A stretch of DNA of 64,000 bases. Origin: Pantoea sp. Nvir. Lineage in GTDB: Bacteria; Pseudomonadota; Gammaproteobacteria; Enterobacterales; Enterobacteriaceae. The notes beneath the pieces are model-generated. The model saw only the letters and a list, made by a program, of their open reading frames with translations. It was not told where the DNA came from and did no database searches. This document shows, piece after piece, positions 1 to 64,000 of this stretch (its first letter is position 1; each line of letters begins with the position of its first letter). The translations under genes were made by a program, and so were the position numbers. The DNA lies in assembly GCF_009829915.1 (NCBI RefSeq), contig NZ_SZZW01000001.1, forward strand, positions 124,001-188,000. The letters run 5' to 3'.

Positions 1-1081
1 CCATCAGCCCCACCGAGTAGGCAATGAGCGCATGCTGTGTCATTAAAGCATCAAAGGAAGTAAATTTGCCGTACTTAAACAGAACGATTGTTAAAGGACC
101 AGAAAGAATACCCATAGCCACTGCGCTTGGCAGCGCTAGAAGGAAGCAGACACGTAGTCCCCAGTCCATCAAGCGAGAATATTCATCATTATTTCCACTG
201 GTAAAATTCTTTGCTAGAGACGGTAGTAAAATAGTGCTGAGTGTCACACCCAGTACTCCAGACGGAAACTCCATAAGACGATCAGCGTAATACATCCAAG
301 AAACTGATCCGGAGACGAGGAAAGATGCGAAAATAGTATTAATGATCAGCGAAATCTGGCTGACGGAGACACCGAGGATCGCCGGTCCCATCTGATGTAG
401 TACTCGCCAAATACCTACGTTCTTCAGGTTAAGACGCGGCAACACTAACATACCAATTTTCTTCAGATACGGCAACTGATAGCAAAGTTGCAACACGCCG
501 CCAACTAGAACTGCCCATGCTAGCGCCATCACAGGTGGATGAAAATACTGTGCGGCGAAAAGAGAAAAGCTGATTATACTGATGTTCAACAAAGTTGGTC
601 CAAAAGCTGGAAGGGTAAAACAATTCCAAGTGTTAAGAATTGCGCCTGCCAACGACGCTAGAGAAATCAGTACAATATAGGGAAAAGTCACACGTAGCAG
701 CGCGCTAGTCAATGCGACTTTATCGGAGGAAAAACCAGGTGCAGTCACTAATATCACCCAAGGTGCAGCAATTATTCCAAGTATTGTCACCAGTGCTAGC
801 ACCAGCGTTAATAAACCAGAAACATAGGATATAAAACGCCGTGTCGTTTCATCACTTTGCTGACTTTTGTACTGTGCAAGAATTGGCACAAATGCCTGAG
901 AAAATGCTCCTTCCGCAAAAATACGGCGCAACAGGTTAGGTAACTTAAAGGCAACGAAAAAAGAGTCTGTGGACATTCCAGCACCGAATACCCATGCGAC
1001 AATGGTGTCGCGGACAAAACCCAATACACGAGAAAGTAAGGTGACAGAACTAATTGCTACCAGTGATTTTAATAGATTCAT
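1..1081 (-). CDS. murJ: Lipid II flippase MurJ (MviN), C-terminus cut by window edge
   Basis: MurJ moves lipid II across the inner membrane for peptidoglycan synthesis. About 360 of the usual ~510 residues are present. The frame opens [21 protein letters not shown], continues with [14 protein letters not shown] and keeps a series of hydrophobic segments typical of the MOP-family flippase, with MMEANP-like loops absent and the conserved N-terminal arginine-rich entry ([23 protein letters not shown]) intact. The frame is open from the start codon to the window edge. The start is supported by a strong AGGAGGT ribosome binding site 8-10 bases upstream. E. coli mviM, normally just upstream, is not recognisable. 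Identity is very secure. Confidence 0.96.
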
Positions 1082-1720
1082 AATTGGCGCACCTCCTAAA
1101 AAATTAGAAAATCAGCTAATTTAGAAAGAGCAGCCAACAGTACAGCTAATGGTCTGCTACCACAGCGAAAAATAATCATCACAGAACGTTACAGAGCGTG
1201 ATGCTCTTGCATAATTGTACCACACTTTTCCACCAGAGGCTACATCAAGTAATTCTATAGTTCCGCTAGGCACCTGATACTTCACTCTTTCTGACAAGAT
1301 CAGATCTCTAGTACAATAGTACACTAGTAATTACCAAATAGACTGGGTTTTTATACTGAATGTTTCACAGAAAAACCAGTGTACGTATATGAATTTTAGT
1401 TTTAAATTTGCAGCGTCTCCCAAGAAAAAAATTTATACTAGCTACATTAGTACTGTTCATATTATCATTTAAGGATTTATGAAAAAGGATTGGAATAGTA
1501 CTGCTTACATACGCAGTGCCCCAGAGTTACTTAAAATGTCATGCACTTAAAATGTCCAGTACAACTGGAATAACCCTAATTCTTATTTACACCCCCTATC
1601 GCTTTGATAGTAATCTGCTGGATTGCTGGATTTGCCCTAATATATATATTTTCCCATTCTTCCAGCAATGTTCTAATTGGAATTAACTCAATTCATTTTA
1701 AATATGAAAAGGATACTAGA
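1082..1720. other. Gene-poor gap between murJ and grxB
   Basis: E. coli has mviM, yceH, rimJ and mdtH here. I could not recognise any of them in six frames by eye. The first part must carry the murJ promoter on the minus strand. Codons upstream of the grxB start stay open from 1604 by chance but do not resemble glutaredoxin. Confidence 0.6.
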
Positions 1721-2386
1721 ATGAAACTCTATATCTACGATCACTGCCCCTTTTGTGTCAAAGCAAGAATGATTTTTGGCCTAAAAAATTTACCAGTGGA
1801 GCTCATTATAATGCGTAACGATGATGAAGAGACGCCAACTATGCTCATTGGCCAAAAGATGGTGCCTATTTTGCAAAAAAATGACGGTAGCGTGATGCCT
1901 GAAAGTCTTGATATTGTGCGCTTTATTGATAAAAGTGACGGCAAACCATTACTGATAGGTAAAACTAACCCAGAGATAAACGCCTGGTTAGCACATGTAA
2001 ATAGCTATATTAATAAACTTCTGTTTCCGTGTTTTGCTAAAGCCTCTTTCGTCGAATTTGCCAATCCAGAGGCAAGAGATTATTTTCGCAGGAAAAAAGA
2101 AGCGTCGGCCGGCAATTTCTTCGACCTAGAGAGACAAAAAATCCATTTGATTAAAAATATTAGCAATGATCTAAAACAACTTGACAAGATAATCGTAAAA
2201 CCTAATGCAGTAAACAGCGAGTTATCGGAAGATGATATTCACCTCTTCCCGTTACTACGCTCGTTAACGCTGGTGGCAAGCATTGACTGGCCTAACCGCG
2301 TGGCGGAATACCGCGACAATATGGCTGTATTAACTCAGATTAACCTATTATTTAATTCTATTAATAGTAATGAGAAACCGTCATGA
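1721..2386 (+). CDS. grxB: Glutaredoxin 2
   Basis: Grx2 is a glutathione S-transferase-like glutaredoxin that reduces protein disulfides with glutathione in the cytoplasm. The protein begins MKLYIYDHCPFC, so the redox motif is C9-P-F-C12 (CPYC in E. coli). The thioredoxin-fold domain (to about residue 75, with the cis-proline region MVPILQ) is followed by an all-helical C-terminal domain. Length is 221 residues against 215 in E. coli. I chose the ATG at 1721 rather than the open codons upstream because it matches the family N-terminus and has AAGGA at a suitable distance. The stop overlaps an ATG that begins a yceB remnant. Confidence 0.95.
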   Translation: MKLYIYDHCPFCVKARMIFGLKNLPVELIIMRNDDEETPTMLIGQKMVPILQKNDGSVMPESLDIVRFIDKSDGKPLLIGKTNPEINAWLAHVNSYINKLLFPCFAKASFVEFANPEARDYFRRKKEASAGNFFDLERQKIHLIKNISNDLKQLDKIIVKPNAVNSELSEDDIHLFPLLRSLTLVASIDWPNRVAEYRDNMAVLTQINLLFNSINSNEKPS

Positions 2387-2484
2387 AAAGTACGAGGTTG
2401 ATTCTCATAATCCTTGCTTATAATAAGTGCGGCATGGACCTAACATTCAGATACCATCAACCTATAGATACCTATCTTAGCTGA
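2383..2484 (+). pseudogene. yceB: yceB lipoprotein remnant, 33 codons
   Basis: An ATG overlapping the grxB stop (ATGA) starts a 33-codon frame ending in TGA TAA. It reads as a short signal-like leader (MKSTRLILIILAYNKCG) and then LTFRYHQPIDTYLS, which aligns with the LTQYTITEQEINQSL stretch just after the lipobox of E. coli YceB. E. coli has yceB exactly here, between grxB and pyrC. The remaining ~150 codons are missing and a terminator-like hairpin follows at once, so this is probably the stub of a deleted gene. The match is short. Confidence 0.5.
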
Positions 2485-2501
2485 TAAGCTCATAATATAA
2501 T

Positions 2502-2539
2502 AGAGAATGCATCATCAGATTTTGATGGGCCTCTTTTTT
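2502..2539 (+). terminator. Probable terminator of the grxB-yceB unit
   Basis: AGAG/CTCT and CATCA/TGATG pairings around a small loop are followed by a run of six T. The stem is imperfect, but position and T-run suit a rho-independent terminator for grxB. Confidence 0.5.
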
Positions 2540-3215
2540 CATTCTAATGTATTATTATAGTCAATGTACGGTAGTACAGCATTAGCAAACAAGTAATGCA
2601 GAAAATACTAGAAAGGTAAAGAGAGAGGGCAACGAATATAAAAATATATTAGTTAACTGTTCTAATTAACATTCATATTTCATCTAACTAATCTTAACTT
2701 AAAGAAGTCATAAAGAGCCTGTTCAGACCACGCTTTTTGATAAGAGCTAAGATCAATATTAGCCTTGCTGCTTCTTATACAGGACAGGTAGGAAGTATGA
2801 ATATACAGCTAAAATGCAATATTAATAGGACATTATTAGCATAATATATACTAAAATTAGTAAAAAATTGACGTTCGTTCCATTACATTTATTAAAAATT
2901 TCATTTCCCCAGAAGTCTGCTAATATGCTGAACGAGCGTTGACCGGAGTAAAAAGGTTAAGAGCTTGTAAAAAAAATTCCTAAAGAAACTGAAACGGAAG
3001 TAAGAAGCCTGTCCAGATAACCATCCTTATACTAACTATGAAATACTTATAGAATAGGACTGAAACACAACTTCCTACTTTTTACACACTTAACTACATC
3101 CCATCTATGCATATTTTTTCTATAAGAAAAAATGTAAAGAAACATCCAATGCTTTATGCTTTGGAACCTACTTATCCTATCCCTTTGCATCTCCTAAAGA
3201 GTCGGAACTTCACTG
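2540..3215. other. Gap before pyrC
   Basis: AT-rich DNA with no frame I can assign. It must contain the pyrC promoter and leader, but I cannot place it with confidence. Confidence 0.5.
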
Positions 3216-4262
3216 ATGACTGCACATTCTCAGCAACTTATCATTCGCCGCCCTGACGACTGGCATGTTCATCTTCGTGACGGCGTAATACTTAATACGG
3301 TTCTACCTTATACTAGTGCATTCAATGGACGTGCTATAGTAATGCCTAATTTAGTGCCGCCGGTAACCAGCATCGCCGCTGCATTGGATTATCGCAAACG
3401 TATTCTTTCTGCACTACCAGTTGAGCATCGCTTTACGCCTCTAATGACATGCTATTTAACTGATTTTTCAGATCCTGATGAGATTGAAAAAGGCGCTAGC
3501 ACTGGCGTCTTTATAGCTGCAAAACTCTATCCCATGCACGCCACTACAAACTCTAACCATGGAGTTACCAGCATTACCGCTATCAGTAATGTTCTTGAAC
3601 GTATGCAAAAGATTGGCATGCCGTTATTAATTCATGGCGAAGTAACCAACACAGCAATCGATATCTTTGATCGTGAAGCACGTTTTATAGAGAGTGTATT
3701 AGAACCGATGCGCAAGCAATTTCCAGAATTGAAAGTAGTACTAGAACACATCACCACACAGGAAGCAGCACAGTATATAGAAGCAGGCGACGAAAAACTT
3801 GGTGCTACGATTACACCACAACATTTAATGTTTAATAGAAACCACATGTTAGTAGGTGGCGTGCGACCACACTTCTACTGCTTGCCGATTCTCAAACGCA
3901 ACGTACATCAGAAAGCATTGCGTAAAGTAATCGCCAGCGGCAATGTACGCTTTTTTCTCGGCACTGACACTGCACCGCACTTACGTCATCTTAAAGAAAC
4001 AAGCTGCGGTTGCGCGGGTGTTTTCAACGCACCTATTGCGCTCTCTGCTTACGCAACAGTATTTGAAGAAATAGATGCTCTACACCATTTGGAAGCTTTT
4101 TGTTCAGAGAATGGACCGCGCTTTTATGGTCTACCATTTAATGAAAATTTTATCACTCTAGTACGTGAGCCTTGGAAGGTTGAAAAAGTCATTAGTATAG
4201 AAGAACATACACTTGTGCCTTTTCTAGCAGGAAAGACATTTCACTGGCGAGTGAAAATTTAA
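3216..4262 (+). CDS. pyrC: Dihydroorotase
   Basis: Catalyses ring closure of N-carbamoyl-aspartate to dihydroorotate, the third step of pyrimidine synthesis, in the cytoplasm. The product has 348 residues, the same as E. coli PyrC. Visible metal and active-site elements are HVHLRD near residue 17 (HxH), the carbamylated lysine in AAKLYPM near 103, LIHGE and LEHITT histidines (about 140 and 178), and the catalytic aspartate in [10 protein letters not shown] near 250. The other pyrimidine gene in the window is pyrD. The start gives the family N-terminus [17 protein letters not shown]. Confidence 0.98.
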
Positions 4263-4810
4263 TCTACGTTTCCATTAGATCTCCGACATAGTTATTACAT
4301 AGAAGTGTGTAGTAGTTTACATTAATTCTTCTACGCACATATGAATCTTCTTATATTTAAGCTCATCTCTCCGGATAATCGGAGAGATGAGCTTACTGGC
4401 GTAGGAGGGTGTTTTTCTCTCTGTAGTACTGGAGATGCTTTTTCTTTAAAACTAGAAAATGATGTAAAGGCAGCTAACTCTCTGATGAACTAAAAGCTCA
4501 AACAAAGAGAAATTTGCAAGTATCAGAGGTATTTTTAGTGGCTCGAGAAAGCTCTAAGACCAAGTTCAGCACAGATAAAGTCATCAAGCAAAATTTCATT
4601 TTTAAGTCGCAAAATTCGTACTTATCGACCTAACATCAAACTTATACTAGAGAACTATTTTGATTTAGTACACTTCTCGATATTTTTTGAAATTTTTGAA
4701 CCCATTAATAATAGTTAACGCAGTGACTTTAAGTATTTTGTTGCTTTCACTTCTCTACATAATAACTCAAACAACGCGATTTATTAAAAAACTTGTTGAA
4801 ATTTACGGAA
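4263..4810. other. Intergenic region between convergent pyrC and trhO
   Basis: E. coli has dinI, bssS, solA, yceO, yceI and yceJ here. None is recognisable. The only clear structure is the perfect inverted repeat at 4361-4392. Confidence 0.6.
4361..4392. terminator. Perfect 13-bp inverted repeat between convergent genes
   Basis: GCTCATCTCTCCG, a six-base loop GATAAT, then the exact complement. It lies between the ends of pyrC (+) and trhO (-), so a bidirectional terminator is the simplest reading, although no T-run follows on either strand. Confidence 0.55.
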
Positions 4811-5785
4811 TCAACACAATGCACTGGACTCGTCTTTCTTATCCGACAATAAATGCAATTTATCCATACAAAATACGGTACAGCACTTGTGATACTTTAC
4901 TGCACAGTTTGAACACTGAATAAAGAGCGAATGACAGCTGTCATTGAAGCAATTTTTGTGTGTATCGCAAGGTGTACCACACTGATGGCAGTACGATAAT
5001 ACATCGTTAGAGATACGTTCACCCATACGTTCGTCGAATACGAAGTTTTTACCTTTAAAATGTACCGGTAACCTCTCTTCACGGGCACGCCGCACATATT
5101 CGATAATGCCGCCTTCAATGTGATAGATTTTTTTAAAACCATTGTGACGCATCCAAGCACTCGCTTTCTCGCAGCGGATACCGCCAGTGCAATACATGAC
5201 TATTTTTTTCTGTTTCTGTTGCTGTAGCATCTCTACTACCATTGACAGCTGATCACGGAAAGTATTAGCGGGGATTGATATTGCGTTATCAAACCGACCT
5301 ACTTCATATTCATAGTAGTTACGCATATCCACAAATACTGTATCTGGATCGCATAGCATGGCATTAACTTCTGCCGCTTTAAGGTAAGTACCAACATTAT
5401 GGGCGTTAAAGCTAGCATCTTTGATTCCGTCTGCAACAATACTATCACGGACTTTCAGTCGCAACACCCAGAAAGATTTGCCATCGTCTAGCGCAATATT
5501 CATCCGCAGTTTATCAAGCTCTGGAGAAAAACCGTACAAAAAAGTTTTCATCTTTTTATAGAGTTTAGTCGGGACGCTAATTTGCGCATTAATGCCTTCA
5601 TGAGCTACGTAGATGCGACCAAAGACCTTAAGTTCGTATAGGCTGAGATAGAGCATATCGCGAAAAGCTTTAGGATCAGCAATATAGAAATATTTATAGA
5701 ATGAAACAGTAGTGCGTGGTTCGATCTCCGTCAACATACGCGCCTTTAATTCTTTATTATTAACAATGTTATATAACACTGGCAT
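4811..5785 (-). CDS. trhO: tRNA uridine(34) hydroxylase TrhO (YceA), rhodanese-like
   Basis: TrhO performs prephenate-independent, oxygen-dependent hydroxylation of U34 in a subset of tRNAs. The sequence follows E. coli YceA closely: an N-terminal acylphosphatase-like domain ([12 protein letters not shown] to about residue 100), a rhodanese domain with active-site loop CTGGIRCEK near 180, and a cysteine-rich tail ([23 protein letters not shown]). I chose the ATG at 5785, with AGGA upstream, over a longer frame to 5842 because it gives the family start MPVLYN. At 324 residues it is about 25 shorter than E. coli at the C-terminus, where the E. coli tail is basic and poorly conserved. Confidence 0.95.
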
Positions 5786-7194
5786 GGTATTCATTCCTAT
5801 TTTTAAGAGAATTTCAACTCTAGATATGATACAGAAGTACACTAAGGCGCAAAGAAAATTTATATGGATATGATTTATTCATATAATAACTTCTTGACTT
5901 TCCTTTTTTAGTTTTTAATAGCATTTCGTTTATTTTATAGTAGGGGCAAGTAACTAAAGTTAGAAAATTAATAAGATACTTGTACTTGATCGGTGCAATA
6001 TGTGAGGTAAAATTTTTACATAATCCTATAATTACGAATTTTATGATAAAGTTCTCTATACAATAATTTTTAGACTTGGCCTAGTACTTCTTTCCTTCAT
6101 TTTCTGATCCTTACCCGTAAGATATATATGTTGGATTACGTTTGAGCTATCCACCCACTATGCGATTTCTGAAATGCTGAATGACTGCCCCTATCACAAC
6201 TTAGAATATTAATTAATATAGAGTTAATTGAAATTAATATCACACAGTGTTAATGTCACCAACATATTTAAAGTTAATCTAAATACTTATAGATGGAGAA
6301 TCTTCAGAAAGATAAAAACACATAGTAAATCTGCTTGTAAGAAGAGTATGCCTCCTAACACCGGAGTTATGTAATATACGTAAGCATATATCTCTTTGTA
6401 GAATATCCATCAGCTAATTTTAAGATAGGAACAATATGTTTATAAAAAACCGCACTTTTTAGTATCTACATACTATATATTTCCTTTAGCATCTTAAAAG
6501 TCACCAGAGGTACATTATGAAAGATGTAATGAATATTTAGTCGTTGCAACATTACAATCTTAACCGATGTTTAAGATTGTTATCAGATACACCTGACCTT
6601 AATAATTGCATAGATATCAAGGTGAGGTGGTGTGCCTTATTTCAAAATTAATGATCTACTTAGTATAGATTAGATTAATTGTAATCGTAAAAAGGAAGTA
6701 GTGTAGTAGCAATCTTAACAAGTAGATATTATAGAGCAAAAAGCACCACACCGAATACTAGTACTAAACTAAAAATAAAGAACCAACAATAAAGCTCCCG
6801 TGTATTTTACAAATAAGTGATGTTAACAGATGGTGTATTATATTATCTTTAAATAAAGAAATAGTATGTTATAAACCCACATAAGAAATTAATTTCAATT
6901 AAAGTTGTTAACGATGAGACCTTTTTATTGGTATTTAATATAAAGTAACTTACGTTAGGTGTAGAAATTATTATTATTTAAGAGAGTAGAAATTATGATG
7001 GTTTCTAACAGAGTGTGTCTGTTATTTTACTTTTTAGATTAGATCATACCATGTATGTTACATACATGGTATGATCTTTCTGACTATCCCAAAATTAGGG
7101 GGGATAATACTAAAATTAATCAGTTTATTTTATAAACGTATTGAATATAAACTAGAAATATAATGTAGAAACTCAGATAGAGTTGTTAGGATAG
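5786..7194. other. Gene desert where E. coli has lpxL and mdtG
   Basis: About 1.4 kb with no intact gene. By synteny lpxL and mdtG should lie here on the plus strand, but I could not match any stretch to them. The only strong structure is the 17-bp perfect hairpin at 7041-7077. Confidence 0.6.
7041..7077. repeat. Perfect 17-bp hairpin with 3-base loop
   Basis: The arm at 7041-7057 (AGATCATACCATGTATG) is exactly complementary to 7061-7077, around a TTA loop. It is AT-rich and has only three T after it, so it is not a standard terminator. It sits between the expected places of mdtG and msyB. Confidence 0.85.
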
Positions 7195-7405
7195 AAAGAC
7201 GACAGTAGTTAATTTATAGTATTTTTGATCCACAGCGGTAAGGTAGTACAAACTTTGTTTTTAACTAAAGTCATGATGGAAGTAAGTACACTGCACATCA
7301 AGAGTGGTTAACAGAAAATATTTTGTAGAAAAAGAATAAAAGCGAATGGAGGTTTAATCCTCTGCTCAAAAACGAAAAGAACGAAACAGCAGAATGCTAA
7401 GGAAG
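7195..7405 (+). pseudogene. msyB: msyB remnant
   Basis: Plus-strand translation near 7290-7400 gives HQEWLTENIL, a stop, then SEWRFNPLLKNEKNETAEC. This follows the C-terminal part of E. coli MsyB (RQEWQEENTLHEWDEGEFQLEPPLDTEEGRAA) position by position. Upstream, FVFN lines up with SVFDGD. Stops interrupt the frame and no start is left. E. coli has msyB in this place and orientation, next to yceK. Confidence 0.7.
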
Positions 7406-7433
7406 AATAAGATTGCTTACTGTACATACTTAC

Positions 7434-7665
7434 TCATAAGTAAGGCCCATATTGAGCATCAACCGGGAAAATCATAGTATTAACTATCATAAACATAGGC
7501 AAATCAAGTATAGTCAGCATCCTCCATAAGCCATCACCATGGACATCGCACTGTAAGCCAAAATAATATTTACGACCATGTCCTCCTCGTCCAGTCAGGC
7601 TGCGTCTGATAATACTGCCGTATCCACTTAGTGTCAGTGCAATTAACACTGCCCCAGTTTTTCAT
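7434..7665 (-). pseudogene. yceK: YceK-family (DUF1375) lipoprotein, frameshifted
   Basis: From a GTG at 7649 a 71-codon frame reads LSGYGSIIRRSLTGRG, then RMLTILDLPMFMIVNTMIFP and ends DAQYGPYL, clearly E. coli YceK (which ends HHGPYE) downstream of opgH as in E. coli. Two lesions are visible. The natural ATG at 7665 is out of frame because its A-run has five A; four would join it to the rest (MKTGAVLIALTLSG). The lipobox cysteine (LSGC) is now tyrosine (TAC). Translation from GTG is possible, but the protein could not be lipidated there. Probably a young pseudogene. Confidence 0.8.
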
Positions 7666-7780
7666 TAGATTTTTCACATGTGATACTCACTTTTAAGAGT
7701 TGCTATTGTCATTAATGTGCTTGGAATTTTTTCGCTCTTTTAAGTTAATAAAACGTATGAAGTTGTGAAAGTTACCAAAC

Positions 7781-10351
7781 TTAACTAGCTTGTGGCGGTA
7801 GTGCTAATGGGTTAAGCTTCAGCTTTTGATAGTTTTCTAACCATTGATGATATTTATCACCGTCTTCCCACAAACGTGTGTGTAATCGTGCTAGTACCAC
7901 TGGATCGTTAATCAATTGTAAACGTTGCTCAAGATTTAGCTTCTCTGGAGCGTTGCTCAGCGCTTGCTCAATACAACGATCTCGCGCGTAATCCAGTAAC
8001 TGGCTCCGCTTATGACGAGATGTTGCTAGCGCCGTAGCTAGCGCATTGAACGCTGGATGGAATAGCGCATGCATAAAGCCGTGTTTCAGCGCACGTTCAC
8101 GATTTATCTGCAGATAGCGATCGGTATCCAACAGCTCTTTTGGCGGATCGTGTTCTTCTGGTATCAGAAATAGCCTAGCACGCTTACTTTTTAAGCCTAC
8201 CGTTGCACGGCTTGACATGACTGATATGAAGGGCGACAGAATCAGCGAAAAGACAATCGGAGCTAGCCACCACAGGAAGTTGATATACAGTGCACCTATA
8301 CTAACCGCCCAGATGATGCCTAATAGCATTTGAAAGCCGTGACGACAGAATGCTTCGCTCCACGGCGTGGCGTAATCATCGCGCTGCGGAGAACTCCACA
8401 CCACCTCCCAGCCCCAAAAGGCACCTATCACAAATACCGTATGGAATAGCATGCGCACCGGTGCCAGTAGCACGGAGAAAAGCATCTCTAACATCAATGA
8501 AATAAAGAGACGAAAAGCACCACCATAAGGCTGTGGACCCTTTAACCAAATCAGTACTACGCTAAGTAGCTTAGGCAGAAATAAAAGGAACATAGTGGTA
8601 GAGAAAAGTGCGATGGCTTGTTCGGGCCGCCAATGCGGCCCGAACAAGAATAGTTGTCTTGGCTGCAGAAAGTATGTTGGTTCTATCAGAGTATATACAA
8701 CTTGTAATGCCGTAGAAAGCGTAAGGAACATGAACCAAAGTGGCGCCGAAAGATAGGACATCACTCCCGTCAAAAATACTGCACGATGAACTGGGTGCAT
8801 ATCTTTAACTAAGAACAGTCGGAAATTCATCAGATTACCGTGGCACCAGCGGCGATCGCGTTTCAACTCGTCTAATAAGTTAGGTGGTAATTCTTCATAG
8901 GATCCCGGTAAATCGTAAGCGATCCAGACTCCCCATCCAGCGCGGCGCATCAACGCTGCTTCAACGAAGTCGTGGGAGAGGATAGAACCAGCAAAAGATC
9001 CCTCTCCCGGAAGTGGAGCCAGTGCACAGTATTGAATAAAGGGCTTGACACGGATAATTGCATTATGCCCCCAGTAGTGGGACTCGCCAAGCTGCCAGAA
9101 GTGGAGACCGGCGGTAAATAGCGGACCATACACGCGCGTTGCGAACTGCTGGCAACGAGCATAGAGTGTATCCATTCCTGATGCTTTCGGCGAAGATTGG
9201 ATTATCCCGGCATTTGGGTTCGCTTCCATCATGCGTACCAAACCAGTGATACACTCACCACTCATTACGCTGTCTGCATCGAGTACGACCATATAGCTAT
9301 AGTTTCTACCCCAGCGACGGCAGAAGTCATCGATGTTACCACTCTTACGTTTCACGCGTCTCCGGCGGCGACGATAGAAAATTTTACCAGCGCCAATAAC
9401 GTCTTGCACTAGCTCCATCCACGCTTTTTGTTCTGCAATGGCAATGTCAGGATCACAGCTATCGCTCAGCACGTAAACATCAAAATGTTCCTTGTTACCA
9501 GTACGTACAACCGATTCCCAAGTCGCACGTAGGCCAGCGAAAACGCGCTCTACATCTTCATTGCAAATTGGCATAATCAACGCAGTACGGTGTTCTGGAT
9601 TCAGCGGCTCTTTGCTAATAGTCAAATATGTAATGCTATATTTACTACGCCCAATTAGTAATTGTAAAAAACCCATCAATGCGGTCCAGAAACCTGCAGA
9701 GACCCAGCAGAACAAAATCGCAAAAAGAAAGAGAATGATGGTCTGTAAAATATACGGCAGTATCTGAGTTACCGATTGCTGCCATTTCTGATCAAAAATC
9801 TCCATAAGAGAAAATAACTTCCAGCCTTGATAAGGCAGAATAGTTTTCATATACCAAGTTGCGACTACCGTCTGAAAAACAGTCAAAACCAAGAGCACGT
9901 AACGTCTTATTAAGCCAACATTACGCCACCTTTCTTCAGAGCTCTGCTCTTCTGCATTCGCGTAGCGATGTTTCAATTTTTTACCGCGTATCGAGTTCCA
10001 TGCACGTACTATCGGATTAGTTCGCCAAGCTTCCGGAAACATTAGTGAACGTTTTACCTCAGGTGTCGCTTTCAGAGTAGTGCGATCCAGGTAATCTTTA
10101 CCAAATTGCGCTCCGTTAGCCAACGAATCTGGCCATGCCATTTTAACCCGTGCTGACACGGACTTAAGCGGCGCATCATCAAGACGATCGCTGGCGGCTA
10201 CATCCTGACCTAGCGTATTGTGTAGAAAGTGAAATGTCTCAGTATGCTGCAGCGAAGCTTTTAAATGTGCTTTACCTGCCGTATTCAGCGGTAAAGCTTC
10301 CACATAATTTTGAGAAATAAATGTCGGCTTATTCATTGGCAGGTAACTCAT
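7781..10351 (-). CDS. opgH: Glucans biosynthesis glucosyltransferase H
   Basis: OpgH (MdoH) is the inner-membrane, UDP-glucose-dependent glucosyltransferase that makes the beta-1,2 backbone of osmoregulated periplasmic glucans. In E. coli it also binds FtsZ and delays division when UDP-glucose is high. At 856 residues (847 in E. coli) it is complete: membrane segments around 150-170 and 205-235, a GT2 catalytic domain with VVLDADS near 345, [13 protein letters not shown] and [10 protein letters not shown] (QxxRW-type) near 500, then further membrane spans. The ATG at 10351 has GGAG upstream; an in-frame ATG at 10336 matches the annotated E. coli start. Its partner opgG, directly upstream in E. 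coli, is a pseudogene here. Confidence 0.97.
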
Positions 10352-10389
10352 CGCTCCAAGTTTCCGTCAATGTCTTATATCCGCACACT

Positions 10390-11060
10390 AGTGCGGTGTA
10401 TATTTTAGTAAACTGCTTTTTATTTATAACACTCAGAAGATGCAGCAGCACTAAACTCCAGCTTTTAGTAGCCTGGTTATAGTGCATGATTTTGCTCCAT
10501 TAATTCACCGTTGTTGCCTACTCCGACTCTAGTTATAATCTGAGTATTCCCCTTATTGCTTGGCCTACGTAGTCAATGATAAAAGCAATAAGTCTGTTCA
10601 ATTGACGTACTAGATTGGATTTCTTGACAGTTTTCGCCAAAAGCAGCGTATTTTTTATCCATGCGGTATAGTCATAATAAAGTTTTTTTTTCCGTCATGT
10701 GTAGAGTGTAAAAGGTAACTAAAGTACATCTCTTTCCCGAGATACAGTAATTTTTTTGGCGTCCAAAAGACAACAATATTAATCTTTGATTGAGTATATT
10801 GTCGGAATTTTAATCTGTGCCACACTGTCTTTACCCCAGTTGCTCGAAGGTACAACAACCCGCTAGAGCTAGAAGCCGTATAACATGCCTATCATAAAAA
10901 TCCTGATAGTGGCTACAATAGCGGCTAATCTACAACAGCCCAAAAGCTTTTGGGATTTCAATTGTATAATCGCTCAATAAAACATTTTAAAATCTGTAAA
11001 ATATAAATTTTAAATTGATTAATCATTATATTAAAAGTGATACAGATGAAATAGTCAGGG
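10390..11060 (-). pseudogene. opgG: opgG (periplasmic glucan branching protein) remnant
   Basis: OpgG is the periplasmic partner needed for glucan synthesis. Fragments on the minus strand upstream of opgH follow E. coli OpgG in order: EIPKAFGLL (ENPQGFGLL) near 10950, QDFYDRHVIR (EDLDDRYDLR), INIVVFWTPKKLLYLGKEM (DNIVAYWTPDQLPEPGKEM) near 10750, KKSNLVRQLNRLIAFIIDY (KQSNLIRQPDGTIAFVVDF) near 10600, and HYNQATKSWSLV (RYNPVTKGWRLV) near 10450. Stops and frame changes separate them. The N-terminal half was not found. The gene is clearly dead. Confidence 0.85.
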
Positions 11061-11639
11061 CTGTATTTAATTTTAGTACTCTATGATTAGCCGTCACTTC
11101 GCTGAATTTTACTAGCGTATCAAAATACATGTCCTGATGGTAGCACTCTCAATCTTTAACTGCATAAGTAGTCCACTCCAGTAAGCTTTATCGTGGTTAA
11201 ACTTGATCTGCGGATAATCAACCAATGTTAATTTACGAAACTGATAGGGTAAATTGCTCTTATACGACTCAGAACTTTTCTCTGCTAGCATCTCAGATTT
11301 TTTTTTGCTATTGCTATATAGTTAAAGGTAAACATCGAGCTATTAAGGCACATAAAGTTAACAAAATTGGAGCATCACCCCAGTGCATCTTCATTTGTTC
11401 ACCCTTATTTTTCACTGTAATTAGTAAATTTTCACTTTTATGTGCCAAATGTAACATTGTTTATGTTAAAGGATAATTCGATTTTCGAATAGCGTATCCT
11501 AAAGAATATTTCATGGTTTTATAAGGGCTATTTTTTCTTTTAGGAAAATTAAATGTTCTAGAATCAAATGGTAGTATACGCTGCTTATAATGAGTAAAAG
11601 TTTTCTTTTAGCAAAAAATCCGGTTAAGGAGAAAAATTG
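11061..11639. other. Decayed region between opgG and opgC remnants
   Basis: This should hold the N-terminal half of opgG and the divergent opgG/opgC control region. I cannot align it. A short ribosome-site-like AAGGAG occurs near 11627, just before the opgC remnant. Confidence 0.5.
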
Positions 11640-12640
11640 ATAAAAAGTGCTAAAAACTGCAAGTATATATTTTCTCAATTCCATTCGCGCATATTTGATA
11701 TTGCTTAAATTTATGTTTCACATCTTCCTAATTGACTCCACAAAAAAATGGGCTACTAACAGTCAGGGATACTTGCTTTAGTGAACTGCACTGAATAATT
11801 TTATTAATTCATTTCATGTGCAGTAAGACTGATTACCCCTCCGCAATTTTTTACATTAGGCACTTTCTCAAAGAGGATAAAGAACTAAACAAACCCTTAC
11901 TTCTTACAGCAGATTCAATAATCTAATATGGAAATTAATTTCTTATGTTTCTTGTCGTACTAATCATATTGATCGTTCTTGGTATGGTTACTTTCAACTA
12001 TCTATAGCAGTGGAACTGTTATTGATTACATCATGAAAGGATAGTATGGGCTCAGTTTGATATTGGTAGTGTTAAGTTATTTGCTGTTGTGGGATACTTT
12101 TTAGTAAGCGGTATATATTTTCATGAGCTACTGAGGGAGAACTTGTCTAGTATTCTACTGAATCAGACACTTTTTTGCCCTTTTTTATGCTTCGTGTACT
12201 GGCTTGGTAATCACACTTGACTCAATAGAATATTAATGAGCTTGCATCCGTTAATGTACTTCGGCACAATTCTGGCCTTTTTCACTTTAAAACATAAGCT
12301 AGTTTTATAAAAACGGCAGAGTCTCTTCTATGAGGTTGATGTATGTATTTCTCCTGATAGGGCCCTGCATGTTTAATGGCTACTGTATCTTTAAGTATCG
12401 TCTGAGTAACTCATATTCACAGTGTATTATCTAGCCGATGTCTCTTTATTTATCTAGTACATGTACATGGCTGCTCTACGGCATTTTATTACGCTACTGA
12501 TATAAAAAATACTGGGTTTTCTCATTGTTTTGATGATTGTATTGGGTGTGATATTTATACTCTATAAGATAGATCTATTGAAATTATCGCTATGCTTTCT
12601 TTTCTATTTATTCTTCTTTAGATAAATAGATAAACCGTTA
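11640..12640 (+). pseudogene. opgC: opgC (glucan succinyltransferase) remnant
   Basis: OpgC adds succinyl groups to periplasmic glucans. Plus-strand fragments run in E. coli order: FLNSIRAYLILLKFMFHIFL ([20 protein letters not shown]) from 11671, NNFINSFHVQ (NDFIHSFRMQ) near 11800, ITPPQFFTL (LLTLPQFIML), LMFLVVLIILIVLGM (LWFLLVLVVMTTLCV) near 11945, QTLFCPFLC (QTLFYLPFF), YFGTILAFFTLKHKL near 12265, SLFI-stop near 12445 and LGFLIVLMIVLGVIFILYKI ([20 protein letters not shown]) near 12510. Many stops and several frameshifts. It is divergent from opgG, as in E. coli. Confidence 0.88.
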
Positions 12641-12794
12641 GTTTTGGAGAATTTTGGATATCTATAAAAACGAGCAGCGCTAAACTTTAAAAGTTATTTA
12701 ATCACAGTAACCACTAAACTAGACGCGCCTTTTATGTTTGAGAGAACATAATATTAGTTAGCATCATTAAGAAAGATATGGATATAAGAACTAG

Positions 12795-12878
12795 TACCCG
12801 GAGCGGGACTTGAACCCGCACAACCTAATGGCCGAGGGATTTTAAATCCCTTGTGTCTACCGATTTCACCACCCGGGC
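12795..12878 (-). tRNA. leuZ: tRNA-Leu (UAA anticodon)
   Basis: Reverse strand GCCCGGGTGGTGAAATCGG start, anticodon loop TTTAAAA with stem AGGGA/TCCCT, long class II variable arm and T-loop GGTTCAAGTCC. Very like E. coli leuZ. The 3' end after the discriminator A reads CTA, not CCA, so the tail must be added by CCA nucleotidyltransferase. Third in the order pgsA-glyW-cysT-leuZ, as in E. coli. Confidence 0.97.
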
Positions 12879-12883
12879 AACGG

Positions 12884-12954
12884 AGGCGCGTCCCGGAATC
12901 GAACCGAGATAGACGGATTTGCAATCCGCTGCATGACCACTCTGCCAACGCGCC
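12884..12954 (-). tRNA. cysT: tRNA-Cys (GCA anticodon)
   Basis: Reverse strand GGCGCGTTGGCAGAG start, anticodon stem-loop GCGGATTGCAAATCCG, T-arm with GGTTCGATTCC, acceptor closing ACGCGCC. The bases after discriminator T are CCG, so the encoded CCA has lost its last base. Middle gene of the tRNA cluster. Confidence 0.97.
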
Positions 12955-12999
12955 TTTATTCTTTGTGCCAATCAGGATAACCCTCCTGACCTGCTAACC

Positions 13000-13075
<76 letters not shown>

Positions 13076-13138
13076 GTTATTCAGCAAATACAGTACCTAC
13101 TGCTTCTTATCCTATAGAAGCATTGCTGCCATTTGATA

Positions 13139-13173
13139 GCGACATATTCTACTGACTTGACGCGCTGAGTCAA
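13139..13173 (-). promoter_or_regulatory. Sigma-70 promoter of the Gly-Cys-Leu tRNA cluster
   Basis: On the minus strand TTGACT (13173-13168), a 16-base spacer, then TAGAAT (13151-13146). It lies between the end of pgsA and glyW, about 65 bases before the mature tRNA. Confidence 0.7.
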
Positions 13174-13227
13174 TAAAATAATTATCTGCACAGATTATCC
13201 ATTGGATGTTTTTTTAAATTTGATTGA

Positions 13228-13776
13228 TCAGCTATCGAACAAATCGCTATGTGCGGCACTTAAGTATTGATACATCGACCAAAATGTAAGCATAGCAGCA
13301 ACATAAAGCGCCACAACACCAACAGAAATGACCAGAGTATTAGGTCTCCACAATAGCGCAACCAACGACACCATCTGTGCTGTAGTCTTTATTTTACCGA
13401 TAGAAGAAACAGCGATGCTACTGCGTTTTCCTATTTCAGCCATCCACTCGCGTAGTGCTGATATAATGATTTCTCGGGCAATCATAGCGGTAGCCGGCAA
13501 AGTGATCCACCAAGCATGAAAATATTCTGCTACTAGCACTAGCACAATCACCACCATAACTTTATCAGCCACTGGATCAAGGAAGGCACCAAAGCGTGTG
13601 GTTTGTTTCCATCGCCTCGCAAGAAAACCGTCAAACCAGTCGGTTGCGGCGGCAATAATAAACACTAATGCGGTAACGCATGGCGCCCAATGGAACGGGA
13701 GATAGAAAGCTAGAACGAAAAAAGGTATAAGCACAACTCGAAATAGGGTGAGACATGTCGGAATATTAAATTGCAT
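13228..13776 (-). CDS. pgsA: CDP-diacylglycerol--glycerol-3-phosphate 3-phosphatidyltransferase
   Basis: Inner-membrane enzyme that makes phosphatidylglycerophosphate, the committed step to phosphatidylglycerol and cardiolipin. The product has 182 residues, as in E. coli. The CDP-alcohol phosphotransferase motif is complete: [13 protein letters not shown] followed by [11 protein letters not shown] (about residues 57-82), with four hydrophobic segments. It lies between uvrC and the tRNA cluster, all on the minus strand, as in E. coli near 43 minutes. Confidence 0.98.
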
Positions 13777-13847
13777 ATGCTAGTCACTGTTTGGAATAGG
13801 TATGATTTATTACCCTATATCCCTACATTATCCCCCCTATTTAAATG

Positions 13848-15686
13848 CTAATGTTTTAGTGAATGATATATTTTTTCAGCTAGAGTAAACGAAATACTAG
13901 GTACATTGGCAATTTCTTCCACTGTAGCGTTCATTAGCGGCCGTAGTCCCCCCATATAATTTAGTAATTGCTGGCGGCGTTTAGGTCCGATGCCTTCAAT
14001 ATTCTCCAATGTGCTTGTATGCTTTACTATTGCTCGTTTTTTACGGTGCCCAGAAAGAGCATGATTATGAGCTTCATCACGAATATACTGAATAATGTGC
14101 AATGCGTCGCAGTCTGGCGGCAGCATAATGCCATCGCCTTTAGATTCAAAAAAAAGTGTTTCAAATCCTGCTTTACGAGCATTATTTTTCGCAATGCCCA
14201 ACATAATTGGTTTAGATTTATCCCAGTCGACTTTTAGTTCTGAAAAAACCTGTTGCACCTGAGAAAGATGACCTTTACCTCCATCAATCAAAATAACATC
14301 AGGGATTTCATCCTCATTCAATGCCTTGCAGTAATGACGCTGTATCACCTGGCTCATGGCCGCGTAATCATCACCAGGTGTAATATTTTCAATATTATAA
14401 CGACGATAATTACTACGTAGCGGTCCATTGGCATTAAATACTACACAGGAAGCTATAGTCTGTTCACCCATAGTGTGGCTGATGTCAAAACATTCCATGC
14501 GGTTAATGTCATGTAGATCCAGAAACTGAGCCAACGCTTTTAGCCGCTTCTGAATAGTCGAGTGATGAGATAGCCGCATAGTTAAAGCAGTCATTGCGTT
14601 AGTGCGTGCTAACTTGAGATAACAAGAACGATCACCGCGCGGCTTCTTGCTTTGAATAATAACATGGCGTCTTGCCAGTTGGCTTATAGAAGTAGAAAGT
14701 AGTTCATATCCAGGCAATTTGCGGTCTAGTAAAATTTCCCCTGGAAAACTACGCACTTCGCTACCTTCTTTTAGGTAAAATTGTCCGATGAAATTCAGAA
14801 TAATTTCACTAAGATCAGTGTTAGGCGGCACCTTTGGGAAGTAGCTGCGACTGCCTAGAACTGTGCCATGGCGCATAAAGAGCACATGTATGCACGCTAT
14901 TCCATTATTGTACGCTGTACCTACTACATCCAGATCATCCACTTGATTGGATATAAACTGTTTTTCAGTGATACGGCGTACTGCCTGAATTTGATCGCGA
15001 AGATGTGCTGCCTCTTCAAAGCGTAACGATATGCTTGCCTCCTCCATGCGTTTTATTAGCATATTCAACAAATAATCGTTTTTACCAGAGAGAAAAAGGC
15101 GCACATATTCCGTCTGCTGCTCATACTCTTTTTTACAACTGAAACTGGGCATACATGGACCGAGGCAGCGTTTCATCTGATATTCAAGGCAGGGTCTAGA
15201 GCGATTGCGATAGACACTATTTTCACACTGACGTATCGGAAAGACTTTTTTTATTGCCGCTAATGTTTCGCGTACAGCATAACTACTAGGAAATGGACCA
15301 AAATATTTGCCTTGAGCACATTTAGCTCCGCGATGATAGGAAAGACGCGGACAGGGGTCTCCGCTAAGAAAGATAAATGGGTATGATTTATCATCACGCA
15401 TTAGCACATTATAGCGTGGTCGGTAGAGCTTGATATAATTAAGCTCCAGTAATAAAGCTTCAGTTTCCGTATGCGTGATAGTCACATCTATACGTTGGAT
15501 GCTACCCACCAGCGCCTTAGTTTTTCGACTTCCTATGTTTTTGCGAAAATAGCTACTAAGGCGCTTTTTAAGATCTTTGGCTTTTCCGACATAGATTACA
15601 GTATTTGTCGCATCATACATACGGTAGACGCCTGGTTGACTGGTCACTGTACTGAGAAAGGCTTTAGAATTAAAAATTTCACTCAC
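13848..15686 (-). CDS. uvrC: UvrABC excinuclease subunit C
   Basis: UvrC makes both incisions in nucleotide excision repair. The order is GIY-YIG nuclease domain ([22 protein letters not shown], about 20-50), UVR motif ([15 protein letters not shown], about 208), RNase H-like 3' nuclease domain ([22 protein letters not shown]) and C-terminal HhH motifs ([16 protein letters not shown]). I start at the GTG at 15686, which gives 612 residues and aligns [10 protein letters not shown] with E. coli MSDQFDAKAF. The frame stays open to an ATG at 15734, but those codons are the tail of a dead uvrY. No strong ribosome site precedes either start. Confidence 0.95.
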
Positions 15687-15699
15687 TACTAACTTAAAG

Positions 15700-15965
15700 T
15701 CTCCATGTTGCATACTACCATATTGAAAGATCAAAAGTGCTCACTTTACATTACGGCTAGTATTTAGTTTGTTAAATAGGCAACAATAATAGATTCTAGC
15801 AGTTTTTAGGACCGATATTCCTTAGGTTGAGGATTCCTGTTATATTTTGTCATTTTAATCATTATCAGTATCCGTAATTGGCTTTCCTACAAACGACTAA
15901 AGGGAGAATATTCATTTTTTATTAGGTTACCTGATGCGTAATATTTAACTCAACACTACGAAGAC
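15700..15965 (-). pseudogene. uvrY: uvrY response regulator remnant (C-terminal half)
   Basis: UvrY is the BarA-partner response regulator encoded just before uvrC in E. coli. Minus-strand translation gives SPFSRL-stop-ESQLRILIMIKMTK (SPFASLSERELQIMLMITK) near 15910, then NKLNTSRNVK[19 protein letters not shown] (SKLNIHGDVELTHLAIRHGLCNAETL) near 15770-15700. This is the LuxR-type DNA-binding domain, with stops. The receiver domain could not be recognised further upstream. Confidence 0.82.
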
Positions 15966-16504
15966 TCTACCTACATGCACAAGCCTGTTACATTGACCAA
16001 TTAATCCCCCCCCCAAGAAGTATTACTTTTATGAGCGTCTCTACCAGACTTTGCTGAATAACTTATGATAAAGTTTATCAAATAATTTTAATATTGAATT
16101 GAAGGATACGCTTTCCTAAGCTGTCCGGTTTATTCATAATTCTGAAGACTCCACAAGAACTATCCTGCACTTTTTTTAAAAAAAAGTGAATAATAAAATT
16201 ATTAATTGATTTTATATTTAAAAAATATTTCATTAAGTATGAAATAAATTTCAGAAAATATATAGGAAAAATAGAAGATGTTAAAATATTTCATATAATA
16301 AGAAACCATTATTCCTTTTAATATAATCGTAGTTTACTTTGATTATTTTTTATCTTGATTAACCGTATGATGTATGGAATTTAATTATTAAATCAAAAAT
16401 TTTATAAGAGGATCTTATGCGATTTTTATAATACATAGCAAATGTTTTACTGCTTTACTAGAAGTAGAGTTCAGAAAAATATAGCCGCAAGAAAATAGAT
16501 TTAT
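15966..16504. other. Decayed region upstream of uvrY remnant
   Basis: Very AT-rich. The uvrY receiver domain is expected on the minus strand but not recognisable. It includes a run of nine C at 16006-16014, unusual in this composition. Confidence 0.5.
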
Positions 16505-16534
16505 ACAAAGACAAAGCCAGAATAATATTCTGGC
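16505..16534 (-). terminator. Terminator of tRNA-Ser
   Basis: On the minus strand, just after the tRNA CCA, GCCAGAAT, loop ATT, ATTCTGGC, then TTTGTCTTTGT. An 8-bp perfect stem with a T-rich tail. Confidence 0.8.
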
Positions 16535-16547
16535 TATTTCCGAAATA

Positions 16548-16635
16548 TGGCGGAGGAAGAGAGATTCGAACTCTCGGATGGTTTCCCATCGGCGGTTTTC
16601 AAGACCGCTGCCTTAAGCCCCTCGGCCATTCCTCC
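16548..16635 (-). tRNA. serT: tRNA-Ser (UGA anticodon), CCA encoded
   Basis: Reverse strand GGAGGAATGGCCGAGGGGC start, anticodon loop CTTGAAA with stem GCGGT/ACCGC, long variable arm, T-arm GAGTTCGAATCTC, acceptor TTCCTCC, discriminator G and encoded CCA. Serves UCN codons. Next to a yccA remnant and tusE, as in E. coli. Confidence 0.97.
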
Positions 16636-16640
16636 CTGAT

Positions 16641-16676
16641 AAAACACATTCTAAACTTCCGCTAGAATGATGTAAA
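16641..16676 (-). promoter_or_regulatory. Sigma-70 promoter of tRNA-Ser
   Basis: On the minus strand TTTACA (16676-16671), 17 bases, TAGAAT (16653-16648). The -10 hexamer ends 13 bases before the tRNA 5' end, so transcription would begin close to the tRNA. Confidence 0.75.
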
Positions 16677-17189
16677 GCTTTGTAGCATGCATTTGCCTTG
16701 CCTGAAATGCAGCCAAAAGGAGTGATGTGTTGAAGAAAGCACTATTCTATTAAGAAAAATAGCGATTAATTTTATTTTAAAAAGAGAGGTAGGGGAGAGA
16801 AGAGAGGGAGATGTCTTTCCATTTTTTTTGAATTATAGGTCTTCAAAAAGTAGTGGTCTTTATTTCCTATATTTGCTACCTAATCTGAGGCTAATTTTTT
16901 TCTTTAACCTCGTAGGCACAGCAAATTACTGCAGCCTAGCTGAGCTAATTTTATTCTGATGTTAGTGTGTTTCTATTAACTGGTGAGCGTTCTTAACCTA
17001 ATAAAATGCTAGTGGCTAGACTTATAGAAATTCTGGTTACATCTTCCCTATATAGAAAAATGGTAATTTTTTTATTTACTTCCCAAGTAGCCTCCTGGTT
17101 CTTTTTAACTACAGGCATGGGAAAAACTCGCTTCACCACTAGAATGAAGGAGGGACAGCAAACAGTACTGTACTGATATTATGTTGCCG
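16677..17189. other. Decayed region, probably N-terminal part of yccA
   Basis: By position this should be the first two thirds of yccA on the plus strand. Only the C-terminal part (next entry) can be aligned. Confidence 0.45.
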
Positions 17190-17380
17190 TTTAGTTTATG
17201 TGCTTATTATTCCCTTTAATTGTCCACGCAATTTTACAGAAAAGAAAATATTAACATTATTCAGAGGGACTAAATACATCATATTTGTGTTATTGTTAGG
17301 CTATGTATCTTTCTTTACAACATATTTGTCAGCATATTGCAGCTGTTAGGACTTTGCAAACAACGATTAATAAAAAAATA
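17190..17380 (+). pseudogene. yccA: yccA (BAX-inhibitor-1 family membrane protein) remnant
   Basis: The plus strand near 17245-17365 reads ENINIIQRD-stop-IHHICVIVRL then FLYNIFVSILQLLGLCKQR. This follows the C-terminus of E. coli YccA (TSNIIHGGETNYIRATVSL, then YVSLYNIFVSLLSILGFASRD). Just upstream LVYVLIIPFN resembles the previous membrane span in another frame. YccA modulates FtsH in E. coli. It is next to tusE, in the E. coli order. Confidence 0.8.
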
Positions 17381-17499
17381 AGGCAGTAGAGCAAGTTTTA
17401 ATCAGTATGATTTTTCTCGTTTCGGTGAAAAAACTCATAACTACGACCAGAATCGGTAACAGAATATATATAGGAATAGTGATAGGAGTAGTAATAAAG

Positions 17500-17826
17500 A
17501 TGGAAATTAACGGTAAAAAAATTTACCTCGATCGTGAAGGGTATTTAAAAAATCGTGATGATTGGAATGAGGCTGTAGCAAAAAAGATAGCTCAAAATGA
17601 AGACATTGAGATGAGCGAGGCGCACTGGGAAATAGTACATTTTGTACGATCGTTCTACCTGCAGTTTAACACGTCTCCTGGAATTCGTATGTTATTAAAA
17701 GCAACACTTAAAAAGTATGGTGAAGAGAAAGGCAACAGCCGTTACCTTTTCCGTCTTTTCCCAAACGGTCCGGCTCAACAGGCAACGAAAATTGCTGGCA
17801 TGCCGAAACCAGCTAAATGCCTTTAG
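17500..17826 (+). CDS. tusE: Sulfurtransferase TusE
   Basis: TusE takes sulfur from the TusBCD complex and hands it to MnmA for 2-thiolation of U34 in tRNAs. The product has 108 residues (109 in E. coli) and keeps the DsrC-like core ([30 protein letters not shown]) and the penultimate catalytic cysteine (PKPAKCL). I chose the ATG at 17500, with AGGAG upstream, because upstream codons do not match the family. The other Tus genes are not in this window. Confidence 0.96.
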
Positions 17827-19154
17827 CTAATAGGTTACCAACCTCACATGCTAATACGTCTTTAGAAGAACCTGATATACACAGATAGCGTGCGACCTAA
17901 GTTATATAACCACTTATAGGGTTATCGTCGTCACTTTTGATGAGAGCGTTTTAATTTTGTAAAGCAAGTTTGCATATAAATAAAATGTTAGGCATATCCT
18001 AGCAAAAGATCCTTTTTAGTTTGATATGCATATTATTACATTTATTCCAATTAATTAAAGTGCAGAAAACGATCTTACTAACACGAGCGTTTAAATAGTG
18101 TCCAGCTAACAGAGACAACCATAAGCGGATGGTAGTGCCAACATTTTATTGTACTTACTCTGCTAGTATAGAGCGGTATTTTATGGTAAGAATGTACTTC
18201 AATGCTTTTATTGAAGTCGAAGTTTAACTGCTGACGTTAGTTATAGATAAGAAATGCGTATCGTGTGCCTACTTGGCTACTCCCCAGTAGCTGAGAATTA
18301 TTTTTTCTTGCTATCTTTTGAGAAAATTACGAAATGCCCATGCATGAACACGCTACGCATCTGAATTTTCTTCACACGAAAGCTAAGCTAAAATTTAAAG
18401 TAATATCTTACTCTGTGAAATTGTCATAAGATGTTCTCTTAGGAGGATTTCGTGCATGGGGCATATACAGGAGAATATTTCGCTATTTCTATAAGCGAAT
18501 AATAACTGTAACACAGAGGATAAATTAATTACTTATGATACAAAAAAACAGATTGGCACAGTGTAATATCGCTGCTAATGATACTATAGTCGTTTAGAAG
18601 ATCGTCTCGCTGGTAGTGTGGTCCTCATACCTACACAGTTTTAGTATATTACTGTCGTGGATCCCTTTTGAAATTAATGAGAAAAGTACTATGAACTAGA
18701 TTAAGTGGCAGAAGAGCATTAATTTTTATTTTTTCATGAAAACTCACCCAATCTTCCATTGAGACCAGTTTTTCTAAAATAGTAACAAAAATTTGATCAG
18801 ATTTACTTCTTTAAGTAAAGTTAAGAACTTTTCTGGTCATTTTGTTTTACATATTAGCTAATATGATTATTTTTTTGTATTTTACAGGATATTATTTATT
18901 TTTTCTGCTAAAATAATGAGGTGTTCAAGACCTCAATAAATATCAGAATTTATGTAAGATACCCTGTTTTTTTTTGTAGTATCCCTCACAATACTTGTAA
19001 GTTTTCAATCTCGTTGTAGACTCTACTTCGCTAGGGGCTCAATAATCTCTTCTTTTATAGATAGAGTCATAAGCGAGTGTGTTAACCCAGGAAGAATTAC
19101 AACCAAGAGCATCCTTTTGCTCATTGTCTATTTTAGATGATAACGAGGCGCAAC
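17827..19154. other. Gene desert between tusE and ompA
   Basis: E. coli has about a dozen genes here (acyP, rlmI, hspQ, mgsA, helD, yccS, tfoX, sulA and others). I could not recognise any remnant. The last ~130 bases are the probable ompA leader, with GAGGCGC before the start. Confidence 0.6.
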
Positions 19155-20219
19155 ATGAAAAAGACAGCTGTCGCAATTGCAGTGGCATTAGTTGGTTTCG
19201 CCACTGTAGCGCAGGCCGCTCCGAAAGATGACACTTGGTATACTGGAGCTAAACTGGGCTGGTCTCAATACCACGATTTTGGTTACTACGGTAACGGTTA
19301 CGGCAACAGCGATGGCCCAGTCCGTCATTCTCAGCTAGGCGCTGGTGCTTTCTTAGGTTACCAAGTTCATCGGTACGTAGGAGTAGAGTTGGGTTACGAC
19401 TGGTTAGGTCGTATGCCTAATAAAGGCACTTTAAACAACGGTGCATTGAAGTCACGAAGCTTTCAGTTATCTACTAAACTAAGTTACCCACTTGCCGATG
19501 ATCTAGACATCTATACCCGTCTTGGTGGGACGCTATGGCGTGCTGACGTGAATCAGGAAAAATTCATAGGCGGCCGCATTAGTGACCATGATACGGGGGT
19601 GTCGCTGCTTGCAGCGTTGGGTGTTGAGTTTAATTTAAGTCGGCACTGGGCCACCCGAGTGGACTATCAATTTGCGGGTGCTAGCGGCAATGTACACACA
19701 ATGGGTACAGAACCGAATAACACCATGCTGAGCCTGTCTGTATCTTACCGTTTCGGTGATCAGAAGAAAAAACATGCTCCGCCAGTTATAACGCCAGCTT
19801 CAGTTGTTGAAGCCAAGCGGTTCACCCTAAAATCTGAGGTTCTATTCAACTTTGATAAATCTACTCTGAAGCCAGAAGGGCAGAAAATTCTGGATCAGCT
19901 GTACAATCAGCTGAGCTCAATGGATCCGAAAGAGAGCTCTATTATAGTTCTAGGCTTTACTGATCGCATTGGCTCAAACATGTACAACCAGAAATTGTCT
20001 GAGAAACGTGTTCAATCGGTGATTGACTACCTAGTATCTAAGGGTATTTTGTCTAAGAACATTTCTGCACGTGGCATGGGTAAATCTAATCCAGTTACCG
20101 GAAGTTCCTGTGACAACATAAAAAACCGTGAGAATCTGATTGAATGTTTAGCTCCTGATCGCCGCGTGGAAATCGAGGTGAAAGGTGTTGAAAACGTTAC
20201 GACTCAGCCTCAGTCTTAA
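19155..20219 (+). CDS. ompA: Outer membrane protein A
   Basis: OmpA is an eight-stranded outer-membrane barrel with a periplasmic peptidoglycan-binding domain. The signal peptide [21 protein letters not shown] is cleaved before APKDDTWY. The barrel runs to about residue 200 and the OmpA-like domain follows ([39 protein letters not shown]), including the paired cysteines (SSCDN, IECLAP). Length is 354 residues against 346 in E. coli. I start at MKKTAV after GAGGCGCAAC, matching the E. coli leader, and not at the ATG 18 bases upstream. Retention suggests an outer membrane still anchored to murein. Confidence 0.98.
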
Positions 20220-20232
20220 TTTAGACGACATA

Positions 20233-20257
20233 ATCAACCCCGTTTTGCGGGGTTGAT
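20233..20257 (+). terminator. ompA terminator
   Basis: ATCAACCCCG, loop TTTTG, CGGGGTTGAT: a 10-bp perfect GC-rich stem 13 bases after the ompA stop. No long T-run follows. Confidence 0.75.
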
Positions 20258-20394
20258 CGTGTATCATACCTTTGACTTCAATTGCGTATATTGTCGTTCA
20301 TCATTCATTTTAATTTGCCGAGGAGAAACAACTGTAAACTACGCTATAAAACAGATAGTTAAATGTAATAGATTTCTTTAGATCCCATATTTTT

Positions 20395-20555
20395 AAGGCA
20401 TTGTCTCTGAATGATAATTTAGAAGAGCTTGTAAGTTGCTCGCTGTGACTTTTGTTATTGAAGCATCGTGTGATTAACTCGATTCCCAATGTTTTTTTAG
20501 CAGATATCTTCTTCGAGTATCTACTTTTAAAATTTTCTAGTTATTCTAATTTCAT
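20395..20555 (-). pseudogene. matP: matP (Ter macrodomain organiser) remnant
   Basis: MatP binds matS sites and organises the terminus. On the minus strand from an ATG at 20555, MKLE-stop-LENFKSRYSKKISAKK matches the start of E. coli MatP ([21 protein letters not shown]) residue for residue. Other frames then give RYLLKKHWE (KYLVKKHREG) and ELITRCFNNK (ELITRYIEAS). TAA at codon 5 and at least two frameshifts show it is dead. It lies between ompA and divergent lonH, as in E. coli. Confidence 0.85.
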
Positions 20556-20708
20556 CAGAAATATGACCTTAATTATACAAGAAATCCAAGGGATACAGTA
20601 AGGAAAAAGGATGAATGCCGATAGGGGATGGCTGTGCTACATAACCGTACTTAACAAAAGAGTTCCCTGTATAAACTTGCTTTTTTTTAACTGAAAAAAA
20701 TAATTATT

Positions 20709-22454
20709 TTGAGCAGCTCTCAACTTTCCTGGCAAGACCTACAGCCAAATATAAGCGGATATTCTTCAGTTTTCTCGCTTATTGCTGAAGAAAAGACCGA
20801 TAGCTTGGCAAAGGTGCAACCACGTTTACTAAATGCTCTTAAGTATATCCATCAGCAGACCGAAGGCTTTCCGCTATTACTAGTATGTAGTCAGGAAAAT
20901 GTTGATTACCTAAAGTTGATTGCACATCAGATGCAGCTTATTGCCAGTGAACCGTGTAACCTATATGGTGGGCACTATCATATTAATACAGATTACGTGA
21001 CACTCCATCCACCAAGCGATCCATCTCATCCTTTTACCGTTACGGGTCAGGTCCACTTCGCCGAATGGATTGAAAATAATCAGCTCTTTGGTTATGTACG
21101 GCTGCGTCACGATGGGATTCAACTTGAACCTGGACTGATACATCGAGCTAATGGCAGTACCCTAGTACTCTCACTGCATACCCTGCAGACACAACCCCTA
21201 TTATGGTTACGTCTAAAGCGCGCTATTCAGCTAGGAAGTATCGAATGGCAATCGACCGATGAACGCTCTCCTTTGCCAGTTTCCATCCCACCTCTCCCTC
21301 TAAACCTGAAATTAGTGCTGTGCGGAAATCGTAACACTCTAGCAGCTTTTCAAGAGAACGATCCAGAACTGTATGAGCTAGCTACGTATACCGAATTCGA
21401 AGAGAATTTGCAAATCGTCGACGAGCATGATCTGCTTGCTTGGTGCCGCTGGACTCAGCATCTAGCGCTAGAGGCCAATTTTCCTATTCCCCAAATGAAT
21501 TTTTGGCCTCCATTAATCAGAGAAGCTGTGCGCTATACCTACGATCAAAAAGTACTACCGCTGTGCCCACGCTGGCTACTACGTCAGATACGTGAAGCTT
21601 TTATGCAGGGACACACTCTAAGTGAAGCGACATTATTGAGCGCCCTTAAGCTACGGAACTGGAGAGAAGCATTCCTTGCTGAACGTATGCACGATGAAAT
21701 TTTGCTGAAACAGATCATCATTGAAACCAATGGTGAACTTGTAGGCCAAGTCAACGGACTTTCTGTAGTCGAAGTCCCTGGTCATCCACGTCCTTGGGGT
21801 GAACCCTCGCGCATCACCTGCGTAACATATCCGGGTGACGGCGAATTTACTGACGTTGAACGCAAAGTCGAGCTAGGTGGCAAGATACACGCCAAGGGCA
21901 TAATGATTATGCAGGCCTATTTGATTGCTGAATTAGAACTAGAGCAGCAGCTGCCTTTTTCTGCCTCGTTGGTCTTTGAGCAATCTTATTCTGAAGTTGA
22001 CGGCGATAGCGCCTCGCTTGCCGAGCTTTGTGCGTTAATCAGCGCGCTTGCTAACCAACCTGTTAATCAGCAAATCGCTGTTACAGGCTCAGTAGATCAG
22101 TTTGGCAACATTCAACCAGTAGGAGGTTTAAATGAAAAAATTGAAGGTTTTTTCACTATCTGTAATGCACGTAAATTGACCAGCCAGCAGGGCGTGATTA
22201 TTCCTGCTTGTAATGTTCGAAACTTGAGCCTAAACCAAGATGTAGTAGATGCTGTTGAACAAGGACTCTTTCATATATGGGCTATCAATCGAGCTGATGA
22301 AGCGCTACCCTTACTAACTCGTGTCGCATGGCGTAGCGAAAAGGAGAATGGCGACTGCCTCTTGAGTAGAATTCAAGAGCGTATTATCCAGTTCAATAAT
22401 CATGAGGCTAGTTATCGCCCATGGCCATTTAGTTGGCTGAACTGGTTTAAATAG
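20709..22454 (+). CDS. ycbZ: Lon-like protease LonH (YcbZ)
   Basis: A Lon-family serine protease homologue whose AAA part is degenerate and whose C-terminal protease domain is conserved. The catalytic serine lies in EVDGDSASLAELCALI (near residue 440) and the lysine in GGLNEKIEGFF (near 480). Length is 581 residues against 586 in E. coli, with end RPWPFSWLNWF as in the family. The only start giving the family N-terminus (LSWQDLQP) is TTG at 20709, with no clear ribosome site, so expression may be low. The cellular substrate is not well known. It is followed by fabA, as in E. coli. Confidence 0.94.
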   Translation: MSSSQLSWQDLQPNISGYSSVFSLIAEEKTDSLAKVQPRLLNALKYIHQQTEGFPLLLVCSQENVDYLKLIAHQMQLIASEPCNLYGGHYHINTDYVTLHPPSDPSHPFTVTGQVHFAEWIENNQLFGYVRLRHDGIQLEPGLIHRANGSTLVLSLHTLQTQPLLWLRLKRAIQLGSIEWQSTDERSPLPVSIPPLPLNLKLVLCGNRNTLAAFQENDPELYELATYTEFEENLQIVDEHDLLAWCRWTQHLALEANFPIPQMNFWPPLIREAVRYTYDQKVLPLCPRWLLRQIREAFMQGHTLSEATLLSALKLRNWREAFLAERMHDEILLKQIIIETNGELVGQVNGLSVVEVPGHPRPWGEPSRITCVTYPGDGEFTDVERKVELGGKIHAKGIMIMQAYLIAELELEQQLPFSASLVFEQSYSEVDGDSASLAELCALISALANQPVNQQIAVTGSVDQFGNIQPVGGLNEKIEGFFTICNARKLTSQQGVIIPACNVRNLSLNQDVVDAVEQGLFHIWAINRADEALPLLTRVAWRSEKENGDCLLSRIQERIIQFNNHEASYRPWPFSWLNWFK

Positions 22455-22533
22455 AACTGATTAAATTTTCTATAAAAATACTTTATACCAAATTTCGCGC
22501 TTAAATAAAAGTAAAGTAAGGTTTATTATATAT

Positions 22534-23052
22534 ATGGTTGATAAACGCCAATACTATAGCAAAGAAGACTTGATTGCATCGGGTTGCGGTGAACTTTTTG
22601 GCAAGAACGGTCCACCTCTTCCTTCAGGTAATATGTTAATGATGGACCGCGTAGTTACGATGATGGAAGATGGTGGTAAATACCATAAAGGCTTTGTTGA
22701 AGCAGAACTGGATATTAATCCGAATTTATGGTTCTTTGCTTGTCACTTTATCAGCGATCCCGTGATGCCAGGTTGCCTCGGCCTCGACGCTATGTGGCAG
22801 TTAGTTGGTTTTTATTTAGGCTGGTTAGGTGCAGAAGGCAAAGGTCGTGCGCTAGGTGTAGGAGAAGTAAAATTTATCGGACAAGTTCTACCTACAACAA
22901 AAAAAGTGACTTACCGCATTCATTTTAAACGTATCATTAACCGTAAGCTAGTGATGGGCGTCGCTGATGGAGAAGTATTCGCTGATGGTAACATTATTTA
23001 TTTAGCTAATGATCTAAAAGTTGGTTTGTTCAAAAAACAGAACGCTTTTTAA
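22534..23052 (+). CDS. fabA: 3-hydroxydecanoyl-ACP dehydratase/isomerase
   Basis: FabA dehydrates 3-hydroxydecanoyl-ACP and isomerises the product to the cis-3 form, starting unsaturated fatty acid synthesis. The product is 172 residues, identical in length to E. coli. The catalytic histidine is in [12 protein letters not shown] (H71) and the aspartate in GLDAMWQ (D85). Hot-dog fold residues [19 protein letters not shown] are intact. Confidence 0.98.
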
Positions 23053-23469
23053 TATTAAGAATAATAATTCTTGTTAGATTAAAGGTTTATTTTTCTTTCT
23101 ATTTCCTATCACACTATATTCAGACTCTTTTCTGCTCATCTCTTACCCAATTAAATTCAGCATTTTTCCCCGATACTGAGAGATCTCTTTTATTTTTTAA
23201 TGTCGACCCTCAATGGCATTCATATGATCAAAAGAGTTCACGGCAATTATTTGAATCTCTTCGTACTTTGTATTAAGTGTGGTAAACTCAATTGGAAAGA
23301 AACGGAGAGAATAAATAATACTTACTCGTCACATCAGAGATGATTAATATATAAATTGTATACTCTATAGTCATTCATTTTCCGCCTTAAATGACTATAA
23401 ATCTATTCATAGCAATTTTACTCATTACTTAGACGAGAAATGTGGAGAAAATAAAATCATTATATACTT
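23053..23469. other. Gap after fabA
   Basis: E. coli has rmf here on the minus strand. A weak resemblance near 23110-23190 (FNWVRDEQKRV against WLGGWREAMADRV) is not enough to call it. Nothing else seen. Confidence 0.5.
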
Positions 23470-23750
23470 TTATTGTAATGATATCGCTGCATTAGCAAAT
23501 AGCTGCTGATCAAGTGGGTTGGCCCAAAAATTATTAGAAGAGGTAACGTATTTTACATCCTGATCTGATAGACCAAACCGTTGCTCAATAGATAATCTGG
23601 AACCACAACCTGTTACACCCATAACTCCGGCATCGGCGCTTTTCTGTTGCTACGAATCTGTACGGTTCCTACTTTTGATGGCAGCTGGTAGTAGGTATTA
23701 TAAAAGCTGCTTCCGCACGCGCTTATTAGCACTACTGTGCAAAACATAAT
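23470..23750 (-). pseudogene. pqiC: pqiC lipoprotein remnant
   Basis: PqiC is the outer-membrane lipoprotein of the Pqi lipid-transport bridge. The minus strand gives a leader with lipobox-like ISACGS, then NTYYQLPSKVGT, PELWV-stop-QVVVPDYLLSNGLVYQ and, after a frameshift, SDQDVKYVTSSNNFWANP and LDQQL. E. coli has YYQLP, LLWVEQVTVPDYLAGNGVVY and SDVKYVIANNNLWASPLDQQL. The C-terminal half is missing. Confidence 0.88.
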
Positions 23751-23754
23751 GATT

Positions 23755-24740
23755 TTTTTTATTATTTCCCCCTCTTTGGGTTTGGATTCTGACTATTTTT
23801 AGCATTAAATATTAGAGCGTTGCTCTTGATATTTAGAGTTTTTAAGACTGGCTGAAGTTCACGTAATACCTGATCAAGACGTTGCATATCTGTCACTAGC
23901 TTAGTATATATCTGTGATCCTGTTTGTAGCCCTTTCATACTTCTATTAAGTTCTTACAAAGTTTTTCGTATGTCTTCTGGTAGAATTTTTATCGTTTTAC
24001 TGGAAGTGATTTGATGAAGATTATTCAACGTGCCATACATTTCTTGTAATGCGCGCTGACTTTCTTTCAGAGTGTGGGTCGCCTCCATTAGCATGTTAGT
24101 TAGTGGTAAAGAATTGATCTTATCTAACCCCCGCCACCAGCTTTTGCTGGATCTGGCTCAAACTACTCCTGATTGTCGGAATAGTTTCATAACCTGAAAT
24201 TTTATCCTGGACTTTGTAAACGGGCACATTGTTATAAAAATCAAGATCTATATAGAGAGAACCAGAGAGTAAGTTGCCTATTTTCAGAGAAGCGCACAGT
24301 CCGTACTTTCTGTTATCCTTTAGATTTTGTTTTATATTAAAATACTGTCCTAAACGGTTAACAAAGCGCTCGGGTTCGATGCGGATTAGCACAGGCACGC
24401 GATAGTCGTTATTCAGTGTCTGATTCAGGCCTTCTATTATAAAGGTATAAAGGGTACTTCTGCGACAGTTCCTAGACGTATACCGTGAAATTCTACCGGT
24501 GCACCAACTTGTAGTCCCCAAATTGAGTCGCTAAAAAAAACTAAGAAATCAATATGATTAGTGTAAGGTGAGTCTTGAATGTTGCGCTGATCTTCGAACA
24601 GATGATACACCGTATTATTAGCTACAGTCTCCCCTAACTTCCAATTATTAGGAACTTCAAAGCTAACGCCACACGCTAAATAGCGTGGTCAACGACGCTT
24701 TCATCTTTTACAGCAAGATTGTTCCAGTTCAAGCTCCAGG
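23755..24740 (-). pseudogene. pqiB: pqiB (MCE-family tunnel protein) remnant
   Basis: PqiB is the MCE-domain protein of the Pqi intermembrane lipid system. A 400-base frame (24120-24521) carries NNDYRVPVLIRIEPERF, GNLLSGSLYIDLDFY and SQIQQKLV, all matching E. coli PqiB. Downstream in other frames: ELNRSMKGLQTG and DMQRLDQVLRELQPVLKTLN. Upstream: SLTTLFS, GVSFEVP, DQRNIQDSPYTNHIDFLVFF and GAPVEFHGIRLGTV. The two N-terminal MCE domains are missing and several frameshifts separate the pieces, so the gene is dead. Confidence 0.9.
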
Positions 24741-25299
24741 GTATAAGTATAATGTACTCTACAGTATTTGGCAGAATCACCTTTCAGGATAGCTGAATAA
24801 CATAGAAAATTAACTGTTTTTTAAAATGCCTGTCTGCATATTAGGTGACATTATACTGACTAATAAAACTGCTAATTTCTTAATCATCTCCACTTTCAAA
24901 AAATAGCATTATCTCTGTTTTTAAACATCTAGTAGAGATCCGCGAATTGATATTTTTAGCAGAATTGCTGTTAAAAGGTAAAGGAAGTAATATTGTAGAG
25001 TTTTCAAAAATACTGACTGAATCCCTATTTATTAAAGATGTCTATTCAACTAATAAGGTTTTACAGGAAACATGATAGCGAAAAGTATATCTTGAGTTAA
25101 ATTGAGTACCGTCCGTTAATTATGGACAGTGTCCAAAAATACCATTGATACTTACTATTAGCCTTCCATTAACCACCTTATTTTACTATGCACACTCAGC
25201 AACATCTCTTTTTTTAGGAAAAAAGGTATTTATATGAGACAGAAATACAAAAACTACAAAGTAGAGAATAAATTCCTAACGATATTTTTTGAAAGCATC
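24741..25299. other. Gap between pqiB remnant and pyrD
   Basis: E. coli has pqiA, uup, rlmL, ycbX and zapC here, about 6 kb, shrunk to 560 bases. No remnant recognised. Confidence 0.6.
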
Positions 25300-26310
25300 T
25301 TAAAGATGCGTCACGATATCTTTTATTAAATTTGGTCCTTTATAAATAAACCCGGAGTAAATTTGCACAAGCGTAGCGCCAGCAACTATTTTTTCGCGCG
25401 CTGCTGTTAATGAATCAATACCACCAACGCCAATAATCGGCAGTGCGCCTTTCAGCTCCTGTGCTAAGATCTTAATTACCGCCGTGCTACGCGACTGCAA
25501 CGGACGACCGCTCAGACCGCCGGGTTCAGTGCTGTATTTCAGGCCGCTCACCAAAGATCGGTCTAGCGTGGTGTTTGTAGCGATAACGCCGTCAATATTA
25601 TACCGTACTAAACTATCAGCAATCTGAATTAGTTCCTGCTCAGAAAGATCTGGTGCAATTTTCACCGCTACTGGAACGTATTTTAAATGATATTGTTCTA
25701 GCTTTTTTTGTTTTGCTTTAATCGATGCTAGAAGATCTTCCAGAGCCTCTCCATATTGTAGAGCACGTAATCCTGGTGTATTTGGTGAGGAAATATTTAC
25801 TACGATATAACTGGCATGAGCATACACTTTCTCCATACAAATTAAGTAATCTTCTTTTCCTTGTTCCACTACTGTGTCTTTATTTTTACCGATATTAATA
25901 CCAAGAACTCCTTTAAAACGGGACTTTTTGATATTTTCAATTAGGTAATTGACGCCGAAATTATTAAACCCCATGCGATTGATAATGCCCTCAGCCTCTA
26001 CCAACCGGAATATGCGGGGCTTTTCATTACCTGCCTGCGCGCGTGGTGTGACAGTGCCAACTTCAACAAAACCGAAGCCCATCGCACTAAAAACGTCAAT
26101 GCACTCTGCATTTTTATCCAACCCGGCTGCCAACCCCACAGGGTTTTTAAACTGTAATCCCATACAGGTTACTGGACATGCAGGAAACGACTGATGGATC
26201 AACGCCTCTAGAAATGTTCCGCCAATGAAGTGTAGTTGCTGAAAAATGAGTTCATGAGCGTGCTCGGGATCGAGCTTGAACAGCACATGTCGCAAGATAC
26301 GATAGAGCAT
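25300..26310 (-). CDS. pyrD: Dihydroorotate dehydrogenase (quinone)
   Basis: Membrane-associated FMN enzyme oxidising dihydroorotate to orotate with quinone, the fourth pyrimidine step. The product from the ATG at 26310 is 336 residues, exactly the E. coli length, and follows a perfect AGGAGG site, so I prefer it to a longer frame from 26346. Visible features: N-terminal membrane-associating helices ([14 protein letters not shown]), [18 protein letters not shown], the catalytic serine in NISSPNTPG near 175, [10 protein letters not shown] and FMN-phosphate loop GVGGIDS. Confidence 0.98.
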
Positions 26311-28201
26311 ATATCCTCCTAGATAAAGGAAGCAATGAATTATCAAGATGTAAGGAATAGATACATCAGAATGGTAAGAGTGCTATCACCAGAGTAAACT
26401 TCTATTAGAAGAAGACTATTTAGCATAAATCACTATTACTTGCATAGGGTAATAGCAAAAGAAAATCTTATATTCACCATATGTAAGAGCAAATAACACA
26501 GTCTTATTAACATGAAAATTTCATTTGTGACTTATCGCGTAAGATAAAAACACAGGTGATATCCACTCATCATTTTAATCTAACAACAGCGCCTGTTATG
26601 CTACACATAATTGCGCCTTAGTAAACGACAGTAAGGGCTACAACCTGCCTTAGTTGGCAGCTTTCCCAAAGTCGTTGTGCATATTGAGAAGTATTTAATA
26701 TAGGCGGTATACAATTTATCAAGATTATCAGCCTGCTGTATCTCACCTGTCTCCTTACAGAGACTATTTAAAATTCAATTCCTGCAAATGATGCAAGACT
26801 TTAATAAGTATATTATTGAATAAAAAAGTAAAACATGAGGTTAATTCCTTACTCGTAAGTTATTCGTTGTATAATCTTTACCTATAAAGAGCTTAAATTA
26901 TTCATAGGAAGTCAGAACATTATTATTCCATTTATAAAAAAATCATGGTCGAGCACTTCTTAAATATTAAGATGATTTTTGTCTGTCATTATTTCTCTTG
27001 TATGGCAAGCACATATTTCAAGTTAAAGATAATCAGACCTTTATTTTCTATCGTGGCTATATTAAAATATAAAAAGAAAAGATTATAAAATCTCAATATT
27101 GTATCTTAAGACGCAAAGATATTCATTCCACTATATTCTATTTTTTAATGAGGGTATTACTCAGCAAGTATAATTTAAGTTGCCAAAAACAATAAAGGTT
27201 TATGGCGCTACATTATATTCAAAATGTATCTTGCAACTATCATACAGTAAACCAATACTATTACTTTAAAGTAGTTTTTAATCCTAGTTTATTTTTCCAA
27301 CGTTGCTATATTCGTCAGCAAGCAAGTAAATAAGCATAATATTCTTCTTTAGCGATAATATTAATTAATGATAAACTAGTTATCATGCTGGGATGATCAC
27401 GATAACATATGAGATAATAGAATATTTGCAGCTTTGTATTATATTCACTGCGCCTCTCTGGACTAATAAAAATATTCCGGCTACAGTGTTTTTATTAGAA
27501 TGACTATAATTCACAATTCTAAGTTAAAATTATATAAGCAGCCGGCTGCTCAGCACCAGTACACCCTCGTTAATTTGAGACATGCTCTAATACTTTTATC
27601 CTATTCAATAGAATATCAAGAAAGGATAATGCTTCTCTATTAAGACATAACCCAGTCCACTTTAGATAGACTCACCATAGTAATGTTTGATTTAGAATTT
27701 ATTATAAGCTTTTTTATTGCCATTCAGCGTACCAGCAAGGCCTAGACATAGTAGGCATAGTTTATTTCGAATAAAAATTGCTTAATTTTATAAAAACAGG
27801 TATTAATATACGCACTAAAACCTTAGTTTTTTGCAAAACTGCCGTAGTGTTTAGCATCGTTATAATCCCTACTTACCTGCAAGATTTCAAGCGTTATACT
27901 TAATAATATCTTTTTATTGGACAGTGCAGAGTACAGCAGTAAGTTGTACTGCGATATTTTCCTAAAGTTCAAGTAGAAAAACCTTCTAGGATGAGTCTTT
28001 TGTGAAAAATATTTGATTTTCTGGTTACCAAAAAAACTAACCCCTTCCTACTCGTCGTGTGGTTAAAGTTCTACATCTTTACTGAAAAATCTACTATTTC
28101 GCCTGATTTTTCTTGTTTTCTTGCAACTTGCAAGTAACATGACAGAGTCATAGATTCATGAGATTTATAACTTCACTTCTTCAAAAATAGAGAGATCTTT
28201 A
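26311..28201. other. 1.9-kb gene desert before asnS
   Basis: E. coli has pepN and pncB (and the ssu genes) between pyrD and asnS. I looked for pncB on the plus strand and pepN on the minus strand and found no convincing stretch. The DNA is very AT-rich with no notable repeat. Confidence 0.6.
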
Positions 28202-29599
28202 ATGAGCGTGGTGCCTATAACGGATATATTGCAGGGTCGCGTCGCAGTTAATAGTGAAGTCACAGTGCGTGGTTGGGTACGTACCCGAAGAAATTCAAAA
28301 CTCGGTCTTTCCTTCGTCACGGTTTATGATGGTTCCTGCTTTAATTCAGTTCAAACTATAGTCAATAAATCTCTAAATAACTATCAGGATGAAGTTCTAC
28401 ACCTTACTACGGGCTGTTCAGTTATCGTTACCGGTACGGTAGTTGTGTCACCTGGACAGGGTCAGATGTTTGAGATACAAGCGAACCAAGTGAAAATCAT
28501 CGGCTGGGTCGACGACCCCGATATCTATCCGATGACGGCAAAGCGTCATAGCATCGAATATTTACGTGAAATGGCACATCTGCGTCCACGCACTAACTTG
28601 ATCGGCGCCGTGGCACGTGTGCGTCACACTCTAGCACAAGCTCTACATCGCTTCTTTCATGAAAATGGTTATTTTTGGGTTTCCACACCGCTTATCACCG
28701 CCTTGGATACCGAAGGCTCCGGTGAAATGTTCCGTGTTTCGACTCTGGATTTAGAAAACTTGCCGCGTACTCCGCAGGGCTCTATCGACTTCAACAAAGA
28801 TTTTTTCGGTAGGGAGGCATTTCTTACTGTTTCTGGTCAGCTAACAGGTGAAACTTACGCCTGTGCACTGTCAAAAATTTATACATTTGGTCCGACTTTC
28901 CGTGCGGAAAACTCCAACACTAGCCGCCATTTGGCGGAATTTTGGATGCTAGAACCTGAAATTGCTTTTGCCACATTGGATGACGCTGCTTCGCTCGCTG
29001 AAGGGATGCTGAAGTACGTATTTAAAGCAGTGCTAAATGAGTGTACCGATGATATCATGTTCTTTGAGAACGTTAATAAAGAGGTAATTGGACGCTTGCA
29101 AAGCTTTATTTCTACAAACTTCGTACAGGTAGATTACACAGATGCCATTACTATTCTTAAAAAATGTGGTAAAACCTTTGTAAACCCAGTTTCCTGGGGC
29201 ATTGGTCTCGCCTCTGAACACGAGCGTTATCTTGCTGGGCAATACTTTAAGGCACCGGTAGTAGTAAAAAACTACCCGAAAGAAATTAAGGCATTTTATA
29301 TGCGCCTTAATAAAGATGGTAAAACAGTAGCGGCGATGGATGTACTAGTGCCAAGTATGGGTGAAATTATTGGTGGTTCTCAACGCGAAGAACGTCTCGA
29401 CGTACTAGAAGCACGTATGGAAGAAATGGGATTTAATAAAAAGGATTATTGGTGGTATAGTGACCTACGTCGTTACGGTACTGTACCGCATTCAGGCTTT
29501 GGTTTAGGGTTTGAACGCTTAATAGCTTATGTTACTGGGGTACAAAATATAAAAGACGTTATCCCTTTCCCACGTACACCCCGCAATGCTAATTTCTGA
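28202..29599 (+). CDS. asnS: Asparaginyl-tRNA synthetase
   Basis: Charges tRNA-Asn in the cytoplasm. Class IIb enzyme of 465 residues (466 in E. coli). An N-terminal OB-fold anticodon domain ([14 protein letters not shown]) is followed by the catalytic core with motif 2 [21 protein letters not shown] and motif 3 [15 protein letters not shown] near 430. GAGAG lies before the ATG. Next to the porin gene, as in E. coli. Confidence 0.99.
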
Positions 29600-29897
29600 G
29601 GATAAATATTTATTAGAATAAATTCATACAGATAAAAAGTATAGCTCTGATGGTTTTCTTGTGTTTTAGCAAACTGCATTGCTTTAAAGAGTGCATGTAT
29701 ACTTGTATTGATTAATTTCTTTATAAAAAAGGAAAGAAAGATTACGAATTAATATCATTCCTAGGATAGAATGACTCGATTTGTTGTTCGTGATGGAAAG
29801 ATGTGCATGTAACCACAAAAAAGACAGCAGACCTTTTTCCATGTTTTTTAATGGCAGTAGCACAGGCGTCCTAAATAAACTTCAATGAGGATAATAA
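29600..29897. other. asnS-porin intergenic region
   Basis: About 300 bases that should hold the porin promoter and OmpR sites. I cannot place them. GAGG precedes the start. Confidence 0.4.
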
Positions 29898-30998
29898 ATG
29901 ATGAAGCTCAATATTATTGCATTTGCTATTCCCGCCTTATTAGCTGCTAATGCAGCGAATGCAGTCGAAATCTATAATAAGAATGGTAATAAGCTAGAGA
30001 TATATGGGAAGGTTGCTGGGGTTAAGTATTTTCAAGATCAAAGTGGCCAGAACGATAAAACTTCTGTTAACTTCGGGTTCAAAAGTGAATCTAAGATTAA
30101 AGATCAACTGCTCGGGTACGGTCAGTGGGATTACAGTATTCAGGCCAATAACTCCGAATCATCTAACGCAAGTAGCAACAAGACCCATTTAGGTTTTGCT
30201 GGTCTTAAATTCGGTAAGATGGGTTCAATTGACTACGGTCGTAACTACGGCGTCGTGTATGATGCAATAAGCTGGACTGATGTGTTACCAGCATTCGGTG
30301 GCGACTCTAGCTACTCAGATAATTTTATGAACGGTCGGGGTACTGGACTGTTAACCTACCGCAATAAAAATTTCTTCGGCTTGATGGATGGCTGGGACTT
30401 CGCAATGCAGTATCAAGGTACCAATAATCGTGAAGACATACGATGTGCAAACGGCAAAGGTTGGGGTCTATCAACCTCTTATACCTCTCCGATTGGTTGG
30501 GGCATTGTTGGCGCATATAGCAATAGCAACCGTACTACCAGTCAAAATGCTGCTGCATTGCAAACTAAGGAAAATATAATCGGTGTCAGCCAAGAAGCAG
30601 AAAACTGGGCGGCAGCGATCAAATATGACGCTCATAATATTTATTTAGCTGCAATGTATGGTGAGAACCATAACTCTACTCCGATCACGGTAGCTACAGA
30701 AAAAAGTTCTACTAGTACGGCTTTTGCTAAAAGAGTATAGAATGTTGAGCTGGTTATGCAGTATAAATTTGATTTCGGTTTGAGTCCATCTATAGCTTAT
30801 GTTCAATCTAAAGCTAAAGGCATCAAAGGCATGGACGACACTGAATGTACTAAATATATGGAGTTAGGTGCAAATTACTACTTCAATAAAAATATATCAG
30901 TATATGCTGACTACCAGCTTAACCAGTTGGAGGCGACTAATCCACTGAACCAGAATATCGGTAATACTTTAGCAATAGGCTTGGTTTACAAGTTTTAA
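29898..30998 (+). pseudogene. ompF: OmpF/OmpC-type general porin, interrupted by one amber codon
   Basis: Trimeric outer-membrane diffusion porin. The reading frame is continuous for 367 codons except for TAG at 30738-30740 (codon 281). Signal peptide MMKLNIIAFAIPALLAANA is followed by VEIYNKNGNKLEIYGKV; loop L3 region (WTDVLPAFGGDSSYSDNFMNGR) is present; the C-terminus ends in phenylalanine (LAIGLVYKF) as barrel recognition needs. The stop stands where E. coli OmpF has glutamine (FANKTQDFEAV; here FAKRV-stop-NVELV), so it is a simple CAG to TAG change. Either a very young pseudogene, a sequencing error or a suppressed codon. The asnS-aspC position says ompF. Confidence 0.9.
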
Positions 30999-31010
30999 GT
31001 TAATGGTTAT

Positions 31011-31038
31011 AAAAAACGGAGCCTTGGTTCCGTTTTTT
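31011..31038. terminator. Porin terminator
   Basis: AAAAAACGGA, loop GCCTTGGT, TCCGTTTTTT: a 10-bp stem closed by an A-run and ending in six T, 13 bases after the porin stop. Confidence 0.85.
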
Positions 31039-31209
31039 ATTCCTAAAAGAATAGCACATTAGATATGGGATTCTTTTTTATTTTTATCAGAATTTAAAAT
31101 AACAGTTACAGCTGACGATTTTTTGCTTAAATGTATTATTGGTAATGCACAATACTGCTATTAACCTCAGAGCTTATTCCCTCAATATAACACTACTTGG
31201 ATAAGACTC

Positions 31210-32403
31210 ATGTTTGAATTTATACCTGCGGCACCTGCCGATCCTATTCTTGGGCTGGCCGATCTCTTTTACGCTGACGATCGTCCGCAAAAAATTAATC
31301 TCGGCATCGGCATTTACAAAGATGAAATTGGAAATACACCGGTGCTAACGAGTGTTAAAAAAGCTGAGAAATACCTGCTAGAAAATGAAACTACGAAAAA
31401 TTATCTGAGTATTGAAGGTCTGACCGATTTTGTTCACCATACTCAAGATCTGCTTTTTGGTGCAAAAAATCTCTTGATTACTTCTGGACGAGTTCGTACG
31501 GCACAGACGCCTGGCGGCACCAGCGCACTTCGTATTGCAGCTGATTTCCTTGCTACTCAAACTAGTGTAAAACGAGTCTGGATCAGCAATCCTAGCTGGC
31601 CAAACCATAAAAATGTATTTACTTCAGCATGTCTAGAAGTGTGTGAATACGCTTACTACGACGCGAAAAACCATATACTAAACTTCGATGGTATACTTGA
31701 TGCACTACAAGAGGCTAAAGTAGGTGATGTAGTGCTTTTTCACGGCTGTTGTCATAATCCTACTGGTATCGATCCTACGGTAGATCAGTGGAATCAGCTA
31801 GCGCAGCTTTCTCATGCTAAAGGCTGGCTGCCACTATTTGATATCTCCTACCAAGGTTTTGCTAGAGGACTGCATGAAGATGCGGAAGGGCTACGTATCT
31901 TCGCTGCCTTGAACCAAGAACTAATTATTGCCAGCTCATACTCGAAAAATTTTAGCCTCTATAACGAACGTGTAGGGGCCATTACGCTAGTTGCCGCTGA
32001 TGCAGCGACAGTTGATATTGCTTTCAGTCAAGTAAAATACATCATTCGAGCCAACTATTCTAACCCACCAGTGCATGGCGCAGCAATCGTCGCGACTATT
32101 CTCAGTAGTCAAGTACTACGCACCATCTGGGAGAAGGAGCTATCCGATATGCGCCTGCGTATTCAACATATGCGTCGGCTTTTTGTAAATACTCTGTCGG
32201 AAAAAGGATCGTTACACGATTTCAGTTTCATTATCCAGCAGAATGGCATGTTCTCATTCAGCGGACTGACCGAAAAACAGGTGATCCGGTTACGCAACGA
32301 TTTTGGTATTTATGCCGTACATTCAGGGAGAATTAACATTGCTGGGATAACTCCTGACAATATCTCAATTCTGTGCAAAGCAATTATTGCGGTCATGAGA
32401 TAA
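31210..32403 (+). CDS. aspC: Aspartate aminotransferase
   Basis: PLP enzyme interconverting aspartate and oxaloacetate with glutamate/2-oxoglutarate. It also handles aromatic amino acids, so it can complete the pathway fed by aroA. Length is 397 residues (396 in E. coli). Visible: [37 protein letters not shown], and PLP lysine in [15 protein letters not shown] near 246. Convergent with gloC. Confidence 0.98.
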
Positions 32404-32438
32404 ATATAAAAAGCAAAATACAGCGCTACTGTCAATTT

Positions 32439-33068
32439 TCATTGCAGGAAAGGATTGTTGGTACGTTCGTGTCCCAATGTCGATAGGGAGCCGTGTCCGG
32501 GAATAAATATAACATCATCGCCTAACGGAAGCAGTTTATTTTTAATCGATAGAATTAAATCCTGATGATTCCCTCGCGGGAAATCTGTGCGTCCTACTCC
32601 TCCATGGAATATGACATCACCAGAGATAAGTAGACGACCCATCCGATCAAAAAATACGATATGGCCCGGTGTATGGCCCGGTGTATGTAAAATTTCAAGC
32701 TTAATCTCTCCTACCTGAATGTTGTCACCTTCTTCCAGCCAGTGATCTGGTGTAAAGGGCACGCACTCCTCTAGACCAAACATGCGACTTTGCATTGGTA
32801 ACTCTTCTAACAAAAATGCGTCCTGTTTCTGTGGTCCAAAGATGGATGCTTGATAGTGTACAGCCAATTCCGCCACTGCACCTACGTGATCAAGGTGGCC
32901 ATGCGTTAGCAAAATTTTTGTGGGCACAATATTCAGCTGCTGGAGTTTCTTAATGATTTTACCCGCATCACCACCGGAATCGATCAAGGCGGCCTCATAG
33001 GTTGCTTCACACCAGATCACGGAACAATTTTGAGTAAACACGGTAACAGGGATAATATGGTATTTCAT
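32439..33068 (-). CDS. gloC: Hydroxyacylglutathione hydrolase GloC (YcbL)
   Basis: Glyoxalase II of the metallo-beta-lactamase fold, hydrolysing S-lactoylglutathione. The metal motif THGHLDH is at residues 55-61, with HTPGHTPGH near 135 and [16 protein letters not shown] near 155. Length is 209 residues (215 in E. coli). The 12-base direct repeat inside the gene simply encodes the family's HTPGHTPGH motif. It lies 19 bases downstream of mepK. Confidence 0.95.
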
Positions 33069-33087
33069 TAGTTTATTGCCTACATTA

Positions 33088-33636
33088 CTACCAGTGCCGT
33101 ACCGGCCCGGTATCTATATGAACGAAGTTGCTGCGAGGATAATATCCTACACCACCTGCGCACATTTTTAATGCTATCTTACGGATGTCACTTAACTTAA
33201 CGCCCTCAATGTAAAAATCCATAGCTCGTCCTTTAGTATGATAGCTATGTTTCGCCACGCCGGAACTTCTATTATGTAGTATATTATTGGTAACCAGTGA
33301 GCGATAACCAGATATCAGCTGTATAGTCTTACGTGTCTCCAGTAGCGTTTGTAGAAGATAAATCTGGTCAAACAGAGATGGATCGATGCTTTTAGTTAGA
33401 TTGGCGCGGTAGTCACGAAAAAAGTAATTTAAGCGAGTTAGCTCGTTTTGATCGTAATGTTTTCCATTAAAAAACTCAGTTCTAAGGGTCTCACCAGTAT
33501 GAAGATTACTCATTGTCAAGGATCGAGGATGTGAGATTGTAAGTAAGGCTTTAGCTGTATTGGGTAGAAGTGCCATACTTAATGCAGCCGTCCCACCAAT
33601 TAGTAATTTGCGACGTTTTAAGTTAAAACAGTCCAT
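33088..33636 (-). CDS. mepK: Murein endopeptidase MepK (YcbK)
   Basis: Periplasmic M15-type zinc peptidase. In E. coli it cleaves 3-3 (mDap-mDap) and, less well, 4-3 peptide cross-links. From the ATG at 33636 (AAAGG upstream) it has 182 residues, exactly the E. coli length; upstream codons to 33696 do not match the family. The N-terminus [15 protein letters not shown] looks like a twin-arginine signal. Zinc ligands: [11 protein letters not shown] and the C-terminal [12 protein letters not shown]. It is sandwiched between ldtD, which makes 3-3 links, and gloC. Confidence 0.95.
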
Positions 33637-33824
33637 GAGAAAAACCTTTACCTGAGATAAAAGCCATGTGAAAACTATTATAGAAGATGAAACCATAACT
33701 GTCTGTCTGGTTCACAGTCACACTGTCGTAAAGAAGTTTACACAACTCACTCAGGTTATCTTTTCTTTTGTGGAAAAACTATCGAAGTGACTTGTCATAA
33801 AAAATAAAATTAGAAAATTAATGA

Positions 33825-35618
33825 TTAGAGTAACAATTTACCAACGTGCTCCAGCAGTTGAACGTCGCAATGAGCAAGATTATCGTAATTGTAAATATCT
33901 GTTCTGAACTGTGGGTTGCCATCATCGGCAACCCAAGCAGTTAGATAGTATAAATTGACTGGAATACAATGCCTAATCTGCACATAGCGCGTTGAACCCT
34001 GTTTTAACTGATCTGAAATACGAGAAGTATCCCAGCCCACTTCTAGCAATAGAAGACTCGCTAACTCTGAAGCTTTATTAACTCGCACACATCCTGAACT
34101 CAGAGCTCGAATATCATTTTGGAAAAGATCATGGTTTGGCGTGTCATGTAAATAAATAGCGTCTGAGCTTGGCATATTAAACTTATAACGACCCAGAGCA
34201 TTCATTTTGCCTGGTGCCTGACGCAAGCGATAAGGAAAAGAAGAAGCTGAGATTACATTCCAATCAATTATATTAGGATTAATGATCTTGGGATGAGTGC
34301 GCGAACCGGAAAATAGTGTATAACCGTGTTTATAGAGATACCCCGGGTCCTGCTTAAGTTTAGGAAGAATGTCTTTACGCACCAGCTTCCTCGGAACGTT
34401 CCATGGAGGGTTAAGCACCACATTGTTGATAGTGCTACGCATAAGAGGAGTTTTACGGTCTGGGCGACCAACAATTACTCGTGACGACAGAATTTTAATG
34501 CCATTATTGTAATAGGTCAAAGAGAAATTAGGGATGTTCACCATGATTCCATTATGCATATCTACTGGAAGTAGACGCAACCGTTGAATATTTAGGGCTA
34601 ATAGCGCGGCGCGCATTTGTGGTGTAACATTAAGCCATTCACGGGTACGTCTACCAATAGTGCCGTCGCTACCCAGGCCCTGCCACCTCTGAAAACGTTT
34701 AACCGCTCTTACTAACTTAGGGTCATACAATATTTTGTTATAATTATTTCCAACCGTTCTGTTCATCATATCTTTTACTGCTGCTGAAGGTCTGTGCTCT
34801 AGTAAATTGTTGACGTCCACACTGGAGGACTCTACCAAAGGCAAAATATGGTCCATGGAAATTCTAGCTTTTGGTGGTACTACATCATCTGTGCGCTTAA
34901 GGCTCACTACTTGCGCAAAAAGCACGCCAGTTCTCCTTAAAATTTCACGCAATGCAGGAACGTCGTTGCTGATCTGACCAGGCCGCAGTGTTTCATGATT
35001 TTTCAATCTTGGCCAAGGGCGTGAATCAATCAGCAGCTGTCTAAGAGCATCGTGCATTGGTGGATACTGTGGATGCTGGGGTACTAGTGAGGAGAGAAAG
35101 GTTACAGAGGAACCAGAAGGCACCGCATTTTGCCACTTGTTTACTAGTGCTACTGATGGTTGTTCCAGTTTGTAGGGCACGTTGCCGTAAAGGCAGCGTT
35201 CACCTTGAATTGGTATGCTGGAGACAAACTGCAGGTAACCCAGCATGGCGTCACTGAATATTACATCACGTGCAAAATCGCTTAGGTTGGGATCGATTAG
35301 GCGATCGACCCAACGCGTGAATTGAGGTTGCACGCCAGACATTGCTACTTCCACTAACTGTTGCTGAAATTGCTGTACGGCTGCCCGATCCCTCCACATT
35401 GGCTGCATATTATGTGCTGCATAAAGTAAAGCAAGATATGCCAAATAGAAGGGAGGCTCTTTATCAGCAAACTCTTGGAGCAGTCGCTGCTTGCTTTCAC
35501 TGATAGATATGGTGGTGTGTTCAGCGCACATCGCCTGCGTAAAATGTAGCGACGTAGAAAATATTTCTAACGCTAGTAGAACAAAGACACCATTATTATT
35601 TTTAATACTCAGCAACAT
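33825..35618 (-). CDS. ldtD: L,D-transpeptidase LdtD (YcbB)
   Basis: Makes mDap-mDap (3-3) cross-links in murein in the periplasm. 597 residues against 615 in E. coli. After a signal or anchor segment (VFVLLALEIFSTSL, about 10-25) come a helical region, a peptidoglycan-binding domain (VRAVKRFQRWQGLGSDGTIG near 310) and the YkuD catalytic domain (VIVGRPDRKTP near 390, HDTPN and SSGCVRV near 510-530 with the active cysteine). Neighbours mepK and gloC follow on the same strand. mukB, normally upstream, is gone. Confidence 0.96.
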   Translation of the reverse strand: MLLSIKNNNGVFVLLALEIFSTSLHFTQAMCAEHTTISISESKQRLLQEFADKEPPFYLAYLALLYAAHNMQPMWRDRAAVQQFQQQLVEVAMSGVQPQFTRWVDRLIDPNLSDFARDVIFSDAMLGYLQFVSSIPIQGERCLYGNVPYKLEQPSVALVNKWQNAVPSGSSVTFLSSLVPQHPQYPPMHDALRQLLIDSRPWPRLKNHETLRPGQISNDVPALREILRRTGVLFAQVVSLKRTDDVVPPKARISMDHILPLVESSSVDVNNLLEHRPSAAVKDMMNRTVGNNYNKILYDPKLVRAVKRFQRWQGLGSDGTIGRRTREWLNVTPQMRAALLALNIQRLRLLPVDMHNGIMVNIPNFSLTYYNNGIKILSSRVIVGRPDRKTPLMRSTINNVVLNPPWNVPRKLVRKDILPKLKQDPGYLYKHGYTLFSGSRTHPKIINPNIIDWNVISASSFPYRLRQAPGKMNALGRYKFNMPSSDAIYLHDTPNHDLFQNDIRALSSGCVRVNKASELASLLLLEVGWDTSRISDQLKQGSTRYVQIRHCIPVNLYYLTAWVADDGNPQFRTDIYNYDNLAHCDVQLLEHVGKLLL

Positions 35619-36134
35619 CCCTGCCCCTCATTTTTTTACTGCTCAGAATTTCTTGGATTGCTGTAAATTAGCTACTACTCGTTTTCTAAGTATACAAAGA
35701 AAAATCGGTATTTTCCTTACAGTGCAAAATTCGTTATCAGGTTACTCGATACGAATATGGTAAATATTGATTCGATTGAACCTACAAGTTTTTCCCTTCC
35801 ATACGGTTTTAGTAGTACTATAAGTAAGTTCCTAGTCTGTAGGAAAACAGTATATACAGACAACATTAACATATTTACGCATTAGTATTTTTATAGAGAA
35901 ACTCCTCAAAAAACCTTCAGAGCGTCAATAGCTTGGTTATAAAACCTCATTAAAAAGACACACTCTTCATCCAGAAACGGAAAATTTGAGTAACTAAAAT
36001 TACGATTAGCTAAATATGCAGTTGTATACCATCATTCAATACATTTCCAATAACTGTTAGAGATCGCTGTTCCGAGAAACAATCTTCAAATAGGGGCATT
36101 ATTGCGGAGAGTATTGCAGATAATCGCTATGTGC
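35619..36134. other. Gap where mukFEB would lie
   Basis: E. coli has cmoM, mukF, mukE and mukB (about 7 kb) between the kdsB side and ldtD. Here kdsB and ldtD are only about 1 kb apart and I recognise no muk remnant. Confidence 0.6.
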
Positions 36135-36330
36135 GTGAATAGGTTATTCACCCTCACTTCCTTCTCAAGGATACTACCACCAAAACGTCTGGTTATATAT
36201 TACGGCCTCGGCGGAGGCCTTATTGAAATAGATCATGAGCAAAATTGCATGCCCTGTATTTCTGGTATATTACAAAATTACAAGACATTGAAAAAACATA
36301 CATATATCTATCCTCCAGCAACGCATTAAT
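36135..36330 (+). pseudogene. Possible elyC (ycbC) N-terminal remnant
   Basis: A plus-strand frame reads VNRLFTLTSFSRILPPKRL then VIYYGLGGGLIEI, and ends LQNYKTLKKHTYIYPPATH. The start and glycine-rich hydrophobic stretch resemble E. coli ElyC (MLFTLKKVIGNMLLPLPL, LLIIGAGLAL, LQPVADRLLRPIESTYPT). elyC is antiparallel to its neighbours here in E. coli, which fits the strand. The match is weak. Confidence 0.35.
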
Positions 36331-36625
36331 TTTTTATTGTTGTACAGTATTATAGTGTTTAAGAGGAGGAATATTTTCTTTACAAGAATCACATCAGAGA
36401 GGGTGTCGTAAAATATATATGAAAATTTCATAACTATTGACTGATGATTTTAAGTTGTCAGAGATAACCCGTTCTAAACAACTTAGCGCCAATTATAATT
36501 TCAAATTAAATATTCTTTCCTAAAGAATAATCACTCTATATTAGATAACGGATAACGCAGCGTGTAAAAATAGGGGAACGCCAATTGATAAAAATACCAA
36601 GATTATGGAAGATCCTTAGAAAATT
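36331..36625. other. Gap upstream of the kdsB stop
   Basis: About 300 bases, AT-rich, downstream of kdsB. ycbJ is expected in E. coli. Nothing recognised. Confidence 0.45.
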
Positions 36626-37375
36626 TTAGCACTGTAGCAAAGCACGAACGCGCGCCAGATCTTCAGGTGTATCTATACCTATACTAGGCACTGTTTCCAC
36701 TGTATCAACATATATTTTTTCGCCGTACCAGAGTACACGAAGCTGCTCTAAAAGTTCGATACGCTCCAAAGGACATGGTTCCCAAGAAACATAACGACGA
36801 ATAAAACCGGCATAATAGGAGTAAATACCGATATGGCGCAGTAATCCACGTCCGATTATTTTATTAGAAGTTGCGTAGAGATCACGATCCCAAGGGATAG
36901 TGGCGCGAGAAAAATAAAGCGCATAACCTTGTGCATCTATCACTACTTTCACTGTGTTCTGATCAAATACCTCTTCCAAATCATGAATAGGCGCTGCTAG
37001 TGTAGTCATTCCTGCTTGTGTACTCTCAAGATTTTCCGCCACCCGATACACAATTTTTGATTGTATCAATGGTTCGTCACCCTGCACATTAACAATGATT
37101 TCATCATCGGCGAACCGGCAAATTTTGATTACCTCAGCTAGCCGATCAGTGCCTGACTGATGGTTGGCACATGTCATACAGACTTCACCACCTGCCTCTT
37201 CTACCGCTGCTTTCACGTCAAGGTGATCCGTGGCTACGATAACACGATTAGCACCTGATTCACGTGTACGCTCCATCACATGGATAACCATCGGCTTTCC
37301 GGCAAAATCGACCAACGGTTTGCCGGGTAAGCGCGTTGAAGCATAGCGCGCAGGAATAATTACTGTAAAATTCAT
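36626..37375 (-). CDS. kdsB: CMP-KDO synthetase
   Basis: Activates 3-deoxy-D-manno-octulosonate as CMP-KDO for lipopolysaccharide inner core synthesis, in the cytoplasm. 249 residues (248 in E. coli). Nucleotide-binding signature [13 protein letters not shown] near 10-22, NVQGDEPLI near 97 and C-terminal GIDTPEDL. Its start overlaps the ycaR stop by 4 bases, so the two are likely translationally coupled downstream of msbA-lpxK. Confidence 0.98.
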
Positions 37376-37554
37376 GGATGGATTTCTTCAATAGATAGCA
37401 TACGCGCTTCGGTTTCCAGAAGTACCGGTATACCTTCACGCACTGGAAATGCAAGCCTATCAGGTTTACAGATCATCTCCTGATGTACGTTATTGTAATA
37501 AAGCTTGCCATTGCATACCGGGCAGGCAACGATTTCAAGTAACCGGTGATCCAT
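37372..37554 (-). CDS. ycaR: Trm112-family small protein YcaR
   Basis: A 60-residue protein, the same length as E. coli Yca[21 protein letters not shown] to about residue 20, then [16 protein letters not shown]. It has the CPVC knuckle of the Trm112/UPF0434 family. The precise role is unknown, but it stays next to kdsB and lpxK in many genomes. An AGGAGG-like site (GGAGGATAT) precedes the ATG. It overlaps kdsB by 4 bases. Confidence 0.95.
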
Positions 37555-37769
37555 ATATCCTCCATAATGGACCTATTACATAATAGCATGCAATGAAGAC
37601 CGTAAAAATTAGTAATCAAGCTAAAAAAATTCTAGCCTATATTCAAAGAAGAGCATGAAACCAAACAACAGACTACTGTTCTACAAGTCCTAAAAGTAGA
37701 CGATATATAGTATGAAGGAAACATACCTCTCAGCTTGTCAGCTTGCCTGTTGAGGATAAAGCGTCGGTT

Positions 37770-38813
37770 TCATTTCCTTACCGTACTTTTTGTCAATTTA
37801 GTTAGTTTAGCTACAATATTGCGACGCGCCAAGCTTTCTATGTCATCTAGCAACCTACCAACTACGCTGCCAATTAACTCAGCATCAATCGGCACATACC
37901 ACCAGTTATGCTGGGGAAAATGACGACATTTAACAGCATCCTTTTCAGTCATCAATAAAATCTGTTCTTCAGACAGTAAACTTATTAGTTCATGCTCATT
38001 ATAGATATGATGATCAGCAAAAGCAATTTCTGCTACTGGTATAACACCATGTTGTTTAAGCATATTAAAGAAGTGTGGTGGATAGCCAATGCCTGCTATC
38101 GCGACCACTCTTTTTAAGGTGGAAAGGGGCGCAGTCTGATATGTTTGTAGGTTAATTGCAGCACTGGGTCGCAGACTCATGGCAATTTCCCCATTTGCTG
38201 TAATACCACCATTCACGATAACGGCATCAACTTGATGCAACCGCGACGCGCGCTCGCGCATGGGACCAGCTGGCAGCCACCAGCCATTACCAAAACGACG
38301 TAACCCATCTACCACAACAATTTCCCGATCGCGTTGGAGCGCATAATGCTGGAGACCGTCGTCAGTAACGATAATATCAATCTCCTGGCTAGATAAAAGC
38401 AACTCAACAGCATCACAGCGTTTCGGTGCCACCGCTACTGGTGCACCAGTACGCTGGGATATGAGGATTGGCTCGTCACCAACCTGCTCTGTTAGAGTTT
38501 TTGTACTCACTAGTAGCGGATAGTGTTCTGATTTACCGCCATAGCCGCGTGAAACCACTCCTACCTTTAAGCCACGACGATGAAGCTGCTGTACTAGCCA
38601 AATAACTACTGGTGTCTTGCCATTACCACCAGTGGTAATATTACCTACCACGATAACGGGTACCGGAGCGCGCCAACTTTTTTGCCATCCATGTTGATAA
38701 ATAAGTCGAATCAGAGTGGAGACTGTACCATAGAGAATGCTTAGTGGCCACAAGAGTAGCCATAGTACAGAACGCCCACTCCAAATTCTCTCTATCATCC
38801 GCTCGATCATCAT
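37770..38813 (-). CDS. lpxK: Tetraacyldisaccharide 4'-kinase
   Basis: Inner-membrane kinase phosphorylating the 4' position of the lipid A precursor. 347 residues against 328 in E. coli; the extra residues are at the C-terminus ([18 protein letters not shown]) and five at the start. An N-terminal membrane segment ([14 protein letters not shown]) is followed by the P-loop ([14 protein letters not shown] near 60) and [12 protein letters not shown] near 150. The ATG at 38813 overlaps the msbA stop (ATGA); an ATG at 38798 gives the E. coli-like start MIERIWSG. ycaQ, between lpxK and ycaR in E. coli, is lost. Confidence 0.97.
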
Positions 38814-40549
38814 TGCCCGAACTGCATTTTATGTAGCACGCCCTGCTGAGCAAGCAGTACAGCGTATGTACCGCGTTCAACAATGTGGCCATCTTCTACC
38901 ACCACAACTTCATTTGCTTTTTCAATGGTTGAAAGGCGGTGAGCTATCACCAGTGAGGTGCGGTTTTTCTGCAATGCGTCCAGCGCCGATTGAATTGCAC
39001 GCTCAGATTCTGTATCTAATGCGGACGTCGCTTCGTCAAGGATAAGAATCGGACAGTCTCGTAACAAGGCGCGTGCGATGGCAATACGTTGACGCTGACC
39101 ACCTGAGAGCAGCACGCCATTTTCTCCAATTACTGTATCTAGGCCGCGATCCATTTTGTTAATAAAGTCCATGGCATGCGCCATGGTTGCAGCCTTCTCA
39201 ATTTCTTCACGGCTGTATTGCTCATTACGCGCGTAGGCTATATTATTAGCGATAGTATCATTGAAAAGATGCACATGTTGAGACACTAATGCCACTTGGT
39301 TACGCAACGAACGAAGCCTATATTCACGCAGATCATAACCATCTAACAGAATTTCGCCTTGCTGAATATCATAAAAACGAGTGAGCAGACTAACAAGCGT
39401 TGATTTTCCTGAACCAGAACGTCCTACTAGCGCGATTGTTTTCCCTTCTGGTAATAACAAGTTAATATTATTTAGTGCAGGTATATTACGTCCTGGATAG
39501 GTAAAAGTAACATTGCGAAATTCAACTTCACCTCTAACCCTAGTAATTTCGCGTTCACCATTGTCTTTTTCTTGCTCACTATCCAGAATAGAAAAAAGAG
39601 TCTGACATGCTGCCATGCCCCGCTGGAACTGTGCATTAACGTTAGTCAGAGATTTTAAAGGTCGCATTAGCGCAATCATCGATGAAAAAACAACAGTAAT
39701 AGTTCCTGCGGTAAGAGTTTCCATAACAGTAGGAAGACCAGCAGCATAAAGAACGAATGCTAGTGCCAGCGAAGCAATTAGTTGAATTACTGGATCTGAA
39801 ATTGATGATGCCGATACTAGCTTCATACTTTGCTGTCTTATTCGATTACTGACACGGGCAAATCGCTCAGATTCAACTTCCTGACCTCCGAAGATCAGCA
39901 CTTCTTTGTGCCCTTTTAGCATTTGCTCCGCGCTAGTGGTTACTTGTCCCATGGTGTTTTGCATAGTTTTACTGATATTACGGAAACGTTTAGAAACGGA
40001 ACGCATAGCAAGCGAAACGATGGGAGCCAAGATAATAAGTATTAAAGATAGCTGCCAGCTATAATAAATCATCATAAGAAATAGGCCGACAATTGAGGCA
40101 CTTTCGCGCACTACTGTAACCAAAGCGCTGGATGAAGAAGATGCAACTTGCTCAGAGTCGTAGGTAATACGCGACAATAGTGTACCTGTTGACTGTTGAT
40201 CGAAAAAAGCAACTGGCATCCCCATCATATGACTAAATAGGCGGCGACGCATATCCATTACTACGTTACTAGATACCCATGAAATGCAGTAGCTAGAAAT
40301 ATAGCTGGTAACACCACGAACCAATATCAAACTAGTAACGGCCAGAGGCATCCATACTAGTACTGATTTATTTGCCTTTCCAAAACCATCATCCAGTAAA
40401 GGTTTCAATAGAGAGAGCATAAGAGCGTCACCAGCGGCGTTTAAAATCAAAGCCACAGATGATACAAATAAGCCTACTCTGTAAGGAGTAATCATCGGCC
40501 TAAGTCGACGAAATGTCTGCCACGTTGATAAATCTTTATCTTGATGCAT
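38810..40549 (-). CDS. msbA: Lipid A export ABC transporter MsbA
   Basis: Homodimeric ABC exporter that flips core-lipid A across the inner membrane. 579 residues (582 in E. coli). Six membrane spans are followed by the ATPase domain: Walker [10 protein letters not shown] near 375, Q-loop, signature [16 protein letters not shown] near 480, Walker [13 protein letters not shown] and the H-loop [10 protein letters not shown]. Coupled to lpxK by a stop-start overlap. Confidence 0.99.
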
Positions 40550-40579
40550 TATTTATTCACGCTATTTACAATAGCTGCT

Positions 40580-40760
40580 CATTCTACCTAAATCCGAGTT
40601 TTACGCCAAACTGCTGATGATATCAATGGTGCCACATTTACTCTCTTAGTTCAGAGCCATGTATTTTTGCCCAGGCAATACTGATACTTCTCTAACTGGA
40701 TTTTGCGATATCACGCTGAGGTAAAACTAGAACTTGAATATTTTTTAAATCCAAATTAGC
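40580..40760 (-). pseudogene. ycaI: ycaI (ComEC/Rec2 family) C-terminal remnant
   Basis: Minus-strand translation gives WAKIHGSELRE-stop-MWHH-stop-YHQQFGVKLG, which follows the end of E. coli YcaI (GWRISSLREQIMPRWYHQWFGVPVD). Slightly upstream LPQRDIAKSS resembles TPHQGQTTVNF. It lies between ihfB and msbA, as in E. coli. The rest of this ~750-residue protein is not recognisable. Confidence 0.7.
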
Positions 40761-41137
40761 GTTAGTGAATACTGCGTACGAATAGCTAGCTATCCTAGAG
40801 ACAGAGTAGAGCTATCTATACATACAGTACTAGCGGCCAGCTGGCTAAATTTTTGTACTACCGATGAAAGAAGATAATCGGTAAAGGAAGCGCAGTGGGG
40901 ACTCAGCAAGAATAGATAATCCTAACGATGAAAGGATTAACATCCTGTTATATATGTTATTATGATATAAAACAAAAGAAAGAGCAGGAAAATATTTCTT
41001 ATATATAGACAGCCCTCAGTCCAGAAAAGAAATATTAGTGGATTTAACAAAATATAGGACTGGTTCATAAAAAGATCGCGGGTAAAAAACTAGTTTAATA
41101 AGACTTCGCATTGTTTATATTTTATGTTAAGTGCGTT
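40761..41137. other. Gap downstream of ihfB
   Basis: Expected remains of ycaI. Nothing alignable seen. Confidence 0.45.
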
Positions 41138-41422
41138 TTAGGAGTAAATATTCGCACGATCACGTAACTCTTTACCTGGCTTAAAATGAGGAACGTATTT
41201 ACCTTCTAGTGACACTTTTTCGCCTGTTTTCGGGTTCCGACCCGTACGAGGTGCACGGTAATGTAAAGAAAAACTGCCGAATCCCCTAATTTCAATTCGT
41301 TCTCCCTGGGCCAGGGTTATGGTCATGTGCTCAAGCATCTCTTTTACAGCATCCTCAACGATCTTCGCCATAATATGAGTTTGCTGGCTAGCAAGTTTTT
41401 CAATCAGTTCTGATTTGGTCAT
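41138..41422 (-). CDS. ihfB: Integration host factor beta subunit
   Basis: DNA-bending protein that pairs with IhfA. 94 residues as in E. coli, HU/IHF fold, with the beta-arm proline tip RNPKTG near 65 and [14 protein letters not shown] start. GGAGGT precedes the ATG. Downstream of rpsA, as in E. coli. Confidence 0.99.
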
Positions 41423-41522
41423 ATAACCTCCGGTTAATCATTGTGGGAAAGGTACGACAGCCTGCTAGCATAACCGGACAGATTTTACCCTGCCCAGCAC
41501 CTATTTATTCTCTTAAGGTAGA

Positions 41523-43193
41523 TCACTCACATTTAGCTGCTTTGAACGCTTCAGCCATAGCATTTGAGAAGTTGCTTTCTTCTTGTTTATTAACGGTCGC
41601 GATAGCATCTTTTTCGTCAGCTTCGTCTTTTGCACGGACAGAGAGGCTAACAACGCGATTTTTACGATCGACTCCAGTAAATTTGGCTTCAATAGCGTCG
41701 CCAATATTTAGAACCAGAGTTGCATCTTCAACACGTTCACGTGAAGCTTCAGAAGCGCGTAAATAACCTTCAACACCATCTGCCAGCTTGATAGTAGCAC
41801 CTTTAATATCAACAGCCGTGACTTTACCATTAACAATGGCACCCTTCTTGTTCAAGGTAATGTAATTGCTGAATGGATCTTCAGATAACTGTTTTACTCC
41901 TAGAGAGATACGTTCACGTTCCGCATCCACTTGTAGTACTACAGCAACAATTTCGTCGCCTTTCTTGTACTCACGAACTGCTTCCTCACCTGTTGCGTTC
42001 CAGGAAATGTCAGATAGGTGAACTAGACCATCGATTCCTCCGTCCAGGCCTATGAAGATACCAAAATCAGTAATTGACTTGATTTTACCTTCAACACGAT
42101 CTCCTTTATTACGGTTCTCAGCGAATTGCTGCCACGGATTGGCTTTACACTGTTTCAGACCCAAGGAAATACGACGACGCTCTTCGTCGATGTCTAATAC
42201 CATAACTTCAACGACGTCGCCCACATTAACAACTTTAGAAGGGTGGATATTTTTGTTAGTCCAGTCCATTTCAGAAACATGTACCAGACCTTCAACACCT
42301 TCTTCTATCTCAACAAAGCACCCATAATCAGTCAAATTAGTAACACGCCCGACTAAACGAACACCTTCTGGGTACCGCTTAGCAATAGCTACCCACGGAT
42401 CTTCGCCGAGCTGTTTCAGGCCTAGAGATACACGAGTGCGCTCGCGGTCGAATTTCAACACCTTAATAGTAATTTCGTCGCCTACATTGACAATTTCATT
42501 CGGATGCTTAACGCGTTTCCATGCCATATCAGTAATATGTAGCAGACCGTCAACACCGCCCAGATCAACAAATGCGCCATAATCAGTGAGATTCTTAACA
42601 ATACCTTTAACTTCTATGCCTTCCTGTAAATTTTCCAGTAGATGATCGCGTTCAGCGCTATTCTCAGATTCGATTACAGCCCTGCGTGAAACCACAACGT
42701 TGTTACGCTTCTGATCGAGCTTAATTACTTTAAATTCAAGCTCTTTTCCTTCTAAGTGCAGAGTGTCACGAACGGGGCGTACATCCACTAGTGAACCTGG
42801 TAAAAAAGCACGAATACCGTTCAGTTCAACTGTAAAGCCACCTTTAACTTTACCGTTGATAACACCGGTAACAGTTTCAGCATCTTCGTAAGCTTTTTCC
42901 AGCTTAATCCACGCTTCGTGACGTTTAGCTTTCTCACGGGACAGCAGAGTTTCACCGAAGCCGTCTTCCACTGCATCTAAGGCAACGTCAACTTCGTCAC
43001 CAACCTGAAGTTCTAATTCGCCAGCTGCGTTCTTAAATTGCTCTACGGGAATAGCAGATTCAGATTTCAAACCTGCATCAACTAAAACGACATCTTTGTC
43101 AATAGCAACAACAATGCCACGAACAATAGAGCCTGGTCGTGTCTCGATTTCTTTCAGGGACTCTTCAAAGAGTCGAGCAAAAGATTCAGTCAT
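41523..43193 (-). CDS. rpsA: 30S ribosomal protein S1
   Basis: S1 binds and unfolds mRNA leaders at the small subunit. 556 residues (557 in E. coli) from [17 protein letters not shown]. Six S1/OB repeats are visible by their GxVxxxxDYGxFVxL signatures (for example [34 protein letters not shown]). I prefer the ATG at 43193 to a frame from 43229 by family N-terminus. Like E. coli rpsA it lacks a strong ribosome site, consistent with autoregulated initiation. cmk lies upstream and ihfB downstream. Confidence 0.98.
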
Positions 43194-43303
43194 ATTGATA
43201 ATCTTTGGATTCTTCAATTTAACGTCCATCTAACATCAGTGTCGAATGGGGTTGTTTCACATGCCCTACGCACTTTCCCTGGCACAGGGTTTCAGTAAAA
43301 AGA

Positions 43304-43984
43304 TTAAACACCAAGCTGTAAACGTGTATATATTAATGCCTTTTCAATAATTTGCTTGATGGATAAATGTGTAGAATCAAGCATCAGCGCATCGGAAGCA
43401 GACACTAAAGGCGCGATCGCACGAGTACGATCGCGATCATCGCGCGCTCTTATATCAACTACAAGCTCATTAAACATAACATTAAAGCCGCTCTCTTGCA
43501 ACTGTAGCATCCGACGATGCGCGCGTTCCTCAGGACTAGCATCCAGGAAAATTTTGACCAACGCATCGGGAAAAACCACTGTTCCCATATCACGGCCATC
43601 GGCGATTAAGCCAGGTTCATTGCGAAATGCGCGTTGACGACGTAATAGCTCCTCACGTACACGAGGGAAAGCAGCGATGCGTGATGCAACGTTACTCACT
43701 TCCTGAGTACGAATTTCGCCCGTTACCTCTTTACCTTCCAAAATAACCTGCATTTTGCTATTGCGCGAAAAAAAACGGACATCCAGTTGGGCGGCTAACG
43801 GCACTAACTCCCCTTCAGATTCAATATCTACTTGATGGTGCAATACAGCTAGCGCCAATGCACGATAAATAGCACCTGAATCAAGCAAATGCCACTGTAA
43901 TACTTCAGCCATTACTTTACAGAGCGTACTTTTGCCTGCTCCGCTAGGTCCATCTATGGTTATAACCGGGGCAGTTGTCGTCAT
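43304..43984 (-). CDS. cmk: Cytidylate kinase
   Basis: Phosphorylates CMP and dCMP. 226 residues (227 in E. coli). P-loop [12 protein letters not shown] near 12-23, NMP-binding insert with [15 protein letters not shown] near 125 and a lid with [12 protein letters not shown]. Precedes rpsA, as in E. coli. Confidence 0.98.
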
Positions 43985-44191
43985 TGTTATCTCCTGTTAC
44001 TGCGAGACACAGTTCAGCTTTCAAGCTATTCAACTAGGCTCCTTATACTCTCTCTGCAAGATATAGGAAACATTATATTGTATATGTAGACCACACTGAA
44101 AATTTCAACATATTTAAAGTAAATCTTGGTTAATAATGTCAAAAATAATAGAATACTGGGAAAGCCTATTTCCCAGCAAGGAGAACGGTAA

Positions 44192-45478
44192 TCAAGCGTT
44201 TTGGCTGATTTTCGCCAATTGTTGGAAATAGTTAGGGAAAGTTTTATTAATACACTTGTAATCAAGGATGGTTACAGGTGTCTCAGATAATGCAACTAGC
44301 GAGAAGCACATCGCTATCCGGTGATCGTTGTAAGTACTAATCTCTGCATGAGATAATTTCTTTGGTGGAGTGATACGGATAAAATCATAGCCTTCTTCCA
44401 CATCTGCTCCGACCTTACGCAACTCAGTCGCCATTGCTGCTAGACGATCAGTCTCTTTAACACGCCAGTTATAAATATTATTTATCAGTGTCGTACCTTT
44501 AGCAAATAAGGCTGCAGTTGCAATAGTCATGGCAGCATCTGGAATATGATTCATATCCATGGTAATAGCGTTGAGTGCTCCTGCACTACAAGAAATATAG
44601 TTGTTACCCCACTCAATAGTCGCACCCATTTTCTCAAGCACGTTAGCAAAAAGAACATCTCCCTGTATGCTATTACGGCCAATGCCTGTAACGCGTACTG
44701 TTCCACCCTTGATCGCAGCGGCTGCTAAAAAATAAGAGGCCGAAGAAGCGTCTCCCTCCACCCAATAGTCTCCTGGCGACTGATATTGCTGTCCCCCTTT
44801 GATAACAAAGTTACGATAATGCTGATTCGTAATTTCAACTCCAAAGCAACGCATTAAATGCAGAGTAATATCAATGTAAGGTTTCGATACCAGCTTGCCT
44901 TTAATTGTGATAGAGGTATCGCGTGCTGCAAGCGGTGCTGCCATTAATAATGCGGTAAGGAATTGGCTAGAAATTCTGCCATCAAGGCTGATTGTACCGC
45001 CGGTGAAGCCTCCTCTCAGATGCAGCGGCGGATAACCAATTTTTTCTAGATAATCAATCTGTGCACCGCACTGGTGAAGTGCATCTACTAGATGTTCTAT
45101 CGGACGCTCTTTCATTCGCGGCTCGCCAGTTAGCACGATATTTTGAACACCCAGACATAATGCTGCTGCCAGCGGCCGCATTGCCGTACCGGCGTTGCCA
45201 AGAAAGAGTTCCAGTGGCTGAGAAGTGCTAAGAGGGCCCGCCTGTCCTACTACTTCACACACGGTATGTTCAGAGGAAAGAGTGAAATCTACACCTAATG
45301 TCTTTAGGGAGACTAGCATGTACTTGACATCATCGCTATCCAGTAGATTTCTCAGACGTGTGGTACCTCTTGCCAGTGCAGCCAGCAGCAATGCACGGTT
45401 AGAAACACTTTTTGAACCTGGTAAGTTAACGATGCCGTTAACACGTACAATCGGTTGTAAAGTCAGGGACTCATGCAT
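44192..45478 (-). CDS. aroA: 3-phosphoshikimate 1-carboxyvinyltransferase (EPSP synthase)
   Basis: Joins shikimate-3-phosphate and PEP to EPSP in chorismate synthesis. 428 residues from the ATG at 45478 (427 in E. coli); a TTG at 45484 is the alternative. Visible: [17 protein letters not shown] near 22, [13 protein letters not shown] near 95, [16 protein letters not shown] near 240 and [14 protein letters not shown] near 345. It lies 91 bases after serC, the E. coli serC-aroA operon. ycaL, between aroA and cmk in E. coli, is lost. Confidence 0.98.
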
Positions 45479-45569
45479 GTGCAACTAAATCTCCAAGCAA
45501 GTATAAAACTTCGTAGCCGTGGTACGGGTAGGGTGTACAGTCAGCGAAGCGTCGTAATAAAACTAAAAC

Positions 45570-46655
45570 TTAACCGTGGCGACGTGCAAAATCAGCCATA
45601 AAATCGGTTAGCACTGTTACGCTTTCCAGGGGCATCGCATTGTAGATCGATGCCCGCATTCCGCCCACTATACGATGGCCTTTAAGCGCATGCAGCCCAG
45701 CGTTGAAAGATTCTTCTAAGAAAAGCTTATCCATCGAGGAATCAATTAGCTGAAAAGGTACGTTCATACGTGACCTATTCTCCTCATAGACATTATTACG
45801 ATAAAAATCATTTTTATCTATTAGGCTATAGAGCAGATTTGCTTTTATTTGGTTTACTTTATTGATTTCACTTACACCGCCCTTCTCTTTTAGCCATTTG
45901 AAAACTAAACCAGAAAGGTACCAGGCAAAAGTAGGAGGAGTGTTAAACATAGAGTTGTGCTCTGCTAGTACACGGTAATCCAAGATAGAAGGCATATAAT
46001 GTCGGGATTTACTTAATAGATCATCACGTACAATAACAACTGTCAATCCTGATGGTCCGATGTTCTTCTGTGCACCGGCATATATCACACCATAGCGGTT
46101 GATGTCGAGAGGACGAGAGAGAATGGTAGATGAAAAGTCTGCGACGACGATCTTATCACCAAAATCTGGCTGTTCTTCAATGGCGATGCCATCAATAGTT
46201 TCATTAGGACAGTAGTGCACATAAGCAGCGTCGCTACTTAGTTTCCACTTATTCATCGGTAGTATGGCATTTTTACCATCATAGGTTATTTTGACATCTA
46301 CCGTGTTGGGGGTACAATATTTTTTAGCTTCTTGAATAGCACTGTATGACCAGTATCCGCCGTCTACGTAGTCTGCCTTTATGACCTCTCCCAGCAGATT
46401 CCCTGGTACGGCCGCAAATTGTGCACGGGCTCCACCATGACAGAACAAAACTTTATAGTTTGCAGGAATTTTAAGAAGATCGCGAAAATCCTGAATCGCC
46501 TCTTCAGCTACTTTAACAAACTCTTTGCTACGATGGCTGATTTCCATAATGGAGGTCCCTAAACCTTGCCAGTTTGTTAGTTCTTGTTCTGCACGACGGA
46601 GTACTTCAACTGGTAACATTGCTGGACCAGAACTAAAATTATGAATCTGCATCAT
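45570..46655 (-). CDS. serC: Phosphoserine aminotransferase
   Basis: PLP enzyme of serine synthesis, also used in pyridoxal phosphate synthesis. 361 residues (362 in E. coli). Start [20 protein letters not shown] lysine in [16 protein letters not shown] near 198 and end [14 protein letters not shown]. First gene of the serC-aroA pair. Confidence 0.98.
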
Positions 46656-47556
46656 TTCCCTTCACCACGGTTATTTAGAACAAATATGAATTACTTACCG
46701 GGTTTATCACTGCCTAATAGCGAATACAATGATAAATTTGCAAGGCCTCACACTCCGAATAGGTCGCACATAACCAACTTAATTACATATACACATATAT
46801 TTTATGTGTTTTTTTATAAAAAAAGTCTTTATTACCGCACGGATGTTATGAACAGTGGGGGAAAATTTTTGCCGTTCTTCATATGGAAAAGGGCAAGTCA
46901 TGCATAATTCCTCTTATCGCAAGATAATTATCTCATGCTCTGCTTCACCGGCTTCAAAAATTACTATAATTTTTATGCATCTCCGATGATTTTAGAGGCT
47001 GATATTTGAGCATATCATTCCAAAACTTTTTTAGGACAGTAATCTGAATGACATTAAATTAACGTATTTACACTACGAATTTTTAATGAGGAAATACTCT
47101 CCCTCATGCACTCACTACAAAAAGCATTTTATCAATTCCAAGTCTCTGACTCTCTAACTAGCCAGTTATCTTAATCTAGAATCAATCTGAAAGATTGAGA
47201 ATGGAGTTTAACTCAACTGTTTAGTGGTTTCGTCGAGACACACGAATGAATACTGCTCCATAAACATACGCCAGTTGCTAGCAATGGAGAAATCCTTCTT
47301 CAGTAGTAACTAAGCGGCAAACTCTTTTATAATGTGTCTTGTAACCTTCGATAGAGATTTTCACTCTCACTTCTCAGGCGCTGTTCATTATGAAAATAAG
47401 TAGCTAAACTCCTTTTTTTAAAGGATAAGTTTTCTTTTTAAGGTAGCGTGCTCATATAAAATAATATAGCATGAATAACGTTAGTACTATTTTTCTGTAG
47501 TATTACCGTGGCAATGATTAAATCGAACTTATCCTAATGTACTCGTACCTTCTTAT
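46656..47556. other. 0.9-kb gap between serC and serS
   Basis: E. coli has ycaP, ycaO, focA-pflB, pflA and the dms genes here. No remnant recognised. Must contain the serC promoter. Confidence 0.6.
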
Positions 47557-48918
<1,362 letters not shown>

Positions 48919-48929
48919 TTACTCACCTT

Positions 48930-49160
48930 ACCGTACTGTCGCTATCGGCAGTAGCATTTTCAGCTATTTTGATTCTGTGAATCCAATTCACTATTTTCAT
49001 AGTGAAGCGCATTATTACTCTTCTCCTTAACTTAGGCATATATATTTCGTCGGGTGAATAGGAGTATTGCGTAGATGCTCTAGTGCATCTCGTAAAAAAA
49101 AGGAATTGCGTGTACTTACTGTACACAGTGCATTAAATACTTGGCCACGGACCACGTTAT
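48930..49160 (-). pseudogene. rarA: rarA (replication-associated recombination protein) remnant
   Basis: Minus-strand pieces match the C-terminal part of E. coli RarA, which sits between lolA and serS: VFNALCTVSTRNSF (AVYTAFKAALADARE), then RDALEHLRNTPIH (YDVPVHLRNAPTK), then HYENSE (HDEANA). Several frames and stops. The AAA core is gone. Confidence 0.65.
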
Positions 49161-49444
49161 AAACGGCAACTCAGAATCTTTTTAATATATAAAGTCAAGT
49201 CTGACAAACACTCCAAAAAATAGATTACTATAGTGTATAGAAACAGTGTATAGCAACTTCCTTCACATAATTTTATCAGTGTCAAATTTGAGTTCATAAA
49301 AAAAGAATTAAGTGCAGATGTCCAAATGCAAGAGTGTGTGTTACAGATGTTGACTAACATGCCGGTAAATACAGAATTCTAATTCTGCTTTGCCCGATAT
49401 ACTTCTTAAGTATTTCAGAAAACACACATGCTCTAGGAGATTTA
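49161..49444. other. Gap with probable further rarA decay
   Basis: AT-rich, nothing alignable. Lies upstream (minus strand) of the rarA fragment. Confidence 0.4.
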
Positions 49445-49488
49445 ATTATTAAAAAATAAGAGTGATGTCCATAAAGTATGGACGTCAC
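49445..49488 (-). terminator. lolA terminator overlapping the stop codon
   Basis: On the minus strand GTGACGTCCATA, loop CTT, TATGGACATCAC (one G-U pair), then TCTTATTTTTTAA. A 12-bp stem with a T-run, and the lolA stop lies inside the first arm. Confidence 0.85.
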
Positions 49489-50105
49489 TGACGCTGATCG
49501 TCTATCGTAACATTTTTAGGTGGCGTAAAAGTAAACTTATCGGAACTGATTATAATATTTTTTTGATTTTTAAGATGATAATCAGTGTACTGTCCATTAT
49601 GCTCAGTAGCGCTAAAATGATTGATGATACCGGCAGAAGTAACGGAAATAGTGAATCGTTTCATGTTGCCGTCGCTGTTCTTTGGCGTTAGCTCAAAGGA
49701 ATCACCATGCTGTTTAATATTGTATTGCTGCCATTCACTCTGCTCGTTGTGCATAACCAGCAGAAATGGCGTACTATTCGTAGTACTTTGCAATAAGCTG
49801 ACACTTACCTGTTCCACAAATGGATTATAAAACCAGAGATTCTTACCGTCGGAGATGATCACACTTTCGTCAGGTGTCATTAGATGCCAGTTAAATAAAT
49901 TAGGGCGTTTTACCCACAATTCCCCTTCTCCTTCCTGTAAATTAGAGCCGCTACTGTCGGTAACTTTTTGCGTAAAGCTAGCATAGAAACTGCGCACCTT
50001 ATTAAGGCGTTGTTGTAGATCAACAGACACATCTGCCATTGCTCTAACAGAGGCAAAAAGAGCAAACACGACAGGGAGAACTGTACTCCATTTCATCAGC
50101 TTCAA
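49485..50105 (-). CDS. lolA: Outer-membrane lipoprotein carrier LolA
   Basis: Periplasmic chaperone carrying lipoproteins from LolCDE to LolB. 206 residues (203 in E. coli). Signal peptide [17 protein letters not shown], then [52 protein letters not shown] and the C-terminal [17 protein letters not shown]. Preceded by ftsK as in E. coli. Confidence 0.97.
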
Positions 50106-50239
50106 TTATTTATTTGATCTTTATTTAGTTAATATTATTTTAATTTTGCATGCCATTTCTACATCACGCAAGAAGAAAAATAACTGCATGATTTTTAATC
50201 ATAAAATATGTTATTTTACTTTTCTGGTAATGATGAAGA

Positions 50240-50998
50240 AAGGCACTTTGCAGTTACCATACCGTCCTTAGCAAATAACCAAAAATGTTACGCGAGTTGA
50301 TTGCATATGAGAAGGTAAAAACAGCACGCATTGAAGATATTGGTTGTGTCAAACTGGTGGCAAATCCATTGCCAGACTTTAAGTAACAAAAATAAGAAAT
50401 ACCCGTTGCATTTATTTTCTTTTCTCCTAACGTGCCATTAGCTCTTAAATTTCGTATACATACGGTCATAAAAGTGGCAAATTTACCAACTAGTATTAGG
50501 GCTTACATTAACTTGCAACGACATGCTACATCGATGCTGATTTGGATCAAAAAGCATCTTACATATCAGATACAATTTTATAAACAAATTAGACAGCCTT
50601 ATTGTAATATATTGCTTATAGCGAATGGCGGTTCTTTATCTCTACCGTACAGCACTAATATTTCATTAAATTCCTTAATGGTAAAGGCAATAATTAATCA
50701 TTCAGACCGAGATACGGTTTTTATATTGAGAATTCAACATAATATTGATTCCCTCTATACTTACTTCTGCCTCTGTCATACTATTTAAAAGCAGTTTGAT
50801 GCCATAAAAGGCTAATTAAAGACAATTGGGTATCACTGAATTAGGGCGCGGCTGTGATGATGCAAAACTTTGTTTTACCTCTGTAGTGAAATCTCTCTTT
50901 CAGGTAAAATATCGCATAGTATCTTAGAGGAAGTATTAGTTTCAGCTGGTGTCGAAGCCTAGTTTGTAGTTTCCAGACCGCTCTTTTCATATCTTCTG
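50240..50998 (-). pseudogene. ftsK: Decayed FtsK motor region
   Basis: Downstream of the truncated ftsK frame, the minus strand still gives GINIMLNSQYKNRISV (GIHLVLATQRPSVDVI in the E. coli FtsK motor) near 50740, then IIAFTIKEFNEILVL (RIAFTVSSKIDSRTIL) near 50690 and EPPFAISNIL (ESLLGMGDML). Near 50320, SLTQPISSMRAV may be the gamma domain (VQRQFRIGYNRAA). About 3 kb of linker and motor has shrunk to 0.76 kb. Matches are short but ordered. Confidence 0.55.
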
Positions 50999-51715
50999 CT
51001 ATTTATCCTCAATAAATTCGGTAACTTTAGAGGTAAGATTCGGCGACGTGTTATTCACCACTACAGCTTTCTTCTTATTTTTCGAAAATTCATTGTCACA
51101 CAAACAATTATCACAATGTAGTATATACACCACCACTCTGCCAATGTGCTCTACAATGGTCATCCATGACCATCCGGTATAAATTGTAATGCCAGCTGCC
51201 AATGTGCAGAGCAGTATCAATGTACCAGTCAACGGACTAAAACGAAGTGCGATAATATAGCTCACCAGACTTCCAATAACTCCGCCGGATGCAAAATAAA
51301 AAATATCATTAGCATTAAGAGCAGCCAAGCCACAGGTAGTAAAAATTAGCAATAACATACCAATTAAACGCAATCCGATCTCGAAATAGTCGAAGCCACT
51401 CTGCTTTTCGTACTGTCGAGAAATAATCCAAAAGAGACTAATGATAACTAACGGAATAACGTAAGCTATAATGCCAAATATGAAGAACAGCGTATCTGCC
51501 AACCAAGCTCCGATCCTTCCGCCAAAATTGGAAATTTTTTTGTTCCAAGCAGTTTGCAACCAGCTTGGATCTGAAGGATTAAAACTTACAAGAGATACCA
51601 TTAGATAGACAGATAAAAGCAAGAAAAAAACAAAAAACAACCCTCGCAGAAAACTTCCACTACCGAGTAATTTTGACAAAATACTTTTCTCGTATTCTGT
51701 GTGTTCCTGATTCAA
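50999..51715 (-). CDS. ftsK: FtsK N-terminal membrane domain only (truncated DNA translocase)
   Basis: FtsK couples division and chromosome dimer resolution. Only the first ~200 residues, the four-span membrane domain, plus a 38-residue tail remain (238 in all; E. coli 1329). Spans: about 24-46 (GLFFVFFLLLSVYLMVSLVS), 73-99, 117-135 and 145-178, ending in YTGWSWMTIVEHIGRV. No Walker motifs. In E. coli this N-terminal part alone is the portion essential for septation, so the stub may be selected for; the motor has decayed downstream. It precedes lolA and follows lrp, the E. coli order. Confidence 0.9.
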   Translation of the reverse strand: MNQEHTEYEKSILSKLLGSGSFLRGLFFVFFLLLSVYLMVSLVSFNPSDPSWLQTAWNKKISNFGGRIGAWLADTLFFIFGIIAYVIPLVIISLFWIISRQYEKQSGFDYFEIGLRLIGMLLLIFTTCGLAALNANDIFYFASGGVIGSLVSYIIALRFSPLTGTLILLCTLAAGITIYTGWSWMTIVEHIGRVVVYILHCDNCLCDNEFSKNKKKAVVVNNTSPNLTSKVTEFIEDK

Positions 51716-51834
51716 GAGAATTCTCCAGATACTTATAAATTATGCGGAGCTCAACATCGCGCATGCCAAAAGATGGACTTGTACGAATTTAGGAAAGTGT
51801 ATTAAAATACTCACTGGTTTTCATGTGCACTACT

Positions 51835-52338
51835 TTATAGATTTTTAATTATTAGCCGATTGCTTTGTTTAACTTCTTCCATCACTACGTAAGTACGAGT
51901 GTCATTGACCCCTGGCAAACGCAACAGGGTTTCACCGAGTAACTTACGATAAGCCGACATATCCGACACGCGTGTTTTCAATAGATAATCAAAGTCACCA
52001 GAAACTAAGTGACACTCTTGGGTTTCGTCAAGCTTTTGCACAGCGGCATTAAATTGTTCAAATACGTCAGGCATACCACGATTTAAAGTAATCTCAACAA
52101 ATACCAGTAGTGAAGCATCAAGATAATGGGGGTTTAGTTGAGCAACATAACCAAGAATAAAACCTTGGCGCTCCAAGCGACGTACACGTTCAAGACATGG
52201 TGTAGGAGATAATCCTATGCGTTTAGAAAGTTCAACATTAGAAATACGACCATTTTTTTGAAGTTCATTTAGAATATTTCTATCGATTCTATCGATTCTA
52301 TCGAGATCTTTTCCTGGGCTTTTTTTGTTTTCTACCAT
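51835..52338 (-). CDS. lrp: Leucine-responsive regulatory protein
   Basis: Lrp/AsnC-family global regulator of amino acid metabolism. 167 residues from the ATG at 52338 (164 in E. coli), starting MVENKKSPGKDLDRIDRID. The helix-turn-helix (ISNVELSKRIGLSPTPCLERV, about 27-47) and the RAM ligand domain are intact. The three extra residues come from a 9-base tandem repeat (RID/DRI) at 52279-52305, just before the HTH. Codons upstream to 52389 do not match the family. Confidence 0.97.
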   Translation of the reverse strand: MVENKKSPGKDLDRIDRIDRNILNELQKNGRISNVELSKRIGLSPTPCLERVRRLERQGFILGYVAQLNPHYLDASLLVFVEITLNRGMPDVFEQFNAAVQKLDETQECHLVSGDFDYLLKTRVSDMSAYRKLLGETLLRLPGVNDTRTYVVMEEVKQSNRLIIKNL

Positions 52339-53913
<1,575 letters not shown>

Positions 53914-54114
53914 TTTTCCAATATTTTTATCTTCAATTTTGAAGTATATAAAGATAGATTAGCTATTTGATCCCCTCTGCATTATTGCATACTGCTACAT
54001 TCTATGGGAAAAATTCCGTTTTTTTAGTGATTGATAGTGCTGATTGCCTCATATAAATAAAAATCAGTAATAAGGATTATATGGTTATTTGTAACTGACA
54101 ATGCTATGATATCT

Positions 54115-54140
54115 CCAATAGATACCTTGGTATCTATTGG
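54115..54140. repeat. Perfect 12-bp inverted repeat with 2-base centre
   Basis: CCAATAGATACC, TT, GGTATCTATTGG. No T-run follows. Could be an operator-like site or a structured RNA element about 200 bases after trxB. Confidence 0.8.
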
Positions 54141-54176
54141 TCCAGCTTAGAGTTATTGACTTTTTGATATAGGCAC

Positions 54177-54194
54177 TACCTGTCGAGAAACAGG
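54177..54194 (+). terminator. Weak hairpin before a T-rich tract
   Basis: ACCTGT, loop CGAGAA, ACAGGT, then within 15 bases long T-runs. Possible trxB terminator, though the spacing to the T-run is long. Confidence 0.35.
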
Positions 54195-54227
54195 TGCGCT
54201 CAGTGTGTTTTTTCTTTTTTTATTTTA

Positions 54228-54425
54228 TGTTACGTGGTATTTACTTAACTCCTCTTACGCAAGGTTATATGCTTTTCGCCAGGATAAGTACTTTTGGTAA
54301 AGAGCTGTATCAGCAGGTATTTGATTATCTTCAAACAATACTTAACCAAGTATCTACTCACGAGAAATCTGCGGGAACCTTGGATAAATTTATCGTGAGA
54401 ATAAAAGTTCATACAACGGGGGGAT
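54228..54425 (+). pseudogene. cydC: cydC (ABC transporter for cytochrome bd assembly) remnant
   Basis: A plus-strand frame gives MLRGIYLTPLTQGY (VRGAAITRTAGRYF), RISTFGKEL (RIYTFSKLL), ILNQVST (LLNRVVA) and GTLDKFIVRI (DTLDHLYLRV). These match E. coli CydC residues about 70-140 in order. A neighbouring frame has VSAGI (LSPAGL). The rest of cydC and all of cydD are gone. Confidence 0.68.
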
Positions 54426-56034
<1,609 letters not shown>

Positions 56035-56074
56035 GCAGCTGTAATTTCTTTCCCTTTCACCCCTGAGAAACTAT

Positions 56075-56106
56075 AAAAAAGGCCAGATTTAAATCTAGCC
56101 TTTTTT
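56075..56106. terminator. Bidirectional terminator between infA and clpA
   Basis: AAAAAAGGC at the left, GCCTTTTTT at the right, with AGATTT/AAATCT pairing inside and one C-A mismatch between. Serves both convergent genes. Confidence 0.85.
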
Positions 56107-56123
56107 ATTTAATACTATCGTTC

Positions 56124-58400
56124 CTAGTGAACCGTACCTTCTACTTTGCGTTTCTCTGCGCTAAAGAAATCGTAGATTAATCGGTGCTTTTCTTTATCGA
56201 ACACGACAGATACTGATCCACCTTCCACCAGGGAGCCAAAAAGTAACTCGTTAGCCAGCGGTTTTTTAAGGTTTTCCTGCACGGTACGCGCCATAGGACG
56301 TGCTCCCATCGCCTTATCGTAGCCCTTTTGTGCCAGCCAGTCTCGCGCTTCATCGCTGACTTCCAGCGAAACGCCCTTCGCATCTAGTTGTGCCTGTAGC
56401 TCAACAATAAACTTGTCTACAACCTGATGAATAACGTCCGTTGACAAATGGTGGAACCAGATAATGTTGTCAAGACGGTTGCGGAACTCAGGCGTGAAAA
56501 TTTTTTTGATTTCTTCCATTGCATTAGCGCTATTATCCTGCTGGATTAGCCCTATTGATTGACGAGAGGTTTCAAGAACTCCTGCATTAGTAGTCATTAC
56601 TAGTACTACATTACGAAAATCGGCTTTACGACCGTTATTATCTGTTAGCGTACCGTGGTCCATTACCTGCAGCAAAAGGTTAAAAACGTTCGGATGTGCT
56701 TTCTCAATTTCATCGAGTAATACTACCGCATGCGGATGTTTGATAACTGCATCAGTCAACAGACCCCCCTGATCAAAACCAACATAACCTGGAGGTGCTC
56801 CAATTAAACGGCTTATCGTATGATGTTCCATATACTCGGACATATCAAAGCGCAACAGTTCAACGCTGAGAGCTTTTGCCAGTTGCACTGTAACCTCGGT
56901 TTTCCCTACTCCAGTTGGGCCAGCGAAGAGAAATGAACCTACTGGTTTACAATCCTGCCCCAACCCTGCACGACTCATTTTAATTGCCTCAGTTAGCGCT
57001 TCAATCGCATTATCTTGACCGAATACCAGCATTTTTAGTTGATTACAAAGATTTTTTAATGTGTTACGATCAGTTGCTGAAACTCTTCTTTCAGGTATAC
57101 GTGCAATACGTGCTACAACTGATTCAATGTCCGCCATTTTGATAATTTTCTTACGCTTGTATACAGGAATCAAACGTGCCCGAGCACCTGCTTCATCAAT
57201 TACATCAATAGCTTTATCTGGCAAATGACGATCATTGATATATTGCACAGCTAACTCTACTGCAGCTCGTACCGCTTTAGCGGTATAACGCACATCGTGG
57301 TGTGCTTCATATTTCGGTTTTAGACCGGTCAAAATCCGCACGGTCTCATCCACAGACGGTTCAGTGATGTCAATTTTTTGGAAGCGCCGTGCTAGTGCGC
57401 GTTCTTTTTCAAAGATATTGCTGAACTCCTGATAAGTAGTTGAGCCCATCACACGAATTTTGCCGCCAGACAGGAGAGGTTTAATTAGGTTAGCTGCATC
57501 TACTTGGCCACCGGAGGCTGCACCAGCCCCAATGATGGTATGTATTTCATCGATAAACAGGATGCTGCTCTTATCTTTTTCGAGCTGTTTAAGTAGGGCT
57601 TTAAATCTCTTTTCAAAATCACCGCGATATTTAGTGCCTGCTAGCAATGAACCAATATCTAGCGAATAAATAGTGCAATCCTGTATAACTTCTGGAACGT
57701 CGCCTTGCACAATGCACCAGGCCAGTCCTTGCGCAATAGCGGTTTTACCAACCCCCGACTCCCCCACTAACAACGGATTGTTTTTAAGACGACGACAGAG
57801 TACTTGAATAGTACGTTCCAACTCTTTGTCACGACCGATTAGCGGATCTATTCCGCCAATGCGAGCAAGTTGATTAAGATTGGTGGTGAAATTTTCTATA
57901 TGTTCTTCCCCACTCATTTGCTCTTCGTTAACAGGATTCTCATTATTTAGAGGCTGATTAAGTTCCTCTTTGTGTGTACCATGAGAGATGAAGTTCACCA
58001 CATCGAGGCGGCTCACTTCATGTTTCCGTAACAGATACGCAGCTTGAGACTCCTGCTCGCTAAAGATGGCGACTAGTACATTGGCACCTGAGACCTCGCT
58101 ACGACCTGATGACTGGACATGGAATACTGCGCGCTGCAGTACGCGCTGGAAGCCGAGCGTGGGTTGAGTATCGCACTCTTCTTCAGTGGCGGGTAGTGCC
58201 GGTATAGTTTGTTCAATGAAGGCTTCGAGTTCTCGCTGCAGTGCAACAGTATCGACAGTGCAGGCTTCCAGTGCTTCTCCAGCCGACGGGTTACTGAGCA
58301 ATGCCAGCAATAGATGCTCGACGGTCATAAACTCATGACGGTGCTTACGCGCTCTGGCGAAAGCCATGTTTAAACTGAGTTCCAGTTCTTGATTGAGCAT
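56124..58400 (-). CDS. clpA: ATP-dependent Clp protease ATPase subunit ClpA
   Basis: Hexameric unfoldase feeding ClpP. From the ATG at 58400 (GGGAGG upstream) it has 758 residues, the exact E. coli length; the frame continues to 58415. An N-terminal Clp-N repeat domain ([20 protein letters not shown]) is followed by AAA-1 with [13 protein letters not shown] near 214 and [13 protein letters not shown], and AAA-2 with [10 protein letters not shown] near 495 and [11 protein letters not shown]. It follows clpS by 57 bases. clpP is not in this window. Confidence 0.98.
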
Positions 58401-58457
58401 TAGGCACCTCCCCAATTATAGGTCTATCACCCTTCCTTTTATTACATAAGGGCGAAT

Positions 58458-58778
58458 TTAGGCTTTTTCTAGCGTACACAGTAATGGATGCTGATTTTTA
58501 CGTGCATAATTATTCACTTGAACAACTTTAGTCTCCGCTACTTCGGCAGTAAAAAGACCACAAATCGCTCTTCCGTGGTAGTGAACTTTCAGCATCAATT
58601 GCATTGCACTTTCAACCTCATAAGAAAAGAACTTTTGCAGAACGTCAATAACAAATTCCATAGGCGTATAATCATCATTAATAATAATGATTCTATACAT
58701 ACAGGGCGGATTCAGATCCTTCTTTACTTTATCTCGCGTTAAATGTTCAAAGTTAATCCAGTCGTTAATATTTGCCAT
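58458..58778 (-). CDS. clpS: ClpA adaptor ClpS
   Basis: Delivers N-degron proteins to ClpAP. 106 residues, as in E. coli. Visible: [20 protein letters not shown] with the binding-pocket N-D-D and M residues near 34-40, [11 protein letters not shown] with the pocket histidine near 66, and C-terminal [10 protein letters not shown]. Cotranscribed with clpA. Confidence 0.98.
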
Positions 58779-59064
58779 AATATTCCATTAAAATTCTGCA
58801 CATCGGTACCAATGATTTATTATCAATATATGGATTTTAATACGCTTGCTAAGCTTTCTTTTGCCACATCAGATATTCGTTAAAAAAGCTGGAGCTGCCT
58901 ATATTAAAAATTAATAATAGATTGAATCTTATATGATAAAGATTATTTTATTACTATAATCATCGATAGTTTATTTTGATGCCAATATACATTTCAAACA
59001 AAATCCATCAAGAGCTACAATGTACTCACTGAGTTATCAACTATCTTGTGAGAGAAGTAAAAAG
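58779..59064. other. clpS-cspD divergent intergenic
   Basis: AT-rich promoter region between clpS (-) and the cspD remnant (+). No clear hexamers chosen. Confidence 0.4.
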
Positions 59065-59290
59065 ATGAAAAAATGCACTGTTAAAGTGCTAAATAAAAAT
59101 TGCTAAAAATTTAGCTTTATTTGTCAGAGTGGTGGTAGAAAGAAAAAAATATCTTTATACATGTTCCACCTTTCAGAAGGAAAGGTATAGAACGTTGTAG
59201 TTTACTAACTATTTTTTAAACATTATTTATTAAAATCATGACATACAATCGTGCCAGTTGCATGTTTATTTCTTCCGCACTGGTATCAAT
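59065..59290 (+). pseudogene. cspD: cspD (cold-shock-like replication inhibitor) remnant
   Basis: From the ATG at 59065, MKKCTVKVLNKNC-stop-KF then SFICQSGGRKKKISLYM aligns with E. coli CspD (MEKGTVKWFNNAKGF, GFICPEGGGEDIFAHYS) residue by residue. The remaining length to the terminator at 59304 fits a 74-residue gene. Aromatic RNA-binding residues are lost and there are stops. It is divergent from clpS, as in E. coli. Confidence 0.82.
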
Positions 59291-59303
59291 TCCATTTTAA
59301 ACA

Positions 59304-59340
59304 CCCCTCCATAATATCAGTGAGGGGCTGATTTTTATTT
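59304..59340 (+). terminator. cspD terminator, still intact
   Basis: CCCCTC, 12-base loop, GAGGGG, then CTGATTTTTATTTTA. It directly follows the expected end of the dead cspD. Confidence 0.8.
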
Positions 59341-59869
59341 TATGCCCCGTACTACGGTTAATGCGTTTGACACGCGTTAACCATATCATGGAAGAGTGTA
59401 GGAAGTAATTTATATCTTCTTTCCTATAGCGCACTCAAAATTAGGAGTATAATTACTACTAGTTAAAGACAAGATGATAGTCAAATTGTGATTATTAACA
59501 ATAATAGTATTAATATAATGGTATTGAGGGTCGCACTTACTGCTAGATTGAATAAAATTTCAGAAGCATTTAATAAATCAACCATCGCATTAGAAACGAA
59601 GTCCACTGAAGAAGAGTGAGTACAAGCAGTAAGTAGGTGTGTAGGCGTCAAAGGTTGACTTATGCGCTATCTCCTATCATTAAGGCAAGCGGATAGATAG
59701 ACCTCGAACAAGCAGATCAAAGGCGATATTACATGCACAACTATTCAATGAAGTCTATATTATGAAATAATTGCCTATATTTATCATGATTCTAAATTAA
59801 TCGTCAGGACTAGAGCATTATGAATCAAGCATGCCACATGTGATATATGGCTTTTAGTCCCTCATTTTT
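59341..59869. other. Gap between cspD terminator and dacC
   Basis: E. coli has macAB and many ybj genes here. A 48-codon open stretch (59473-59619, ending ISEAFNKSTIALETKSTEEE) is seen but I cannot assign it, and it has no convincing start. Confidence 0.45.
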
Positions 59870-61069
59870 TTAATTAAACCAATTATCAAACAACGTATGG
59901 AGCTGCATAAAAACAAAATCGATGAGTTGTCTAAACAGACTTCCTTCTAAAACGTCCTCTATTACGATAAGAGGACACTGCTCAATAATTTTGCCGTCAA
60001 GCTGAAAATCAATTATCCCTACAACCTGATTTTTCTTCAGCGGTGCTTCTAACCGAAGTGTAGTTAGATTATAACTCGTTTTTAAATTCTGCATCTGTCC
60101 TTTCGGTAGAGTCAGGACCACATCCTTTTCTATGCCTAGATTAACCTTTTTACGATCACCAAACCAAACGCGCTGCTGAGTGAACGGCTTGTCCATTTTA
60201 ACGGGCATAACGGTTTCAAAAAAGCGAAACCCCCAGGTCAGCAACTTTTCGCTTTCGCTGAAACGTGATATATCATTAGTAGTGCCTAGAACAACGGAGA
60301 TCAGCCGCATATTGTTTTCGGTAGCGGAAGCAACCAAATTATTACCCGCACCCGAAGTGTGACCGGTTTTGATTCCATCCACATTAAGGTGAGTGTTCCA
60401 GAGAAGCCGATTACGGTTCATTTGACGGATGCGGTTAAAAGTAAACTCTTTTTCCTTATTCAGAGTATACTCCTCCGGTACATCCCGGATTAACGCCTGG
60501 CCAATCAGCGCCATGTCACGTGCAGTGCTGTATTGTCCTTTAGTATCTAGACCATGTACTGTCATAAAGTGAGTATTTTTTAACCCGAACGAGTTAAGGT
60601 AATTGTTCATAAGGTCAATAAAAGCCTCCTGGCTACCGGCAACATAATCTGCCAAAGCAATACAAGCGTCGTTGCCAGATTGGATTACAATCCCTTTATT
60701 CAGTTCTGAGACAGGAATTTGATCACCAGGCTTAAGGAACATTAGCGACGAACCCTTCAGTGTAGGATTACTATTGACCCAAGCATCATGACCTACTGTG
60801 ACTATGTCGTTGAGTTTAATTTTGCCAGCTTTCAGCGCTTGACCGATCACATAGCTGGTCATCATCTTAGTTAGGCTAGCGGGATCAAGTCGGTCATCCG
60901 CATTACCTTCCGTCAGCACCTTACCGCTGGCATAATCCATTAAAATCCAAGCTTTAGCATTAATATGAGGTGGAATAGGAGCGTCCATGGAAAAAACTGG
61001 TGTAATAAAAACCAATAAAAAGGCGGCAGTTGTATATCTTAAAGAGTAAGAAGAGTACATGGATATCAT
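59870..61069 (-). CDS. dacC: D-alanyl-D-alanine carboxypeptidase DacC (PBP6)
   Basis: Trims the terminal D-Ala of murein peptides in the periplasm. 399 residues (400 in E. coli). Signal segment [15 protein letters not shown], then the penicillin-binding triad SLTK near 66, SGN near 131 and KTG near 235, a C-terminal beta domain and an amphipathic membrane anchor ([20 protein letters not shown]). Closer to DacC than DacA by the [14 protein letters not shown] and [14 protein letters not shown] stretches. An ATG at 61060 is an equally good start; neither has a strong ribosome site. Confidence 0.95.
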
Positions 61070-62401
61070 ATGCGAGAAAATTCCATATTAAATCGCGGCA
61101 TTAAGGAAACACTCACAGATAGAAAATCTGTTCCCAGAAAAGCATTTGAATTATCTCAAAATAATTTGATATAAAACTAAAGTCACAACATGGCGCGTAG
61201 CGTTACGTATTGACCTTTGCGGAAAGGCCTGTGATATTTCGAGTGTCTTAGAAAAATCTGACTGATGTAAAATTCAGTATGATAGAAATCATTTAAGAGA
61301 TCTACCATCGGCTTTACCATATTTGATAAGAGCACATCACTGGATCTAGTTCAACAACTTGATATGCGTCTATCTCAAAGAGAGTAAGCTGATTAAGTGG
61401 TACTAATAATACATGAGGAAAGGCCTGCTTCCTCTAGCAATATTCCACTACCGTACTATTCTTACCCTGAGTTTTATTCGGCTAATAAAGTGTCACCCCC
61501 TCTCTAACTGACTCAGTTGGTCGTCATAAAAATAATTTTCACTCTCTAAAAGCGCTATAAACTGCATGCTAAATACTAGCAGTAGAATCAATTCCTCGTT
61601 CATCACTCTCAAGTAGTGATTAACTAACAAGTTCATCTACTCTCCAAAAGTAACAACTTACGGAATTATAATGTACTTTCTAACTTTTACGGGATTTACC
61701 AACAGTCATTTGCATATTTCTTATAGCGAAGTGATACATATAATATTCACACATTCAGTGATACTGGGAATAAACTTTATCCTGCGTATTTGATAGAGGC
61801 TCACTTTATGGTTACTATCTTAAGTAATCTTCATGGCATGAGATGGATTTTTATCAGATAGCATTCTTTTTAAGGTTACTGCTGATAGTGAAGTGAAAGT
61901 AAAATAAAAATGGCTAAGAGCAAAATTAATTAAATGGATAAAGGTAGGCTACGTGTTTCTAACACGTAGCGGAGACATAGGTGTCTCATCGATTTTTAAG
62001 GAGTAGTATTCGCGTTAAAATTGTATCCTTACTTCACAGCCTAGGTGATTTATCCTAAAAAGGTCCACACTCAGCTAGATTGTCTTAGGCATTACACATC
62101 ACCAGCACCAGTCTTATCACTGGATAGCGTACTGTATGGATGAGACCGAAGTTCTGTTCTAATAAGAAATAATCTCTAGTGGCAATTAAAGAGGACATTA
62201 CATAAGCAGAATGTATCCTAGACCCACCTCCACAGAGTAACATTATTCATCAATCCTAGCATCTAGCTTACGGATGCCCTAACAAGTAAGGATAATGATT
62301 CTATCAGAATTGAATTAAAAACTCTTTAAGCAGTTAGCAGTTGTACCTGTCTTGCTAACGGTATGTAGAGTTTTCTCTTATGTTTTTAGAGTGATTATAT
62401 T
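61070..62401. other. 1.3-kb gene desert upstream of moeA
   Basis: E. coli has iaaA, the gsi genes, rimO and others between moeA and dacC. None recognised. Structured DNA at 61948-61987 and 62402-62429 only. Confidence 0.6.
61948..61987 (+). terminator. Two hairpins in tandem
   Basis: GCTACGTGTT, TCT, AACACGTAGC (perfect 10 bp) is followed at once by GAGACA, TAGG, TGTCTC (6 bp), then ATCGATTTTTAAGG. The second could be a terminator of a vanished gene. Alternatively a folded RNA. Confidence 0.5.
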
Positions 62402-62429
62402 GGGCGAACATAGCTAGCTATGTTCGCCC
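62402..62429. repeat. Perfect 28-base palindrome
   Basis: GGGCGAACATAGCT joined directly to AGCTATGTTCGCCC, 14 bp each arm, no spacer. It is GC-richer than its surroundings and lies 216 bases before moeA. Confidence 0.85.
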
Positions 62430-62644
62430 TTCCATTAATAAAATAAATAATCGAAAGCTCCCATGTTGTAAATAACAAAGTACTTTTAGAACTATCCTTA
62501 TGCTCTTTCACAGAAATATTCATATTGAAAAAAAGAGTTACATATAATTTAATCAACCTTGATTATTGCGTTCTTGTTAAACTGTTTAAATCTTAAACTC
62601 TCTTTATAATAAACAGTCACTTTTTTAACTCAGGTTAAAATTAC

Positions 62645-63880
62645 ATGGTACCCTTTACCACAGAGTTAATTTCTCTAGAGAAGGCAAAGGCAGAAATGCT
62701 GGGGCAGCTCCGTCCTCTCCGTGATCACCTTAGCGTACTGCTAGAGGATGCGGTTGGCTTTATCACTGCATTAGTGATCACTTCACCGATCAACGTACCA
62801 TCCTTTGATAACTCTGCGATGGATGGTTATGCCGTACGTCTATCTGATCTTCAGTCTAATCAGCCGTTAAAAGTAGCGGGTAAGGCTTGTGCAGGTACGC
62901 CTTTTATCAGCGACTGGCCAATAGGTAGTGTGGTGCGCATCATGACTGGTGCACCCGTGCCGACTGGCTGTAATGCAGTAGTAATCCAAGAAAATGCCCT
63001 CGAAGTGGAGGGCGGGGTTTTAATTAATGCACCTGTGCAACCTGGACAAAATATTCGTCGTATAGGTGAGGATATTGCTTGTGGTCAACCAGTTCTAGCA
63101 GCAGGAGTTCGCCTTGGAGCAGCCAAGCTACCGCTGCTCGCTTCGCTTGGTATTACTGAAGTGAAAGTATTGCGCAAGCTACGTGTTGCAATTTTTTCTA
63201 CCGGCAATGAGCTACAAGAAGTTGGGCAGCCTCTAGAGGATGGGCAGATCTATGACATTAATCGATTTGCTATCTCACTGATGTTGCATAAACTCGGTTG
63301 TAAGGTAATCGATCTAGGCATTATCAAAGACGACAAGCATGCAATACTCTACGCCTGTGAAGAGGCAGATCGTCAGGCTGATATAGTAATTAGTACTGGT
63401 GGCATGTCTGTAGGAGAAACAGACTTTACTAAAATTCTCCTGGAGGAGTTGGGATTAATTACTTTTTGGAAGTTAGCAATAAAACCTGGTAAGCCTTTTG
63501 CCTTTGGCCGTTTTGCCAATAGTTGGTTCTGCGGACTTCCAGGCAATCCCGTTTCGGCTGTTGTGACCTTTTACCAGCTTGTGCAACCCCTTATTACCGC
63601 GTTAACTGGACAAAGCGTATCACCGTTTCCCCCACGCTTACGGGCACGTGCAACAGTACGTCTAAAAAAATCACCAGACTACCTTGAGTTCCAGCGCGGC
63701 ATCATGAAACGCGGCACGGATGGAGAGATTCAGGTCCGTAGTACCGGTCATCAAGGTTCGCACATTTTTAGCTCTTTTACAGCTGCAAACTGCTTTATCG
63801 TGCTGGAACGCTCGCGCGGCATAGTTGAACCAGGCGAATGGGTTGATATTGAGCCCTTCAACGCATTACTGGAGGAGTAA
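62645..63880 (+). CDS. moeA: Molybdopterin molybdenumtransferase MoeA
   Basis: Inserts molybdate into adenylylated molybdopterin. 411 residues, the E. coli length. Visible: [12 protein letters not shown] near 58, [15 protein letters not shown] near 100, MoCF_biosynth domain with FSTGNEL near 188, STGGMSVGE near 250, [13 protein letters not shown] near 275 and [13 protein letters not shown] near 298. It ends in GGAGGAG, which serves as the ribosome site of moeB. Confidence 0.97.
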
Positions 63881-64000
63881 ATGTTATACGAACTCAGCAA
63901 TGAAGAAATATTGCGCTATAATCGTCAGATTATGCTGCGTGGTTTCGACTTAGACGGTCAGGAGAAACTAAAAGCAAGCTGCGCGCTGATTGTCGGCCTC
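63881..64000 (+). CDS. moeB: Molybdopterin-synthase adenylyltransferase MoeB, cut by window edge
   Basis: MoeB adenylates the C-terminus of MoaD. Only the first 40 codons are present: MLYELSNEEILRYNRQIMLR, then GFDLDGQEKLKASCALIVGL, very close to the E. coli N-terminus. It starts directly after the moeA stop. Confidence 0.95.
   Translation, partial: MLYELSNEEILRYNRQIMLRGFDLDGQEKLKASCALIVGL

Follow-up and report, generated by a model that had tools for sequence, protein, structure and literature searches.

The ompF locus and its in-frame TAG codon

Within the window, by which we mean the whole 64,000-nucleotide stretch of the Pantoea sp. Nvir genome analysed here, the genes asnS, ompF and aspC occur in the same order as in E. 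coli, with an intact asnS upstream (28202-29599, + strand) and an intact aspC downstream (31210-32403, + strand). The ompF frame between them (29898-30998, + strand) is identified by its match to PF00267 as well as by synteny, begins with ATG, and runs for 366 codons, the last encoding Phe, to a TAA at 30996-30998. The preliminary description had reported a frame of 367 codons, a figure that includes the terminator codon, and its account of a frame open throughout apart from one amber codon was borne out. The sole internal stop is the TAG at codon 281 (30738-30740, + strand), which lies outside any homopolymer and within a contig of 491,625 bases. Translated under the standard code, the listed ORF (29898-30740, + strand) gives 280 aa comprising a signal peptide (residues 1-22; 29898-29963, + strand), whose putative cleavage site was placed by alignment with E. 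coli OmpF, followed in our structure model by the first eleven strands and half of strand 12. The untranslated tail (30741-30998, + strand), consisting of 85 codons and the TAA, covers what remains of strand 12 and then strands 13-16, ending in the C-terminal Phe. Six codons past the TAG, a new in-frame ATG at codon 287 (30756-30758, + strand), aligned with Ala in all 38 same-genus relatives, represents a possible restart for an 80-aa piece without a signal peptide.

Sequence elements flanking the frame were also found to be conserved. A TGAGG at 29886-29890 (+ strand), conserved in all ten aligned relatives, is a likely ribosome-binding site, and a 12-base run identical in 10 of 10 aligned relatives (29792-29803, + strand) is a putative leader or promoter element; over the upstream region, 124 of 200 invariant columns are retained. 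Since a promoter scan of this region returned four sites compared with 5.5 in shuffles, the integrity of the promoter is judged from conservation only. Downstream lies a terminator hairpin with a T run (31009-31040, + strand), conserved in relatives, which retains 16 of the 17 columns invariant in ten aligned relatives and folds at -15.7 kcal/mol (z -5.86); a simple consensus terminator scan gave no entry at this hairpin. With Phe as the final residue and the hairpin and T run conserved beyond it, the terminal phenylalanine and terminator are intact, as previously described.

Membership of the porin family is unambiguous for the read-through frame, with Porin_1 (PF00267) covering residues 28-366 at 358.3 bits against a gathering score of 23.7, such that chance is of no concern. 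Three porin models are listed for the read-through protein, headed by the NCBIfam OmpF equivalog PRK10002 (468.6 bits, under its cut-off of 583), and none of the three attains its cut-off; the best solved-structure match is OmpF. For the same-genus comparison we took the best porin match from 41 of 60 other same-genus genomes. The porin adjoins asnS in 38 of these 41, and aspC as well in 37 of the 38, the contig ending at the single remaining locus; the three matches situated at other genomic places were left out of the alignment. The more distant set derived from 80 named loci, of which 45 lie at the asnS-ompF-aspC place and 44 were used. One locus cut by a contig end and one from another family of the order were dropped from the named set, and five named relatives whose fetched sequence starts with I rather than M were kept in the alignment.

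All 38 aligned same-genus syntenic orthologues encode Gln at codon 281 (CAG in 35, CAA in 3), and Gln is also found in 39 of the 44 other syntenic orthologues, with Arg in the remaining five. E. coli OmpF (3hw9 chain) likewise has Q at the aligned place, in keeping with the residue given in the preliminary description, and the single C-to-T change proposed there, from CAG to TAG, suffices to account for the stop. Third-position G+C is 0.39 here, compared to 0.64 and 0.62 in two relatives, from which it would follow that this lineage tends to accumulate C-to-T changes. Among the matches listed, the best porin matches of same-genus relatives have no internal stop. A few other porin matches in relatives do carry internal stops (at least three genomes), so other members of the genus also have interrupted porin copies, alongside further copies.

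To place codon 281 within the barrel, we used a structure model of the read-through protein built from a 24-sequence alignment (mean pLDDT 79.0, pTM 0.77), which comprises 16 long strands and a short N-terminal one at 23-26, and compares to solved OmpF with a TM of about 0.82 (7fdy, 2zfg). Residue 281 falls inside the twelfth long strand (272-289) of 16, with strands 13-16 beyond it, consistent with the earlier expectation that the upstream product would lack the last barrel strands. A 16-strand barrel ending in Phe, the residue found at the C-terminus of 82 of 82 aligned orthologues, is obtained only with the stop read through and is not formed by the 280-aa product. Because the latter ends within strand 12 and lacks the C-terminal Phe, no barrel is expected from it, and on this model the lost strands would be needed for function. 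The C-terminal Phe of outer-membrane proteins is recognised by BAM, and a product without the final strands and terminal Phe would escape assembly.

Decoding of TAG and fidelity of the assembly

We considered whether the TAG might be read with some efficiency, either by a near-cognate tRNA-Gln (CTG or TTG) or through a change in decoding, to yield some full-length OmpF. Both tRNA-Gln genes (CTG, TTG) are present, and PMC7918605 reports that in-frame stops whose dN/dS falls below 1 are widespread in bacteria. Suppression had been among the options listed in the preliminary description, together with a search for an amber-suppressor tRNA. Reading each of the genome's 41 tRNA matches with ARAGORN revealed no CTA anticodon. 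Loss of RF1 was rejected, as prfA is intact (534.6 bits, a 364-aa open frame without stops), and TAG serves as an ordinary terminator, ending 5 of 31 long window ORFs, counted here as ORFs not each verified as genes. The suppression option was accordingly not borne out, and the ompF case gives no evidence for unusual decoding.

A reference-free scan for genes split by a single stop, with at least 60 open codons before the stop and at least 50 after it, was applied to the window and 20 further stretches, covering 464 kb (the window plus 400 kb) or about a third of the genome. Of 87 candidates, 10 were coding-like on both sides, and upon NCBIfam scanning all ten proved to be adjacent separate genes. 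The ompF gene itself lies below the scan threshold (tail score of 0.044 versus 0.05); when the threshold was reset to the scores of ompF, 9 of the 87 candidates remained, namely ompF and eight of the adjacent gene pairs. Thus, within 464 kb, and by a scan that misses short or poorly coding-like cases, no single-stop split gene was found besides ompF, the one other TAG case with coding-like flanks being the ppk-ppx boundary. Also observed in the scanned stretches was a single 793-codon open frame containing both hisD and hisC (C5:180001-200000 stretch, 11299-13677, - strand), with NCBIfam hisD followed by hisC, which may be a gene fusion through a lost hisD stop.

These results bear on two alternatives. 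That no other gene with an in-frame TAG occurs in the 464 kb, together with the missing CTA tRNA, the intact RF1 and the ordinary use of TAG, argues against leaky reading of the stop, which we consider improbable. The same scan bears on the possibility that the base was miscalled or misassembled, or was taken into the consensus from a minor strain, in which case the real ompF would be intact. A lone substitution in 366 otherwise undamaged codons, with the terminator and a large part of the upstream region retained, is what such an error would leave behind, and the affected gene is the last match of a usually important one. Against this, the site is outside any homopolymer and inside a 491,625-base contig, and, given that the scan, with its limited sensitivity, turned up no other single-stop split gene, the assembly is not visibly error-prone in this way. 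We regard an error as unlikely, if somewhat less so than leaky reading.

Constraint and divergence on either side of the stop

Selection on the two parts of the gene was examined using a codon model in which branch lengths were shared, fitted to eight taxa, comprising the Nvir sequence and seven of the 38 relatives. Before the stop, omega on the Nvir branch is 0.187 versus a background of 0.187; after the stop, it is 0.228 versus a background of 0.134. Fixing omega of the Nvir tail at 1.0 was rejected (LRT 51), fixing it at 0.4 gave an LRT of 6.9, and tying the ratio of Nvir branch to background across both parts gave an LRT of 3.62, just under 3.84. Separate fits yielded an omega of 0.171 before the stop (background 0.162) and 0.301 after it (background 0.217), with no difference between the Nvir branch and the background in either part (LRT 0.00 before, 0.78 after), and omega of 1 was again rejected for the tail (LRT 16.6). 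All of these values are rough, since the Nvir branch carries about three neutral changes per codon and synonymous sites are near saturation. The rejection of omega 1 after the stop implies that the stop arose late on this branch; by simple mixing, which is itself rough, the fraction of the branch over which the tail would have been unconstrained is about one tenth and no more than about one third.

Measures of divergence point to some excess change in the tail. The ratio of divergence after to before the stop is 1.22 for the Nvir gene versus 0.56-1.11 among the 38 relatives and 0.74-1.08 among the 44 others, and in a protein tree, when scaled to the remaining branches, the Nvir branch is 2.1-fold longer for the tail (bootstrap 1.15-3.75, with 2 of 200 replicates at or below 1). 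When columns were matched for conservation, the tail excess was not significant, with z of 1.61 for residues new to the column and 1.73 for departures from the majority, or 0.92 when only strand columns were considered; changes at invariant columns are also similar in frequency (16 of 106 before the stop and 7 of 40 after it). The pre-stop background could moreover be inflated by diversifying selection acting on loops of the free-living relatives. Taken together, these comparisons place the stop late on the branch and weakly suggest some decay since. Of the "very recent pseudogene" named in the preliminary description, the pseudogene is the best supported reading, and the tail is constrained; that it is very recent sits less easily with a tail found more diverged in two tests, the matched test being not significant.

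Substitutions at otherwise conserved positions were identified in both parts of the protein. Two cysteines, 183 and 317, occur in the mature part of the Nvir OmpF, compared with none in 82 of 82 aligned orthologues. N58 and H97 align with E. coli R42 and R82, which we take to be pore constriction positions, and are Arg in 37 and 36 of the 38 same-genus relatives, respectively. A132 and C183 similarly replace charged residues, 31 of the 38 having Glu and 36 of the 38 having Arg, respectively; K16, D113 and R132 of OmpF are retained. As read from these residues, the pore had been altered before, or along with, the stop. Four further changes, N278K, K279R, A287M and Q290K, fall where all 38 relatives are invariant and within ten codons of the stop (30729-30767), a clustering that was noticed post hoc.

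The constraint seen on both sides of the stop would be as expected of an intact gene with a sequencing error, yet an error of one base leaves unexplained these four neighbouring changes as well as the tail divergence in two tests. Purifying selection on the tail, with omega about 0.23, would likewise fit leaky reading, but is equally explained by a late stop, and the proportionally greater divergence of the tail in two tests runs contrary to a maintained read-through product. Slightly less probable than leaky reading as such is a particular form of it, in which a trickle of full-length OmpF through the leaky TAG would constitute a down-regulating step toward a porin-free membrane and maintain the tail constraint. 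Least probable of all, and in our view highly unlikely, is that the 280-residue product is retained and functional, either as a truncated porin or as one half of a split porin completed by the 80-residue piece from the ATG at 30756. Unchanged constraint before the stop, a tail that is relatively more diverged, and the presence of that new ATG are in its favour; however, the 280-residue product ends mid-strand without the C-terminal Phe of its orthologues, the conservation-matched excess in the tail is not significant (z 1.6-1.7, strand columns 0.9), and a split porin is made unlikely by the absence of a signal peptide from the restart piece.

The constraint data are not uniformly favourable to a pseudogene either. 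Relaxation would be expected on both sides of the stop, yet omega before it equals the background, when for asnS and aspC omega is about doubled on the Nvir branch.

The last general porin of a reduced genome

A protein search and a PF00267 search each return exactly one place for Porin_1 in the 1.43-Mb Nvir genome, compared with 3-8 porin matches in each of 59 other same-genus genomes, some of which are pieces of one gene. A second intact porin that would render ompF spare was thus sought by both searches of the Nvir genome and not found, and a search of the genome for LamB gave no match. PF13505 identified OmpA (a 360-aa frame) and a small-barrel match in a frame of 182 aa, and gave a weak match to the tail of ompF. 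EnvZ is intact (74% to E. coli and stop-free), as is BamA, and the tested outer-membrane machinery therefore persists while its usual main client is interrupted. Loss of the porin with EnvZ and BamA intact would be unusual, a further point against a pseudogene.

Absence of porins was also surveyed more widely. In a survey of 40 genomes, all six without any porin match belong outside the family. A loose first look at 99 genomes of the family, with a cut-off that left the Nvir gene alone listed, found no porin candidate in 13 of 35 other genomes of 1.6 Mb or less and one to three unconfirmed candidates in each of the remaining 22; no zero-candidate cases were found among larger genomes. Among the small genomes of the family, losing porins thus looks to be common.

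The surroundings of ompF are those of a genome undergoing reduction. The window has a G+C content of 39.5%, and 46% of it is noncoding by the ORFs used. We scored 68 E. coli K-12 genes in the window, spanning trxB to matP but leaving out ycaQ, which was cut between two fetched stretches; 20 are intact-like, 6 disrupted, 1 a trace and 41 absent. Upon closer inspection, the disruption of gloC corresponds to a whole 209-aa ORF whose alignment overruns the natural stop, and those of ssuB and uup both fall on the msbA place, the latter two being taken as cross-hits. This leaves ompF, with its one TAG, together with pqiB and pqiC, which are frameshifted, partial remnants at 23500-24679 (- strand). 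The trace is ftsK, present as a 238-aa N-terminal piece (50999-51715, - strand). Within the window, no match was found for mukF, mukE and mukB, which in E. coli lie in the kdsB-ldtD interval (window 35618-36626), or for matP, which lies in the ycbZ-ompA interval (window 20219-20709), and the MukBEF/MatP set may accordingly be gone, as judged from a search of the window only. Decay near ompF, as exemplified by pqiB, pqiC and the 41 absent genes, is as expected for a reducing genome. Most decay in the window is old; the genome is well into reduction, with ompF the freshest visible loss in this stretch, and the organism is probably a host-dependent symbiont.

We consider it probable that the last Porin_1 gene found in this reduced genome has been inactivated by a single CAG-to-TAG nonsense change, making it a recent nonsense pseudogene; an ordinary, fairly recent gene loss is most likely, as opposed to a new reading of the code. 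Ribosomes would terminate at codon 281, releasing a 280-residue product which, cut off halfway through strand 12 and lacking strands 13-16 as well as the C-terminal Phe, would be unable to close the barrel or trimerise. Such a truncated OmpF would presumably be degraded in the periplasm, and uptake might then rely on OmpA, small barrels or host supply. Given that the visible damage consists of one stop with no frameshift, the change would be recent relative to the long branch of the lineage. The locus may thus represent an early step in the loss of the last general porin, in which the rest of the gene is whole and both EnvZ, its likely regulator, and the assembly factor BamA are still present; captured at this step, porin loss would provide a useful time point for the dismantling of the symbiont envelope.

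Compared with E. coli OmpF (b0929, PF00267), the Nvir gene shares the asnS/aspC place, the full-length family match, the 16-strand model, the C-terminal Phe and the signal peptide, but differs in its in-frame TAG at 281, its two cysteines, a score below the OmpF equivalog cut-off, and the Asn and His aligned with R42 and R82. A literature search returned no publication tied to ompF of this genome, which need not mean that it is undescribed. Among other symbionts, the Buchnera of Cinara cedri is given in the table and channel section of PMC3246468 as having OmpA only, and that of Baizongia as having neither OmpA nor OmpF; elsewhere in the same paper one sentence mentions OmpF in all four Buchnera strains, and in pea-aphid Buchnera OmpF ranked sixth among 400 proteins (PMC3246468). 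The C. cedri and Baizongia strains resemble the present case in combining a reduced symbiont genome with the lack of a working general porin, OmpA being kept in C. cedri; according to that table and section their OmpF gene is absent, whereas here it is almost whole and carries a single stop. Sodalis pierantonius SOPE keeps OmpC and S. glossinidius OmpF, at least one of which is argued to be necessary (PMC3914690). Premature stops are among the damage inactivating genes during genome reduction in SOPE, as in Nvir, but SOPE has 1,771 predicted pseudogenes, a G+C content of 56% and a retained OmpC (PMC3914690), whereas here the last porin is affected and decay in the window is mostly old. For Moranella, OmpF is described as the sole OMP that the consortium retains (PMC3620526), and it is also listed in PMC3804617. 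Constrained in-frame stops are further described in PMC7918605 as widespread and short-lived in bacteria; the ompF site resembles them in its CAG/TAG alternation and surrounding dN/dS below 1, but those stops are orthologous and common to two or more genomes, whereas the ompF TAG occurs in one genome. Loss of OmpF is already on record in some Buchnera, and the present case fits among these known cases.
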